Assembly: GCA_010119145.1 (NCBI GenBank)
Contig: JAACSU010000008.1
Span: 1 to 64,000 of the forward strand
Length of the DNA: 64,000 nucleotides
Direction of reading: 5' to 3'
From: Candidatus Gracilibacteria bacterium
Lineage (GTDB): Bacteria; Patescibacteriota; Gracilibacteria; BD1-5; UBA6164
Part shown: piece after piece, positions 1-64,000 of the stretch
Numbering within the stretch: position 1 is the stretch's first letter
Layout of the letters: every line of letters starts with the position of its first letter
Notes under the pieces: generated by a model
What the model was told of the DNA's origin: nothing
What the model saw: the letters and a program-made list of their open reading frames with translations, nothing else
Database searches by the model: none
Made by a program: the position numbers and the translations under genes

Positions 1-161
1 CAGACAAAACCTTTTTGATCCATTCACGTTGGGGCTGCAGGAACTCAAGTAGCTACAGCTTGTACTTTTTGAATCTTTGTATTTACTTCAGCATCAGTTG
101 CTGCGTAGATAGTATTTGTACAAACAAAAAGTAGCACAAATATCGAGATAATAATTTTCAT
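1..161 (-). CDS. Secreted surface protein, N-terminal part (cut by window edge)
   Basis: Only the first ~53 codons are in the window. They begin with a signal peptide (MKIIISIFVLLFVCT, cleavage likely after IYA) followed by KVQAVATGVPAAPTGMDQKGF. This segment closely matches the start of the mature protein at 24959-25960, where KVQAAS is followed by APSGMDKKGFV, so the two are paralogous exported proteins. A UGA glycine falls in this shared segment. The paralogue is tail-fibre-like, so a surface or extracellular role is likely, but the function is not known. The body of the gene lies beyond base 1. Confidence 0.7.
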
Positions 162-314
162 ATAAAATATGTAAAAAATAATACTACACTTATCATATCA
201 TACAAACATTAAAAATTGCAAATAAATGTCATAGTTGAGAAAAATGAAATTCATATTGTCATTTAAAACTAATTACATAAACTTTATATAAACTGATTTA
301 TACAAAAAAAACAT

Positions 315-923
315 ATGAAAATACTAGTATTTGATACAGAGACAACTTGATTTATAAATAAAAAAAATCCATCACTGGATGCTCAGCCCTATATTATTCA
401 ATTTGCTTGAATACTATGAGAATATAACAACTGAATATTTGAAGAAATAAGTAGAAAAGACATTCTTATCAACCCATGAGTTCCAATTCCCTACGGAGCA
501 TCCCAAGTACATCATATCTATGATATAGATGTAAAAAATGCACCAATTATGCTTAAAGTTATTGATGAAATTACACAGTTTCTCGCTCAAGCAGACATAA
601 TTGTCTGACACAATATCGAGTATGATGAAAATATGTTACACCTAGAGCTGAGAAGGTATCAAAAACAACATCAGTATCAGCCAAATCAAGTGATATGTAC
701 CATGAAAAGTTCTGTTGATTTCTGTCAACTTCAGTGAAATGGACTCAGATTTAAGTACCCAAAACTCTGAGAGCTCTACAAGAAACTATTTGGAGAATAC
801 TTTGTAGGAGCACATGACGCAATGACAGATGTAGAAGCAACACTCAAGGCATTTTTAGAACTCGTGAATCAGGATGTGGTTATCTTATGAAACACAAAAG
901 ATGAAGTACTCAGTTTATTTTAA
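315..923 (+). CDS. DnaQ-like 3'-5' exonuclease
   Basis: A 202-residue stand-alone DEDD exonuclease. ExoI motif FDTETTG is at residues 6-12, ExoII (GHNIEYDENM) is mid-protein, and ExoIII (HDAMTDVEAT, the DEDDh form) is near the C-terminus; these supply the four acidic metal ligands and the catalytic His. UGA encodes Gly at several places, including ETTG and VGHN. It is too short to be a polymerase, so it could act as a proofreading subunit (DnaQ/epsilon) or a general RNase T/oligonucleotide exonuclease. No Shine-Dalgarno precedes the ATG. The next gene starts 12 nt downstream. Confidence 0.88.
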
Positions 924-935
924 TCAGATTAATAT

Positions 936-1163
936 ATGTGAAATTTTTGAGACCTCGTGAACATAGAAGAGTTTTGAGAAAAAAGAGAAAACTTTGATAC
1001 AGAGAGATGAGAGGTATCTTTTTATTGTAAAGATTGTCATAAAATCGTCGAAACTGAAAGAAAAAATCCAGGTTGATATGTTTTTATATGTAAAGTCTGC
1101 TCACAAAACAATATTGTCATTGGAACATTTCAATGACTCAAAGATAACTACAAACTCAAATAA
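936..1163 (+). CDS. Small zinc-ribbon protein
   Basis: A 75-residue protein visible only with UGA as Gly (five UGA codons, one directly after the ATG). The middle carries two knuckles, YCKDC and ICKVC, about 20 residues apart, the four-Cys pattern of a zinc ribbon. The acidic N-terminus and short C-terminal tail have no recognisable motif. Position 12 nt behind the exonuclease suggests co-transcription. Such small zinc ribbons often bind nucleic acid or ribosomes, but that is inference; no family was recognised. Confidence 0.75.
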
Positions 1164-1280
1164 TGAAAATATAAAAAATAATTTGCAAAAATATATTCTC
1201 TTTATATACTCACTATATATCCAACTACATATACCATAGTTTTGAGATATAACATTTTTATTAGATAAATATACGTTCCT

Positions 1281-2267
1281 ATGGATAAGAAAGAAGCACT
1301 CGCTAATGCGTTAGCGATGATTGAAAAACAATATTGAAAAGGATCTATTATGAAACTTGGAGATGATGATATAGGAAAAGGGATTCCTACTACTTCTTCA
1401 TGATCTCTGAGTCTCGACCTCGCACTTGGTGGAGGTTACGCAAAAGGTAGAATCGTAGAAATCTATGGACCAGAATCATCTGGTAAAACCACACTTACTC
1501 TCCACGCTATTGCAGAAGTACAAAAAGCCTGAGGAACAGCAGCCTTTATAGATGCTGAACATGCGCTCGATCCACGATATGCTGAAAGTGTCGGTGTACG
1601 TACGAAAGACCTCATTATTTCACAACCAGATTATGGTGAACAGGCTCTCGAGATATGTGAGAAACTTGTAAACTCTTGAGCTGTTGATCTCATAATCGTG
1701 GATTCTGTAGCAGCACTCACTCCAAAAGCCGAAATAGAATGAGATATGGGTGACTCTCATATGGGACTTCAAGCTCGACTCATGAGTCAAGCACTCAGAA
1801 AAATTACTGGGTCTATTAGTAAATCTGGATGTACGGTTATCTTCATTAATCAGATTCGTATGAAGATTGGAGTAATGTTTGGAAGTCCGGAAACTACGAC
1901 ATGAGGAAATGCCCTTAAGTTCTATGCATCTCAAAGACTAGATATCAGAAGAAAAGAAAAAATCGAATCTGGAGCTGGAATGGATAAAGAAATAAACGGA
2001 AATAAAACTCGAGTAAAAGTTATTAAAAATAAAATAGCTCCTCCTTTTAGAGAAGCTGAATTTGATGTAATGTACAATCAATGAATCTCTAAAGTTTGAG
2101 AAATCATAGATATTTGAGCTCAACTAGAAGTTATTAAAAAAGCTGGTGCATTTTATAGTTACGGTGATACTCGTCTTGGTCAAGGAAGAGAAAATGCAAA
2201 AACATTCTTGACTGAAAATCCAAAACTCGCAGCTGAAATAGAAGAAGTAATAAAAAACAGTATTTAA
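1281..2267 (+). CDS. recA: Recombinase RecA
   Basis: 328-residue RecA, the ATP-dependent strand-exchange protein of homologous recombination that also triggers LexA cleavage where LexA exists. The start [21 protein letters not shown] aligns with the family only if the TGA at codon 19 is Gly. The Walker A motif GPESSGKT lies near residues 63-70, and the loop [10 protein letters not shown] and the region TTGGNALKFY are present. Hand count gives nine UGA glycines. Length is slightly short of E. coli RecA because the acidic tail is trimmed. No Shine-Dalgarno and no LexA-like box are seen upstream. A strong hairpin terminator follows, so it is probably monocistronic. Confidence 0.98.
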
Positions 2268-2279
2268 TCACATTTTAAA

Positions 2280-2313
2280 AAAACTCCTACAAAAGCTGTA
2301 GGAGTTTTTTTTC
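2280..2313 (+). terminator. Rho-independent terminator of recA
   Basis: A nine-base-pair stem (actcctaca / tgtaggagt) with a short loop is followed by eight Ts, 14 nt after the recA stop codon. Confidence 0.93.
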
Positions 2314-2380
2314 ATACATATATCATACAAGTCAAGACTATTATTTTGTGGATTTTCTAAAAATGGAATACAATAAATAT

Positions 2381-3289
2381 ATGAATGAAAAAAATAAAAT
2401 GTATACTGCTGTCATAGGTGCTGCAATTGGGTCTCTCACTCTTGCAGGTGCTTTAGCGTTTGCAAGTGTGAGCGATACTAACGTAGGATCAAGTGATACT
2501 GAATCTATTAAACAACAAATGTGAATTTCAGAAGATGTGAGTGTTGATGAATATTTTGAAAATAGAAAAAATACTGGTCAAATTGAAGATACTGAATGAA
2601 AAAATGCTCCTGAAATAAAAGTTAATGAAGATGCCTTAAGTTCTATGCCAACTGTTGATGAGACGGTAGATAAAAAAGAAGCTAAAAAGAAAATATCAGA
2701 AAATAATTGAGAAATACCAAAAGAAGTAAATTTAGAAGTTACATTTTTTTCTCAAGCTCCAGATGGTGTTTGGACTCTCCCATGGAAAGAAGCATGTGAA
2801 GAAGCGAGTATAGCTCAAGCAATTTATTTTGTGAGAGACGAGCCATTATCAAAAGCGACCTATAAGGAAGATATTAATAACTTAACAGAACTTGTTGAGC
2901 TTAAATATTGAAATGGTAGAGTTGATACAAATATGAAAGAAACAGCTGAAATACTTGAATCTTATTATTGATATACAGATTACGAAATTATTGATAATCC
3001 GAGTGTAGAACAACTCAAACAGGAGTTGGCTCAATGACATCCAATTGTTGCTCCATTTGCTGGTAAAAAACTCGGAAATAGCTTCTTTACCGATGGTGGA
3101 CCAAGATACCATGTGCTTGTCATAGTTTGATATAATGAAGAATTCTTTTTAACAAATGATGTTTGAACTTCACGGGGTGAAAATTTCACATATTCATATG
3201 AGACAATAATGGATTCTCTGCATGATTTTGTACCAACGAGCAAAGGTGATATAACTGATGGAGCAAAAAGAGTAATTGTTCTCAGATAG
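2381..3289 (+). CDS. Secreted C39-like cysteine peptidase domain protein
   Basis: 302 residues. An N-terminal hydrophobic segment (residues ~8-30) is a signal peptide or anchor. A low-complexity, charged linker follows to about residue 115, then a peptidase C39-like domain. The likely catalytic Cys is C139 in WKEACEEAS and the His is H244 in RYHVLVIVGY; the Gln preceding the Cys may be in FFSQAP. C39-like domains cleave leader peptides or act as extracellular peptidases. No ABC transporter is attached, so processing of exported proteins or host peptides is the likelier use. Glycines are partly UGA. A terminator follows. Confidence 0.8.
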
Positions 3290-3305
3290 ATTTACATCAC
3301 TCCAT

Positions 3306-3337
3306 AGAAAACTTTCAAAATTTGAAAGTTTTTTTTG
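3306..3337 (+). terminator. Terminator after the C39-like gene
   Basis: Stem aaactttcaaa / tttgaaagttt followed by a T run, 17 nt after the stop. Confidence 0.88.
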
Positions 3338-3404
3338 TTTCTCCTTCTTGCCTTTTGGAGCTTTATGCTTATCTTTAAGATATATTAGTTTCTAAGAAAA
3401 TGTT

Positions 3405-5774
3405 GTGAAAGTATCCTACAAAGTCCTCAAAAAATATATTCCAGATATTAAGTCTCCCGAAGAAGTAGCCCAAGACCTTATTATGCATACTGCTGAGGTG
3501 GAAGAAATGCATTCTCAAAAAAAAGATTTTGAAAATATTGTGTATTGAAAAATTACAAGCGTAATTCCACATGATAATGCTGATTCTCTCAGAGTTTGTA
3601 TGGTAGACATTGGTGAAGAGTCTGATACTCAAATAGTGTGTGGTGGATCTAACCTACAAGTTGGACAATGAGTAGCGATTGCTAAAATTGGAGCAAGTGT
3701 CCTTTGGCATGGACAATGAGATCCAGTTATCATGAAAAAAACAGCCATTCGATGAGTTGAGAGTTCTGGGATGATTTGTGCAGCTGAAGAAATATGACTC
3801 AAAGATGAGTTTCCAGCAAAAACAGAAACTGAAATTATTGATCTCACACACCTTCAAGCAAAACCAGGAACTCCACTTGATGAAGTCCTTTGAAAAGATG
3901 ATATTATCTTGGAAATAGATAACAAGGCTATTAACCATAGACCTGATTTATTTTCACATATAGGTATAGCCCGAGAGGTTTCTGCTATTGCAGGCAAGAA
4001 ACTTGATTATGAACATGCTCAAAGAAATTTTTCAAATTTAAATGAGTTTTCGATTCAAAATGATATTCAAAATGAGGTAAAGAGATACATGGGAATCAAG
4101 GTTTCATGAGTTCAAAATATTCAAAGTCCAGACTATATAAAAGAAGTCCTTCAGTCTCAAGGTGTAGAATCAAAAGGTCTTCTGGTAGATATTACCAACT
4201 ATTCCCTGTATTTATATTGACAACCTACTCACTGTTTTGATGCTGACACCATTAAGTGAGATATGCATATCAGATTTGCGAGAGACTGAGAACAATTTGA
4301 AGCACTTAATGGAAAGAGTTATACACTCTCAAGCTCTGATATAGTTATCGCTGATGAGATAAATATACTCGCTCTTGGTTGAGTTATAGGTTGAAAAGCT
4401 TCCGCAGTATCTGATACAACAAGTAATATAATAATAGAATCAGCTTGGTTTGATCAAGCGATTTTAAGGCAAACTGGGAAAAGACTCGGACTACGAACAG
4501 ATGCGCTGAATGTATTTGAAAAAGATTTAATTGTAGATTTGAGAGATATAGGCCCATCTCTCATCATCCAAGAACTAGAAAAACATCTTCCAAATATGAA
4601 GCTCGAGGCTTTCAAAGATGTGTATCCAACGAAAGAGTCAACAGTAACTATTCCATACAATGGAGAATTTATATCAATGCTTTTAGGAAAAGAATATAGC
4701 AAAGACCAAATAGTCGAAATACTCAGTCGAGTATGAATAGAGCTTGAGTGAGAAATGCTTCTTCCTCCATCATGGAGAAAAGATCTCACAAATATAGCTG
4801 ATATAGCAGAGGAAGTAGCACGACTGGATGGATATGGAAAAATTGAAATGACTATTCCACGAATTAATATAGGAGCTGTAACGCAATCACCACTCTACAA
4901 GGCACGAAGAGACGTGCGAAATTATCTTGTTTCTGATTGATTTTTTGAGCTCTATACCTATTCATTTACAAATAAAACTGTCATTGAAAAAGCTCTGGGA
5001 GATATAGAAACTCATATTCCTCTTAAAAACTACCTTTCAGAAGAGCTTTCTCATATGCGAGCAATGCTGATTCCAAACTTACTCCAAGCACTGGAAGATA
5101 ATTCAAGAGAATTCAAAAATTTAAAATTATTCGAATGTGAAAAAGTATTTCATACATCGTGAACTGATAGTATTTCAGAAAATTATGAACTATGACTCAT
5201 AGAGCAGAGTCATACAGAAAATGCGTATTACTCTATACAAAATACACTCAATGATATATTTGCAAAACTCTGAGTTCTCTCTCACAGCTTAGAATCTACT
5301 AATGAGATTCCACACTTTGCACATGGCTGAAGAACAGCACAAGTGATAGTACGAGGAAAAACAGTTGGATATATCGGTGAAATACATCCAAAAGCTGCGA
5401 AAAATTTTGGAGCAACTTGAAGAATATGATTTATCACTCTTGATATGAGTGCACTAGAACCAGCATTTTATTGACTGGTATCAGCAAAAGAAATATCTAA
5501 TTTCCAACAAAATAATTTTGACTTAAATTTTGTAGTAGATACTCAAACACCTGGAAAAAAGATTCAAACAGCTATTTCAAAGACTGACGCACTTATTCAA
5601 AAAGTGGAACTTAAGGATATTTATGAATCACAAGAAAAGTTGCCAGGAAAAAGAAGTCTCACATTTAAAATTTATATACAATCAGATTTAGAAACTCTGA
5701 GCGATTCTATAAAAAATACACTTATAGAAAAAATTATAGACAAAGTATCAAAAGTAGGTGGAACTTTAAGATAA
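3405..5774 (+). CDS. pheT: Phenylalanine--tRNA ligase beta subunit
   Basis: 789 residues, the normal length for PheT, which with PheS forms the alpha2-beta2 enzyme that charges tRNA-Phe; beta carries the editing site. In order: N-terminal B1 region, OB-fold tRNA-binding domain (EMHS...[12 protein letters not shown]), B3/B4 editing domain ([29 protein letters not shown]), B5 ([14 protein letters not shown]), the catalytic-like core, and a C-terminal anticodon-binding fold ending in GTLR. More than 20 glycines are UGA. The GTG start at 3405 is in frame with [15 protein letters not shown]; the ATG at 3400 is out of frame. pheS is not next to it in this window. Confidence 0.96.
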
Positions 5775-5790
5775 TTTCTTATAAAATCTT

Positions 5791-5818
5791 TTGACTAGCA
5801 TAGTATTTTCTATATAAT
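5791..5818 (+). promoter_or_regulatory. Promoter of the rpsT-infC-rpmI-rplT unit
   Basis: TTGACT (5791-5796) and TATAAT (5813-5818) are separated by 16 bp, close to the sigma-70 consensus. About 75 nt of leader follows before the rpsT start. Confidence 0.8.
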
Positions 5819-5832
5819 CCCCCAGCTTAGTG

Positions 5833-5852
5833 CTACATTTTACGAAATGTAG
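5833..5852 (+). promoter_or_regulatory. rpsT leader hairpin with UACG loop
   Basis: ctacattt / aaatgtag pair perfectly around a four-base TACG loop in the 5' leader of rpsT. UNCG loops are unusually stable. No T run follows, so this is not a terminator. Autogenous control by S20 is possible by analogy with other bacteria, but is inference. Confidence 0.55.
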
Positions 5853-5897
5853 AGCCCCAAACTCAAAAAAATATTTACTCGATAATACTATCTTACA

Positions 5898-6203
5898 ATG
5901 CCTATCATAGCATCTGCAAAAAAAGCGCTCAAACAAAGTAGAAAGAAGAACGCTCGAAATACTCATTTTAAAAAAATGTATACAGAAGCGAGAGTTTCTT
6001 TTGAAAAAGCTATCAAAGCTTGAGACGCAAAACTTGCAAAAGAAATATACCTCAATAAAGTAGATGAGAACGGGAATACAAAAAGATCTGGACTCCAATC
6101 TGTTATTGATAAACTCGTAAAAAAGAATATAATTCATGCAAACAACGGTTCTAGAAAAAAATCAAAATTTGTACGAATGCTGAAACAACTAGAGCAAGCT
6201 TAG
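5898..6203 (+). CDS. rpsT: 30S ribosomal protein S20
   Basis: 101 residues, basic, binding 16S rRNA at the bottom of the 30S subunit. The start MPIIASAKKALKQSRKKNARN and the alanine/lysine-rich helical body (KKMYTEARVSFEKAIKAGD) are diagnostic; the family signature region ..NTKRSGLQSVIDKLVKKNIIH and HANNGSRKKSKF follow. One UGA Gly lies in KAGD. It is first in the cluster with infC, rpmI and rplT, with a strong promoter and a structured leader ahead. Confidence 0.95.
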
Positions 6204-6219
6204 TTCATTACCCCAATAA

Positions 6220-6732
6220 ATGAGAGAAAAGAAAAAAAGACTGAATACAGATATACGAGCTGAGCTCGTACAAGTAATTACTGACGATGGTGAGAATCTT
6301 GGAGAAATGACTCTAAGTGATGCCCTGACTCAAGCAAAAAGCCAAGAACTTGACCTAATGGAAATCGGTCAAAAAGATAATGTTGTTCTTGTGAAAATGC
6401 TCGATTACGGGAAATATCTCTATAGACAGAAAAAGCTTGAACAAAAGCAAAAACAAAAATGAAAAGCTCCAGATCTTAAGACAATTCGAATTACATTTAA
6501 AATCTGAGAACATGATTTAGATGTAAAACGAAAACAAGCGGAGAAATTTGCAGCAGATGGACATCCTCTTAAGGTAAGTCTTATGCTCAGATGAAGAGAA
6601 AACCATTACGGTGACCTCGCTGGAACAAAAATGGAATCATTTATAGAGAGTCTTACAGATATCTATAAGGCAGATGCTCCAGTAAAAAGAACATGAAACA
6701 CATTTAATGTGATGTTAAAACCAAAAAAATAA
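6220..6732 (+). CDS. infC: Translation initiation factor IF-3
   Basis: 170 residues, the usual IF-3 length. The N-domain begins RLNTDIRAELVQVITDDGENLG and contains LMEIGQKDNVVLVKMLDYGKYLY; the linker is lysine-rich; the C-domain has the KTIRITFKIGEHDLDVKRK region and ends in VMLKPKK. IF-3 binds the 30S subunit and checks start-codon choice. The start is ATG, not the AUU/AUC used for autoregulation in many bacteria, so that loop is absent here. It sits 16 nt after rpsT and heads the conserved infC-rpmI-rplT order. Confidence 0.97.
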
Positions 6733-6751
6733 TTATATTTAATTTTCTATT

Positions 6752-6946
6752 ATGTTAAAAACAAGAAGTGGTGTTAAAAAAAGAGTCAAGGTAACTTGAA
6801 CTGGAAAGATCATGGTTTCAAAAGCTGGTAAAAAGCATTTACTTATGAATAAGTCTAAAAAATCAAAAGGACGACATAAATACGGGCTTGTTATAGCTGC
6901 TGCTGAAGTTTCAAGAATCAAAAGACAAATTCCATACAGTATATAA
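6752..6946 (+). CDS. rpmI: 50S ribosomal protein L35
   Basis: 64 residues. MLKTRSGVKKRVKVTGTGKI and the later KSKKSKGRHKYG are the L35 hallmarks; the Gly of VTGTGK is UGA. L35 is a small 23S rRNA-binding protein. It lies between infC and rplT, the widely conserved order, 19 nt after infC. Confidence 0.96.
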
Positions 6947-6995
6947 TAATTATGAGAATCTTTAGATTTCTCTTTATCTCTTAAAATTAAGAATC

Positions 6996-7343
6996 ATGGT
7001 ACGTGTAAAACGAGCACTCATGACAAAAAAACGTCATAAAAAAGTTATCAAGGCAACAAAGGGTTTCCGAATGTTAAATAATAGAGTTTTCTCTCGAGCT
7101 AAAAACGCTTGGATGAAAGCTGGGATCAATTCATATATCTGAAGAAAACTTAAAAAGAGAAATTTCAGAAGACTTTGGACAGTTCGTATTAACAACGCTG
7201 TGAGACAAGAATGAACAACGTACTCTAAATTCATTAATATGTTATACCTTAAGAAGGTAAAACTTAATAGAAAGGTTCTTTCTAATATGGCTATCAGTCA
7301 TCCAGAAGCATTTAAAGTACTTGTTAAATCAGTTAAGAATTAA
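6996..7343 (+). CDS. rplT: 50S ribosomal protein L20
   Basis: 115 residues. MVRVKRALMTKKRHKKVIKA, GFRMLNNRVFSRAKNAWMKAG, and RLWTVRINNAVRQEGTTYSKF match L20, an early 23S rRNA assembly protein. Arginine 6 and the Arg of GFRM are encoded by CGA, which shows that CGA still means Arg in this organism. Gly codons include UGA (YIGRKL, QEGTT). It is the last gene of the unit; the terminator stem overlaps the stop codon. Confidence 0.97.
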
Positions 7344-7368
7344 TCATCACGATTAGTTCTTTTTTTTA
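7335..7368 (+). terminator. Terminator of rplT, overlapping its stop codon
   Basis: aagaattaatc pairs with gattagttctt (11 bp including one T-G wobble), followed by seven Ts. The 5' arm contains the last codons and stop of rplT. Confidence 0.8.
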
Positions 7369-7371
7369 TCA

Positions 7372-7396
7372 AAAAAAGTAGCTTAGGCTACTTTGA
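7372..7396 (-). terminator. Terminator of the small minus-strand gene
   Basis: Read on the minus strand, aaagtagc-ctaa-gctacttt is followed by further Ts. The stop codon of the 7383-7682 gene is in the loop. Confidence 0.8.
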
Positions 7397-7682
7397 GTTT
7401 TTCAGGTGCTTTATTAGTATTGCCTACTCTATCAATGAGTGGTTCGTCTTCGTGATTTTCATATTCCCCTGGATTTCTGTCATATTGCAACTCATCTATA
7501 AGTACTCCAAAGTCTGAGGTTTCAAGTAAAAACGGAAAAAATTTTCAAAGTATAAATACTCTTTCTATTTGAAACTTTGTTTTCACTGTTTCATCAGAGA
7601 TTTTATCCTCAAAACTCTTTAAAAGCTCTCAACCATTTTGAGAGTTTTTATTTTGCTGAGTATGAAGAGTATTTTCAGACAT
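7383..7682 (-). CDS. Hypothetical protein, 99 aa
   Basis: A 99-residue soluble, acidic protein (MSENTLHTQQNKNSQNGGEL...). No signal peptide or membrane segment is seen. Two or three UGA glycines support expression in this organism, and a terminator overlaps its stop codon. The central part KFQIERVFILGKFFPFLLE is hydrophobic with a predicted amphipathic pattern; the C-terminal part is polar. No family was recognised. It is convergent with rplT and divergent from dnaK. Confidence 0.65.
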
Positions 7683-7814
7683 TTCTTATTTTTGTTATAT
7701 ATAAACAATACTATCATACATTAAAATACATCGCAAATAACTACAAACAATACATAGATATACCATATATTTTTTGATTTCTGGCACACAAAGTAAAAAA
7801 GTGCTAAAAAAGAT

Positions 7815-7842
7815 TTGACTGGAATATTTTTTTGAATATTAT
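7815..7842 (+). promoter_or_regulatory. dnaK promoter
   Basis: TTGACT (7815-7820) and TATTAT (7837-7842) with a 16-bp spacer, 63 bp before the dnaK start. Confidence 0.7.
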
Positions 7843-7849
7843 TTATACA

Positions 7850-7866
7850 AGTCGTTAAAACCGACT
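7850..7866 (+). promoter_or_regulatory. Inverted repeat in the dnaK leader
   Basis: agtcg-ttaaaac-cgact lies just downstream of the predicted -10 box. It is not the CIRCE element of HrcA. It may be an operator or a leader hairpin; no regulator can be named. Confidence 0.35.
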
Positions 7867-7904
7867 GTTTAGATAACAAATATTATAAATTAATTTATAC
7901 AACT

Positions 7905-9800
<1,896 letters not shown>

Positions 9801-9806
9801 TCATTA

Positions 9807-9836
9807 AAAATCCCCAAAAACTGGGGATTTTTTTGA
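9807..9836 (+). terminator. Terminator of dnaK
   Basis: aatcccc / ggggatt stem followed by seven Ts, shortly after the dnaK stop. Confidence 0.92.
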
Positions 9837-9869
9837 GTTTTAATTTCAATTATTTTTTAAAATATAGTC

Positions 9870-10034
9870 AGCAAAAGAGCCCAAAATGGGGCTCTTTATT
9901 CATATCTTTGGAGCACATGAATTATATTCAGGCTCATCAAAGTAAATTGGGTGAGTGGAAGACTAACTATCATTCAGAAACGTGCTTTGGATGATCGTCC
10001 AACATTTTTCTCTAGACTGTCTGTCTCCACACTC
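9870..10034 (-). ncRNA. Predicted structured small RNA 1 (orphan)
   Basis: A ~165-nt transcript is predicted on the minus strand. It has its own promoter (10041-10068) and ends in a hairpin (aaagagccc / gggctcttt, 9874-9897) followed by Ts. By hand folding, the 5' end gagtg-t-ggagac pairs with gtcttc-cactc. This encloses a ttgga / tccaa hairpin and an agaaa / tttct helix. A second stem cttTG-at-gagc ... gctc-caaag has an inner tgaat / attca helix. The longest ORFs on either strand are short and not family-like. The motifs of tmRNA, RNase P, SRP RNA and 6S were looked for and not found, so the class is unknown. Confidence 0.55.
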
Positions 10035-10040
10035 TAATAT

Positions 10041-10068
10041 ATTATAAATAATAATTATATCTTAGCAA
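10041..10068 (-). promoter_or_regulatory. Promoter of predicted RNA 1
   Basis: On the minus strand TTGCTA (10068-10063) is followed by 16 bp and a perfect TATAAT (10046-10041). Confidence 0.6.
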
Positions 10069-10072
10069 ATAT

Positions 10073-10208
10073 TTTTAATAAAGAAAAAAGGATTGCTTGA
10101 AGCGAGACCTTTTTTGATACATGTAAAGCTAGAACTCAATAACTCAGTGACGAGTCACGGGGTGATGTAATCTACAACATCACTTAGCAATTCCTTTTAT
10201 TTTTAAGG
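10073..10208 (-). ncRNA. Predicted structured small RNA 2 (orphan)
   Basis: A ~130-nt minus-strand transcript directly upstream of RNA 1. Its two ends pair: aaaagga-a-ttgct near the 5' end with agcaatcctttt at the 3' end, about 12 bp with one bulge. Inside are a gtgatgt / acatcac hairpin and gtga-ctcg-tcac. The 3' end runs into TTTTTTCTTT. aaaaaagg / cctttttt at 10084-10115 could also form a bidirectional terminator. A promoter is at 10215-10242. No coding potential is seen. The closed-end layout recalls 6S-like RNAs, but length and sequence do not allow assignment. Confidence 0.55.
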
Positions 10209-10214
10209 ACTGAG

Positions 10215-10242
10215 ATAATAAGTATTTTTTGAAAACTGGCAA
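10215..10242 (-). promoter_or_regulatory. Promoter of predicted RNA 2
   Basis: On the minus strand TTGCCA (10242-10237), 16 bp, TATTAT (10220-10215). Same spacing as the promoter of RNA 1. Confidence 0.5.
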
Positions 10243-10385
10243 AATATATTTTGACTAAATACTATAAATATTCTTTATATATTTTTCGTAAGAATGATGT
10301 ATGAAACATAAGAAGCTTTTAAAGTACTGCATTGACAATAGACTTTTATCAGTAAAATACATTATATTAATTCTCAATTGTTTCT

Positions 10386-10922
10386 ATGTTTCGTATTTTA
10401 TTTTTTGTACTCTTTCTTTGATTTATGATCTGGGGATTTCTCAATCTCACAGAGGATATTTCTGACGACTCGAGTGGGAGTTGATCATATCAAATTGCAC
10501 TTGATACTATTTTAGATAAATATGGAAGTGGGGTGACGGATGAAAAAAAAAGTGAATACGTTATATATTGAGAAGAATTCATGTGAGATACATCTTGGGA
10601 CTCAAATACGGTTTCTAAAACTGAAAATTATTTTTCTGTTAGTGAATTTAACCAGCAATATGATCAGAGTTATGAAGATACTGATGTGGATTCCCTCACT
10701 GTAAAAACTGGAAGTTCTCAAGTATGATTACCACAAAATACCATCAGTACTACTCTTTGAGAATCTACTAATTCTTCTTCATTTTATGATGAAACATGTA
10801 GTTGAATAATTTTTGATCCTTGTCTCAAAATATGAAATCTCGACACGAATGATTGAGATTTCAAGCTCCTAGCATCTGGAACTCCTATTTATACGGAAGT
10901 TGAAAATGTACCATATAATTAA
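10386..10922 (+). CDS. Membrane-anchored hypothetical protein
   Basis: 178 residues. A single N-terminal hydrophobic segment (MFRILFFVLFLGFMIWGFL) acts as a signal anchor; the rest is polar, rich in Ser, Asp and Thr, with two Cys (ETCSG, DPCLK) that could form a disulphide outside the cell. Several glycines are UGA. A TTGACA at ~10333 may be the -35 box. No family was recognised. The gene is convergent with nhaA and shares its terminator. Confidence 0.7.
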
Positions 10923-10930
10923 TAGTTTAC

Positions 10931-10966
10931 AAAAAGGCCTCGCATAACGCGAGGCCTTTTATTATT
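10931..10966. terminator. GC-rich bidirectional terminator
   Basis: aaaaaggcctcgc / gcgaggcctttt, an 11-13 bp GC-rich stem with A and T runs on both sides. It serves the 10386 gene (plus) and nhaA (minus). Its GC content is higher than the native terminators nearby, in line with import along with nhaA. Confidence 0.9.
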
Positions 10967-10985
10967 TTATTCCGTGCGAGCGCTT

Positions 10986-12215
10986 TTATTGAGCCACAGG
11001 GACTTTAGCAATTGGATTCCAGTAATTTCCAAGAGCTATATTTATGATGTATGACGCAGGAACTGTCAGCAAAAATCCAATCTTCATCTGGCCAGCTAAA
11101 TCATCCGGGATGAGTCCCTTTGATTGTGCGACAGAAACAAAAATTATTGCAACAGTCCCGTTACAGGCACCAGCAACAGACATGGAAATAAGAGACTTTG
11201 TGGTGAAATTTTTTACTCCGTAATCACCATCTAAATCTGCCTTACTCCGGCCATAGAATCCACCAAGAAAGATTCCGAAGAACTTCCCCAAGAATCCTCC
11301 TAATAGGGCTAGTAAGGTGAAGATTCCCCAAGCCTGTGGAGAAAGTATATCAACCGCGCCTGCGACCATAGCGAATGGAAGAAGTAGCCAGAGTGCAATT
11401 GCCTCTGTTTGGCGAGCAACACAATGCTTAACATCAGTGGGAGCAAAAATCAAAGGAAGACATCCACCCAAAATTGGTTCAATACCAACAAAACCTAGAT
11501 AGGCTGTATTAAGAATTGCCATCACCCACCAAAACACTGGCGAGATGATGGTGTAGTCGATAATTTCTTCGCTTATGAGTTCTTTTGTTTCACGGTTAAA
11601 AAGTTTTTTGCTGATGTGTCCTTCCTTTCCAACGAACCAGCAAATCAAAAGAATCACAGCTTCTCCTAAGAGAGCATAGAACTGTGTCATATTTTCAGCA
11701 AAGAGACCAGTCATCGCAACAACCCCAATGAGGTCATCACCAACTGCAAGAATCATGAGTGCCATTGCCATAACAGCTACAACAGATTTTTCAACACTTC
11801 GAGCTGAACCAAGTGCCATCGGAACATCCGTTGCCATAGCTCCAGCCGAAGCATACAGTGCAATCGCAAAGGTCGCAGTACCACCTATGAAGAAGACTAG
11901 TGAGGTAGTTAACAACATTGGAAGAATGACACCTCCCAAGGTTGCAAATATCACCAATGGTCCAGCATCAATGACATCTTTGATTTCGATTTCAGCACCG
12001 AGACGCAAAAAGAAAAACCAAAGTCCCACTAACATAAACACATAGTGAATTGAACTGATATGCAAAACTTCTGCATATAACTCACCAACATGACCTAAGT
12101 ATCCAGCATGACCCAGTGAATAAACACCCAGAGCAAGCAGGAAAAAAGGAATGATTACTGGAAATTTGTTATCCCAAGCAATGATTCCACTTTTTGTATT
12201 TGTATTTTTAGACAT
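10986..12215 (-). CDS. nhaA: Na+/H+ antiporter NhaA
   Basis: 409 residues, an integral membrane protein with about 12 hydrophobic segments. The NhaA family motifs are present: ATDVPMALG (Asp130) and LAVGDDLIG (Asp160-Asp161, the paired aspartates that bind Na+ and H+). It exchanges internal Na+ for external protons, giving salt and alkali tolerance. Two features set it apart. All 42 glycines (hand count) are GGN, none UGA. It also has a clear Shine-Dalgarno site (tggagatatga before ATG), which native genes here lack. Together with a near-perfect TTGACA promoter and a GC-rich terminator, this points to recent transfer from a standard-code bacterium. Confidence 0.93.
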   Translation of the reverse strand: MSKNTNTKSGIIAWDNKFPVIIPFFLLALGVYSLGHAGYLGHVGELYAEVLHISSIHYVFMLVGLWFFFLRLGAEIEIKDVIDAGPLVIFATLGGVILPMLLTTSLVFFIGGTATFAIALYASAGAMATDVPMALGSARSVEKSVVAVMAMALMILAVGDDLIGVVAMTGLFAENMTQFYALLGEAVILLICWFVGKEGHISKKLFNRETKELISEEIIDYTIISPVFWWVMAILNTAYLGFVGIEPILGGCLPLIFAPTDVKHCVARQTEAIALWLLLPFAMVAGAVDILSPQAWGIFTLLALLGGFLGKFFGIFLGGFYGRSKADLDGDYGVKNFTTKSLISMSVAGACNGTVAIIFVSVAQSKGLIPDDLAGQMKIGFLLTVPASYIINIALGNYWNPIAKVPVAQ

Positions 12216-12247
12216 TCATATCTCCATTTTTCAAAAACGTCGAGCAG

Positions 12248-12276
12248 TATTATTAATTTATATTGATTTTTGTCAA
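12248..12276 (-). promoter_or_regulatory. nhaA promoter
   Basis: On the minus strand TTGACA (12276-12271), 17 bp, ATAATA (12253-12248), followed by a leader with the Shine-Dalgarno GGAGAT. Confidence 0.6.
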
Positions 12277-12343
12277 AATATATTAGCTAAAAATTTTGTA
12301 GCACACAGTTAGTGCTTATACTGTATAAAATTAAGAAAAAAAT

Positions 12344-13468
12344 ATGAATCAAAAAATATATGACCTCATAGTTATCTGAGCCTGAGCAGCAGGTATGTTT
12401 ACAGCAATCCACGCTCCAAAAAAAATGGAGAAACTCTTACTCGAAAAAAATAACAAAATTTGAATCAAGGTCCTCATGTCAGGTGGAGAAAGATGCAATG
12501 TATCGAACATAGACATTGAACCTGAACGAGATTATTTCGGACAAAATACCAAGGCAATGTACAGCCCTTTTAAACAGTTTTCAAATTATGATATGATATG
12601 ATTTTTGGAGGATAGATGAGTGGCAACTCAAATAGAAGACCGAGGCAGAATCATTCTCGCATCTGGAAAAGCAACCGAACTCGTAGATCTATTAAGACGA
12701 GAGCTTATATCTAATAATACTGAAATTGTACTCAACGCTTGAGCAGACACTCTTGAGCTCTGAGGTAATGGAGTATTTACAGTGCATTCTTGAACGCAAG
12801 TATTTAAAACTAAAAAAGTAGTCCTCTCCTCTTGAGGAAAGAGCTTTTCCAGTGTGGGAACCGACGGTTGGGGTTACAGGATAGCACAACAGTTTGGACA
12901 TACTATAAACGAGCCATTTAAATGACTCTGTGGAATGGTTAGTCGAGAGGATCACACAGAAATATCTGGAACAACTGTGTTTCTCGATATGCAACTCTAT
13001 GATTGAAAAGAGCTAGTGTACAGTGAAAGTAATGGATCATTTCTCTTTACACATTTTTGAGTTTCAGGTCCTATGATTTACAACGCTGCTGTAAGACTTG
13101 GAGAATATATGAGAAAATCATGAGTGACACCAGAAAATGAAGCTCACTTTATGAGAGACAATATTAGCCTCCAAATGACATTTAATAGTGAGTCCATGAC
13201 CAAAAAATTAGAAAAATTTTTTTCTCTGAAAGAGGATGATATGCAACGAACGATTCATATTAATGACCTGCGAAGTTGGAATGAAGCAAAAGTTACAGGA
13301 GGCTGAGTGATACTCGATGAACTTACAAAAAACTTTGAATCCAAACTGGTATCTTGACTCTATATGGCTTGAGAAGTTATAGATATTACTGGAAAAACAT
13401 GAGGATTTAATCTCCAGTCTGCATGGAGTCAATGATACGTCATTTGAAAAAGCTTTGAGATAGAGTAA
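12344..13468 (+). CDS. BaiN/HI0933-family NAD(P)/FAD-dependent oxidoreductase
   Basis: 374 residues. The N-terminal dinucleotide-binding motif DLIVIGAGAAGM (two of its glycines are UGA) is followed by MSGGERCNVSN, the hallmark of the HI0933/YhiN/BaiN flavoproteins, and the C-terminal GEVIDITGKTGGFNLQSAWSQGYV, where FAD is clasped. The substrate of this family is mostly unknown; BaiN acts on bile acids in Clostridium, which need not apply here. It is rich in UGA glycines (roughly a third). It heads the run with gmk, trmD and the zinc-ribbon gene on the same strand. Confidence 0.93.
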
Positions 13469-13527
13469 AACTTTATTTTGAATATTTTATGCCTATACTA
13501 AGCAACAATATTTTTTAGACAAGAATC

Positions 13528-14103
13528 ATGGATAAATGACATCTCTATTTCATCATGGGAGTATCTGGAAGTGGAAAAGGAACACTCAGAAAAAATCTTG
13601 AATCGTGAGAGTATGATGAACTACATTATCTCAAATCATATGTATCTCGACCTATGCGTGATTGAGAAGTTGAGTGAGATATTTATCACTTTATTTCTAA
13701 GGAGCAGTTTCTGGCTGACGTAGAAGCCTGAGAATTTTTAGAATATGCATTTGTACATAACTCAGCCTACTATTGAACTAAAAAAACAGACGTACTTGAG
13801 GGGATTGAGCAATGAAAAAAAATGATAAAAGAAGTCGATGTTCAAGGGCTTGTTACAATACTGTCAGACTATCCAGAATTAAAAGAGCAAATAACTTCTA
13901 TATTTTTAGAAGTTCCTGAATCAACGGTTCGAGAGAGGATACTTCTTCGAGATGCCTCAATTAGTAATCATGAGTTAGAAAAAAGAGTTGATAGTATTTC
14001 TGATGAAAATCATCATGCAGAAAAAATTTGTGATCATATAATAGATGGCACACAGTCACCAGAAAAAGTGCTTCACGATGTACTTGATATCTTAAAAAAA
14101 TAA
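13528..14103 (+). CDS. gmk: Guanylate kinase
   Basis: 191 residues. The P-loop GVSGSGKGT is near residues 11-19, followed by the GMP-binding region (YVSRPMRDGEVEGDIYHF) and VDVQG; the lid and C-terminal helix follow. It converts GMP and ATP to GDP and ADP. Most CPR organisms lack nucleotide synthesis, so this is likely a salvage step. Many glycines are UGA (DKGHL, MRDGEVEGD). Its stop TAA overlaps the trmD start by one base (TAATG), indicating translational coupling. Confidence 0.96.
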
Positions 14104-14753
14104 TGAAGTTTCATATCCTTACTCTCTTTCCTGACTCGTTTACGAGTTTTTTAGAAAGTAGTATTATTGGAAGAGCTAAAAATAAATGACTTTTTGAAGT
14201 GGAGCTCTATAAACTCAGTCAATTTTCAAGTAAAAAATTTGGCCAGGTAGATGATAAGGCATATGGAATGCACGGGCAAGTTATGAGCCCAGAACCCTTA
14301 GCTCGTGGAATAGAGTTCATTTTTGAAAAGCTATGAAAAAAGATACCCGTTATTTTTATGTCACCCAGTTGAGAGCTTTTACAACAGGAAAAAATTGAAA
14401 AACTTAGCCAAGAAATAAAAGAATGTATCATCATATGTGGACACTATGAATGAATTGATGAGAGAATTATTGAGCTCTATGTCGACTATCAAATATCAAT
14501 CTGAGAATATGTACTATCTGGTGGTGAAATAGCTAGCCAAGTGCTGATTGATGCACTTGTTCGACATATTCCAGAAGTATTATGAAATCCTGAATCACTC
14601 GAAGAAGAGAGTTTTTCAAAAAAACTTGGTAGACAAAAAGAGTATCCTGTATATACTCGACCTGCAATGTTTCAGTGATTGTCAGTCCCTCAAGTTTTGA
14701 CAAATTGAAATCATAGCGAGATAGAAAAATGGAAACAACAACACCTTCACTAA
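14103..14753 (+). CDS. trmD: tRNA (guanine37-N1)-methyltransferase
   Basis: 216 residues. FHILTLFPDSF at the start, DDKAYGMHGQVM (family DDxPYGGGxGM), MSPSGE, ICGHYEGIDERI and ISIGEYVLSGGEIA (trefoil-knot SAM site) identify TrmD, which methylates G37 of tRNAs and prevents frameshifting. The family glycine run after the tyrosine is here GMHGQ, a mild divergence. It is slightly shorter than E. coli TrmD (255), with a trimmed C-terminal domain. Coupled to gmk by overlap. Confidence 0.94.
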
Positions 14754-14754
14754 T

Positions 14755-15453
14755 ATGAATTATAAAGCTGATACACTAGAATCGAGTCTCCAAAATACTG
14801 CCAACTCGAGTCATCCATATATAGATTACCTCTGGCAAAACATAACTCTTGAGTTTATGCTCAAGTTTTTTGTAGTGTACTTTTTTGCTATTTGGATAGC
14901 GCTCATTATTTGGGTAGCCAGAGATATCTCACTTCGTACAGAAAGCAAAATTGTTCAAATACTTGGTATAATGATTATAATTTTTCTTACTCCTCTGTGA
15001 ATATTTTTGTATCTCTTAGCAAGACCTAGAAAGACGTTATCGCAAGAGTCGTCACTTGAAGTTGAAAGTAATCTCGATATTTTGAATGAAATTATTGATG
15101 AAAGACTACAAAAATCTCAGATTCTGCATTGTCCAAATTGCGATATACAGATTGAAGCAGAGTTTACACAGTGTCCAAATTGTCATACCGAGCTAAAACA
15201 TGATTGTTCTCATTGTGAAAGAGAGATACGAAACACGTGGGATGTATGTCCTTATTGCCAGAAGAAACAAGTAAAAAAGGCAGCAATCTTCCAAAAATTA
15301 GGAACAGAAATTCCTCAAAAAGTAGAAATTGAAAAGCTCAGTACAACTCAAAATAAATCGGATGAATGAGTCACTGAAAAAATAGTTTCAAACAATTCTA
15401 TTCCACCAGTATCACAGAAAAAATGAAAGAAATATAAAAAGAATAAAAAATAA
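14755..15453 (+). CDS. Membrane protein with double zinc ribbon
   Basis: 232 residues. Two membrane segments lie at about residues 35-57 (FFVVYFFAIWIALIIWVA) and 67-88, separated by a short loop. A cytosolic part holds two zinc ribbons with six CxxC knuckles in total: HCPNC, QCPNC, DCSHC, VCPYC among them. The C-terminal tail is strongly basic (KKGKKYKKNKK). This layout is common in CPR genomes. The role is unknown; a membrane-tethered nucleic-acid or ribosome-binding adaptor is possible. It begins one base after the trmD stop, so it is in the same transcript. Confidence 0.8.
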
Positions 15454-15489
15454 AAAAAGAGACTGAATGAATCAGTCTCTTTTTTATAT
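15453..15489. terminator. Bidirectional terminator between the zinc-ribbon gene and leuS
   Basis: aaaagagactga / tcagtctctttttt, with A run before and T run after, so it can stop transcription from both sides. Confidence 0.92.
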
Positions 15490-15502
15490 AGTGTCTATAA
15501 TA

Positions 15503-18748
<3,246 letters not shown>

Positions 18749-18778
18749 AAATCTCAATTGAGGAAGTAATATAACTTT

Positions 18779-18784
18779 ATTATA
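18779..18784 (-). promoter_or_regulatory. Probable -10 box of leuS
   Basis: A perfect TATAAT on the minus strand 31 bp before the leuS start. The -35 region is poor (TTAGAT). Confidence 0.4.
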
Positions 18785-18819
18785 GCGAAAAAATCGAATT
18801 ATCTAAGTTTAGTTAGTAC

Positions 18820-18850
18820 AAAAAAACTTCGTTTTACAACGAAGTTTTTC
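18820..18850 (-). terminator. Terminator of the pilin-like pair
   Basis: aaaacttcgtt / aacgaagtttt stem; on the minus strand it ends in a run of seven Ts. Confidence 0.92.
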
Positions 18851-18867
18851 ATATTGAATATGTAAGC

Positions 18868-19266
18868 TTATACCAACTGTTGGAAAAGTATAGAAGTTGA
18901 TCAAATAATATCTTCATCAGACATAACAGATATAACAAATCGTATAAGTTGACTCGCTAAGAATACTACGACTAAACCAATTACAACATATATCAAAATA
19001 TTTTTTCCTTTTTTTACTTTTTCCTCATCTCAACCAGAAGTTAGGATAGTAAAACCAGCATAAATAGCAAAAACTACTGAGATGAAATAGAAGAGCCCAA
19101 TGATAAATCCAAGAATATTATCAAGAGTAAAAACGAGATCATTTCCTCATAATCTCAGGTTTGGAGTAATTCTTCCTACTCCAAAAGCATTTTGAGCTTC
19201 AACAGCTCAAGCTTGAAGAATAATACTAAAGTACGCACAGAGTATGAAAAATATTTTTCCTATCAT
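18868..19266 (-). CDS. T4SS-pilin-like membrane protein, copy 1
   Basis: 132 residues. A signal peptide (MIGKIFFILCAYFSIILQAGAVEA) is followed by two membrane segments (FTLDNILGFIIGLFYFISVVFAIYAGF and ILIYVVIGLVVVFLASQLI). Between them lies the basic loop TSGGDEEKVKKGK. This matches the small type IV secretion pilin-like family frequent in CPR, with an exported leader, two hydrophobic helices and the hallmark GG-[DN]-EE-xVKKGK linker. The gene starts one base after the stop of copy 2, so the two form one transcript. A role as a surface or secretion-channel subunit is inferred from family. Confidence 0.8.
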
Positions 19267-19267
19267 A

Positions 19268-19630
19268 TTATACAACAACATCACTAGTACCAATAGAGAT
19301 AACCCATCTGATTATTTGACTCGCTAGGAATATAACGATAAGACCAAGAACAGCTTGAATAAGTGTTGTTTTTCCTTTTTTCACTTTTTCTTCATCACCA
19401 CCTGCTGTAAGAATTTGGAATCATCCATATAGAGCGAATACTACTGCAACGAAATAGAGAAGACCAATAAGAAATCCTAAAATATTATCAAGTGTTCCTA
19501 CAAAATCACCACTCGTACCGTTATCACCAGTAGTATTAGTTTTTGTTCCAGTTACGTTTATTGCTGCACTTGCAAATTGAGCGTGAGCTGCAACTCCTGA
19601 AGCGAGACCAAGTTTCAAAATATTTTTCAT
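19268..19630 (-). CDS. T4SS-pilin-like membrane protein, copy 2
   Basis: 120 residues and clearly paralogous to copy 1: signal peptide (MKNILKLGLASGVAAHAQFASA), then LDNILGFLIGLLYFVAVVFALYGGF, the TAGGDEEKVKKGK loop, and a second helix (TLIQAVLGLIVIFLASQII). The N-terminal linker of the mature protein is Thr/Gly-rich. The ATG at 19630 gives the best signal peptide; an upstream extension to 19657 has no ATG. It is first in the two-gene unit; the cluster may arise from tandem duplication. Confidence 0.8.
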
Positions 19631-19755
19631 TTCTCTATAAATAAATAATAAAATCACGAGTTAATTATATGAAACTTGTAAGAGAAACGCAAATTTTTTA
19701 TTCCATTTTTGAGTATTTTCTTATATTAGTTCTATATTTTTATTAAATACAATTT

Positions 19756-20313
19756 ATGGACTCTGATGCAATTACAACATTTCTTCAAGAACTCAAAGCT
19801 CACTGAGAAAGAAACAATATCCCCAATGTGAGTTTAAAAAATGCACTCTTTCTACGTGAAATCATAGCAAAAAATACGTGTAAAAAAATACTAGAAATCG
19901 GGAGTGCTAATGGGTATTCGACGATTCATTTTGCTCTTGAAATACAAAAAAATGAGTGAAAGATTACTTCAATCGAGTTTTCACAACTCGCCTATGAAGA
20001 AGCTCAAGATAACTATGAAGCAGTGTGACTCAGCCAATATATCACTCATTATTTTGGAGATGCCAGAGAGGTATTACCACTTTTAGATGAAAAATATGAC
20101 TTTATATTTATAGATGGACTGAAAAAGGAATCTCTCAATTTCTTGAAACTTGTCTGGGATAAAACACTTCCAAATGCTATCATTGTGATAGATGATGTTA
20201 TAAAATTTCGATACAAAATGGAGAGTTTATATGAGTATTTAAATACAGAAAACATCGCGTATGAAGTAATCCAGATTGATGATGATGACGGGATTATGAT
20301 TATAAAAAAATAG
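19756..20313 (+). CDS. O-methyltransferase (class I SAM, family 3)
   Basis: 185 residues. KKILEIGSANGYSTI is the SAM-binding motif I, TSIEFSQLAYEEA motif II (acidic residue for ribose), YFGDAREVLP and YDFIFIDGLKKESL the metal-binding DxxK-type segment, and VIDDVI follows, all in the order of the cation-dependent O-methyltransferase family (COMT-like). Substrate is unknown; the bacterial relatives act on catechols or modified tRNA (TrmR-type, uridine-34). The latter is plausible for a genome with few secondary pathways. Convergent with tig. Confidence 0.85.
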
Positions 20314-20339
20314 AACTCAGATGAGTTCTATTTTTTTAT
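20310..20339. terminator. Bidirectional terminator of the O-methyltransferase gene and tig
   Basis: atagaactca / tgagttctat with A and T runs on each side, ending in T7 on the plus strand. Confidence 0.9.
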
Positions 20340-20349
20340 AATCACGTAT

Positions 20350-21666
20350 TTATTTTTTCTTTGCTTTCGTTTCTGTAAAGAAATTATCTATAAGTTTTCT
20401 GTATGTCATTCTTCTTTTGAGTTCTTCATAGTATGAAGTTCCAGGAACATAGAGTTCTTTTAATCTCTTTAAAACATCCTCTGATTGATATCGACTCATT
20501 ATTTTTTGAATTTCAGCTTGTAACTCTTCGTCAGAAGCTTCGATTTTTTCAATTTCCATGAGTTTATTAAAAATAATCTCACCTTGAAGTCTTTTTTGAG
20601 CTGTAGATTCTACATGTTGTTTTTTATACTCTGCAGTGCTCAGATTTAGAGAAGCAAGATAATCATCCATTTTTACTCCATCTTTCGATACATTTTCTTT
20701 AATTTCTTCAAATACTTGATCTGTTTGACGAGAAAGTAACTCACTTCCTATTTCAAGTTTTGATACTTTGAGAAGTTCATCAATAAGTGTACTTTCTCGT
20801 TCCATAGCATCATTTGCTTCTTTTGTTTCAAGTATTTCTTCTTTCAGTAATGCTTTAAATCCGTCTAAATCTAGATCTTTTCCTCTAAGTTTTTGAATAA
20901 ATTCTTTATCAAATTCTGGAACATGTGCTTTTTCTATTTTTTTTGCTGTTACTTTAAATTTTGTTTTCTTTCCTGCAAAATCAGCATTGTGATAGTCAGC
21001 TGGAAATGTAACATCAAGCTCTCTTTCATCTCAAGATTTCATACCTACCATATCTTCTTCAAAACCAGGAACCAGTAGATTTGACCCAAGAACGAGTGGA
21101 TATTCTCTCATAGATGTCGCTTCCATAAGCTTCCCTTCAGTATCATACCCATCAGTATCGATAGTTACTTTGTCTCACATACTTGCTGTGTAATTTGAAT
21201 CAGCGTCATGAAAATGAGTAAATCGTGTTCTAATATCCTGCAGAGCATCCTCTATTTCAGAGTTACTTACAGATAATTTTTGTTTTTCGAGTTTGATTTT
21301 TTTATAACTATCCTCTATTTCTATTTCTGGAAATACTTCCACTTCTATAAGAACTTTTAATGGATCTTGAGATACGACCTCAGTTATTTCAGCTTGTGAA
21401 ACGGGCATAAGCTTCTCTTTTTTCAGAGCTTCTTTATAGAGCCCATCAATTGCTTGTTCCACCGTCATTTGTAAAATTCTTTCTTCTCCGAATTCTTTAA
21501 TTATAACATCTTCTGGAATTTTAGCTCCTTTTCTAAATCCTTTAATGTTTGCATTTTTACTTGCGCTTGCAAGTACTTTTTTTCTGTATTTTGCTACATT
21601 TTCTGTAGATTGTTCAATAGTGAGTTGGAGTCTTGAATTCCCTAATTTTTTAATTTCAACGTTCAT
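20350..21666 (-). CDS. tig: Trigger factor
   Basis: 438 residues. The ribosome-binding N-domain contains IKGFRKGAKIPEDVI (family signature GFRxGxxP). The FKBP-type middle domain has GDKVTIDTDGYDTEGKLMEATSMREYPLVLGSN and VTFPADYHNADFAGKKTKFKVTAKKI. The long helical C-domain ends in TKAKKK. The protein binds nascent chains at the exit tunnel near L23. UGA Gly codons occur at SMGDK and KSGDE-type positions. The start at 21666 gives MNVEIKKLGNSRLQL, the expected N-terminus; an in-frame extension exists upstream but has no family support. Confidence 0.95.
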
Positions 21667-21893
21667 AAGTGTACTGGTGTTTAATTTCCTCTTGATAAAT
21701 TCAAAAGTTCTAAAAATAGTGAGCCCGAGTATAGCCAAAAAAAAATATTATTCAAATTTTCACACCAGCTAAAATTATTATATTAAAAAATTAAAATAAA
21801 AATAAGCAAGTAAAAATACCTAATAGATTTTCTATTTTTACATATCTCATACTATAATAAACGAGTTATTTATTTATTTACTATGCTTAGAAT

Positions 21894-22451
21894 ATGAAAT
21901 ATAATCTAAAGAACGGTTTTACCCTAATTGAGTTACTTGTAGTAATTACAATTATTGGTATCCTTGCTACTGGTGCTGTTACGGTATTTACATCTCAAAT
22001 ACAAAAAGCTCGAGATACAACTCGTATCAATGATATTAAGGCTCTTCAAACATCTGTAGAACAAGCATATCAAGATGAATCACAATATCCTGATGCAACG
22101 CAAGCAGAATTTATATCAGCTGTATCTTCATATATAGAACTTATTCCACAAGATCCTAAAAATGGTCAAAATTGTAATGATTCTGGTGGAACTACAACGT
22201 GTGTATACGCATATACTACAGCTCAAGATGCTGGTATTGATAATGGGAAATATGAACTTTCTACAGCTTTTGAAGCTGCAGGTTCTGTAACCTCTAAAGC
22301 AGCTCAAGTAGTTGATAATGGAGCAGATGATTCTAGATTTGAAATTGGGATTGATGTTGCTACTGTTGTTACTACTGTGGCTCCAGGAGTTACAACTCAA
22401 ACATGTCAAGTACTCGCTTGAAGTCTTCTTCTTTCTAAAGCATGTAATTAA
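21894..22451 (+). CDS. Type IV prepilin (major pilin-like)
   Basis: 185 residues. NGFTLIELLVVITIIGILATGAV is the class III leader: short basic part, G-F at the PilD cleavage site, Glu at +5, then the hydrophobic helix. The globular part starts with KARDTTRINDIKALQTSVEQAYQDESQYP, typical of CPR pilins of the pseudopilin/PilA type. Two Cys (QNCND, TTCVY) may form a disulphide loop; a C-terminal CQVLAGSLLLSKACN end holds two more. The C-terminal part reads through a UGA (Gly). It is probably a type IV pilus subunit, which fits host contact. Assembly genes are not in the window. Confidence 0.9.
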
Positions 22452-22471
22452 TATGAGTTTCATCTCATAGC

Positions 22472-22507
22472 AAAAAAAACTCTCAAGAAATCTTGAGAGT
22501 TTTTTTA
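22472..22507. terminator. Bidirectional terminator of the prepilin gene
   Basis: aactctcaaga / tcttgagagtt with A8 before and T7 after. The right arm reaches the stop codon of the minus-strand gene at 22505. Confidence 0.92.
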
Positions 22508-23521
22508 TTGTTCTAGTTTCTTGAGGAGTTCCTCTGTTTTTTGAGAATAACTGAGAACTATTTGATCTATTCCATATACGTAACTCAGAATAATGCTATG
22601 GAGTCTCATAGATATAACTGTGTGAACAAGGTGGTGATTGTATATAGTATAGACCTCTCACATACTCGCACATATTTCTCTGTCAAGTGTGAGAAACTGT
22701 TTCATAAATTCATAATCATTTGCGAGCGTATCCGTTGGATGAAAACTATGGGGGAGAAAAATAAGCTTCGCTCATCTGGATTCTAAATATTTACAGAGCT
22801 CTTCTATTATGAGAACTTCAATTTGAGTGTTTCAACTGGTTCAAAAGTATCAACTCCTCAGAGCAAGTCATATTTTTTTTCATCTAAAATCATAGCTATC
22901 AAAATCACTCGTTCTAAAAGTTCTTGAAGCATGTACGCTGATGACATTTCATTTTTTTTCATCTATACTATTATCATGTAAAACTGGATCATCTATAATG
23001 TGACTGTCTATTCAAATACTTTTTAGCTGATCTTTACTTTTTTGATCACGTACCGTTACCTTCCAAGCATTTTTGAATATATCACCAAGAAGTTTAAAAT
23101 TTTCTTGTTGTTTTATATCAATTCACACTGCGTAAAAATATATTTTTTTACGTAAAAATCGCGCCCATTTTGTTCGAAACTCCCATTGTTTGAGAGGATT
23201 TCAAACTGACTGGAGTTCTGAGTCATACATAATTCATCATCCTCAGATAACAACTCTTTGTGACCATAATAAAGTAATCACAAAATTTTTAAAATTTGTA
23301 ATATTACGTGTTAATTTTTTAATATTCCTAAAATCAATTGGGAAATATTCTAAATAACTTACTTGTGGGTCACGGTAAAACACATCCTGAATATCATAGG
23401 TGAATACTCGAAATTGAGTGTCTTCTCAAAACTCTTTTTTTAGGAGTATTATTTCATTTTTTAATATGAGTTCATCTCCGAGGTTGCCAGATCCTACTGC
23501 TGCAAATATTGAAATATTCAT
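22505..23521 (-). CDS. Polysaccharide pyruvyl transferase-like protein (CsaB/WcaK type)
   Basis: 338 residues. Family landmarks: AAVGSGNLGDELIL at the start (family GxxNxGDExI), VVIGGGGIMYD (the GGGG loop, three of its Gly are UGA), VRDQKS, KIGLALRSGYF, LIFLPHSFHPTD and VISMRLHSIILSYVYGI (family SxRxHxxIxA near the C-terminus). CsaB-like enzymes transfer pyruvate from PEP to a cell-wall sugar, which lets SLH surface proteins bind; WcaK acts in exopolysaccharide. A cell-surface role is likely. It follows ruvA by one base. Confidence 0.85.
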
Positions 23522-23522
23522 A

Positions 23523-24122
23523 TTATAATTCTCGTATCATATAAGGAAGTATGTCTTGTAGTTGTGTTAATTCCTCAGGAATGGTAGCCATGACTCTTTC
23601 TATATCACGACCTTGGTATCCCATAGTAGTAAGAGTCATTTTTATATTTTCCATAAGAGTTGCTGGAAGCGTAGTTTGATGTGGTGAAACCCCATGCTGG
23701 ATTGATTGAGAAATATGAGTTTTTACGAAATCCTTGTCTTTCAGTTCGAGAATTATTTTTTCAGCCATTTTTTTACCAATTCATTTTACCGATTCTATAA
23801 CTTTTTTATCATCAGCTTGTACTGCTTGTATGAGCGAATCTTTTCAAAGAGATAATATAAGGAGAGCGACTTTTCCTCATACTCAGGATATTTTAATAAG
23901 CTCCGTAAAGAGTTTTTTTTCATCTAAGCTTGTAAATCAAAACAAACTCTGAGCATTTTCAGTGATATGATGGTACACATACAGTTCCGTTTTTTCAGTA
24001 TTTATAAGATGAGAAAATGTGATTTCATGAATCCAAATTTCATATCCAAGTCAGCCCTGAGTATGTATGAGGACCGAATGTTCACTGAGTTCAATAATAT
24101 TCCCTGATATATATCCAATCAT
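23523..24122 (-). CDS. ruvA: Holliday junction ATP-dependent helicase subunit RuvA
   Basis: 199 residues. MIGYISGNIIELSEHSVLIHTQGGLGYEIWI is the OB-like domain I, LFTELIKISGVGGKVALLILS and IESVKGIGKKMAEKIILELKDK are the two helix-hairpin-helix motifs of domain II, and a helical domain III (TLTTMGYQGRDIERVM) ends the protein. RuvA binds the four-way junction and loads RuvB, which is not adjacent. The pairing with a surface-sugar gene, one base apart, is presumably only a shared transcript. Confidence 0.96.
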
Positions 24123-24187
24123 TGTAATTTTTCTTAAAGATATTATACTTTGAGTATATATGATTTCAGCATAATCCCAAATCCACC

Positions 24188-24430
24188 GTGAAAAAAATAC
24201 TTATTTTTATCATTGAAGTCTACCAAAAATATCTTTCACCAGATCATAGTTTTTGGGCAAGAAAAAATAATAATCCTCCCTATTGCAAGCACTATCCTAC
24301 ATGTAGTGAATATACCAAAGAAGCTATCGAAAAAAAATGAGCCTTGATGGGCTCACTAAAATGAATAGGACGTATTCTCAGATGTATGCCCTGGAACAAA
24401 GGTTGATATGATCCGGTAGACAAAAACTAA
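24188..24430 (+). CDS. yidD: Membrane protein insertion efficiency factor YidD
   Basis: 80 residues starting at [44 protein letters not shown], and PWNKGGYDPV match YidD, a small inner-membrane-associated factor that assists YidC. Three Cys lie in the usual positions (YCKHYPTC and RCMPW), one of the pairs being the family CxHYPTCSxY motif. Gly codons include UGA. The last four bases (CTAA) also hold the stop codon of nrdR on the other strand. Confidence 0.92.
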
Positions 24431-24861
24431 TCCTGTATAAAATCGAGAAAATCCTTTGCTGAAGTGAAGTTGTGGTATACTGACGCATATCTAATATATG
24501 AGATATCATCAAGTATTTTTAGTTTTTCGAGTACTTTTTCTCAAACTCTACGGGCCTTTATTTCTTTTCAAGTTCCAAGCTCACTCTCTATTTCATCAAT
24601 AGCTCTCTCTACATCTAAAATACTAATTCCTCTTTTATTTGTAGCCTTGAGAATACTATCTTCAAGTTTATCTCTGTCATAACGTTCTTTGACGTCTCAG
24701 CTCTTCACGATAATGAGATTACTCACTGCTCATTTCTCAAAGGTCGTAAATCTATTTTGACATTTCTCACATTCTCGTCTTCGTTTGACCGTTTTTCCAT
24801 CATCAGATACTCTTGAATCGAGTACCTTGGTGTCTGTATTTCAGCAATTTGAGCAGTTCAT
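24427..24861 (-). CDS. nrdR: Transcriptional repressor NrdR
   Basis: 144 residues. The zinc ribbon has CSNC (C3, C6) and CEKC (C31, C34); [22 protein letters not shown] is the diagnostic stretch. The ATP-cone follows ([29 protein letters not shown]). NrdR senses dATP/ATP through the cone and represses ribonucleotide reductase genes by binding tandem 16-bp boxes. Two such boxes occur in this window upstream of nrdB (44620-44666). Gly codons include UGA. Its stop overlaps that of yidD. Confidence 0.97.
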
Positions 24862-24871
24862 ATTATTTTAA

Positions 24872-24917
24872 TAATAAAAAATATTTCCTCAATTATAGGT
24901 GAGAAAATATTTTTTAC
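24872..24917 (-). terminator. Terminator of the tail-fibre-like gene
   Basis: On the minus strand aaaaaatattttctca / tgaggaaatatttttt, followed by ATTATT. About 40 nt after the stop at 24959. Confidence 0.75.
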
Positions 24918-24958
24918 AATTTCAACTACACTTTGCATTAAAATTTTTGAGAAATTAC

Positions 24959-25960
24959 TTAATAAGAACAGCAAACTGCGTATGCATACGATGCAGCGTT
25001 ATTTCATTCATTTGTTGTACATCCAACTTCCCATTTTGATAATGAGCTATCAGGTTGACTTAAGTCCATCCAATCGTCTTTGGGAACTTCACATCGCCCA
25101 CCTCATCATGTTAAAAATTCGTTATTATTACAAGATGCCACTGCGTTTTGAGGCCACCCTCTCACTTCATTTGTACGTCTACATGAAAGTTTATGATTAT
25201 CTACATAACTCTTTGTAGCAACATGATTATTATTTGTTGGACTTGTAGTACTGATTTTTCCCGTGATATTGAGGTTTCACATAGTAAAAGTTCAAGAATT
25301 GAGTAAATCTTCTCACCTAACTTCACCGTTTTTTATATGTTTTGATTCAACAGCATTGTCAGCTAACTCACTTCGAGAAATACTTCCAGCTGCAATATCC
25401 TCTGCTATTATTTTATTATTTATTATATGATTAGTGTTAATAGAATCATCCTGAATTTTACCTCAAGAAATTGTTCCATTGGTTATGTTAGCCCCATTAA
25501 TACTCGTAATATTTGCTCCATTTCATCGAAAACTCGTTGCATTTATTATTCCATTTACGTCGAGCGTATAATTCGGTGATGACCTATTAACTCATATTCT
25601 CGTTCCTGTATCTGTAATGAGCCCAACTAAAAATTTAGATCCATCCCATTTTGGAATATTATTGTTATTTCATCCAGCAATTATTTGAAACGCTGATACA
25701 AATACCGTTTTTATTTTTTGTGCTCCACTTATATTTTCAAATATATTTGAAATAATTTCTCAAACAAATCCTTTTTTATCCATTCATGATGGAGCTGTTG
25801 GAGTTCAAGCTAAAGAAGCTGCTTGCACTTTCACTACCCTCGGTGAGACCTCATCTGAAGCAGAATATACTGAGTCTAGTTGAAGAACACAGATACTCAG
25901 AATAATAAAGAGTGTTATAAAATTTTTCAAGAGCTTATTTTTATTGAGTAATATACACAT
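24959..25960 (-). CDS. Secreted tail-fibre-like surface protein
   Basis: 333 residues. Signal peptide (LKNFITLFIILSICVLQLDSVYS). The mature N-terminus KVQAAS...APSGMDKKGFVG is shared with the partial gene at base 1. The middle has short repeats of the kind found in phage tail fibres and trimeric adhesins (NATSFRGNGANITSINGANI, NGTISGGKIQDDSI, HIINNKIIAEDIAAGSI, ELADNAVESKHIKNGEV). A short region TTSPTNNNHVATKSYVDNH precedes a Cys-rich end (six Cys, CCSY terminal). Heavy UGA use (GGGGR in the tail). Probably an adhesin. An alternative ATG lies 15 bases upstream at 25975. Confidence 0.8.
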
Positions 25961-26071
25961 AATTGTATCATACATACCCTAACTTAAGCAAATTATTATC
26001 TATAATATCAATACAAAATATTATAAGTATTCCTACTATTTATACTTTCTCAGTAATATAAGCCAAAAGTG

Positions 26072-26098
26072 TTGATTTTTTAAAATATTCACTATAAT
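26072..26098 (+). promoter_or_regulatory. rplA promoter
   Basis: TTGATT (26072-26077) and a perfect TATAAT (26093-26098), spacer 15 bp. The 80-base leader has a small hairpin (ccttctaaagg region) but no clear copy of the L1-binding site. Confidence 0.55.
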
Positions 26099-26177
26099 AC
26101 AGCAGCCTTCTAAAGGAAGTTTCGATATTCACACATGTATCAAACGCAAGTACCTTTTATTTTTTGATTATACTATT

Positions 26178-26879
26178 ATGGCAGCAAGAGGAAAAAAATA
26201 CAAAAAAGCTCTCGAGTTTTTGAGTCCAGATATGACTTACACGGTTCCTGAAGCAGTTGAGCTTCTTGAACAAACAAATACTGTAAAGTTCGACCCAACT
26301 GTTGAGGTTCACTTTACTCTCAATCTTGATCCTAAACATCAAGATCAAATGATTAGAACAACAGCTTCTCTTCCAAACGGAACTGGTAAAACAGCTCGAA
26401 TATGTGCATTTACTGATACAGTTTCTGCAGAAGACCTTAAAAAAGCAGGAGCTGCTGAAGCAGGTGGTGAGGAACTCATCGCTGATATCGAAGCTGGAAA
26501 CGTAGCACTCGACTTTGATGTTTGTGTGGCTACTCCATCAATGATGAGACATCTTGGGAAAATCGCAAGAGTACTCGGACCAAAAGGACTTATGCCAAAT
26601 CCTAAAACTGGAACAGTTGGAGTTGACCTTCTCGCAGTTGTAAAAGATATTGCAGGTGGGAAATTTGAATTCAAGACTGATAAGCATGGAAATGTTCACT
26701 CTATCTTTGGGAAACTTTCATTTGGAAAGGAAAAACTTGAAGAAAATCTCAATGCATTTCTTCAAATAATCCAAGACGTGAAACCTACTGGAGCAAAAGG
26801 AAAGTATATCACTTCTGTGGTTGTTTGTAACGCTATGGGACCTTGAATTAAACTTAATATGAATACAGATAAAAAATAA
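26178..26879 (+). CDS. rplA: 50S ribosomal protein L1
   Basis: 233 residues. RGKKYKKALEFL, the FDPTVEVHFTLNLDPKHQDQMIRTTASLPNGTGK region, and LGPKGLMPNPKTGTV (family signature) identify L1, which forms the mobile stalk near the E site. Nearly all glycines are GGN; a single UGA lies close to the C-terminus, where the standard code would cut the protein 11 residues short. Unlike most bacteria, rplK is not next to it. Own promoter and terminator. Confidence 0.97.
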
Positions 26880-26892
26880 TTATCACTTTTCA

Positions 26893-26928
26893 CAAAAAAA
26901 CTCTAAAGAAATTCTTTAGAGTTTTTTT
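26893..26928 (+). terminator. Terminator of rplA
   Basis: aactctaaagaa / ttctttagagtt with A7 before and T7 after. Confidence 0.92.
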
Positions 26929-26973
26929 ATGAAATACATATAATATATATGTATTATATTTTAATTAAAAACT

Positions 26974-27474
26974 ATGAAATCAAAATTATTGATTGGTTCT
27001 CTCAGTATAGCTCTTTTATTTGGTCTTATGTCATGTGCTGATACAAATGATGAAACGGTCACTCCTAACAATACCGTAGAAATAAACAGTACTTCTGATG
27101 CTAGTTCTACTCAGCTCGCAGGAGAAGAAACACCAAGTGTGAATGAAAATGGAGATACACTTGTTGGTGGTGACGCTGTTGCCTGAGATGAGACTCCAGG
27201 TGAGGCTTCATTTACAGTTCTAGGAAGCAACTATGAATATGATATTAAAGAAATGAGAGTCAAAGAAGGAGATGAAGTAAGCATTACTTTTAGATCAGTA
27301 GACGGTTTCCACGACTGGGTCGTAGATGAATTTGATGCTGCTACTGAAAAGGTAGAAACAGATGGTGAAACAACGGTTACATTTATAGCTGATAAAACTG
27401 GAACATTTGAATACTATTGTTCAGTTGGTCAACATCGAGCAAATGGGATGGTTGGAACACTCATAGTTGAGTAG
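26974..27474 (+). CDS. Cupredoxin-domain lipoprotein
   Basis: 166 residues. Signal peptide with lipobox GLMSC, so Cys21 is probably lipid-modified. A polar Thr/Ser-rich linker runs to ~75, then a blue-copper fold: FTVLGSNYEYDIKEMRVKEGDEVSITF, with ligands H113 (FHDWVV), C149 (YYCSVGQH), H154 and M159 (NGM). This is the plastocyanin/azurin-type ligand set H..C..H..M. It may carry electrons or bind copper outside the membrane. No partner oxidase is in the window. One UGA Gly sits in the linker. Confidence 0.9.
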
Positions 27475-27494
27475 TTTTCTTCTCAGACATTACA

Positions 27495-27526
27495 ATAAAA
27501 AACTCTCATATTGAGAGTTTTTTATT
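27495..27526. terminator. Terminator shared by the cupredoxin gene and the suf operon
   Basis: aaactctca / tgagagttt with A and T runs on both sides. It overlaps the stop codon of the Rrf2 gene. Confidence 0.9.
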
Positions 27527-27917
27527 TATTCATTATTTTATCTAGTGTCTGCATCTTAAGTAAACTATTAAATCATCTTTGTAGATTTCAAAGTGCATTT
27601 GTAGTGTAACAATCAGTTTTTTTCTCACAATATATATTTTTTGTACAATCTGATATTCATATTTCTTCTCCGACTGCTACAAATATGTCATAAAGAGAGA
27701 TGGTATCTGGCACTTTTGCAAGCATCACTCATCCTCATCGTCCTTGTTTTGATAAAAGTATTCAGGCTTTTTGTAATTCAGGAATAATACGGCGAAGGCA
27801 GGTTTCACTCATACCCTGTGATGCAACGATATCACGAATCTGTACCAATTCTCATTTATCAGCAATATAGCAAAGAGCTTTAAGTGCATCGTCTCATGTT
27901 TTGGAAAGTTTAATCAT
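27522..27917 (-). CDS. Rrf2-family regulator, IscR-like
   Basis: 131 residues. The winged-helix part has TGDDALKALCYIA, IRDIVASQGMSETCLRRIIPELQKAGIL and QGRGGGVMLAKVPDTISLYDIF, the Rrf2 pattern. Cys91, Cys97 and Cys103 are spaced C-x5-C-x5-C, the [2Fe-2S] ligand spacing of IscR (92, 98, 104); the fourth IscR ligand, His, appears replaced (CYTTN). It is the last gene of the suf operon, so it likely senses Fe-S status and regulates this operon. Arrangement at the 3' end differs from isc operons where it comes first. Confidence 0.9.
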
Positions 27918-27920
27918 TTC

Positions 27921-28322
27921 TTATATCTTTAAAACATCATCAAAAGTGTCAATTTTTCCATCTTGTAAATATGTATGCAGTGCGTTTCGAGTTGTTAAGA
28001 GTCACAGTACAGAAGCTTGTTTTCTCCGATCTGAAATTGGCATTTCGATAAGCTCTTCAATATATTTGTATCAAAAAGCAAAGATTTCCTCTATCTTCAT
28101 ATCTATAATACTTTCACCAAAAATACTTGCACATGCTGTTGTAATGATAGCTGTATCTCACTGAAAAGACCATTTTTTTATGATTCAATTTTCTATTTTT
28201 ATATATACCTTGAGATCATCTCCACACGTCCTATTTTCTTCCCAAAAAGAAATATCAAAATCATCTAACACTCATCTATTTGGTGGAGTCTTAGAGTAAA
28301 ATGTTATTGTTTCGTTATGCAT
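27921..28322 (-). CDS. SufU/IscU-like scaffold homologue lacking two ligand cysteines
   Basis: 133 residues. TPPNRGVLDD and TCGDDLKVYIKI (C33, family CGD) match the SufU/NifU-N family, as do the following FQGDTAIITTACAS and QASVLGLLTTRNAL. In IscU the second Cys lies in GCGSAIASS and the third in HCSVLA. Here these read QGDTAII and QASVLG, so both are lost, leaving only C33 and a shifted C64. A classic three-Cys scaffold is therefore unlikely. It may have a structural, sulphur-accepting (SufS-enhancing) or regulatory role. It lies 4 nt after sufS. Confidence 0.75.
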
Positions 28323-28326
28323 TGTT

Positions 28327-29553
28327 TTAGGCTAATTCTTTAATTGCTTTTTCTAATACTTCAAAAAAAGCATCGATATCTTCTTTTGTATTATACACTT
28401 GTATACTCATACGACAGCTATGTTTTTGACCCACAAAATCCATAAGTGGCTCAGCACAATGTTGCCCAGCACGCACGCAAATATCATTATCAGCGAGATA
28501 GTCAGAGATATCAAAACTATGAATACCTTCTACTACAAAGGTAAAAACTCATACTCTATTTTTTGAGGCTGTACTTCAAATAAGCTTCACACTCTCAAGT
28601 CATGCAAATTTTTCCAAACTATAGTGAACCAGTTCACGTTCATGATTTTCAAGTAATCTATATCCTCATATAGAATCAAGATACTCAAAAGCTCTCAGTA
28701 AACTCACAGCTCCGGAAAGATTTGGGGTTCCTGGTTCAAATTTATCTGGAAGTTTCTTACTGTGAGTAAATCAAGACTCAGAAACAGATTCAATAGCTCC
28801 ACCACCAGAAAAGATTGGATTGAGAACATTTAAAAGTGTTTCTTTTGCCCATAAAACTCAAATCCCCGAATCAGCAAATATTTTATGACCAGTAAAAAAT
28901 AGCGCGTCACATCATAGTTTTAGAACATCTACTTCAAAATGAGGAACACTTTGAGACGCATCTACTATAAACAGTGGTTTATTGTTTCAATACCTCACAG
29001 CAAGCAAAGAGCTTACATTTTCTATATCAAATATTTGTCCTGTTGTGTTTGATACATGAGTGAGCGATACTATTTTTACTTTGTCAGTTAACTTATCTCG
29101 AAAATCATTGTAATCTAAATCAAAATTATCGGTCACTCCTACAAACTCGACATTGACTCCATAATCTTCTTTGAGTATAAGCCAAGGAACGACATTGGCA
29201 TGATGTTCTACGATACTCAGAAGTACGGTATCTCAAGCTTTTAAAAGTCCTGTTCTCCAGATACTTTGAGCCAGAATATTGAGAGCGTAGGTAGAGTTGG
29301 CTGTATATATGACTTCTCTCCAATTTTCGACTCAGAGATTTTTCGCGACTATTTTTTTAGAGTCTTCATACAGTCTTTCAGAAATTTCTGATATCACGTA
29401 ACTTCCACGATGAATATTCGCGTAGCTGTTTCTTAAATAATCTGCTACTCCATCAATAACCACAGTAGGTTTTTGACTCGTGGCAGTACTATCTAAATAT
29501 ACTAAATCTGGATGATTCTGAAATATGGGAAAATCCTTTTTATAGTCTTGCAT
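28327..29553 (-). CDS. sufS: Cysteine desulfurase SufS
   Basis: 408 residues. PLP-dependent enzyme removing sulphur from cysteine for cluster assembly. Landmarks: YLDSTATSQKP, NIHRGSYVIS, TANSTYALN, IVEHHANVVPW (PLP-stacking His), VDASQSVPH, FFTGHKIFADSGIG (Schiff-base Lys), and RAGQHCAEPLM (catalytic Cys on the mobile loop), all of the group II (SufS) type. Glycines include UGA. It follows sufD by one base and precedes the scaffold homologue. Confidence 0.96.
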
Positions 29554-29554
29554 A

Positions 29555-30244
29555 TTATTTTGATTTTATTCTCTCTAAAATTCTTTCTTTGGTTGATTTA
29601 AAAAGTTCAGCATTATCTCATTCAAGATCTCAAAATATCTTTGCAATATAACTCTCAAGCATTAGGACCGTTGCATCTTCTCGTGGAAGTCCTCGGCTTC
29701 TGAGATAAAAGAGTTTATCATCAGAGATTCTCTCCATATTACAAGCATGACTTGCTTTGACGTCATTACTATGAACCAAGAGCGTAGGAAGTCCTCGAAC
29801 TTTCCCTGTTGCTCCAAGAAAAATATTCTCTTCTACAAGATATCATTCTACTTTTTCAATTCCTTCGGTGATATGTACGATTCCATCTAAATCAATAAGT
29901 CAGCCATCAGAAACAAAGCTTACAATATGCATGTTCAGAAAAGCTCTACTTGCAGCAAGTTCACCATTAATTTTTGCAGTAATTTTTTCTCATGTTGAAC
30001 TCAGAAGCGAGAATATTTCACATTTGGCATCTTCTCCATTTATGAGAAAATACTTATCAAATTTCTCTGCAGTTTCAAAATACCCAAAATACTTGAGTGA
30101 AGCACAAGATCAAAAAGTAACTTTTTCAAGTACATTTTTCTCATCATATATAAGAACTATGGCATTGTCTGCAATATGAATTTCTTTCTCAAGCTCATCA
30201 CTCATATACAGTCTATTTTCTGAAAGGATTTTCATACTAGGCAT
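29555..30244 (-). CDS. sufD: SufD-like Fe-S assembly protein (short)
   Basis: 229 residues, about half the E. coli SufD length. The conserved SufB/SufD C-terminal beta-helix core is present: LVHSNDVKASHACNMERISDDKLFYLRSRGLPREDATVLMLESYIAKIFGDL (shared with Suf[24 protein letters not shown]). The N-terminal domain is reduced. It would pair with SufB in the SufBCD scaffold. The start at 30244 overlaps sufA by 8 bases; an in-frame ATG at 30235 is also possible. Confidence 0.9.
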
Positions 30245-30638
30245 GTTTATTTTTAAAATTTTCTCTCATTTTTTTAAGTTTTTCTAGGTCTATTTTTGGT
30301 TGTTTTTTTTCAAATGCAAAGCTCGTCCCACAACCACATCTATCAAGTACTTCTCAACTTGTAAATATAAATCTCACTTGTTCACGGCCCGTATGGTCAG
30401 CTTTGACCACTCTCGTAATCTTTGCATTTTCTAAATAGACTCTATCAGTTTTTGGAACATAGAGTGAAAATAAGTACTCACTGTCTATCATTTCTATATC
30501 GTCTGTTAACTCAAAATCAGTTTGCATATCTATTTTATTACCTGAACAACCAGCTTCGTAAAAAAACACTTTGAGTTGTTTTACTCCAGCATTTTCAAAT
30601 TCAGAAACTGTTTTTTTGTCGAGTTGTAGCATAATCAT
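30237..30638 (-). CDS. sufA: A-type Fe-S carrier (SufA/ErpA)
   Basis: 133 residues. The three ligand cysteines of the HesB/IscA family are present: C31 (EAGCSG) and C101/C103 (DRCGCGTSF). The C-terminal part adds about 25 basic residues beyond the usual end at CGCGxSF. It carries clusters from SufBCD to client apoproteins. UGA encodes the Gly in the TSGEVL turn, which would cut the protein before its last two cysteines in the standard code. An in-frame TTG at 30653 would overlap sufB; the ATG at 30638 is preferred. Confidence 0.93.
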
Positions 30639-30645
30639 ATAAGAG

Positions 30646-32043
30646 TTATCCAATACTTCCTTCCATTTCCATAGAAATCAGGACATTCATTTCACTCGCG
30701 TATTCAAGAGGAAGCTCTTTGACGATAGGAGAGATAAATCCATTTACTATCATCGCAGCTGCCTGTTCTTCATCGATTCCTCGAGATTGGAGATAAAATA
30801 AATCATCTTCATTTATCTTACCAGCACTTGCTTCATGAGCGACTATAGAGTCTGCATTGTCACATCGTATTTCTGGAATCGTGTCTGAACCAGATATATC
30901 ATCAAGGAGAAGAGCATCACATTCAATCTTTGTTACTGAACCAGTCGCACTGGCTTTGATGTCTACTAAACCTCTATAGGTAGACAATCAACCAGCTTTT
31001 GAGATAGACTTAGACACGATAGAGCTTGAAGTATTTTTCCCTATATGAATCACTTTCGCTCAAGTGTCCTGAGTTTGTCCAGCATTCGCAAATGCAATCC
31101 CAAGATGGTCAGCTCGAGAGTTGTCACCAATAAGAACCGAACATGGATAGAGCATAGTAGTATTAGATCCCATATTTCCTCATACCCATTCCATATATCC
31201 AGCTTCTTGAAGGAGTGCTCTTTTAGTATTGAGGTTATAAGTATCAAGTGACCAGTTCTCAACTGACGAGTATCTCATCGTTGCATTTTTTCCAACAAAA
31301 ATCTCCACTCAACCAGCATGCAGTGAGTTTTCATCGTATTTAGGAGCAGAACATCATTCTATATAATGAGCTTCTGCGTCCTCTTCTATAATTATCATCG
31401 TATGCTCAAACTGTCCACCTTTCTTCACATTCATACGGAAATATGATTGAAGTGGCTCAGAGACTTTGACTCATTTAGGGACGTACAAAAATGTTCCACC
31501 AGACCAAACAGCATAATGTAGGCTTGCAAATTTGTGATCTGTGAGAGGAATAGATTTTGAAAAATGCTTTTTGATGAGTGCTTCATACTCTGGATTTTTG
31601 AGAGCATTTGAGAGGTCGTCAAAAATAACACCTTGATCAGCTATTTCTTGTTTGAGACTATGATAGACTGTTTCACTATCATATTGAGCACCAACACCTG
31701 CAAGTGCTTTTTTCTCAGCTTCAGGAATCCCAAGTTTATCAAAAGTATTTTTTATACTTTCAGGGACATCATCCCACGATTTATTATTTCAAGCACCTTC
31801 TGGTTGAGCGAAATAATAAATACTCTGTAAATCAAGGTCTGATAAATCAGGCCCCCAACTTGGCATTGCTTTTTCTTCATAGATTTTGAGTGCTTTGAGT
31901 CGAAGGTCAAGCATCCACTCTGGCTCCTCGTTTGCATGAGAGATTTGTCGTACCACGATTTCATTTATTCCTTGAACAGCCGTTCCTTTATAAATGACTT
32001 CGTCCGAGAAATCCCAAGTTCCTGAAGTTGTAACGGTTCACAT
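30646..32043 (-). CDS. sufB: Fe-S cluster assembly protein SufB
   Basis: 465 residues. [93 protein letters not shown], and [30 protein letters not shown] are SufB features. It binds the nascent cluster with SufC and SufD. The second codon is UGA (ATG-TGA), and at least two more UGA glycines follow. Gene order sufC-sufB-sufA-sufD is compact. Confidence 0.97.
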
Positions 32044-32059
32044 ATTTTGTTTATTTAAA

Positions 32060-32800
32060 TTATACTTCTCCAAATCCACTTTCACTAATATCTTGTGCGA
32101 GTTCTTTACCACCTTCTCTTACGATATTTCCTGCCTTCATAACAAATACTGTGTCGACATCGATATATTCAAGAATCGTGAAGTAATGCGTGATAATAAT
32201 AATTGAGTTTTCAGGTGAACTTAAAGACTGTAACATTGACGCTACGGTTTTAAAGGCATCGAGGTCAAGACCAGAATCAATCTCATCGAGAATAATATAT
32301 TTTGGTCCAATGAGTTTCATTTGAAGGATTTCTATTTTTCTCTTCTCTCCTCCTGAAAATCACACATTAAGATCTCGATCCAAAAATGCTTCATCAATCT
32401 GCAGTTCTTGCATATGTTTTTTGATGAATCTTTTAAAGATAAATGGTGAGAGCTCTGTAAATTCTGCATTTTTCCCTTTTTCTGAAATATTGAAAATAGT
32501 CCTGAGATATTCAGAGAGTTTTACTCATTTAATTTCAGGAATATTTTGAAAACTCAGAAAGATTCCTGCGTTACTTCTCTCGTTTGGTTCCATCTCAAGG
32601 AGATCATCTCCATTGATAGAAATACTTCCTCATGTTACTTCATATTTAGGATGCCCCATAAGAACACTTGAAAGCGTTGATTTTCCTGAACCATTTTTTC
32701 ATAAGAGGCAATAATTCTTCCCAAGTTCAAATTTGAGGGAAATTCCGTTTAGTATCTCTTTATCTCAAACGGAAACTTTTAAGTCTTGTATCTGTATCAC
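32060..32800 (-). CDS. sufC: SufC ATPase
   Basis: 246 residues. ABC-type ATPase: Walker A GKNGSGKST, Q-loop SFQNIPEI, signature FSGGEKRK, Walker B YIILDEIDSGLD, and switch His ITHY. The LDEIDSGLD form is typical of SufC rather than transporters. It drives conformational change in SufBD. The start is GTG; no ATG fits. First gene of the operon. Confidence 0.96.
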
Positions 32801-32832
32801 GTGTATATTTTATATTATTTTTAAACATTACT

Positions 32833-32859
32833 ATTTTATTCATATTTAAATATTTACAA
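32833..32859 (-). promoter_or_regulatory. Probable suf operon promoter
   Basis: On the minus strand TTGTAA (32859-32854), 15 bp, TAAAAT (32838-32833), 33 bp before the GTG of sufC. The spacer is short. Any IscR-like operator should lie close by, but none can be named by eye. Confidence 0.4.
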
Positions 32860-32928
32860 GATTTATTTGTGGATATTTTGACTGTTATTGTATATATACA
32901 CATTATATACTTTTGCTTAAAATTGCCG

Positions 32929-32950
32929 AATGTGAAGAAAATGTGAAGAA
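32929..32950 (+). repeat. Tandem 11-bp direct repeat upstream of rsmH
   Basis: aatgtgaagaa occurs twice in tandem (32929-32939 and 32940-32950). The 11-bp period places both copies on one face of the helix. MraZ, the usual regulator of division clusters, also binds short direct repeats here, but its TGGG core is absent and mraZ is not in the window. Confidence 0.5.
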
Positions 32951-32973
32951 CTCAAGTTTCTTGCTTTAAAATA

Positions 32974-32990
32974 GACAAAAATATTTTGTC
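32974..32990. promoter_or_regulatory. Palindrome upstream of rsmH
   Basis: gacaaaa-ata-ttttgtc, a perfect inverted repeat in the 320-base gap between the divergent sufC and rsmH genes; a further tttgtct half-site follows at 32994-33000. A dimeric repressor site is plausible; the regulator is unknown. Confidence 0.45.
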
Positions 32991-33021
32991 GTATTTGTCT
33001 AGTTCAATGTAAATATAGTGT

Positions 33022-33049
33022 TTGACTTAGCTCCCAAAAAACATACAAA
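33022..33049 (+). promoter_or_regulatory. Probable rsmH promoter
   Basis: TTGACT (33022-33027), 16 bp, TACAAA (33044-33049). The -10 is weak. Confidence 0.4.
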
Positions 33050-33120
33050 TAGATATAGAAGTTCTCTATTTTACACAGTTAAAATTAAGAAATTCACAAC
33101 TTTTTAACAAATTGAAGATT

Positions 33121-34062
33121 ATGGAAGTAAAAATTGATGCAAATATCCATACTTCTGTCTTACTCCCAGAGCTTGTTGAAAGTATTACAATATTTGATGA
33201 TAGACAAAATATCATCGTCGACTGTACTCTTTGACTCGCTGGTCATGGATGTGAAATTGTTAAAAAAATGAACCCAAATGATATATTTATTGGATTTGAC
33301 GCTGATGAGAGGAATCTCGTCCTTGCAAGACAAAACCTAGAAGCACTGAATACAAAAACACAAATTATCCTGATTCAAGCAAATTTCTCGGAACTCACTG
33401 AAAAACTTGCTGAACACGAAATACACAAAATCACTGGAATCTACTATGATCTCTGAGTTTCTTCCCTTCATTTTGATGAAGCAGAAAGATGATTTTCTCT
33501 CAGACTCGAGTGACCTCTCGATATGAGATTTGATACAAAGTCATGAAGAACCGCAGCAGACATTATAAATTATTCCGAGGAAAAAGAAATATATAGAATA
33601 CTGAAAGAGTATGGTGAAGAACCCCATGCTAGAAAGATAGCAGTCAGTATTCTTAAACGAAGGCAACAACGAAGATTTGTAACAACTACGGACCTCACAG
33701 ACCTATTAGATGAACATTTAAATAAACATATAAAGACGAAAACGAGAGTATTTCAAGCACTGAGAATAGAGGTAAATAAGGAACTTGAGGTGTTACAATC
33801 ATCTCTCGCTCAAGCAGTAGAATTGTTAGAGTCAGATGGAAAAATATTTGTGATAAGCTTTCACTCTCTCGAAGATAGGATTGTAAAACAATATTTTAAG
33901 CAAGAAAGTAAAGATTGTATCTGTCGTGATATCATCTGCACATGTAAACATACTGCGAAATTGAAGCTCCTGAATAAAAAACCAATCCTTCCAAGTGAAG
34001 AAGAACAAAAGATAAACAGAAGAAGTCGGAGTGCAAAAGCAAGACAGGCTCAAAAAATATAA
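33121..34062 (+). CDS. rsmH: 16S rRNA (cytosine1402-N4)-methyltransferase
   Basis: 313 residues. HTSVLLPELVESI at the start (family HxPVLxxEVxxxL), IVDCTLGLAGHG (SAM site, family DxTxGxGGHS), FIGFDADERNLVLA, GIYYDLGVSSLHFDEAERGFS, PLDMRFD, TAADIINYSEEKEI, RIEVNKELEVL and ISFHSLEDRIVKQYF identify RsmH. It methylates C1402 in the decoding centre. Gly codons are mostly UGA in the central motifs. It heads the division gene ftsL, a remnant of the dcw cluster. Confidence 0.96.
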
Positions 34063-34086
34063 TATCTATTAATCTCCTTGTAAATC

Positions 34087-34455
34087 GTGAATCCAAGACT
34101 CATACACAAACAACATCCAGATTCTCACTTTTCATCAATGAGAAAACAAGAAAAAGAAAAACTTACCTTTGGGTACCAGTCTACCTATAGTGCACTTTTA
34201 GGTCTCATTGGATTTTTACTTTTGTACTATGTATGGATACTTAACGCAAATGCAACACAAGGATACACCATTAGACAACTTGAAAAAAATCAAAACGAAC
34301 TGAAAGTAGAACTTGATAGACTCAATGTAAAAATTGCTGAAATAGACAGTTTAGATAGTATCGGGGCTGAAGATGCTTTGAACAACATGCAACAAGTTGA
34401 GGATCCAAATTATCTTGTGTATAAGAGTAATGTACAATATGTTTTCAAAAACTAA
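34087..34455 (+). CDS. FtsL-like cell division protein
   Basis: 122 residues from GTG. A basic cytoplasmic N-terminus (residues 1-37), one membrane segment (ALLGLIGFLLLYYVWILNA) and a coiled coil (IRQLEKNQNELKVELDRLNVKIAEI) make the bitopic FtsL/DivIC layout. Its place directly after rsmH is that of ftsL in the dcw cluster. FtsL works with FtsB and FtsQ to activate septal wall synthesis. Sequence identity in this family is low, so the call rests on topology and context. Unusually it has no UGA glycine. Confidence 0.7.
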   Translation: MNPRLIHKQHPDSHFSSMRKQEKEKLTFGYQSTYSALLGLIGFLLLYYVWILNANATQGYTIRQLEKNQNELKVELDRLNVKIAEIDSLDSIGAEDALNNMQQVEDPNYLVYKSNVQYVFKN

Positions 34456-34475
34456 TACAAACATACCTTATCCCA

Positions 34476-34508
34476 TCAAAGACTTATAAAATGTAAGTCT
34501 TTTTTTAT
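34476..34508 (+). terminator. Terminator of rsmH-ftsL
   Basis: agacttata / tgtaagtct stem followed by T7. Confidence 0.85.
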
Positions 34509-34564
34509 TGCCAATAGCTCAAAAATTCCTACAATTTAAGGAATAATATTTTTAAATATCATCA

Positions 34565-35173
34565 GTGCCTGAAGCCCTTAAACGTCTTATTCACAATATA
34601 TCTCTTCTTCCTGGTATTTGAGAAAACAGAGCTACGAAGCTTGCCTTTTTTTTGTTATCGACCAACGAAAACTACCTGAGAGAACTCAGAGAAAATATTC
34701 TTACCATAAAGGAAAAAACTGCCATTTGTCATATTTGTGGTGCTATCACCGACGCTCCAAAGGATATTTGTAACATCTGTAACAATAGCTCAAGAAATCA
34801 CAAAGAAATATGTGTCGTAGAAGAATACTTGGATCTTCTCACTCTTGAACAGTCAGGAGGATTTACCTGAGTCTATCATGTATTAGGATGAGCAATTTCA
34901 CCAATTAATGGAGTCTTTGTATGAGACCTCAATTTTTCAAAACTCTTCTCACGAATCGATAACGCAGACTCAAAAATTGAGATTATTATTGCTACCAATC
35001 CAAATTTAGAGTGAGAAGCAACGACCAGTTTCCTTACCGAAGAAATCGAAAAGAGAAAACTTAAGTATAAAGTAAAAATGACAAGACTCTCAAGATGACT
35101 GAGTTCTGGATATATTGAGTACGCTGATACTATGAGTTTAGTGAGTGCTCTTCGAGAACGTAAAGAAATATAA
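34565..35173 (+). CDS. recR: Recombination protein RecR
   Basis: 202 residues from GTG. An HhH motif (LPGIGENRATKLAF), a zinc finger of CHICG and CNICN, and a Toprim domain (EICVVEEYLDLLTLEQSGGF, VYHVLGGAISPINGV, IIIATNPNLEGEATTSF) are in the RecR order, with the terminal Walker-B-like LSRGLSSGYIEYADTMSL. RecR with RecO or RecF loads RecA on SSB-coated DNA. Many Gly codons are UGA. The ATP-grasp gene starts two bases after its stop. Confidence 0.95.
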
Positions 35174-35175
35174 AT

Positions 35176-36084
35176 ATGAAGAAAAATGTCATAATGTTTT
35201 TTCCTCTCAAAAATCATACTATAGATCTCACACATCCATATCAAGAATTAAGAAACGCAGAAGAAAAACAAAATACACTTCTTGGGTCATTTCCTTCAGA
35301 AGTGTGAGTTTTTATGGCTCGTTGAGAACATAGTTATTGTTGAGGGGAGGAATTTAGTCCTCAGTTTCAAAAAATATGAAACACGTGGTTTCCCTATACC
35401 TGAACCGTTCACGCAGACTTAGTCCTTGGTTTTGAGATTCCAGCTTGAGTAAAAAATATCTTTAACTCAATGCATACCCTCACAAGAAATAAATGTAACA
35501 TCGAAGAAATATTTCCAGAAATAACGCTCAAGTCAAAACTCTGTCTCAATTATCAAGATATAGTACATAACTTTTTAAATGTCTCATCTCGCCTTAAAGT
35601 TTTAAAACCGAGAGATGGTACCCGAAGCAGATGAATATTTATTGGAGAAAATCTTCCTGATAATGAAATATTAGAAACAAAGAATTTCCCATATATTTTG
35701 CAAGATTTTTTTGATACTTCAGCGTGATTCTACGAATTCCCATGACTCCATGATTGCAGGATTATACTCTTAGATGGAAAAATAATTTGAAAATTTCTGC
35801 GTCAGCCAGAAGTTGGAACATACATTGCTAATACTTTTAGAAATGGAGGATTTATTGATCTCAAAGATTGGGAAATACCTGTAGAACTTCAAAAAATAAT
35901 ACAGACGATAGAATCCTACTGTAGTAAAAAATACAAACATAGATATTACTCTATTGATGTATGACAATGACCTAATGGAGAACTAAAAATTTTTGAACTC
36001 AATTCTGCTCCCTGACTTACAAATAATTTTATTTCATCTGAACTTTGAAATTATATTGTAAAAAATATCTTGAAACTGACCTAA
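35176..36084 (+). CDS. ATP-grasp domain protein
   Basis: 302 residues. The C-terminal half shows the ATP-grasp pattern: KVLKPRDGTRSRGIFI (ATP-binding Lys and the glycine-rich loop), FPYILQDFF, LHDCRIILLDGKIIGKFLRQPEVGTYIAN, and DVGQGPNGELKIFELNSAPGL, where the E and N bind Mg. It resembles RimK/D-Ala-D-Ala ligase-type ATP-grasp enzymes that join a carboxylate to an amine. The N-terminal half has GEHSYCGGEEFSP-like sequence that was not recognised. Substrate unknown. It is co-transcribed with recR. Confidence 0.78.
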
Positions 36085-36123
36085 TTTTATTTAGACTCAT
36101 AGTATAATTTTAATATTTCTCCT

Positions 36124-36300
36124 ATGTCAGAATTTGCACCACCACCTCCTAAAGTGAGAGTCACTAAGGCTCAACTTCGCAAACAACAAGAAGCGTACAG
36201 ACTAGCTGAACAGTTAGCTGAGGATCACAAAGCAGAGGAAGAGGCTGAAAAACTTACAGAGGTTCAGAAACTAGAACAAAAAATAGATGATGTATTTTAA
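36124..36300 (+). CDS. Small coiled-coil protein, 58 aa
   Basis: 58 residues: a proline stretch (APPPPKVRV) then one long charged helix (TKAQLRKQQEAYRLAEQLAEDHKAEEEAEKL shape, glutamate/lysine-rich). No glycine, hence no UGA. The ATG is 39 nt after the ATP-grasp stop. The amphipathic helix suggests a partner-binding peptide. No family was recognised. Confidence 0.6.
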   Translation: MSEFAPPPPKVRVTKAQLRKQQEAYRLAEQLAEDHKAEEEAEKLTEVQKLEQKIDDVF

Positions 36301-36400
36301 TATACATTTTTTATATTACATTTTAAAATTTTTTCTTATTATCCATTGACAATTATAATATTTCACTAATATATAACTATATATTTCATTACTATATGTT

Positions 36401-37654
36401 ATGTCTAAAAAAGATATTTTATGAATAGTGAGTGCTCTTTGAATCGCTGCTTCTTCTCCAGCCTCAGCTGCAACTCAGACTGAAACTTTTTCAAATAGCG
36501 AAAAAGTATCATTATTATTGGATACTGAAAATACCCATCCCTATGATACAGCTGATTTTTCTCCTTCCTTTTTAAACTCCACAGGATTAAGTGATCAAAG
36601 TGAAATAGCGCTTCTTATAAAAAATACTCCTGTTATTACGACACTCGTAGCTGACAGAATTGTGAGAGAAATGTCAGAAACCTGAGAAATAGATGTTGAC
36701 TCTTTGAGTATGATTTTATCACCAGAAGTAATAGGGTGGGATATGAGAACTATAAACGGTCAAATTATGGCTGATAAACTGGATGAAGCCTATAAAAATG
36801 AATCTCTAGATTTACATGAAGTAACACTTCTGCTCGAAGAATCTCTCAGACTTTGAAACCAAGGGAGTAACCCAGAGTCTCGTGATACTGTTATACATCA
36901 AGTTCGAAACGCATCCGGAAAATTCGCGAGCAGTCTGAATATAGAGAGTTTACTCAGAGGAAATAATGGAGCAGAACTTGCTGAAGCGATGTACCAAAGT
37001 AATACGTCATGAAGTCTTGAAGAAGTGATGATTTCAATGTGACTTAATATCGATGATTATGAGTATCTCTATAATGTCTTTGGTTCATGAAATAATCCTG
37101 ATTGAATCAATGGAGGAATCAAAATTTCCACTGATATAGCAGCGCAACTAGATGTAGTAAACGCAATTGTAACTAAAAACTGAGATGTTGTTCTTATGGC
37201 AAGATCATGTGGATGAAATGTTACATACTTACCAAAAAGTGCTGAATCTATTCTCATTCTTGAGCAAATCATTACTCAGTCACAAGAAAATGTTCAACCA
37301 ACATATAGAAATATAAACTGACAGCCGATTATAAGCACTTGAACACCAACTCCAGTTTCATATACTCCCAATGGTCCAGCTACTCCTTCAATACCTTGAA
37401 TTCCTACGACTCCTCAAAATCCTGGAACACCAGGTACACCATGAACTCCTCTCTTCCCAATGCCACCAATAGGTCCATTATTTCCTCCTACTCCACCTAC
37501 AACAGGTGGAAATCCAAATGGTCCAGGTCCAGGTCCAGGTTTTCCATCTCCAGTTCCTGGTATTCCTGCGTGACTTGCATTATGATCTTGATTATTAGCA
37601 TTGCTCACATTGAGAAAAAAAACTAAGAAAACAGATACTCTTGTGAGAAATTAG
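36401..37654 (+). CDS. Secreted, anchored protein with proline/glycine-rich stalk
   Basis: 417 residues. A signal peptide (IVSALGIAASSPASAATQ) is followed by an alpha-helical domain to ~300 with no known motif. A low-complexity region (residues ~310-395) rich in Pro, Gly and Thr follows, including GTPGTPGTP and GPGPGPG runs that resemble collagen-like or wall-spanning stalks. A terminal hydrophobic helix (GLALGSGLLALLTL) and the basic tail RKKTKKT end the protein, as in wall- or membrane-anchored proteins; no LPXTG is present. The stalk DNA has a threefold ggtcca repeat (37520-37539). Probably displayed on the cell surface. Confidence 0.82.
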
Positions 37655-37670
37655 TATAAAAAACATACCC

Positions 37671-37701
37671 AAATAGCTGTTTGTAAAAAAACAGCTTTTA
37701 T
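37671..37701 (+). terminator. Terminator of the stalk protein gene
   Basis: aatagctgtt / aacagctttt stem, with a T-rich tail (tttattt). Confidence 0.65.
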
Positions 37702-37716
37702 TTAGAGATAACGATA

Positions 37717-39084
37717 ATGATAAATTATAAAGAATCAGAAGAACCTATTCGTATAGACATACAGCATACATGAGTGAATAGATATATAATAGATGATGGA
37801 AGTTTAGCTGTCGCTCACAAGATTTGAGGTGATAATATGTGACTTATCACTCCTAATATGCAAGTTGCACGTGTACTACAAAAAAATAATATTACTCAAA
37901 CATATGCTGTTTCTGCATTTCGTAATAGTAAAGTAGATTTTAACACCACTGACAAACTCATTGAAGCTTGAGAATCTAAAAACAAAGATTCTATCATGCA
38001 AATTCTGGGTGAAGTTGAAAATTTTCACATTCAGTTGCTTACAGAAATACTGATTGAATCACCTGAATCAGAAACAGAGTTATTGCTGAAATACGCAAAA
38101 AAATTATTTTTTGAGTATAAAAAATCTTTATCAAACGAATTTTCTTCAGAATTCTGCGATAAAGCTCATGATTATACAACGTGAGTATCTAAAAAATGTT
38201 TTTCTCTCCTGTGAATTGGAGAAGTCATCGCAGCAAAGGTTTTTGTAAAATATCTACGATATAAAAATATTAATGCTCAGTATGTAGATACAACACAACT
38301 ACAAAATTTGAACAGATGAAATCTCTGAGTATCTGTTGAAGCATTTTTATGAAACAAATTTTCTGAAATATGTGCAAATGACCCACTAGCAATTCCCATA
38401 ATACCCTGATTTATATGATGAATCCAGTGAGGAATCTTGCCTCTGTTATGAAGATGATATACTGATTATACAGCTTCAAGATCTGCTGTTGCCCTCTATG
38501 ATAATGGAGTGTATAATCAGGTTTTACTCTATATTCAGAAACTCTACGGTTTTAAATCGACTGATCCACGAATACTTTGAGAAAGAGACTCTGAGGCAGT
38601 ATCAGTAAATAACCTCAGTTACGAACTCGTTTCGAGAGCTATCTGACACAAAGGAGCTGGAGCCTGACTTATAAATGCTCACTCAATAGATGAAAGGATA
38701 AAATCAAGAGCTATCAAAATACTTGTTTGAAACCCAACAGATGATTCTGATAAAGCACTTATAGATAAGGACTGAAATATATTAAGTTCTTGAGTGCAAC
38801 TTGTGCTTTGAAGAGACTATAACTGATGATCTGATGATTGAGTCTACTGACGTCAATCACAAAACACAGATTGAAACCATAATGTATACCTCATGGGAGA
38901 AAATATGTCAGATTTGTGAAAATTATTTAAAATGGTCACTCAAATTTTGAGAAATATATGAATTGAAGAAAGTTGATGACAGATCAAAATGTGACCAAAA
39001 TGAGAAATTTCTCTTGTTTTTCGTGACAAAGAAACTGCTCTAGCATGACAAGTAGCACTTCATAATCATTTTATACAAAAATAA
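37717..39084 (+). CDS. Aspartokinase-like amino acid kinase
   Basis: 455 residues. IPIIPGFIGGIQGGILPLLGRGYTDYTASRSAVAL matches the aspartate kinase nucleotide and aspartate site (family GFIGxxxxGxxTTLGRGGSDYTA), and YGFKSTDPRILG matches VYTADPR; the later SVNNLSYELVSRAIGHKGAGAGLINAHSI aligns with the family VSYxEAxELAYxGAKVLHPxxI. The N-terminal family motif KFGGTS appears degenerate. No other lysine, threonine or methionine synthesis gene is in the window. About half of the glycines are UGA. The call is secure for fold, less so for the substrate. Confidence 0.75.
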
Positions 39085-39108
39085 AATCCCTGAACGGGAT
39101 TTTTTTAT
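39083..39108. terminator. Bidirectional terminator of the kinase gene and the 39105 gene
   Basis: aaatccc-tgaa-cgggattt with A and T runs; the right side overlaps the stop codon of the minus-strand gene. Confidence 0.85.
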
Positions 39109-40019
39109 TTCACCAATCTTATTGATTTTCTTCTTTTTAAAGCATTTGAACTCTCTAAGTGTACTCATTCTCAATCTCATACTACTGTTCATCAGACTAA
39201 TGAAAGGCTTGTTTTTCTCACGTCTTCAGCTTTTACATTTTCAAATAAAAGCAGAGATTCTCGGTACTGATGTAACACCCATGACTTAAAACGAAATTCT
39301 TCCTCTAACGTTCCTAAAAACTCTGTTCTTGTACTCTCTTCAAATTCGGATCTCAATTCTCTCAGTCTCAATGCTTCTTCATCTGTAAATTCGCTTTGAT
39401 GTGCCAGCAAGACGTCAGTAAAATTCTCAGATAATTCCCATAGAATTTCAATTCTCTCGTTTATATTGTATTCTATGAGATCTATCACATTTCCATCTCA
39501 ATCTACATAATGAACTCCACGTTCTCTAGAATACACCATTTGATATCCAAACTCTTCACCTAAATAGTAAATAACTTCACCTGTACTATTCAGCATATTG
39601 TTTCTATGAGCAGAGTTAATTAATCAACTCAGGAATGTTCCCTGTGTATCAGGAATAGTATGATTTGCAAACTCTAAATCTATGATTGTTTCTCTGAGTC
39701 ATAAAATTTTCCAAACACTTTGAGTTATTCCCTGTTCAATATAAAACTTCGCTTGTTCAAAGGCTAAGAGAATCACAGCAATATTAACATTCTTATTCTC
39801 TGTAGATTCAATAAATGAAAAATTATTTTCCTTACAAAAATTAAGAAATTTTTTATATATATTAGAATCTCAAAAGATAACTTCAAAAATATTTTCAAGC
39901 GTACTATCCACAGTATCAATTCACAAGGTTGAATAAAAATCAATGACAAATGCCCTAAAATTAGGATTTGTAAATCATTTATGCGTTAGACTCGTATCAA
40001 CACTCAATATATTTGGCAT
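39105..40019 (-). CDS. Hypothetical protein, 304 aa
   Basis: A soluble, mostly helical, acidic protein (MPNILSVDTSLTHKG...), ending in a basic tail (KRRKSIRLVK). No signal peptide or membrane helix. It uses many UGA glycines; five fall in a run near the C-terminus (LVGGTVVGDGEGV). No family was recognised. It has no operon partner and is divergent from the standard-code islet. Confidence 0.65.
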
Positions 40020-40156
40020 TTTGACTCTTATAATAATTATAGTTTTAATACTATATATTTTTGAGACAGAATGTCAAAATAGTTCAAAAGTAATTTGACT
40101 AAAATAGTATTTTATTAATAATAATTAAGCAAAAATAAAAATACAGGAGAAGAATC

Positions 40157-40525
40157 ATGCTCGTTAGAATTAACGCTAGTGGTATCACTATCATATCGAC
40201 CAATGATCCAGACTATGCTGAATCACAAGTACCTATTGAGATTCAGTCTCGCGCTTTGAAAGTCGATCCTGATACCTTACTGATTATAGAGATTATCTTT
40301 GACTACTCTAGGCTCGAAGACCTAGAAATCGGACCGAAAGATAGAAAAAAGAAAGTGAAACGTCTCGTATTGAAAGGACAAAAAAGAATAAATTTCAATG
40401 GGAGATTTGGTGATTTTCTCAAAGATGTAAATTTGATTCAATCTCAAATCGATCAATTTACTTCTGAAGGTCTCATCATTCGAAAAAAAGACAAAACCAA
40501 AGTAAGTGAAGAAATGCAAGCGTAA
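40157..40525 (+). CDS. Hypothetical protein, foreign islet gene 1
   Basis: 122 residues, basic in the second half (KDRKKKVKRLVLKGQKR). A strong Shine-Dalgarno (acaggagaagaatc before ATG) stands out; native genes in the window lack one. All six or so glycines are GGN and no in-frame TGA occurs. No domain was recognised. With the next gene it forms a two-gene transcript that ends in a GC-rich terminator. A TTGACT-N17-ATAATA promoter lies near 40096-40124. Confidence 0.75.
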   Translation: MLVRINASGITIISTNDPDYAESQVPIEIQSRALKVDPDTLLIIEIIFDYSRLEDLEIGPKDRKKKVKRLVLKGQKRINFNGRFGDFLKDVNLIQSQIDQFTSEGLIIRKKDKTKVSEEMQA

Positions 40526-40559
40526 CAAAAACACAAACTAATAGGCAGGAGAATATAAA

Positions 40560-40868
40560 ATGCCAATGAAGACTTATTTTTTCCAACTCAATTATTACAA
40601 AGAGGGTTGTAAAGACCCTCGAGTGATAATTGTCTGCGCAGCCTTTTTAACTCTGAAAAATGCCTGCAAATGGGCAAAAGTGATGGAAGAACAGGCTATG
40701 AATCTTCAAAATTCTGAGTACCCAAAACTCAGAACCAGGCCAACTTTCCAAAAAAAGAAAGACGCTTGGCCACAGCCACGGAGTCTTCCTGTCAGCAGGA
40801 TTAGGAATCCTGGACAAGCAGGAATCGAAGATATTCTCGGTAGACGTGCGTTTCAGCGCGCTGCCTGA
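40560..40868 (+). CDS. Hypothetical protein, foreign islet gene 2 (probable TGA stop)
   Basis: 102 residues, preceded by ggcaggagaatataaa, again a clear Shine-Dalgarno. The frame meets TGA at 40866-40868. Under code 25 this would be Gly, and translation would run 22 more codons through a strong terminator hairpin to a TAA at 40934. The terminator placed just 22 nt after the TGA shows that TGA was the stop in the donor. Other glycines are GGN, and CGG Arg is used. The 3' half is GC-richer than its surroundings. No family was recognised. Confidence 0.75.
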   Translation: MPMKTYFFQLNYYKEGCKDPRVIIVCAAFLTLKNACKWAKVMEEQAMNLQNSEYPKLRTRPTFQKKKDAWPQPRSLPVSRIRNPGQAGIEDILGRRAFQRAA

Positions 40869-40889
40869 GTGGTATTTTCGAACACACGC

Positions 40890-40926
40890 AATTCCCTTGG
40901 GCCTTTGGGCCCCTGGGATTTTTTTA
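40890..40926 (+). terminator. GC-rich terminator of the foreign islet
   Basis: tccc-tt-gggcc / ggccc-ct-ggga stem followed by T7; much GC-richer than native terminators. Confidence 0.9.
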
Positions 40927-40968
40927 AGAAATAAAAGAATATAATCAATACTTGAGTTAAAAAATACT

Positions 40969-41526
40969 ATGTGATTAAATAATTATCCAGCAGAGTTTTA
41001 CGAAGCTACCAGAATTCAAGAAGCCTATCTCATTTTGCATCCTCAAATACTTGAGAGATACGATATTACAAGAGAAGAGTTTTATGACGCATTTCCCAGA
41101 GCATCAAACTTTAGTCAGCTCAAATATCCTATCGTAGATGAGTTTTGAATAGATTATTGAGATAGTGAATGATACTATATGTCGCAACGTACAGATAATC
41201 TTAAATTAAAAAGAGAAATCTCTGAAGCCTCAAAAGTAAAAGGACAATCAAAAAAACAGGCCTATAAATATCATCAGCTTCTCAATCAAAATGAGCAAGA
41301 CAGAATAACCTTCATGAGAAATGCTATCACGCAAAAATACAACGGAAGCAAATGGAGAAATACGCAACTGCTTGAGACCGGAGACAGAGAAATTATCGAA
41401 TTCACCTACTGGTGAGATGAGTTTTTCTGAATATCAAACACGACTCGTACCGGTAGGAATATTCTCGGGAAGCTTCTCATGGAATACAGAGACGATTTAC
41501 TCGCACGATTGAATGAGTATGAATAA
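40969..41526 (+). CDS. NADAR domain protein (RibX/YbiA family)
   Basis: 185 residues. The C-terminal NADAR pattern is clear: FMRNAITQKYNGSKWRNTQLLETGDREIIEFTYWGDEFFGIS and GRNILGKLLMEYRDDL. The family cleaves N-glycosidic bonds in riboflavin intermediates (YbiA) or removes ADP-ribose from guanine in NAD-linked defence. The N-terminal part (residues 1-90) carries a helical segment not recognised. The second codon is UGA, and others follow, so the gene is native. It is not next to other riboflavin genes. Confidence 0.82.
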
Positions 41527-41557
41527 AAAAACCTCAAGATTACTCTTGAGGTTTTGT
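41526..41557. terminator. Bidirectional terminator of the NADAR gene and nrdA
   Basis: aacctcaaga / tcttgaggtt with T-rich ends; the minus direction gives the longer T run. Confidence 0.85.
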
Positions 41558-41592
41558 ATTATTTCATAGTTTTTCTACTTTGCAACTTGTTT

Positions 41593-43263
41593 CTATGCTT
41601 CACATCATACACAACTAATCTTTCTTGAGAGCTCTTGCGCTGCTGATTTAGAGTGTTGGTAGTAGAGAGTTTTGATTCCTTGTTCCCACGCATCCATATA
41701 GAGTGCATTGATATCTTTTGCAGATGTATCTGGATGAACCATGAGATTGAGTGATTGAGCTTGGTCGATAAACTTTTGTCTGTCGGCAGCTTGGTCTATA
41801 ATGACAAATTGGTTAATTTCTGAGAATGTCTTGAATACGTCTTTTTCGAGTTGAGAAAGGAAATCGAGATGTCGAACTGATCCATCGTGATCTCTGATTG
41901 ATGCCCACGTATCTCGGTCATTTTTTCCTTTTGCTTCTAGAAGCTTTTCAAGCTCAGTATTTTTGATAGTTACTTTCATCTTCGCAAGGTCTTTTACGTA
42001 GGTATTTGACCACCATGGTTCGATTCCTTGAGATACTTGCCCAAGTATAAAGGCAGATGAAGTATTTGGTGCAATAGCATTAAGAGTTGTGTTTCTTCGT
42101 CCATATCATTTGAGAAGTGGAGCTTCTCCAAGCATTTTAGCGAGATCTTCTGAAGCCTGGTATGATTTATCGTGAATCAGTTGGAAAATTTCTTTATTGA
42201 GTGCCATAGCATCTGGATGCTCAAATGGTATCATTTTAGATTGGAGGTATGAATGCCATCCTAATGCTCCAAGACCGAGTGCTCGGTGATTGTGAGCGAA
42301 GTTATAGGCTCTCTCCATGAATGTAAATGCAAGTCTATCATCTTTGTCTTCTGAATCTCTGAGTTTTGCCAATTTATCTACAAACTCTTGAAGCACTGCG
42401 TCGAGGAAGTAGATCATACATTCTACTGCATCTGTATCTTTCCATTCATCGTATTTTGCAATATTGATAGAGTTGAGGCAACAAACGAATGATTCGTCCG
42501 TACTTGATGGAAGCATAATCTCAGTACAAAGATTACTTGCTTGAATCTTCATATTTTTATCTTGGTATACTTCTGGAGCTCCATTGTTACAGTTGTCTGT
42601 AAAGAGAATATATGGATATCCCATTTCCCCTCGAGCTTGAATCACCTTCGCCCAGATTTTTCGTTTCTTCGCGTCTCCAGATTTCATATCATTAAGCCAC
42701 GCGTCCGTTACGGTTACTCATGTTGTGATTCTTTGGATTGGATTCCCTTCTTTTCCTATTTCTAGAAATTCTTCTATATCATCATGCTCAACTGGTAAGT
42801 AGGCTGCAAATGATCCTCGACGAACGGCACCTTGTGATACGATATCGATTCCTTTGTCAAAGAGTTGCATAAAGTGAACGGCTCCAGAAGAAGCTCCGTT
42901 ATTTTTAATTTCTGCTCCTCGTGGTCGAAGTGCACCAAAGTAACCAGAAGTACCTCCACCGTATTTACTCATCATCCCAACTTCAGCATTCGTATAGAGA
43001 ATATTAGACATATCATCTCCAAGATATGACCCAAAACAAGAGATTGGAAGACCTCTCTCAAGTCCAAAGTTTGACCAAACTGGACTCGAAAAACTATAAA
43101 ATCCTCTCGAAGCATAATCATAGATTTTATCAGCAAGACCTTTTGTCCCGTTAATTTTTTCTGCTGTATCTGCCATAAATCGGATTCTTTCTTCTGCAGA
43201 TTGTCCATTTATAAGGTAACCATTATCCAGAAACTTTCGTGAGTAGTCGTTGAGCCATTCCAT
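41593..43263 (-). CDS. nrdA: Ribonucleotide reductase, large (alpha) subunit
   Basis: 556 residues. Class I features are present. LPISCFGS holds the first redox Cys, NLCTEIMLP the catalytic Cys and Glu, and CCLNSIN the second redox Cys. The C-terminus ...KISCVGCEA holds the shuttle pair CxxC; its Gly is UGA, so the standard code would cut off the shuttle. It lacks the N-terminal ATP-cone that usually gives overall allosteric control; the cone is on NrdB instead. The length fits a cone-less NrdA. It is second in the nrdB-nrdA operon, 43 nt after nrdB. Confidence 0.96.
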
Positions 43264-43306
43264 AATAGAGCAAGATTAAAGGTATAAATATTTTTTTAGT
43301 ATCGTA

Positions 43307-44581
43307 TTAGAATAAATCATCTGAAGTGATTGATTTACTTCGTTTATTGTAGTTTACACTTCTTTTTACAAAGAAATCTCAGTGTTTTGTGGACATAATC
43401 TCATCATCAAACCAATCTGTTTCAGATAGAAGTGTTTCGTCTATTTCAAAGATTTTTTCAAGTCCGATTCATTCCAATGACTTATTAAATCTATTTTTTA
43501 CAAATTCATTAATGACTGCTTTTGGGAGAAAATCTACTTCACCATCTTCAAAAATCCAATCTACTATTTCCATCTCTGATTCATAAGCTTCCAAACAAGC
43601 TTTTTTTACCATATTGTTATGTTCGTCATCAAACCAAGTTGGATGTTCTGACTTAATAATTTTTATAAGCTCGATTCCAAAGAGTCCGTGGATTTGTTCT
43701 TCTTTTGATGTTGCCTCTACGACATTTGAGATACCTTTGAATATATTCTTATGCTTATTAAAGGCCATGATGATAAGAAACTGTGAGAAGAGTGATACGT
43801 GCTCTATAAAGAGTGAGAAGAGAAGAATAGAATGTGAATATTCTTCATCATCATCTGACTTAGAACTTTTGAGTGCATCTTGTAAGTAGTTTACTCGCTT
43901 ATTCATCACAGGTATATTTTTGATTCTCTCAAAGTCTCCATTAAGTCCGAGTACTTCCAGTAAGTGAGAATATGCGTCCATATGTCTGACCTCTGATTCA
44001 GCAAATGTTTGCCCTACTGCTCCGACCTCTGGTTTTGGAAGATGCTTGTAAATATCTCCCCAAAATGTTTTGACTGAAACCTCTATTTGAGCAATAGCCA
44101 GCATACAATTTTGCAGAGCACTTCTTTCGAGTGGACTGACATTTACTTTAAAATCTTGAATATCTGATGTAAATGAAAATTCAGTATGTACCCAGTATGA
44201 ATGACGAATCGCGTCAACATATTCAAGCAACTCAGGATACTCGTATGGTTTGAGGTTCATTCGAGCTTTAAATATATTTCTACTTCGATCTTTTTTTCGT
44301 TCTTCTCGGTAGAGGATATATGCTTTTGCAGCTTCAAAGAATCCTTCTTTCATCATTTCAAATTCTACCATGTCTTGAACCTCTTCAACGGTTGGAATAA
44401 AATCTTTATGATCTTTGTGAAATTTATCGATTCTTTTTTCTACTTTTTTTCAAATTTTTGCGGCTGCTTCATTATCCTCATGTCAGAGATTTAAAAAACA
44501 TTTTGAAACGGCATGTATTATTTTTTCTCTATCAAAGCTTACGAGCTCTCCTGAGCGTTTTTTAATGTTCTTTATTCACAT
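43307..44581 (-). CDS. nrdB: Ribonucleotide reductase small (beta) subunit with N-terminal ATP-cone
   Basis: 424 residues. Residues ~1-95 are an ATP-cone (IKKRSGELVSFDREKIIHAVSKCF...FIPTVEEVQDMVE). The ferritin-like core follows. Metal ligands are probably in AIAQIEV, SEVRHMDAYSHLL (E, H, and possible radical Tyr), YSHSILLFSLFIEH and KEEQIHGLFG. The C-terminus DDLF is the usual alpha-binding tail. An ATP-cone on NrdB, with none on NrdA, has been described in a few bacteria; here dATP would control the enzyme through beta. The second codon is UGA. Two NrdR boxes lie upstream. Confidence 0.95.
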
Positions 44582-44619
44582 AAAACTACAATTTATTAAA
44601 AAGTAAACATATTTTCATT

Positions 44620-44635
44620 TGACTATATATAGTTT
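44620..44635. promoter_or_regulatory. NrdR box 1
   Basis: tgactatatatagttt, palindromic core actatatatagt (44622-44633), matching the consensus acaCwATATaTwgtgt. Centre 44627.5. Confidence 0.85.
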
Positions 44636-44650
44636 TATAACAACTACGAA

Positions 44651-44666
44651 ACACTATATGTAGTAA
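44651..44666. promoter_or_regulatory. NrdR box 2
   Basis: acactatatgtagtaa, core actatatgtagt (44653-44664). Its centre is 31 bp (three helical turns) from that of box 1, the spacing seen in known NrdR operators. Confidence 0.85.
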
Positions 44667-44708
44667 AAATTAGTATTATCTATGTATACGTTTTTTGAAA
44701 ACTTTTGC

Positions 44709-44740
44709 AAAAAATAAATGCAAAGTGACTTGCATTATTT
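44709..44740 (-). terminator. Terminator of yvcK
   Basis: On the minus strand aatgcaa-gtcact-ttgcatt, then tattttttg. It lies 23 nt after the yvcK stop. Confidence 0.75.
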
Positions 44741-44762
44741 CCAATTTATTTTCTCTATTTTT

Positions 44763-45785
44763 TTACTTAATCCATTGTCGGCAAATGTCAATAAGCACCG
44801 CAGCTAATTTATGAGGATCGTGTCTCACGACATCCGATTCGTTCACAAAATCTCGCGCTATTATTTTGTAGGATTTATCTCAAAAATCCATTCATTCTTT
44901 CAGCATAACTGGTTTTTTTCCTTCTTCTGTTTTATATTTTTCAATATTTTCTTCTGTAATGATTCATGAATTTACGAGAACATAGTCAATCACGTCTCAC
45001 GCGTATCTCTCAACATTATTAATAAAATCAGGAAGTTCATAGTTCGTAGTCTCTCCCTTTTTTGTCATAATATTGGCAACATACACCACTTTTGCGTTTG
45101 ATTCTCGAAATGCTTGTCTGATTCACTTAGATAAAAGAGCAGGAACCACACTTGTATAAAAGTCTCATGGTCAAATGACCACTATATCAGAATGAATAAT
45201 CGCATCCTTTGCTCTGGGATTGAGGTTTCATTCTCCTCACACTAAAAAAGCATCTTTTACATTTTGATCAAGATTATGATGTCTTTCAAAGACGTTTTTA
45301 TCTGAAACATCAATGTTCTTTTCACCTATTACTTCAACTCCATCCTCCATACGAACTCATAAATGCACATCCTCCAATGTAACAGGAATCACTTTTCCAT
45401 GCACATCGAACATTTTACACATTTCATCTAAACCTTTTTCAAATCCTCACGTTATGTCAGCAAGCGCCGTCATAAGAATATTTCCAATCTTATTTCACCC
45501 AATTACTCAAGTTTCTCACTCAAATTTGTATTCAAAAAGTTCTCGAACGAGTCCAGTATCTCTTGCGAGAGCTGCAACAGCTCGTCTGAGATCACCAGGA
45601 GGAAGCACTCCAAACTTGTCTCGTATTTCTCCAGTAGTTCCTCCTGAATCTGTCATCGCAATAATTGCAGCTAGATTTTTTCGTTCTGTATCTGAGTCAT
45701 CATGATAAGTCTTGAGTCCATAAAGTACGTTAAATGTACCACTTCCTCCTCCTATCACCGTAATGTTAAATGTGTTTCCAGGCAT
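44763..45785 (-). CDS. yvcK: YvcK/CofD-family gluconeogenesis factor-like protein
   Basis: 340 residues. NITVIGGGSGTFNVLYGLK (nucleotide-sugar site), MTDSGGTTGEIRDKFGVLPPGDLRRAVAAL, GNKIGNILMTAL and IVVIGPGDFYTSVVPALL are diagnostic of the UPF0052/YvcK family, which binds UDP-sugars and helps set cell-wall precursor supply and morphology. The CofD relatives make F420; no F420 genes are here, so YvcK is the better name. UGA glycines are frequent. Own terminator. Confidence 0.9.
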
Positions 45786-45873
45786 TGTTTGTTGGTTGGA
45801 TATTTTAGTAATTGTATTTATTTTTGTTTTAATGTAAAATAGAGAGGAATATATAAATTATTAAACATAAGTT

Positions 45874-46341
45874 ATGGAAAAAATAAAAATTCATAGTGCG
45901 AGTAATGATAATAATTTCAAATGAAATATTGTTCGTTTTAGAGAAGATGTAGCTAATGCAGCTTGAAATTTTTTAATACCAGAATCAGAAATAAAAAGAG
46001 TGAATTCTGAAAATTTAGAACAAGCTATGTGAGATATTTTAGAATTTCAAGGACAGTTCAATCAGTACATACATACTCAAGGCACTATAAAAGAATATTC
46101 TGAGAGTGAAAATGATATAATTTGAATCTTACAAACATTTTATGATTGGAAAAATATTCACTGAGATTATTTAAATCATTATTCCATTATTTGAACATAC
46201 GAAGCAATAAATAAAAATATTGAAGTAATTGGAAAAATACTTTTATGGAAACTAAATATTGAAAATGATATCATAGAATGAAGCGACCCTTGGGACAGAA
46301 TAGCCTGGGAAGTAAAAATCAGAAATAAAAAAGAAGCCTAA
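45874..46341 (+). CDS. Hypothetical protein, 155 aa
   Basis: A soluble protein (MEKIKIHSASNDNNFKGNIVRF...) without signal or membrane segments. About seven UGA glycines mark it as native. A WDRIAWEVKIRNKK end suggests a compact alpha/beta domain. No family was recognised. It is convergent with alaS and shares a terminator; the start ATG follows an AT-rich leader. Confidence 0.6.
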
Positions 46342-46357
46342 GGCTTCTTTTTTTTAT

Positions 46358-46358
<1 letters not shown>
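46327..46358. terminator. Bidirectional terminator between the 45874 gene and alaS
   Basis: aaagaagcc-taa-ggcttcttt with A6 and T8 flanks; it holds the stop of the plus gene in its loop. Confidence 0.92.
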
Positions 46359-48364
<2,006 letters not shown>

Positions 48365-48469
48365 TCAGTATAATTGATTATTTACAAATTATGTCAAGAG
48401 ATATATCTCGTAAGAATCTTCATAATATGATATTTTAAATGTAATATATTATTTTGCAAGAGCACTCAA

Positions 48470-51400
48470 ATGGCTGATTTTCTTACATCATCTATCGAAA
48501 ATTCTAAGTGAGAAGAATTAATAAAACAAGAAACTTTAAAAATCCTTGCTCAAGCTGAGGAAGTGAAAGCAAAGTTTAATGATAATGAAGATATAAAAAA
48601 AGAATACTCTGATGTGAGATATGCAACAATCTGAGCTCTCGTAAATTTGAAAGCTGAAACTCAGAGTGATTTAGATGAAATTAAAGCTCAGTTATGACAA
48701 TGAGGAAGTATTGATGCATTTAAGTACTCTGAGGGTGATATTGATTATTGAGAACTAGGTCAAGTAAAGAGAGAATATGATGAATTAGTATCTAAAAATA
48801 ATGAACTAGAGTGAATAGAAAAAATAGAGTTAGATGCTGCCTCAAAAGCAGCAAATGTAGCCAAGAGTTGATTGCTTATGCTTATGTATTGAGCTGATGT
48901 GGTAAATAATTGATTTGATAGTGAAGGTAACTTACTTTGATACAATAATATTGATTGAAATTTTGTTGTATCTCTGGAAGAATTTGAGAAAACTTTAAAA
49001 AATGAAGATCCAAGCGAGTGGAATCAATTGGCTCTAATTAATTATTTCAAGATGATTTCAGAACAATGAAAATTTGGGATGAAGGAACTAATTGAAATTA
49101 TGTGAGCTCAAAATATTATTGCACTAAGTAATTTATGGAATACGCAAAATGGAGACGATAATTCATGACGTGCAAAACAATTTTTTTTAGAAAATAAAGA
49201 TTTAAGTAAAATTGTAGACTGAATTGAGAATCTTAACTATTCACAAATACTTTTAGAAAGAGATGGATTAGAAGTCCTTTCTCTGTTATTTGATGGCGTG
49301 AATATTGAACAAAAAAATAAAATAAAAACAGAGATAAGTGCATATTTTTCTGATTACATATATGAAGGAAAAGATATTTCTGAATTAGAAAACATAGCCT
49401 GACAAGAAAATTTATCTGGAATAAATGATGGAATGTACAGGTTTATCATAGAACAAGCTCGAAGAACAATAGTTGCCCAAGAATCAATTAATGTTATGAA
49501 GATTACTTATTTTCAAATACCAGGTGTTACAGAAATTTATAAAGCAATGCTGATTATGACATTGCAATGAAATTGAATGGATTCAACTGGTAAAATTTCA
49601 TTCTCATTTGAAGGTATAAATGATATGATAAGTAAATATAATGAAGATAATTCTTTAAAATTAGAACTTTTTTGAACAGCTCAATCGAACTATCTTGAAA
49701 GTTTATTTTCATCTAATTCATTATTGAATCGTTTTACAGAAAATATTGAAAAACTTAAGCATGCTAAGAATAGAATAGAAAGTTTAAGAGTTGAGATAAA
49801 TAATTTATCCTCTAAACTTAGACAATTAGAATGAACTAGTTCAGTCTGAAATGATAGAAAAAGAGATTTATTAACGATACAACTTGAGAGAAAAAAAGAA
49901 CAGTTAAGATTATGGTTATATGAGCAAAGCAATACAAGTAAAGAATTAGAAATATCAAGAAATGAATATTATAATATTTGATCATCAATTGATTTTGAGA
50001 ATAAGATTTTATTTAAAAGAAATATAGATTTTTCAAATAATGAAAATATTGAAGATTATTTAAATAATAGGATTAAAATTTCAACCATTGATAATAAAGA
50101 AAATTTATTAAAGCTTTTAGCGTATGATGGAAATAATATTAACATTTCAGAAATTCATAAAAGCTTAAGATGAGATATTGAAATTCTTTGAAAATTATCA
50201 TGATTCAATTGGTCAAATATAAATCTAATTTCCTCAGATACATTTGTAATTGAAGATGCAAATTCAACAGAATTACTCAATATGCTGTTAATGAATGTTA
50301 AGTATTCAGAAAAAAGTATTATAAACAAATTCATCACTGCTAATTTAGATAATTTATGAAATCTTAAGGAAGCAATATTTCAAATACTTATTTCCGAAGA
50401 TTGAAAATATGAAGATTTTCAAATAAATAATATAAAAAATGTTATAAAAAACTCACAATTATATGTTGAATTTAATGAAGTTGAATTAGATACTATATGA
50501 ATAAAAAGAGAAGCAGAAAAATTGGAAGTTGAAGAAAGAGAAGAATTTGAAAACATTATAAGTAAAATGAGACAGCCATGATACGACAATTCTCGAGAAA
50601 GATGAGAAAATATTGATGACGTATCAATTTTATTATGATACCTAAATAAATATTGAATTGAAGAAGTTAAAACAGGTTTTGCGTACTTAGTAAAAAATGA
50701 ATCATATTTTCCAACTTATTTTTTACAACAAATAATACCAAATATTCCTTTTAATGAATCAGAGAATTACTATTTTAACTTGGTTTTAAGTTGAATAAAC
50801 AAAAGGTGAACTTCATTTTCAAAATCTTTAAATGATAGTTATAGGTCAAGTCCACTCGTTATTGAAGAAACTATAAAAATCTGTAGTGAAAACGACTTGA
50901 ACGAGATTATACAGTTTCTAAATATTGAAGGAGTTGACGATATTTTTGCTGTTTACAGATGATTTGGAAATAATGAGAAAAAAACTGCCAATTTAATCTG
51001 GGCAGATATGACTGAAGAAAAAATAGAAAAAATCGGTAAAAATATTCCAACTTCCTATTCAAAAGAAAAAATTGATATATTGCTGTCCATTTTTGATAAA
51101 ATAAAAATTAAATACAATTCTATTATTCCTATTGAATGAACTATAGAAACATTAAAAGATATAGTAAACGAAGACTGAGAAAAAATTAATTTGATAGAAA
51201 GTTTTCTAAGTAATCCCCTTAATTTTCCTTGAACAGTAGAACAAAAAGAAGTTTTGTTACTAGAAATAAATAAAAGATGATTTATTGATTGAAGTATTTC
51301 TACTTTGATTACAGAAGTATTTTGAAATGATGAAGAAAAAATATCGTTGTTTACGCAATGATTATTAGAAAGTGTTGAAGAACAAGAACAGCAAGAAAGA

Positions 51401-52384
51401 GAAGAGAGAACACAAATTTGAATAGAACAAGAACAATTTCCTTCAACATTACTTAAATATTTTGAATTAAATAAAGAAACGAATGAATTTCACCTTTCTA
51501 ATATAGAAGGTTTAGTTTGAGAATTTAAAAGATTTTGTGATAAAAATAATTTAAAGTATTCAGATAACAGAAACTATAGTAAATTTTTAGAAGAGAATAA
51601 AGTAACTAATATTGAGTTAATTAAACTTATTACTATAACATTAGAAAAGGATAAACAGTGAGCAAAAAGAGAAGCACAAATAACTGATCCCGATTGATTA
51701 GCTGAGAGAATTGTTAAATGACCTGATACAGTTGATGAATTTAATCAAAATTTAGACAATGATTATGATTCTTGAAAAATTTCTTATTCCTACCCAAATA
51801 TCAAGACTCAATCTGATTGAAATAAAGCAAACCCACAACATAAATCAAACAATATTTCTTCTCAAAACCTACAAGCTACTTACGATAGCATCAAATCTGA
51901 ACTGAATCTTACTCCAGAAGAGGCAAAAAGTCTTACGGAAGAAGAAATCAGAATCATAGGTTCAAGTGAAAAAGAAAAACAATGATTTATTCACTTCAAA
52001 AAAACTTTAGACGAAAATAACATGCAGTCGTGTTTTCCATTTCGACATCAAATATTTAAAGCTATCTGAAGTCTTAATTTCAATATTTCAGATTGAGACT
52101 ATATTGGAGAAAATGAACTCAATATTTTTCTTTCTAAGGTTACTTACGCAACACTATGAAAAGATAAAGTACCAGAATTAAAGACGACTCCATCTAATAT
52201 AGTAGAAACTATGAGAGTAATTCGAAGAGAAAATAAAATTTGATTCTTCTGACAAGTAGACAAAAGTTCAGTGTGAGAAGGATGATGAGTAATTGAAACA
52301 CTCTTTAGAGAAAAATTTGCACCGAAAGATGCTGGATTTGTATGATTTAAAACTGCAGCATTTCTAGAAGCCTTAAAAGCATAA
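48470..52384 (+). CDS. Very large hypothetical protein, 1304 aa
   Basis: The longest gene in the window. It is extremely rich in Asn, Ile, Lys and Glu, with many UGA glycines (over fifty by eye). It lacks a signal peptide and any clear membrane segment. Coiled-coil stretches occur (HAKNRIESLRVEINNLSSKLRQLE; KREAEKLEVEEREEFENI; VEEQEQQEREERTQI). The last ~150 residues (ATYDSIKSELNLTPEEAKSLTEEE...) are less biased and may be a folded domain. No family was recognised. It could be a cytoplasmic scaffold or a secreted effector without a classical signal. It stands alone with its own terminator. Confidence 0.75.
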
Positions 52385-52412
52385 AAAAAATCCTCTAAAG
52401 AGGATTTTTTTA
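52383..52412. terminator. Bidirectional terminator between the 1304-aa gene and gyrA
   Basis: aaatcctct-aa-agaggattt with A8 and T7 flanks. Confidence 0.9.
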
Positions 52413-52414
52413 TA

Positions 52415-54985
52415 CTATTTAATATTATCAATATCGAGAGTGTCAAGGACTTCCTCGTCTTCGCTTCCTCTGATAATACTTGCTCTCACAATTTCATCAT
52501 TTTTATTTTTGAGTTTTGTCAGAATCACTCATTGAGTCACACGTGATGTTTGTCTGACTCCTTTGAGATTAAGTCTGATTGTTTGACCAGCTTTAGAAAT
52601 CAGGAGTATATCACTCTCTTTTCTATCCTCTTCCGTCAAGATTTTAGCTGATACGAGTTTCCCAGTTTTTGCTGTCATAGCCATTGCTTTGACACCAGAG
52701 CCACCTCTCTTTTGATTTCGGTATTCCTCTATTTCAGAGATTTTACCAAGTCCATTTTGAGTCACAATAAATACAAATTTATTTTCATCTCATACAATAG
52801 CAACTTCTATTACATGGTCTCAAGTTTTGAGATTGATTCATTTTACCCCCGCTGCAGCTCTTCCCATTTCTCTTACATCATCTTCGTGGAATTGAATAGC
52901 TTTTCATTCACGAGTTGCGATGAATATACTATCATGACCGGTTGTTGTTTTTACCCATTTGAGATTATCTCAATCTCGAACTCATACAACTTTGAGTCCA
53001 TTTGCTCGAATATTTCGAACTAAGTCAGTATTGAGCTTCTTCACGACTCAGAGTTCCGAGACAAAGAAGAGATATTTATTTTCTTCACGAGTGATATCCA
53101 TAATTGCAGCAATCTCTTCATCTTTTTGAAGATTTAAGAGATTCACGATAGGTTGCCCCTTTGCTATACGAGTTGTCTCAGGTATTTCATACGCTGGAAG
53201 TGTGAATACTCGACCTTTTGTCGTAAAGAACAGTAGGTCAGCGTGATTGGTAGTAGGAACTACAAGATAAATCTCATCATCTTCTTTTGTTGCTGTAATG
53301 ATTCATTTCCCTCCTCTTCGTTGTGTTCTAAACGCACTTGATTTAAGTCGTTTTACATAATTATTTTTTGAAAGTACGATAACGATGTCCTCATTAGGAA
53401 TCGTATCTTTAGCATTAAACTCTCAAACTTTTCCAGCATTCACTCGAGTTTTTCTCTCATCTCCAAATGATTCTTGAATAACGTCGATTTCTCCATCAAC
53501 AATAGATATAACTCTCTCAGGTTTTGCGAGGATATCTTTAAGGTCTGTTATCAAAATAAGTTTTTCATTCAGTTCATCCTCTATTTTTTGACGTTCAAGA
53601 CCAGCAAGTTTTTGCAGTCTCATTTCTAAAATTGCATCAGCTTGAAGTGCAGAGAAATCCCATTTAGCCATCAGGTTTTGCTTCGCGTCGTCTCGAGCTT
53701 GACTCGCTCGAATTGTTTTGATAATCTCATCAATATGATCAAGAGCTCTTTTAAGTCCTTCTAATATATGAGCTCTTGCTTCAGCGATCCTCAGTTCATA
53801 AATAGTTCTACGAGTTACTACTTCTTTTCTATGGTCGATAAACTCAATCAGCATTTCTTTTAAGTTGTAGAGTTTTGGCTGAATCCCTCTTTCTCAGAGA
53901 GCAATCATATTAAACCCAAAACTTGTTTGAAGGGTTGTAAGTTTGTAGAGTTGATTGAGAACTTTTTTAGGAAAACTATCTTTTTTGAGTTCTACGATAA
54001 CTCGAACTCCATCTTTATTAGATGATTCATCTCTGATATCTGAAATCCCTACTATTTTTTTATCACGAACAAGATCAGCCATTTTTTCTATAAATGTCGA
54101 TTTATTCATCCCGTATGGAACTTCTGAGATATGAATAATTTTTCTCCCTTTTTTATTTTCTTCAATAGTTGCAACTCACCTCACTGTTACTGATCCTCGA
54201 CCAGTTGAATAGGCAGTAAGAATAGCTTCTTTATCATATACAATACCACCCGTTGGAAAATCTGGACCTTGAACAAATTCCATGAGGTCTTCAATCGTCA
54301 CTTCGCCGACATTTTCTGAAAGCAAGAGATGCTTAATAGCCTTAAGAAGTTCAGTGAGATTATGAGGAGGAATATTTGTAGCCATACCAACAGCAATACC
54401 CATAACTCCATTCATAAGGAGATTAGGAATCCGAGCTGGCATAACGGTAGGCTCTTGTCTCGTTGTATCAAAGTTATCTCTGAAATCTACCGTTTCTTTT
54501 TCGATATCAATCAGCATATTTTCAGCCATCTTTGTCATTTTTGCTTCCGTATATCTATACGCAGCAGCTCCATCACCATCCATAGAACCGAAGTTCCCTT
54601 GACCATCCACAAGCGGGTAACGAAGTGAGAAATCCTGAGCCATACGAACCATCGCTTCATACACAGAGCTATCACCATGTGGGTGATATTTTCACAGTAC
54701 ATCCCCGACTACGGTAGCTGATTTTCTGTACTTTGCACTTGGACGAAGTCCTTGTTCATGCATAGAATACAAAATCCTTCTGTGAACTGGTTTAAAACCA
54801 TCACGAACATCAGGAAGCGCTCTACTTACGATAACACTCATCGCATACTCCATATAACAACTCTCCATTTCCTCAGAAATACTTCGAGCACTATCTCAGG
54901 TATATACTAAACCCTGAGGGATTATTGGTTCTTGTTCATCTGTATTTAATGCTCCGTCTGCATTCAAATTATCTTGCTCAGCCAT
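52415..54985 (-). CDS. gyrA: DNA gyrase subunit A
   Basis: 856 residues. Winged-helix motifs [51 protein letters not shown] (quinolone region), [15 protein letters not shown] with the catalytic Tyr near residue 145, and [19 protein letters not shown]. The C-terminal beta-pinwheel has the GyrA box (QRRGGKG), which marks gyrase rather than topoisomerase IV. At the E. coli Asp87 position stands Glu, at Ser83 Ser. It breaks and rejoins DNA while GyrB (not in this window) hydrolyses ATP. Confidence 0.96.
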
Positions 54986-55165
54986 GTATTAATATTATAA
55001 GAAATAAGTTCTCACTTTTGTGTATTTTACTATACCTAATATACCAAAATATTGGCTTTTCGCAAGGAAAAAGAGAGCTTTATCAACTTATACTACAAAT
55101 ATTATTTGACAATATATAAATTATATATTTAATATGTATAAATTTATTTAATAATTTATTATTAT

Positions 55166-55756
55166 ATGAAAAACATACTGTGAGCTGCTGCAATTATTTT
55201 AACTTGAACGTCAGCAGTGTGACAAGAAAATAAAGAGCTGAAAATGCTTGAGATTCCACTGGGTTGTGCTGCAATTATGTGAGATGAAAATACAATCGTG
55301 ACTTGCACCAAGACTGAGTGATTACCAGATATGGATTTTGTAGAAATCTGAGAAGCAATAAGCATTCTGCGTGGAGATACCGCTGATGCTATGATTGCAA
55401 TAATTAGACAAGAATTTGAAATTCCAAGTTGAGTTATAATAAATGAAAGCATCGACCTAGATTGAGACGGTGTGAATGAAAAATTTATAAGCAATAGTTT
55501 GCAGTGAAATTTGGTAGAATGACAAGTAAGTTATTGAAAATTAGATGAAGTAATTGATTGTGTTATATCACATTGATTAGGAACCTGTAATGAGTGAAAA
55601 ACTCTAGCTGTTCCATACTCTCCCGTTGTTTCAAGACTTACTGATTCAATCACTCTAGATTTATACAAAGAGAGAGAAATTGAATGAGATCCTGATGAGA
55701 TTATTAATAATACATCAACATATACAACACAATACGATCTATCAACAGCATTATAA
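55166..55756 (+). CDS. Small secreted protein A
   Basis: 196 residues. Signal peptide MKNILGAAAIILTGTSAVGQ (two UGA glycines), mature part with four Cys (LGCAA, TCTKT, DCVIS, TCNEG) that could make two disulphides. A DLDGDGVNEKF segment fits an EF-hand-like calcium loop. Its signal peptide and short Cys-rich body resemble the next gene. First of three secreted-protein genes in tandem. No family was recognised. UGA is used for roughly two thirds of glycines. Confidence 0.75.
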
Positions 55757-55772
55757 TACTATTAAAAATAAT

Positions 55773-56345
55773 ATGAAAAATTTACTATGAGCTACAGTAA
55801 TTGCATTATCTGGAACGTGAGCAATTGCACAAGAATCTTCACAAGAAATAAATAATGTAAAATTTTTTGATGTTTGAGATTTTTGTTGAGCTACTAAAAT
55901 AGATATTTGAACTATTTTAACTTGTGTGAATAAACAAAAAATGGATGAGCTCAAATTAGCTGCAACATGAAATTATGTAGTGAGTAGTAGTTGAGAAATT
56001 ACAGACTTGTTATGAATGGGATATTGAGCTCTAGACAAAGCATTATCTATAGATGCGGATAATGATTGAGATGTAGATTTGGAAATATTCATGAATAAAA
56101 AAACTGGTCAATTTAATGCCAATTGAAACTGAGTCTATACAATACTTCCAGAATCATATGATTGTTCTTGAAATAAAAATGTATTTACCTGTAGCGAAGA
56201 AACTCAAATAGATGAAACATGAGTTCAGTGTAGTGAAAATATGAGAGATACACATACATTTTTTCTATCACCTTTTGATTGAAACACTTCAAAGAAAGTA
56301 ATAACTGAAAAAATTAAATTTTGTCAAAGAGATGAACAAATATAA
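55773..56345 (+). CDS. Small secreted protein B
   Basis: 190 residues, 16 nt after protein A. Signal peptide MKNLLGATVIALSGTGAIAQ, almost the same as in A. The mature part has eight Cys, including GDFCGAT, TCVNK, DCSGN, TCSEE, QCSEN and FCQRD. DADNDGDVDLEIF matches a calcium-binding DxDxDG-type loop at the same relative place as in A. The C-terminal half differs. Likely an ancient duplication of A. Function unknown; secretion and disulphides are inferred. Confidence 0.75.
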
Positions 56346-56405
56346 AAAAGAGAGTGAAGTGATATAATATAAATGAGCCAGTGTTTTTAACTCCTAAATT
56401 CTTCT

Positions 56406-56669
56406 ATGAATTTTAAATGAATGATACTTTGAGCTTGATTAGCTCTTTGAACAGCTACTTGAGTTGCAGCAGAATGAACGTGTGAATCCAAACAAGATTG
56501 AGATATAATAATTGTGCAATGTAAAACAAAAGAAATAATTGAAGAAATCTGTTATTTATCCGGAGTTACTGGAACTGATTGTAATCTCAATTCATCTCCA
56601 TACACTGTGAAACTCTATTCTCCCAATTGAAATGGAAGTTGAGATACTCAAGAAAATACAAAGACTTAG
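56406..56669 (+). CDS. Small secreted protein C
   Basis: 87 residues. Signal peptide MNFKGMILGAGLALGTATGVAAEG; four Cys (GTCESK, VQCKT, EICYLS, TDCNL). UGA is used for most glycines. It lacks the calcium loop of A and B but follows them within 60 nt on the same strand, so it may share their transcript. No family was recognised. Confidence 0.65.
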
Positions 56670-56728
56670 TTTGCCCTCATCTGCTTTCTCGATACAATAT
56701 CTGAGAAAGTTTTTTTATTATAAATATT

Positions 56729-57913
56729 ATGAAAGCAATAATACTCGCATCTGGAGAAGGTTCTAGACTTCGACCTCTTACTGACACAACTCCAAAACCA
56801 CTTATAAAAATACTCTGAAAACCTCTCATACAATATAATTTAGAAATACTCAGTGAATTAGTAGAAGAATGTATTATCGTAGTGAAATATAAACATGAGT
56901 TATTTCAACAAGCATTTTGAAAGAGCTTTTGAAACATGAAGCTGAGCTACCATATACAGTGAGATACTGCTGGAACATGAGCTGCCATATCTGATATTAA
57001 TGGTATACAGCAAGATGAAAAAGTAATTATACTCTACTGAGATTCAATTTACCCAAAACAAACATTAGAAACACTTATATCTACATGTCAATTTTGATGT
57101 CTTGTAAAAGAAGTATCTAATCCTGAAATATACTGAATATTTGAAGAGAAAAACGGCAAAGCAATAAAAATAGTAGAAAAACCTGATACTCATATAGGAA
57201 ATCTTGCTAATATGGGATGATTTCTCGTATCAGGAGAGATTATTTCTCTTGCCAAAGACATTAGTGTTTCTCCAAGAGGAGAATATGAAATAACCGATGC
57301 AATTCAAAAATTCATAAATACACATGACTTCTATCTCCAAAGACTGACTGAGGATATACTTGATATAGGATATGCGTGGAATCTCCTTGATGCCAATAAA
57401 TATTATCTAGAAAATCTGAAATCATCAGATATTAGATGAATAATAGAAGAGAATGTTCAAATACAATGAAATATTATTCTTGAAGAATGAGCCGTAATAA
57501 AATCAGGAACGTATATAGAATGAAATTGTTATTTTGGAAAAAATACAATCATTGGGCCAAATGCTTATGTAAGATGAAATACTTCACTATGAGAAGGAGG
57601 AAAAATATGATTTTCAGTTGAAGTAAAAAATAGCTACATCTGAGACAATACAAAAATACCTCATCTTTCCTATGTGTGAGATAGTATTTTTTGAAATAAT
57701 ATTAATATAGGCTGTGGTTTCAAGGTAGCAAACCTTAGACATGATGGAAAGAACCTGAGAGTCTTAATAAAATGAAAATTGGTAGATACGGGGAAAAGAA
57801 AACTAGGATGTATTATCTGAGATAATGTAAAAACAGGAATTAATACTATGGTATATCCCTGAAGAGTTTTAGAAACATGAACAGGAACACTCCCTTGAGA
57901 AATAATCAAATAA
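56729..57913 (+). CDS. GlmU-like sugar-1-phosphate nucleotidylyltransferase
   Basis: 394 residues. The N-terminal pyrophosphorylase motif [21 protein letters not shown] with the signature Lys, GDTAGTGAAI, YGDSIY and VEKPDTH is followed by a left-handed beta-helix (hexapeptide repeats [45 protein letters not shown]). The C-terminal part resembles archaeal-type bifunctional GlmU or sugar-1-P thymidylyltransferases. It likely makes a nucleotide-activated sugar for the envelope. The C-terminal domain is shorter than in E. coli GlmU (456), so acetyltransferase activity is uncertain. DtxR-like gene follows 10 nt later. Confidence 0.85.
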
Positions 57914-57923
57914 TAAAAATACT

Positions 57924-58340
57924 ATGTCCCACGAATCAAATCAAGTCTGGAAAGAATTTGAAGAAAATGAAATCACCCACTCTGTTGCCCATTATCTTAT
58001 GGCAATAGATGAGCTACATGAGGATGTAGGATATGCGAGAGCTGTAGATATATCTAAAGAGCTTGAGATATCAGCTGCGAGTTGTTCTAATGGTATCAAG
58101 TCACTCCTACGCAAATGACTTATAGAAGAAGATAAAAATAAATTTCTACTCTTATCTGAAGACTGAAAACATGCTGTGGAAAAAATTAAAACAAACCGAG
58201 AACTTTTTATACAATTCTTTTCAGAAGTATTGTGAGCTAAAACAGAAGAATCAGTTGTAAACGCTTGTAAAATAGAGCATCTGATCTCTCCTCATATAGC
58301 AAGAAAACTATGAAAATTCCTTGAAAAAAATAAAAGTTAG
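57924..58340 (+). CDS. DtxR/MntR-family metal-dependent regulator
   Basis: 138 residues. A winged helix (THSVAHYLMAIDELHEDVGYARAVDISKELEISAASCSNGIKSLLRKGLIEED) is followed by the dimerisation and metal site region (RELFIQFFSEVLGAKTEESVVNACKIEHLISPHIARKL), where E, C and H residues stand at the DtxR metal positions. No SH3 domain, so it is the MntR length. It would repress metal uptake or storage genes in response to Mn or Fe. Target genes cannot be named. Confidence 0.88.
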
Positions 58341-58361
58341 CCAAGGCTAACTTTTTTTATT
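58332..58361 (+). terminator. Terminator of the DtxR-like gene
   Basis: aaagttagcc-aa-ggctaacttt followed by T7; overlaps the stop codon. Confidence 0.9.
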
Positions 58362-58416
58362 GACTCATATAATACAACTTTATATAATTCTCTCACTTTA
58401 AAACTATACTGAAACT

Positions 58417-58677
58417 ATGTGAGAAATTTTAAAATTTACCTGAGAGCAAAGATCGCAGTCATGATTTAAAAAAGAACTTTTTAGATGATATTTTCCTGAT
58501 TGAATTATTTCTCTTGAAGATGAAAAAATATGGAGAGCAGGATATGAGGAACAGATGAAATTAGCTACGCAATGAATTTGAGATAGAATAGATAATATTC
58601 TCAAGAAAATAAAAAAACATAAATGAAAAAATAAAGAAAGTGCTCAAATAATCTATTTAAACAAGAAAAGAGCTTAA
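58417..58677 (+). CDS. Small basic hypothetical protein, 86 aa
   Basis: 86 residues (MGEILKFTGEQRSQSG...), Lys- and Gln-rich, ending in a basic stretch (KKIKKHKGKNKESAQ). The second codon is UGA, and five more UGA glycines occur. No signal or membrane segment. A nucleic-acid-binding role would fit the charge, but no family was recognised. It lies alone between two terminators. Confidence 0.6.
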
Positions 58678-58758
58678 TAAGTAGATTCTTACGTATTATT
58701 TACAATTGAGGATTAGTATAGACAGGTGTAAATATATTAATTTGATAATTATTCGATT

Positions 58759-58923
58759 ATGGCAGAATGAAAAAGTAACGGAGGAGAACTTATGATAATT
58801 CTTATTCTTGTGATTCTTGTAGTAGGTTGAGCTTTCTTTTTCTTATCAGGTAATGGAGGTTGAACTGCTGATACAGGAAACTCTATCAATGTAGAACTTC
58901 CAGATACAACTGGTTGAGAATAA
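58759..58923 (+). CDS. Small single-pass membrane protein, 54 aa
   Basis: 54 residues, too short to be reliably found by gene callers. A polar start (MAEGKSNGGEL), one membrane helix (MIILILVILVVGGAFFFL) and a short Gly/Asn/Thr-rich outer tail. Five UGA glycines support it, as does the strong terminator 10 nt after its TAA. Function unknown. Confidence 0.6.
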
Positions 58924-58933
58924 TATTCTCAAT

Positions 58934-58972
58934 ATAAAAAGAATATAACTATATGTTATATTCTTTTTATAT
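58934..58972 (+). terminator. Terminator of the 54-aa gene
   Basis: aaaaagaatataac / gttatattcttttt, a 14-bp stem ending in T5. Confidence 0.85.
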
Positions 58973-58982
58973 TTACTAAAAA

Positions 58983-59014
58983 ATAAAATCCTTATCAATA
59001 AGATAAGGATTTTA
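58983..59014 (-). terminator. Terminator of rpmA and of the ribosomal run
   Basis: On the minus strand aaaatccttatc / gataaggatttt, followed by ATTTTTT. Confidence 0.85.
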
Positions 59015-59032
59015 ATTGATGTGTTGGATAAT

Positions 59033-59305
59033 TTATACTACAGAAACGTATACATCTTTGTATACTCTCCCATCGAATCGAGTTCTTTTTTTCTCAGTGA
59101 ATTTAACCATTCCTGCAGCGAGAGCAAAGAGCGTAAAATCTTTTCCTTGAGCAACTCATTCAGCTGGCCAATACTTGTTTCCTTTTTGACGTATAATAAT
59201 ACCTCCAGCCTTAACTGGTTGAGCACCATATACTTTAACACCTAATCGTTGAGCATTACTATCTCGACCATTACTCGTTGATCATTGAGCTTTCTTGTGA
59301 GCCAT
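59033..59305 (-). CDS. rpmA: 50S ribosomal protein L27
   Basis: 90 residues. [27 protein letters not shown] and GGIIIRQKG are the L27 landmarks; the N-terminus reaches the peptidyl transferase centre. It begins MAHKKAQG without a cleavable extension as in Firmicutes. The Gly of KAQGST is UGA. It usually follows L21; here it ends the ribosomal run behind rpsG. Confidence 0.96.
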
Positions 59306-59340
59306 AATTCTTTTTTATAAATTAATATTTTTTATGCAAT

Positions 59341-59362
59341 ATCATTCATCAAAGTGAATGAT
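59341..59362. repeat. Inverted repeat between rpsG and rpmA
   Basis: atcattca-tcaaag-tgaatgat. No T run follows, so it is probably an mRNA-stabilising or processing hairpin and not a terminator. Confidence 0.4.
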
Positions 59363-59368
59363 GGGAGA

Positions 59369-59809
59369 CTATCTATTAGCAAATCGAGCGAAAGCTTTGT
59401 TAGCTTCAGCCATTTTATAAACATCTTGTTTTTTCTTGAATGCAGCACCTGATTCATTGGCAGCTTCAATGAGTTCTGAAGCAAGAAATCTTGAAAATGC
59501 AGCTCCTTTTTTACTTCGAGCAGATGCTATAATCCACTTAGCAGCAAGGAAAAGTTGTCTTTTAGGTTTCACTTCTGAAGGAACTTGGAAGATTGAACCA
59601 CCAACTCTTTTTGGTCGTACTTCGATTCGAGGCATAATATTTTCAAGTGCTTTGAAAAATATTCCTTGAGGATTTTTTTGTCCTTTAGATTCTATTTCAG
59701 CAAATGTTTCTTGCATTATTTGTCGAGCAAGAGACTTTTTACCATCAAGCATGACATAGTTTGTAAACTTGTTAATCATGTCTTGATTATTTTTTTCTGG
59801 AAGTGCCAT
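59369..59809 (-). CDS. rpsG: 30S ribosomal protein S7
   Basis: 146 residues. MINKFTNYVMLDGKKSLARQIM, NIMPRIEVRPKRVGGSIFQVPSEV and ASARSKKGAAFSRFLASELIEAA match S7, which organises the head of the 30S subunit. The start MALPEKN at 59809 is preferred; an upstream ATG at 59821 would add four residues. No UGA glycine. rpsL-rpsG is the remnant of the str operon; fusA and tuf are absent here. Confidence 0.96.
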   Translation of the reverse strand: MALPEKNNQDMINKFTNYVMLDGKKSLARQIMQETFAEIESKGQKNPQGIFFKALENIMPRIEVRPKRVGGSIFQVPSEVKPKRQLFLAAKWIIASARSKKGAAFSRFLASELIEAANESGAAFKKKQDVYKMAEANKAFARFANR

Positions 59810-59957
59810 ATGTATGTGCAATAATCAAATATAAGTGGAGGAAAATGGAATTTTTCAGTTATTGCAAACTTACTCCATTGTTCAACCTTTTCAAACACAA
59901 AGCTTGAAATTGAGAACGAAGAAAAAATTTTCTTCATCCATATTTCAAGTTTTAAGC

Positions 59958-60380
59958 TTAACTTTTTGGTTTTTTTGCTCCGTAGAGACTTCGACCTTGT
60001 TTTCTGTTTTTAACACCTTCAGAATCAAGTACACCTCTCACGATATGATACTTAACCCCCGGTAAATCTTTTACTCGACCACCTCGAATTGCAACTACAG
60101 AATGCTCTTGAAGATTATGACCCTCACCACCGATATAAGCATTCACTTCATATCCGTTTGTAAGTCTCACTTTCGCTACCTTTCTGAGGGCAGAGTTAGG
60201 TTTTTTAGGAGTCATAGTAGTAACTTTTGTACATACTCCTCTTTTCATAGGACATCCTTTCGGAAGTTCTGTCATTTTACCTTTTTTGATAGAGTTCTTT
60301 ATCACTTGCAGAGCAGGAGATTTAGATTTTTTTACTTTATCTTTTCTAGGATGTTTTACAAGTTGGCTAATAGTAGGCAT
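59958..60380 (-). CDS. rpsL: 30S ribosomal protein S12
   Basis: 140 residues. [88 protein letters not shown] and [20 protein letters not shown] match S12, which lines the decoding centre; the KPNSA region is where streptomycin mutations arise (normal here). The N-terminal region has an insert relative to E. coli (124 aa). No UGA glycine. Confidence 0.97.
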
Positions 60381-60409
60381 TTGTATAGTAAATTTTGAAA
60401 TAAATAATT

Positions 60410-60802
60410 TTAACGTTTTGACCATGATGGAGATTTTCTCGCTTTTTTCAGACCTGGTTTTTTACGTTCAACTTTTCTCGCGTCACGAGTAAGGAGACCA
60501 GCTGCTTTTAAAACTTTTCTATTTCCAGCATCTTTTTCAGCAAGAGCTTTTGCAAGACCGTGAGCAATTGCAGCTGCTTGAGAACCTTCTCAAGAACCTT
60601 CAACTTCAACAGTGAAGTATGTAGATCCATCAACTTTGCAAAGTTTTAAAGGTGAAAATACCGTCTCAAATAGATCAGTTCTTGTGATATATTCACTAAG
60701 TTTTCTATCGTTGATCATATTTTCTCCTTTTCCTTCAAAGAGTCTCACTTGAGCAGAAGCCGTTTTTTTCTTTCCGACTGAATAAGTATACGTTTGAGTC
60801 AT
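60410..60802 (-). CDS. rpsI: 30S ribosomal protein S9
   Basis: 130 residues. [26 protein letters not shown] at the start, [26 protein letters not shown], and the basic tail [24 protein letters not shown], whose end reaches the P-site tRNA (SKR). One UGA Gly falls in the GSGEGS turn; the standard code would cut the protein in half there. It follows rplM, the conserved order. Confidence 0.97.
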
Positions 60803-60816
60803 AGCTTAGGGTAAAA

Positions 60817-61248
60817 TTATAATGATAGTGTTTCTGGTTGTTGAGCATTGTATGTATGCTCACTTCCTGTAAAGAGTTTAAGTCTTGCAGACATAGTACT
60901 TCTCAGTTTATTTTTTGGAAGCATACCACTTATTGCAGCTTCAAGAGGACGAGTTGGCTTCTTCACTAATAGTTTATTAAGTGGAGTTGAAATAAGTCCT
61001 CCAAGATAACCTGTATGTCTGTGATACATCTTATCTTTAAGTTTATTTCAAGTTACAACAAATTTATCACAGTTGATTACAATAACGTAATCACCGTTGT
61101 CCATATGTGTTGCAAAATCAACTTTATTTTTACCTCGTAGAACAGTAGCAATAGTTGTAGAAAGTCTTCCAAGTGTTTGACCTTCTGCATCAATAATAAA
61201 CCATTTTCTATCTGAAGCAGGGATTTGTTTTGGAGTTATAGTTTTCAT
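60817..61248 (-). CDS. rplM: 50S ribosomal protein L13
   Basis: 143 residues. [64 protein letters not shown] and [22 protein letters not shown] identify L13, an early 23S assembly protein. The Gly in VTGNKL is UGA. It precedes rpsI by 14 nt and follows rplQ. Confidence 0.97.
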
Positions 61249-61283
61249 GATTTCTCTTAAGAGTAACAAAATTTAAAATAGTA

Positions 61284-61646
61284 TTATACGAGTTCTAGAG
61301 CAACAAGTTTAGCATTATCACCATCTCGTAGTTTAATAGGAGTGATTCTAGTGAAACCAGAAGTTCTTTGATTTTTGTATTTTGGAGCTACTTGAGTAAA
61401 TAATTCTTTCGAAGCATCTTCCGTAAATAGATATTCCATTACATATCTAATAGCATTCATTTCGTCCTTCGTATTAACTGCATTGATAAGTTTATCAATC
61501 ATAGGTACGATTGATTTTGCTTTCTTTTCAGTAGTAGTAATACCTTTATGAAGAAAGAAAGAAGTAACTAGATTTCTTTGCATAGATCTTCTGTGTTGAA
61601 AATCTTTTCTGTTAAACTTGAGATGTTTTCTAACTTTATGTCTCAT
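61284..61646 (-). CDS. rplQ: 50S ribosomal protein L17
   Basis: 120 residues. MRHKVRKHLKFNRKDFQHRRSMQRNLVTSFFLHKGITTTEKKAKS is the L17 start, and RTSGFTRITPIKLRDGDNAKLVALELV the end. It lies near the exit tunnel. No UGA glycine. Follows rpoA as in most bacteria. Confidence 0.97.
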   Translation of the reverse strand: MRHKVRKHLKFNRKDFQHRRSMQRNLVTSFFLHKGITTTEKKAKSIVPMIDKLINAVNTKDEMNAIRYVMEYLFTEDASKELFTQVAPKYKNQRTSGFTRITPIKLRDGDNAKLVALELV

Positions 61647-61688
61647 AACTCGTAATAAATAGTAAATAATTTTTTTTTTAAATTTTGT

Positions 61689-62669
61689 TTAATCGTCTCA
61701 CAGAAGCTTTAAACCTCTGTCATTGAGAGAACTTCTGATTTCTGTCATAGCTTTTTTCCCAAATCCTTTAATAGAAGAAAGTTTTGTCTCAGTACATTTC
61801 GTTAATTGTTCAATAGAAAGAATATTTCCATTTATAAGAGCATTTAACGTTCTTGGAGAGAGCCCCATAATTTCTATTGGAGTATAACTTTCTTTTTCTA
61901 ATTCTTCTTTTACTTCCTCTTTTTCTCGAGTAAGAAGATCTTTTACATTTCCTATAAATTGTCCTTCGATTTGCAGAGCATCTTCGTTGAGTAAACCAAA
62001 GTATGAAGCAAGCATATCTCATGAAAATTTGAATACATCTCCTGGACTCAGTACACCATTTGTACTAATAGTCATCTCCATAGCATCAAGATTTGTAAGA
62101 TCAGCAACTCTAGTAGTCGTAACATCATACTTCACATTGAGAACTGGAGAGAAATTTGCATCTATAAGAAGAACGTTTACATCCTCTTCTCTTTCTTTTA
62201 AATCCTCAACGCTCATATAACCAACATTTTTTTCGATTCTGATTTCGATTTCTAATTCTAGTTTATCTTGATCAATCTCAGTGATATACATGTCACTATT
62301 AAGAATTTTTATTCCTGATGGAAGAGCTATATCAGCAGCAGTAACCTTACCAGCTTTCTTTTTAGAAATAGTAAGCCACTCTATACCGTTTTCTTTTTTA
62401 TCAACCACTAAACCTTTAAGATTTAACATTATGTCTAAGACACTATCTCTAATCCCTGGAAGTGTTGAATACTCATGACTCACTCATTTAACCTTTATAC
62501 CTGTAACCTTTGTTCCTGGAATTGATGAAAGTGCAACTCTTCGAAGAGAATTTGCAAGTGTAATTCCATACCCTCGTGGAAGAGGACTCATTGTAAATAT
62601 TGCTTGATTTTCCTGCGCATTATTTTGAGTGATTTTTGGAACTCCGATCGTATTATGAAGAATATGCAT
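61689..62669 (-). CDS. rpoA: DNA-directed RNA polymerase alpha subunit
   Basis: 326 residues. The N-terminal domain ([58 protein letters not shown]) directs assembly; the C-terminal domain ([44 protein letters not shown]) binds UP elements and activators. UGA Gly occurs at KVKGVSHE and at the third-last codon: under code 25 the protein ends LKLLGDD, three residues beyond the point where TGA would stop it. Confidence 0.97.
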
Positions 62670-62720
62670 ATATTTTTATATTTGAAAAATAAGATATGAT
62701 GAAATGTGACAAGGAAGCTA

Positions 62721-63344
62721 TTATTTTGAATAAAATTCAACAATCTTTTGGATATCAATAACTTGGTCAAAATCTTCTTTTTCAGGAAGAGCTGTAACAG
62801 TAATTTTTAAGTTTTTTACATCAACATCAATCCATTTAGCACTTGAGATTTTTCCTTTTCCTTCTTTTGCAAATTCTTCTAATTCTTCAAGAAGAGATTT
62901 ATAAAGTGGAGATTCTTTTAATTTAGCTCTTAATTCAATAACATCACCAACCTTTAAAGAAATTGAAGGAATTGAAACCTTTACTCCGTTAAGAGTAAAA
63001 TGAGCGTGACCTACAAATTGTCGAGATTGCATTCTTGTTCGAGCAAAACCTGATCGGTATACAACGTTATCGAGTCTTAACTCTAATAATCGTAGCATTT
63101 TTTCTCAAGTTGTACCAACTGAATGAGATTTTTGAGCTTTTGTAAAATATGAGAAAAATTGTTTCTCAGAAAGTCCAAACATTCTTTTAGCAAGTTGTTT
63201 TTTTCGAAGTTGAGTTCCAAATTCAGAAGTTTTTCGAGATCGAAGTACACTTCTTTTCCCTTTATCTAAATCGTATTTCTCTGTTCCAAAAAGGTTTACC
63301 CCTTCTCTTCTACATAGTTTTTTCTTAGGTCCTGTATAGCGCAT
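62721..63344 (-). CDS. rpsD: 30S ribosomal protein S4
   Basis: 207 residues. MRYTGPKKKLCRREGVNLFG, QLRKKQLAKRMFGLSEKQFFSYF and the S4 RNA-binding domain (RLDNVVYRSGFARTRMQSRQFVGHAHFTLNGVKVSIPSISLKVGDVIEL) are diagnostic. S4 is a primary 16S binder and ribosomal helicase component. A UGA Gly lies in GTTGEK, a conserved turn. Order rpsM-rpsK-rpsD-rpoA-rplQ is the classic alpha operon. Confidence 0.98.
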
Positions 63345-63402
63345 TTTTACTTATTTTAAAATACTAATAAAATTTTGTTTTGTATATCAATGAAACTTGA
63401 AA

Positions 63403-63792
63403 TTACATTCTTCGAACTTTCTTTTTTCTGCATCCATTATGAGGAACTGGAGTAACATCAAAGATTGCTCTCAAATCTACTCATCCTGAGATAAGACCTC
63501 TAATAGCTTGTTCTCGACCGACACCAATTCATTTTATAAAAACATCAACTGTCTCTAAACCATGAAGTTGTTTTGCTTTTTGAACTGCTTGTTCTGAAGT
63601 CATTTGAGCAGCATATGGAGTAGACTCTCTTGCCCCTCTGAATCAAACAGATCCACCAGTTGCCCAAGAAAGTACATTTCCTTGTTCATCAGTTATACTA
63701 ACGATAGTATTGTTAAACGAAGCCATGATATGAGCTTGCCCAACTTGAACAATTTTTTTTGTTTTTTTAGATTTTTTAGTAGCAGTAGCCAT
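63403..63792 (-). CDS. rpsK: 30S ribosomal protein S11
   Basis: 129 residues. [52 protein letters not shown] and [17 protein letters not shown] are the S11 marks. It sits on the 30S platform at the Shine-Dalgarno helix. That is relevant because native genes here mostly lack Shine-Dalgarno sites. UGA glycines include those at GFRG and FIKGIG. Confidence 0.98.
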
Positions 63793-63819
63793 AGATCTAT
63801 GATTGTATATAAATAAAAA

Positions 63820-64000
63820 CTATTTCTTCTTACCAGCGATTGCAACTGATTTTCCTTTTCTCGTTCGCGCATTTGTTTTCGTATTTTGACCTCGTACTGG
63901 AAGTCTCTTTTGATGTCGAACTCCTCTGTAAGATCTAATTTCCTGAAGTCTCTTAATATTTCAAGAAATAAGTCTTCTCAGATCTCATTCTACAATGTGT
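63820..64000 (-). CDS. rpsM: 30S ribosomal protein S13, C-terminal part (cut by window edge)
   Basis: Only the last 59 codons are visible. [57 protein letters not shown] is the S13 C-terminus, which contacts the P-site tRNA. Two UGA codons encode Gly in this part (VEGD, ISGN). The start lies beyond base 64000. Confidence 0.96.

What the first reader, a model, noticed from the sequence alone, without database searches (positions are those of the whole stretch)
40157..40934. Two-gene islet that still seems to use the standard code, ending at TGA
Both genes have strong Shine-Dalgarno sites (aggag), all glycines GGN, and the second meets TGA at 40866-40868, with a GC-rich terminator starting 22 nt later. 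Under the host's code 25 that TGA is Gly, and the protein gains a 22-residue tail encoded by the terminator itself. So the islet was built for a standard-code cell and has been acquired recently. In this host it either makes a tailed protein or is silent. It is a natural experiment in how a code barrier affects gene transfer.
Basis: partly seen in the sequence, partly recalled or inferred. Interest (0 to 1): 0.8.

Follow-up and report, generated by a model that had tools for sequence, protein, structure and literature searches.

The report
Standard-code gene pair in recoded bacterium
Two small genes in a bacterium that reads the stop codon TGA as glycine still look written for the ordinary genetic code, and a related species carries a relative of the second gene that ends in TGA at the same place, so these genes appear to have evolved in ordinary-code cells and to have landed repeatedly at one chromosomal spot.

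Summary
In detail: 40157-40868 holds two ORFs (122 and 102 aa) with AGGAGA sites, 10/10 GGN glycines, TGA at 40866, and a hairpin terminator starting 22 nt on. The host is truly code 25 (RF1 only, tRNA-Gly(UCA), TGA = 46% of Gly codons), and its genes almost never have SD sites (AGGAG before 1 of 596). The new result: two sister species carry islets at the same locus (divergent from gene X, before nrdA) with the same promoter core and nearly the same terminator, but ORFs without DNA similarity. Across the six ORFs, 35/35 glycines are GGN. In one sister, gene 2 also ends at TGA, exactly nine codons after the shared 'DIL' motif, and the terminator lies in a different frame in each species. So TGA was the real stop, the tail is not a conserved protein part, and 'recent one-off acquisition' is too simple. 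Best reading: a genus-old expression site/hotspot repeatedly loaded with standard-code cassettes. In this host gene 2 should read through TGA, and the next stop lies beyond the U-tract. Donor and function are unknown; a weak fold lead points to small anti-CRISPR/antitoxin proteins.

The parts
39105..40019 (-). Gene X, 304 aa, 11 TGA=Gly codons; divergent resident neighbour, also beside the islet in G156 (50% aa identity) and, diverged or broken, in G051
40050..40077 (-). Promoter-like site for gene X (TTGACA-16-TATAGT)
   Evidence: consensus match only
40095..40122 (+). Islet promoter (TTGACT-16-AATAAT); core ATTAATAATAAT identical in three species
40145..40150 (+). Shine-Dalgarno site of gene 1 (AGGAGA)
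40157..40525 (+). Gene 1, 122 aa orphan, 6 GGN / 0 TGA, stop TAA
   Evidence: no homologue found
40548..40553 (+). Shine-Dalgarno site of gene 2 (AGGAGA)
40560..40868 (+). Gene 2 read by the standard code, 102 aa, 4 GGN / 0 TGA, GC 44%; homologous to G051 gene 1 and G156 genes 1 and 2
40866..40868 (+). TGA: stop by the standard code, Gly by the host's code; also present at the homologous position in G156
40869..40934 (+). Code-25 read-through tail, 21 codons after the TGA, ending at TAA 40932-40934; not conserved in homologues
40886..40926 (+). Intrinsic terminator, 41 bp, 95% identical to G156 and 86% (43 bp) to G051, with no DNA similarity in the islet ORFs upstream
40969..41526 (+). NADAR-domain gene with 6 TGA=Gly codons, in the place where G156 and G051 have a 23S rRNA fragment; hotspot content, not part of the islet

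Best explanation
The islet is a small standard-code transcription unit at a variable chromosomal site (between gene X and nrdA) of a code-25 gracilibacterium. Shown: the promoter core and terminator are shared by three species, while the ORFs between them are not alignable as DNA, use no TGA for glycine, and in two species end gene 2 at TGA in the same place. Inferred: the ORFs diverged from each other while evolving in cells where TGA is a stop (standard-code bacteria or their phages or plasmids), and were loaded into this site separately in each lineage, or exchanged as cassettes. In the present host gene 1 (TAA) can be made normally. Gene 2's TGA is read as Gly by tRNA-Gly(UCA), since there is no RF2, so translation runs into the terminator hairpin. 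Because the next in-frame stop lies beyond the U-tract, most transcripts should have no stop at all, giving a tailed or rescued and degraded product. Gene 2 is therefore probably poorly made or made with a tail here, rather than fully silent.
For: Host code: RF1 (prfA) only, no RF2 in any genus member; tRNA-UCA on C9 with Gly identity elements G1:C72, C2:G71, G3:C70, U73 (rule from PMC8629427). Homologous islets at the same locus in G051 = JAHDCR010000010 and G156 = JAGXIV010000032. G156 gene 2 ends ..DILSLNPYQRVQ-TGA against ..DILGRRAFQRAA-TGA here, the same distance. Stop-to-terminator spacing is 21, 17 and 13 nt, i.e. all three frames, so the 95%-identical terminator cannot be a conserved protein tail. 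DNA identity with G156: nrdA 89%, gene X to promoter 70%, ORFs none, terminator 95%. 35/35 GGN over six ORFs. Codon usage apart from Gly is unlike that of TGA-poor, probably highly expressed host genes (AGG, CCC, ACC, AGC enriched). GC is 0.36-0.44, against about 0.34 for the window. Other standard-code-looking genes occur in the genome.
Against: No donor or standard-code homologue was found in phages, plasmids, viral contigs or the genomes searched. Only three islets and four convincingly related proteins are known, and G051 gene 2 ends in TAG and is not convincingly a family member (z <= 2.3). The SD sites match the host order's own anti-SD better than the canonical one. Promoter and terminator are host-resident, which suggests the unit works in this host. 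The weaker probability for GGN-only (0.04) applies if the genes are expressed like ribosomal proteins. There are no expression data.
Confidence: 0.6

Rival explanations
1. TGA is an ordinary glycine here, the 22-residue tail is a real part of gene 2, and the lack of other TGA codons reflects strong expression (ribosomal-type genes also avoid TGA) plus small numbers.
For: TGA-poor genes in the host are mostly highly expressed; the unit has a good promoter and SD; about 4% probability of 0/35 if TGA use were like ribosomal genes.
Against: Tails are unrelated and lie in different frames of a conserved terminator; the homologous C-termini of G051 gene 1 and G156 gene 1 stop at TAA about where this TGA lies; codon usage is not that of TGA-poor host genes; the code-25 stop lies beyond the U-tract.
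Confidence: 0.12
2. Single recent transfer from a standard-code donor; the sister islets are separate events of no relevance.
For: ORFs lack DNA similarity to the sister ORFs and have not taken up TGA codons.
Against: Same position, same promoter core, 95%/86% identical terminator and homologous proteins in the other two species.
Confidence: 0.1
3. A dual-code unit kept by selection: it belongs to an element (phage, plasmid or transferable cassette) that must work in both the code-25 cell and its standard-code partner, so TGA is avoided inside ORFs in the long term.
For: Code-11-compatible phages avoiding in-frame TGA are reported for Gracilibacteria (PMC10746230); the SD fits the host's anti-SD; transcription signals are conserved.
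Against: A dual-code gene should not end in TGA without a nearby backup stop (in that paper backups lie close by); no phage or plasmid homologue; no mobile-element gene recognised beside it.
Confidence: 0.12
4. Assembly chimera or contamination.
For: The bin does contain short standard-code contigs.
Against: The islet lies inside a 229-kb code-25 contig, and two independent MAGs have the same arrangement.
Confidence: 0.01

Closest known systems
Code-11-compatible phages predicted to infect Gracilibacteria/Absconditabacteria (PMC10746230)
   Same: Genes in or against code-25 hosts that avoid in-frame TGA and stay readable in both codes
   Different: Chromosomal two-gene unit without recognised phage genes; gene 2 ends in TGA with no backup stop before the terminator
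Morons (independent promoter-gene-terminator units in prophages; own knowledge)
   Same: Own promoter, own terminator, deviating composition, inserted between unrelated genes, content differs between relatives
   Different: Not inside a recognisable prophage; promoter and terminator appear resident while the ORFs change
UAG-ending genes transferred into recoded E. coli lacking RF1 (PMC6207430)
   Same: A transferred gene keeps a stop codon that the recipient cannot use as a stop; tmRNA rescue and degradation expected
   Different: Natural case; here the codon is reassigned to Gly rather than unassigned, so read-through rather than stalling at the codon itself; no tmRNA found in the 839 kb sampled
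AcrIC9 anti-CRISPR and ATfaRel2 antitoxin folds (PDB 8hjj, 8pu2)
   Same: Small beta-beta-alpha-beta-like arrangement over about 70 residues (VIA Z 5.0 and 4.9, rmsd 3.4 and 3.0 A)
   Different: No sequence similarity; Z in the range where unrelated folds also score; function not implied

Membership tests
Code-25 host (UGA = Gly) | No RF2; RF1 present | tested here: met
   (0 of 8 genus genomes with RF2 over cut-off; one release factor of this type in 6, the three scanned are RF1)
Code-25 host (UGA = Gly) | tRNA-Gly(UCA) | tested here: met
   C9 tRNA with anticodon TCA and Gly identity elements
Code-25 host (UGA = Gly) | In-frame TGA at Gly positions | tested here: met
   45.9% of Gly codons; 9 in the RF1 gene itself
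Standard-code gene | Glycine only as GGN, TGA used as stop | tested here: met
   35/35 GGN; TGA ends gene 2 in two of three islets
Standard-code gene | Homologue in a standard-code genome | tested here: inconclusive
   None in 353 class genomes, phages, plasmids or viral contigs; the family evolves fast, so misses are likely
Moron | Own promoter and terminator, foreign composition | tested here: met
Moron | Lies inside a prophage | tested here: not met
   Neighbours examined are gene X, AA-kinase-like, NADAR and ribonucleotide reductase genes
Integron gene cassette | attC sites and integron integrase | not tested
   The conserved 41-bp hairpin is read as a terminator; no integrase search was made
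Toxin-antitoxin operon | Two small co-transcribed genes | tested here: met
   Gene pair between one promoter and one terminator; co-transcription itself not measured
Toxin-antitoxin operon | Known toxin or antitoxin domain | tested here: inconclusive
   No Pfam/NCBIfam/PHROGs match; weak fold likeness to ATfaRel2
Anti-CRISPR AcrIC9-like | Shared fold and inhibition of Cascade | tested here: inconclusive
   VIA Z 5.0 only; inhibition not testable here

The most novel reading that the evidence does not exclude
TGA is kept as the stop of gene 2 across species because the unit is code-gated: its second product is made cleanly only in a standard-code cell (a bacterial host or prey, or a shared phage/plasmid pool), while in the code-25 cell it is tailed or destroyed through a nonstop transcript. 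A recoded bacterium would then be carrying, at a fixed site, genes whose selection happens in its neighbours.
Probability: 0.07. Interest if true: 0.9.

Novelty: new variant of a known kind. Interest (0 to 1): 0.58.

Why it matters
Whether a changed genetic code really blocks gene flow is an open question tested so far mainly in engineered E. coli. Here one locus in three related recoded species shows natural imports, with ORFs that have not taken up the new codon meaning, stop codons the recipient cannot read, and a non-conserved forced tail. It gives a concrete set of genes with which to measure how standard-code genes fare after crossing the code barrier, and it suggests a general screen (SD-bearing, TGA-free, TGA-ended genes) for such imports in code-25 genomes.

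Tried and rejected
Weak search hits G025 (leuS), G098, G065, G082 and G243 were checked and are chance. Pfam, PHROGs, NCBIfam and PDB sequence searches gave nothing credible (Tospovirus nucleocapsid and phiKZ RNA polymerase at E >0.1 rejected). Foldseek against PDB and viral models gave no match at E <= 0.001. The gene 1 model was too poor to use (pLDDT 40). The terminator pattern was sought in viral contigs (none) and 84,980 species (only the two sister genomes). Strong expression as the cause of GGN-only was considered and disfavoured by codon usage (the TGA-poor reference set was chosen by TGA content, but Gly was left out of the score). The idea that host genes use SD was tested with the host's own anti-SD and rejected. 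One script failed because alignment rows named 'window' overwrote the window; it was repeated.

Full report
What is there. The sequence is as described. ORF1 40157-40525 encodes 122 aa and ends in TAA. ORF2 40560-40868 encodes 102 aa and ends in TGA. Each has AGGAGA upstream, all ten glycines are GGN, and a hairpin with seven T follows the TGA after 21 nt (-18.4 kcal/mol, z -3.0). A sigma-70-like promoter TTGACT-16-AATAAT lies at 40095-40122, back to back with one for the divergent gene X.

The host code. The genome has one release factor of this type, RF1 by NCBIfam (476 bits against a cut-off of 400), and no RF2; no other genus member has an RF2 over the cut-off either. The RF1 gene itself has nine in-frame TGA. 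A tRNA with anticodon UCA and glycine identity elements lies on contig C9 (identity rule from PMC8629427). In 839 kb of code-25 contigs, 45.9% of Gly codons in genes >=150 aa are TGA. So TGA 40866 is Gly for this cell.

How unusual the islet is. Host genes essentially do not use Shine-Dalgarno sites: GGAG lies upstream of 3 of 596 genes and AGGAG of 1, fewer than before internal methionine codons (172 of 4060 have GGAG). The 16S tail of this order is ..GGACTATCTCCTTA rather than ..GGATCACCTCCTTA, so the islet sites AGGAGA pair over 6 nt with the host and 5 nt with a canonical ribosome. Avoiding TGA is not unique, because ribosomal and similar genes also do it. But the islet's codon choice apart from glycine is not that of TGA-poor host genes.

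Relatives. A profile and protein search of the class (353 genomes) found real homologues of gene 2 only in two other species of the same genus, G051 (JAHDCR010000010) and G156 (JAGXIV010000032). Both are at the same locus: gene X on one side in the divergent direction, nrdA on the other. G156 has two genes, TAA then TGA. G051 has two genes, TAA then TAG. Against G156, nrdA is 89% identical, gene X up to the promoter 70%, the ORFs have no DNA similarity, and the terminator is 95% identical over 41 bp. The promoter core ATTAATAATAAT is the same in all three. Convincing family members are window gene 2, G051 gene 1 and G156 genes 1 and 2 (pairwise z 4.1 to 15, except G156 gene 1 against gene 2, 0.5). 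G051 gene 2 (z <= 2.3) and window gene 1 are not shown to be related.

The TGA. Window gene 2 and G156 gene 2 align without a gap over the last stretch, DILGRRAFQRAA-TGA and DILSLNPYQRVQ-TGA. G051 gene 1 and G156 gene 1 end with TAA at about the same place. Downstream, the stop-to-terminator distance is 21, 17 and 13 nt, so the conserved terminator would be read in three different frames. The tail is therefore a by-product of reading the terminator, not a conserved protein part. Six ORFs hold 35 glycine codons and no TGA (P 4.6e-10 at the host share; 0.04 at a ribosomal-gene share, which I counted by eye). ORFs that had diverged to under 30% identity inside a code-25 cell would be expected to have taken up TGA, as gene X has (11 of 19). 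This is why I infer that the ORFs evolved under the standard code and came to this site in each lineage, while promoter and terminator stayed. It is an inference; no donor was found.

What happens now. Gene 1 ends in TAA and can be made. For gene 2, TGA is read as Gly and the frame goes on through the hairpin to TAA 40932, which lies 7 nt beyond the U-tract; the same holds in G156. Normal termination of transcription would leave mRNA without a stop. In recoded E. coli such products are rescued and degraded through tmRNA (PMC6207430). No tmRNA was found in the sampled 839 kb, so the fate here is open.

Hotspot. At the same interval G014 has another small, SD-bearing, TGA-free gene in the opposite orientation with its own hairpin (L018 2440-2640). 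G194 appears to have a TGA-rich gene there. G156 and G051 have a fragment of 23S rRNA, and the window has a NADAR gene. Elsewhere in the genome other TGA-free, SD-bearing genes occur, one with GC 55%. So import of standard-code genes looks recurrent in this lineage.

Function. Unknown by sequence. The model of gene 2 (pLDDT 81, five sequences) is a small strand-strand-helix-strand protein. The highest structural matches are AcrIC9 and ATfaRel2 at Z about 5, a range where unrelated folds also score. A phage-related small protein (anti-CRISPR or antitoxin type) is my guess, at perhaps 25%.

Comparison with the known. Code-11-compatible phages of Gracilibacteria are reported to avoid in-frame TGA, with backup stops close behind TGA stops (PMC10746230). 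The islet shares the first trait but not the second. It works like a moron-type unit but is not inside a recognised prophage, so it is not filed as one.

Noticed in passing
window 10986-12215 (-): 409-aa Na+/H+ antiporter-like gene (PF06965) with 42 GGN and no TGA, GGAGATATG before the start, GC 42% and a GC-rich terminator: another standard-code-looking gene in the same window.
   Followed up: partly
L132 9622-10179 (G000:C7 about 189622-190179) and 15254-15556: A 185-aa secreted protein with GC 55%, 21 GGN / 0 TGA, SD and GC-rich terminator, and a 100-aa SD gene nearby: likely recent imports from standard-code bacteria.
   Followed up: partly
L067 7139-7468 (G000:C8:191139-191468): 109-aa secreted orphan, SD AAAGGA, 7 GGN / 0 TGA, own terminator.
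   Followed up: partly
L081 about 3807-3852 and L082 about 2000-2088 (-): A fragment of the 5' part of 23S rRNA (74-81% identical to the host 23S) lies just downstream of the islet terminator in both sister species but not in the window.
   Followed up: partly
L018 2440-2640 (-): In G014 the same hotspot holds a different 66-aa, SD-bearing, TGA-free gene with its own hairpin terminator.
   Followed up: partly
16S 3' ends, L122-L124, L176-L181: The family and order have anti-SD ..TATCTCCTTA instead of CACCTCCTTA, and the host genes almost lack SD sites; most other class members sampled keep CACCTCC.
   Followed up: partly
G000 contigs C1-C6, C11-C19: Short contigs of the bin have almost no in-frame TGA: probably contamination by standard-code organisms.
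   Followed up: partly
window 40969-41526: NADAR-domain (PF08719) gene with 6 TGA=Gly codons between islet and nrdA.
   Followed up: no
L004 1900-2739: Gene X in G051 is split over two reading frames and may be a pseudogene.
   Followed up: no
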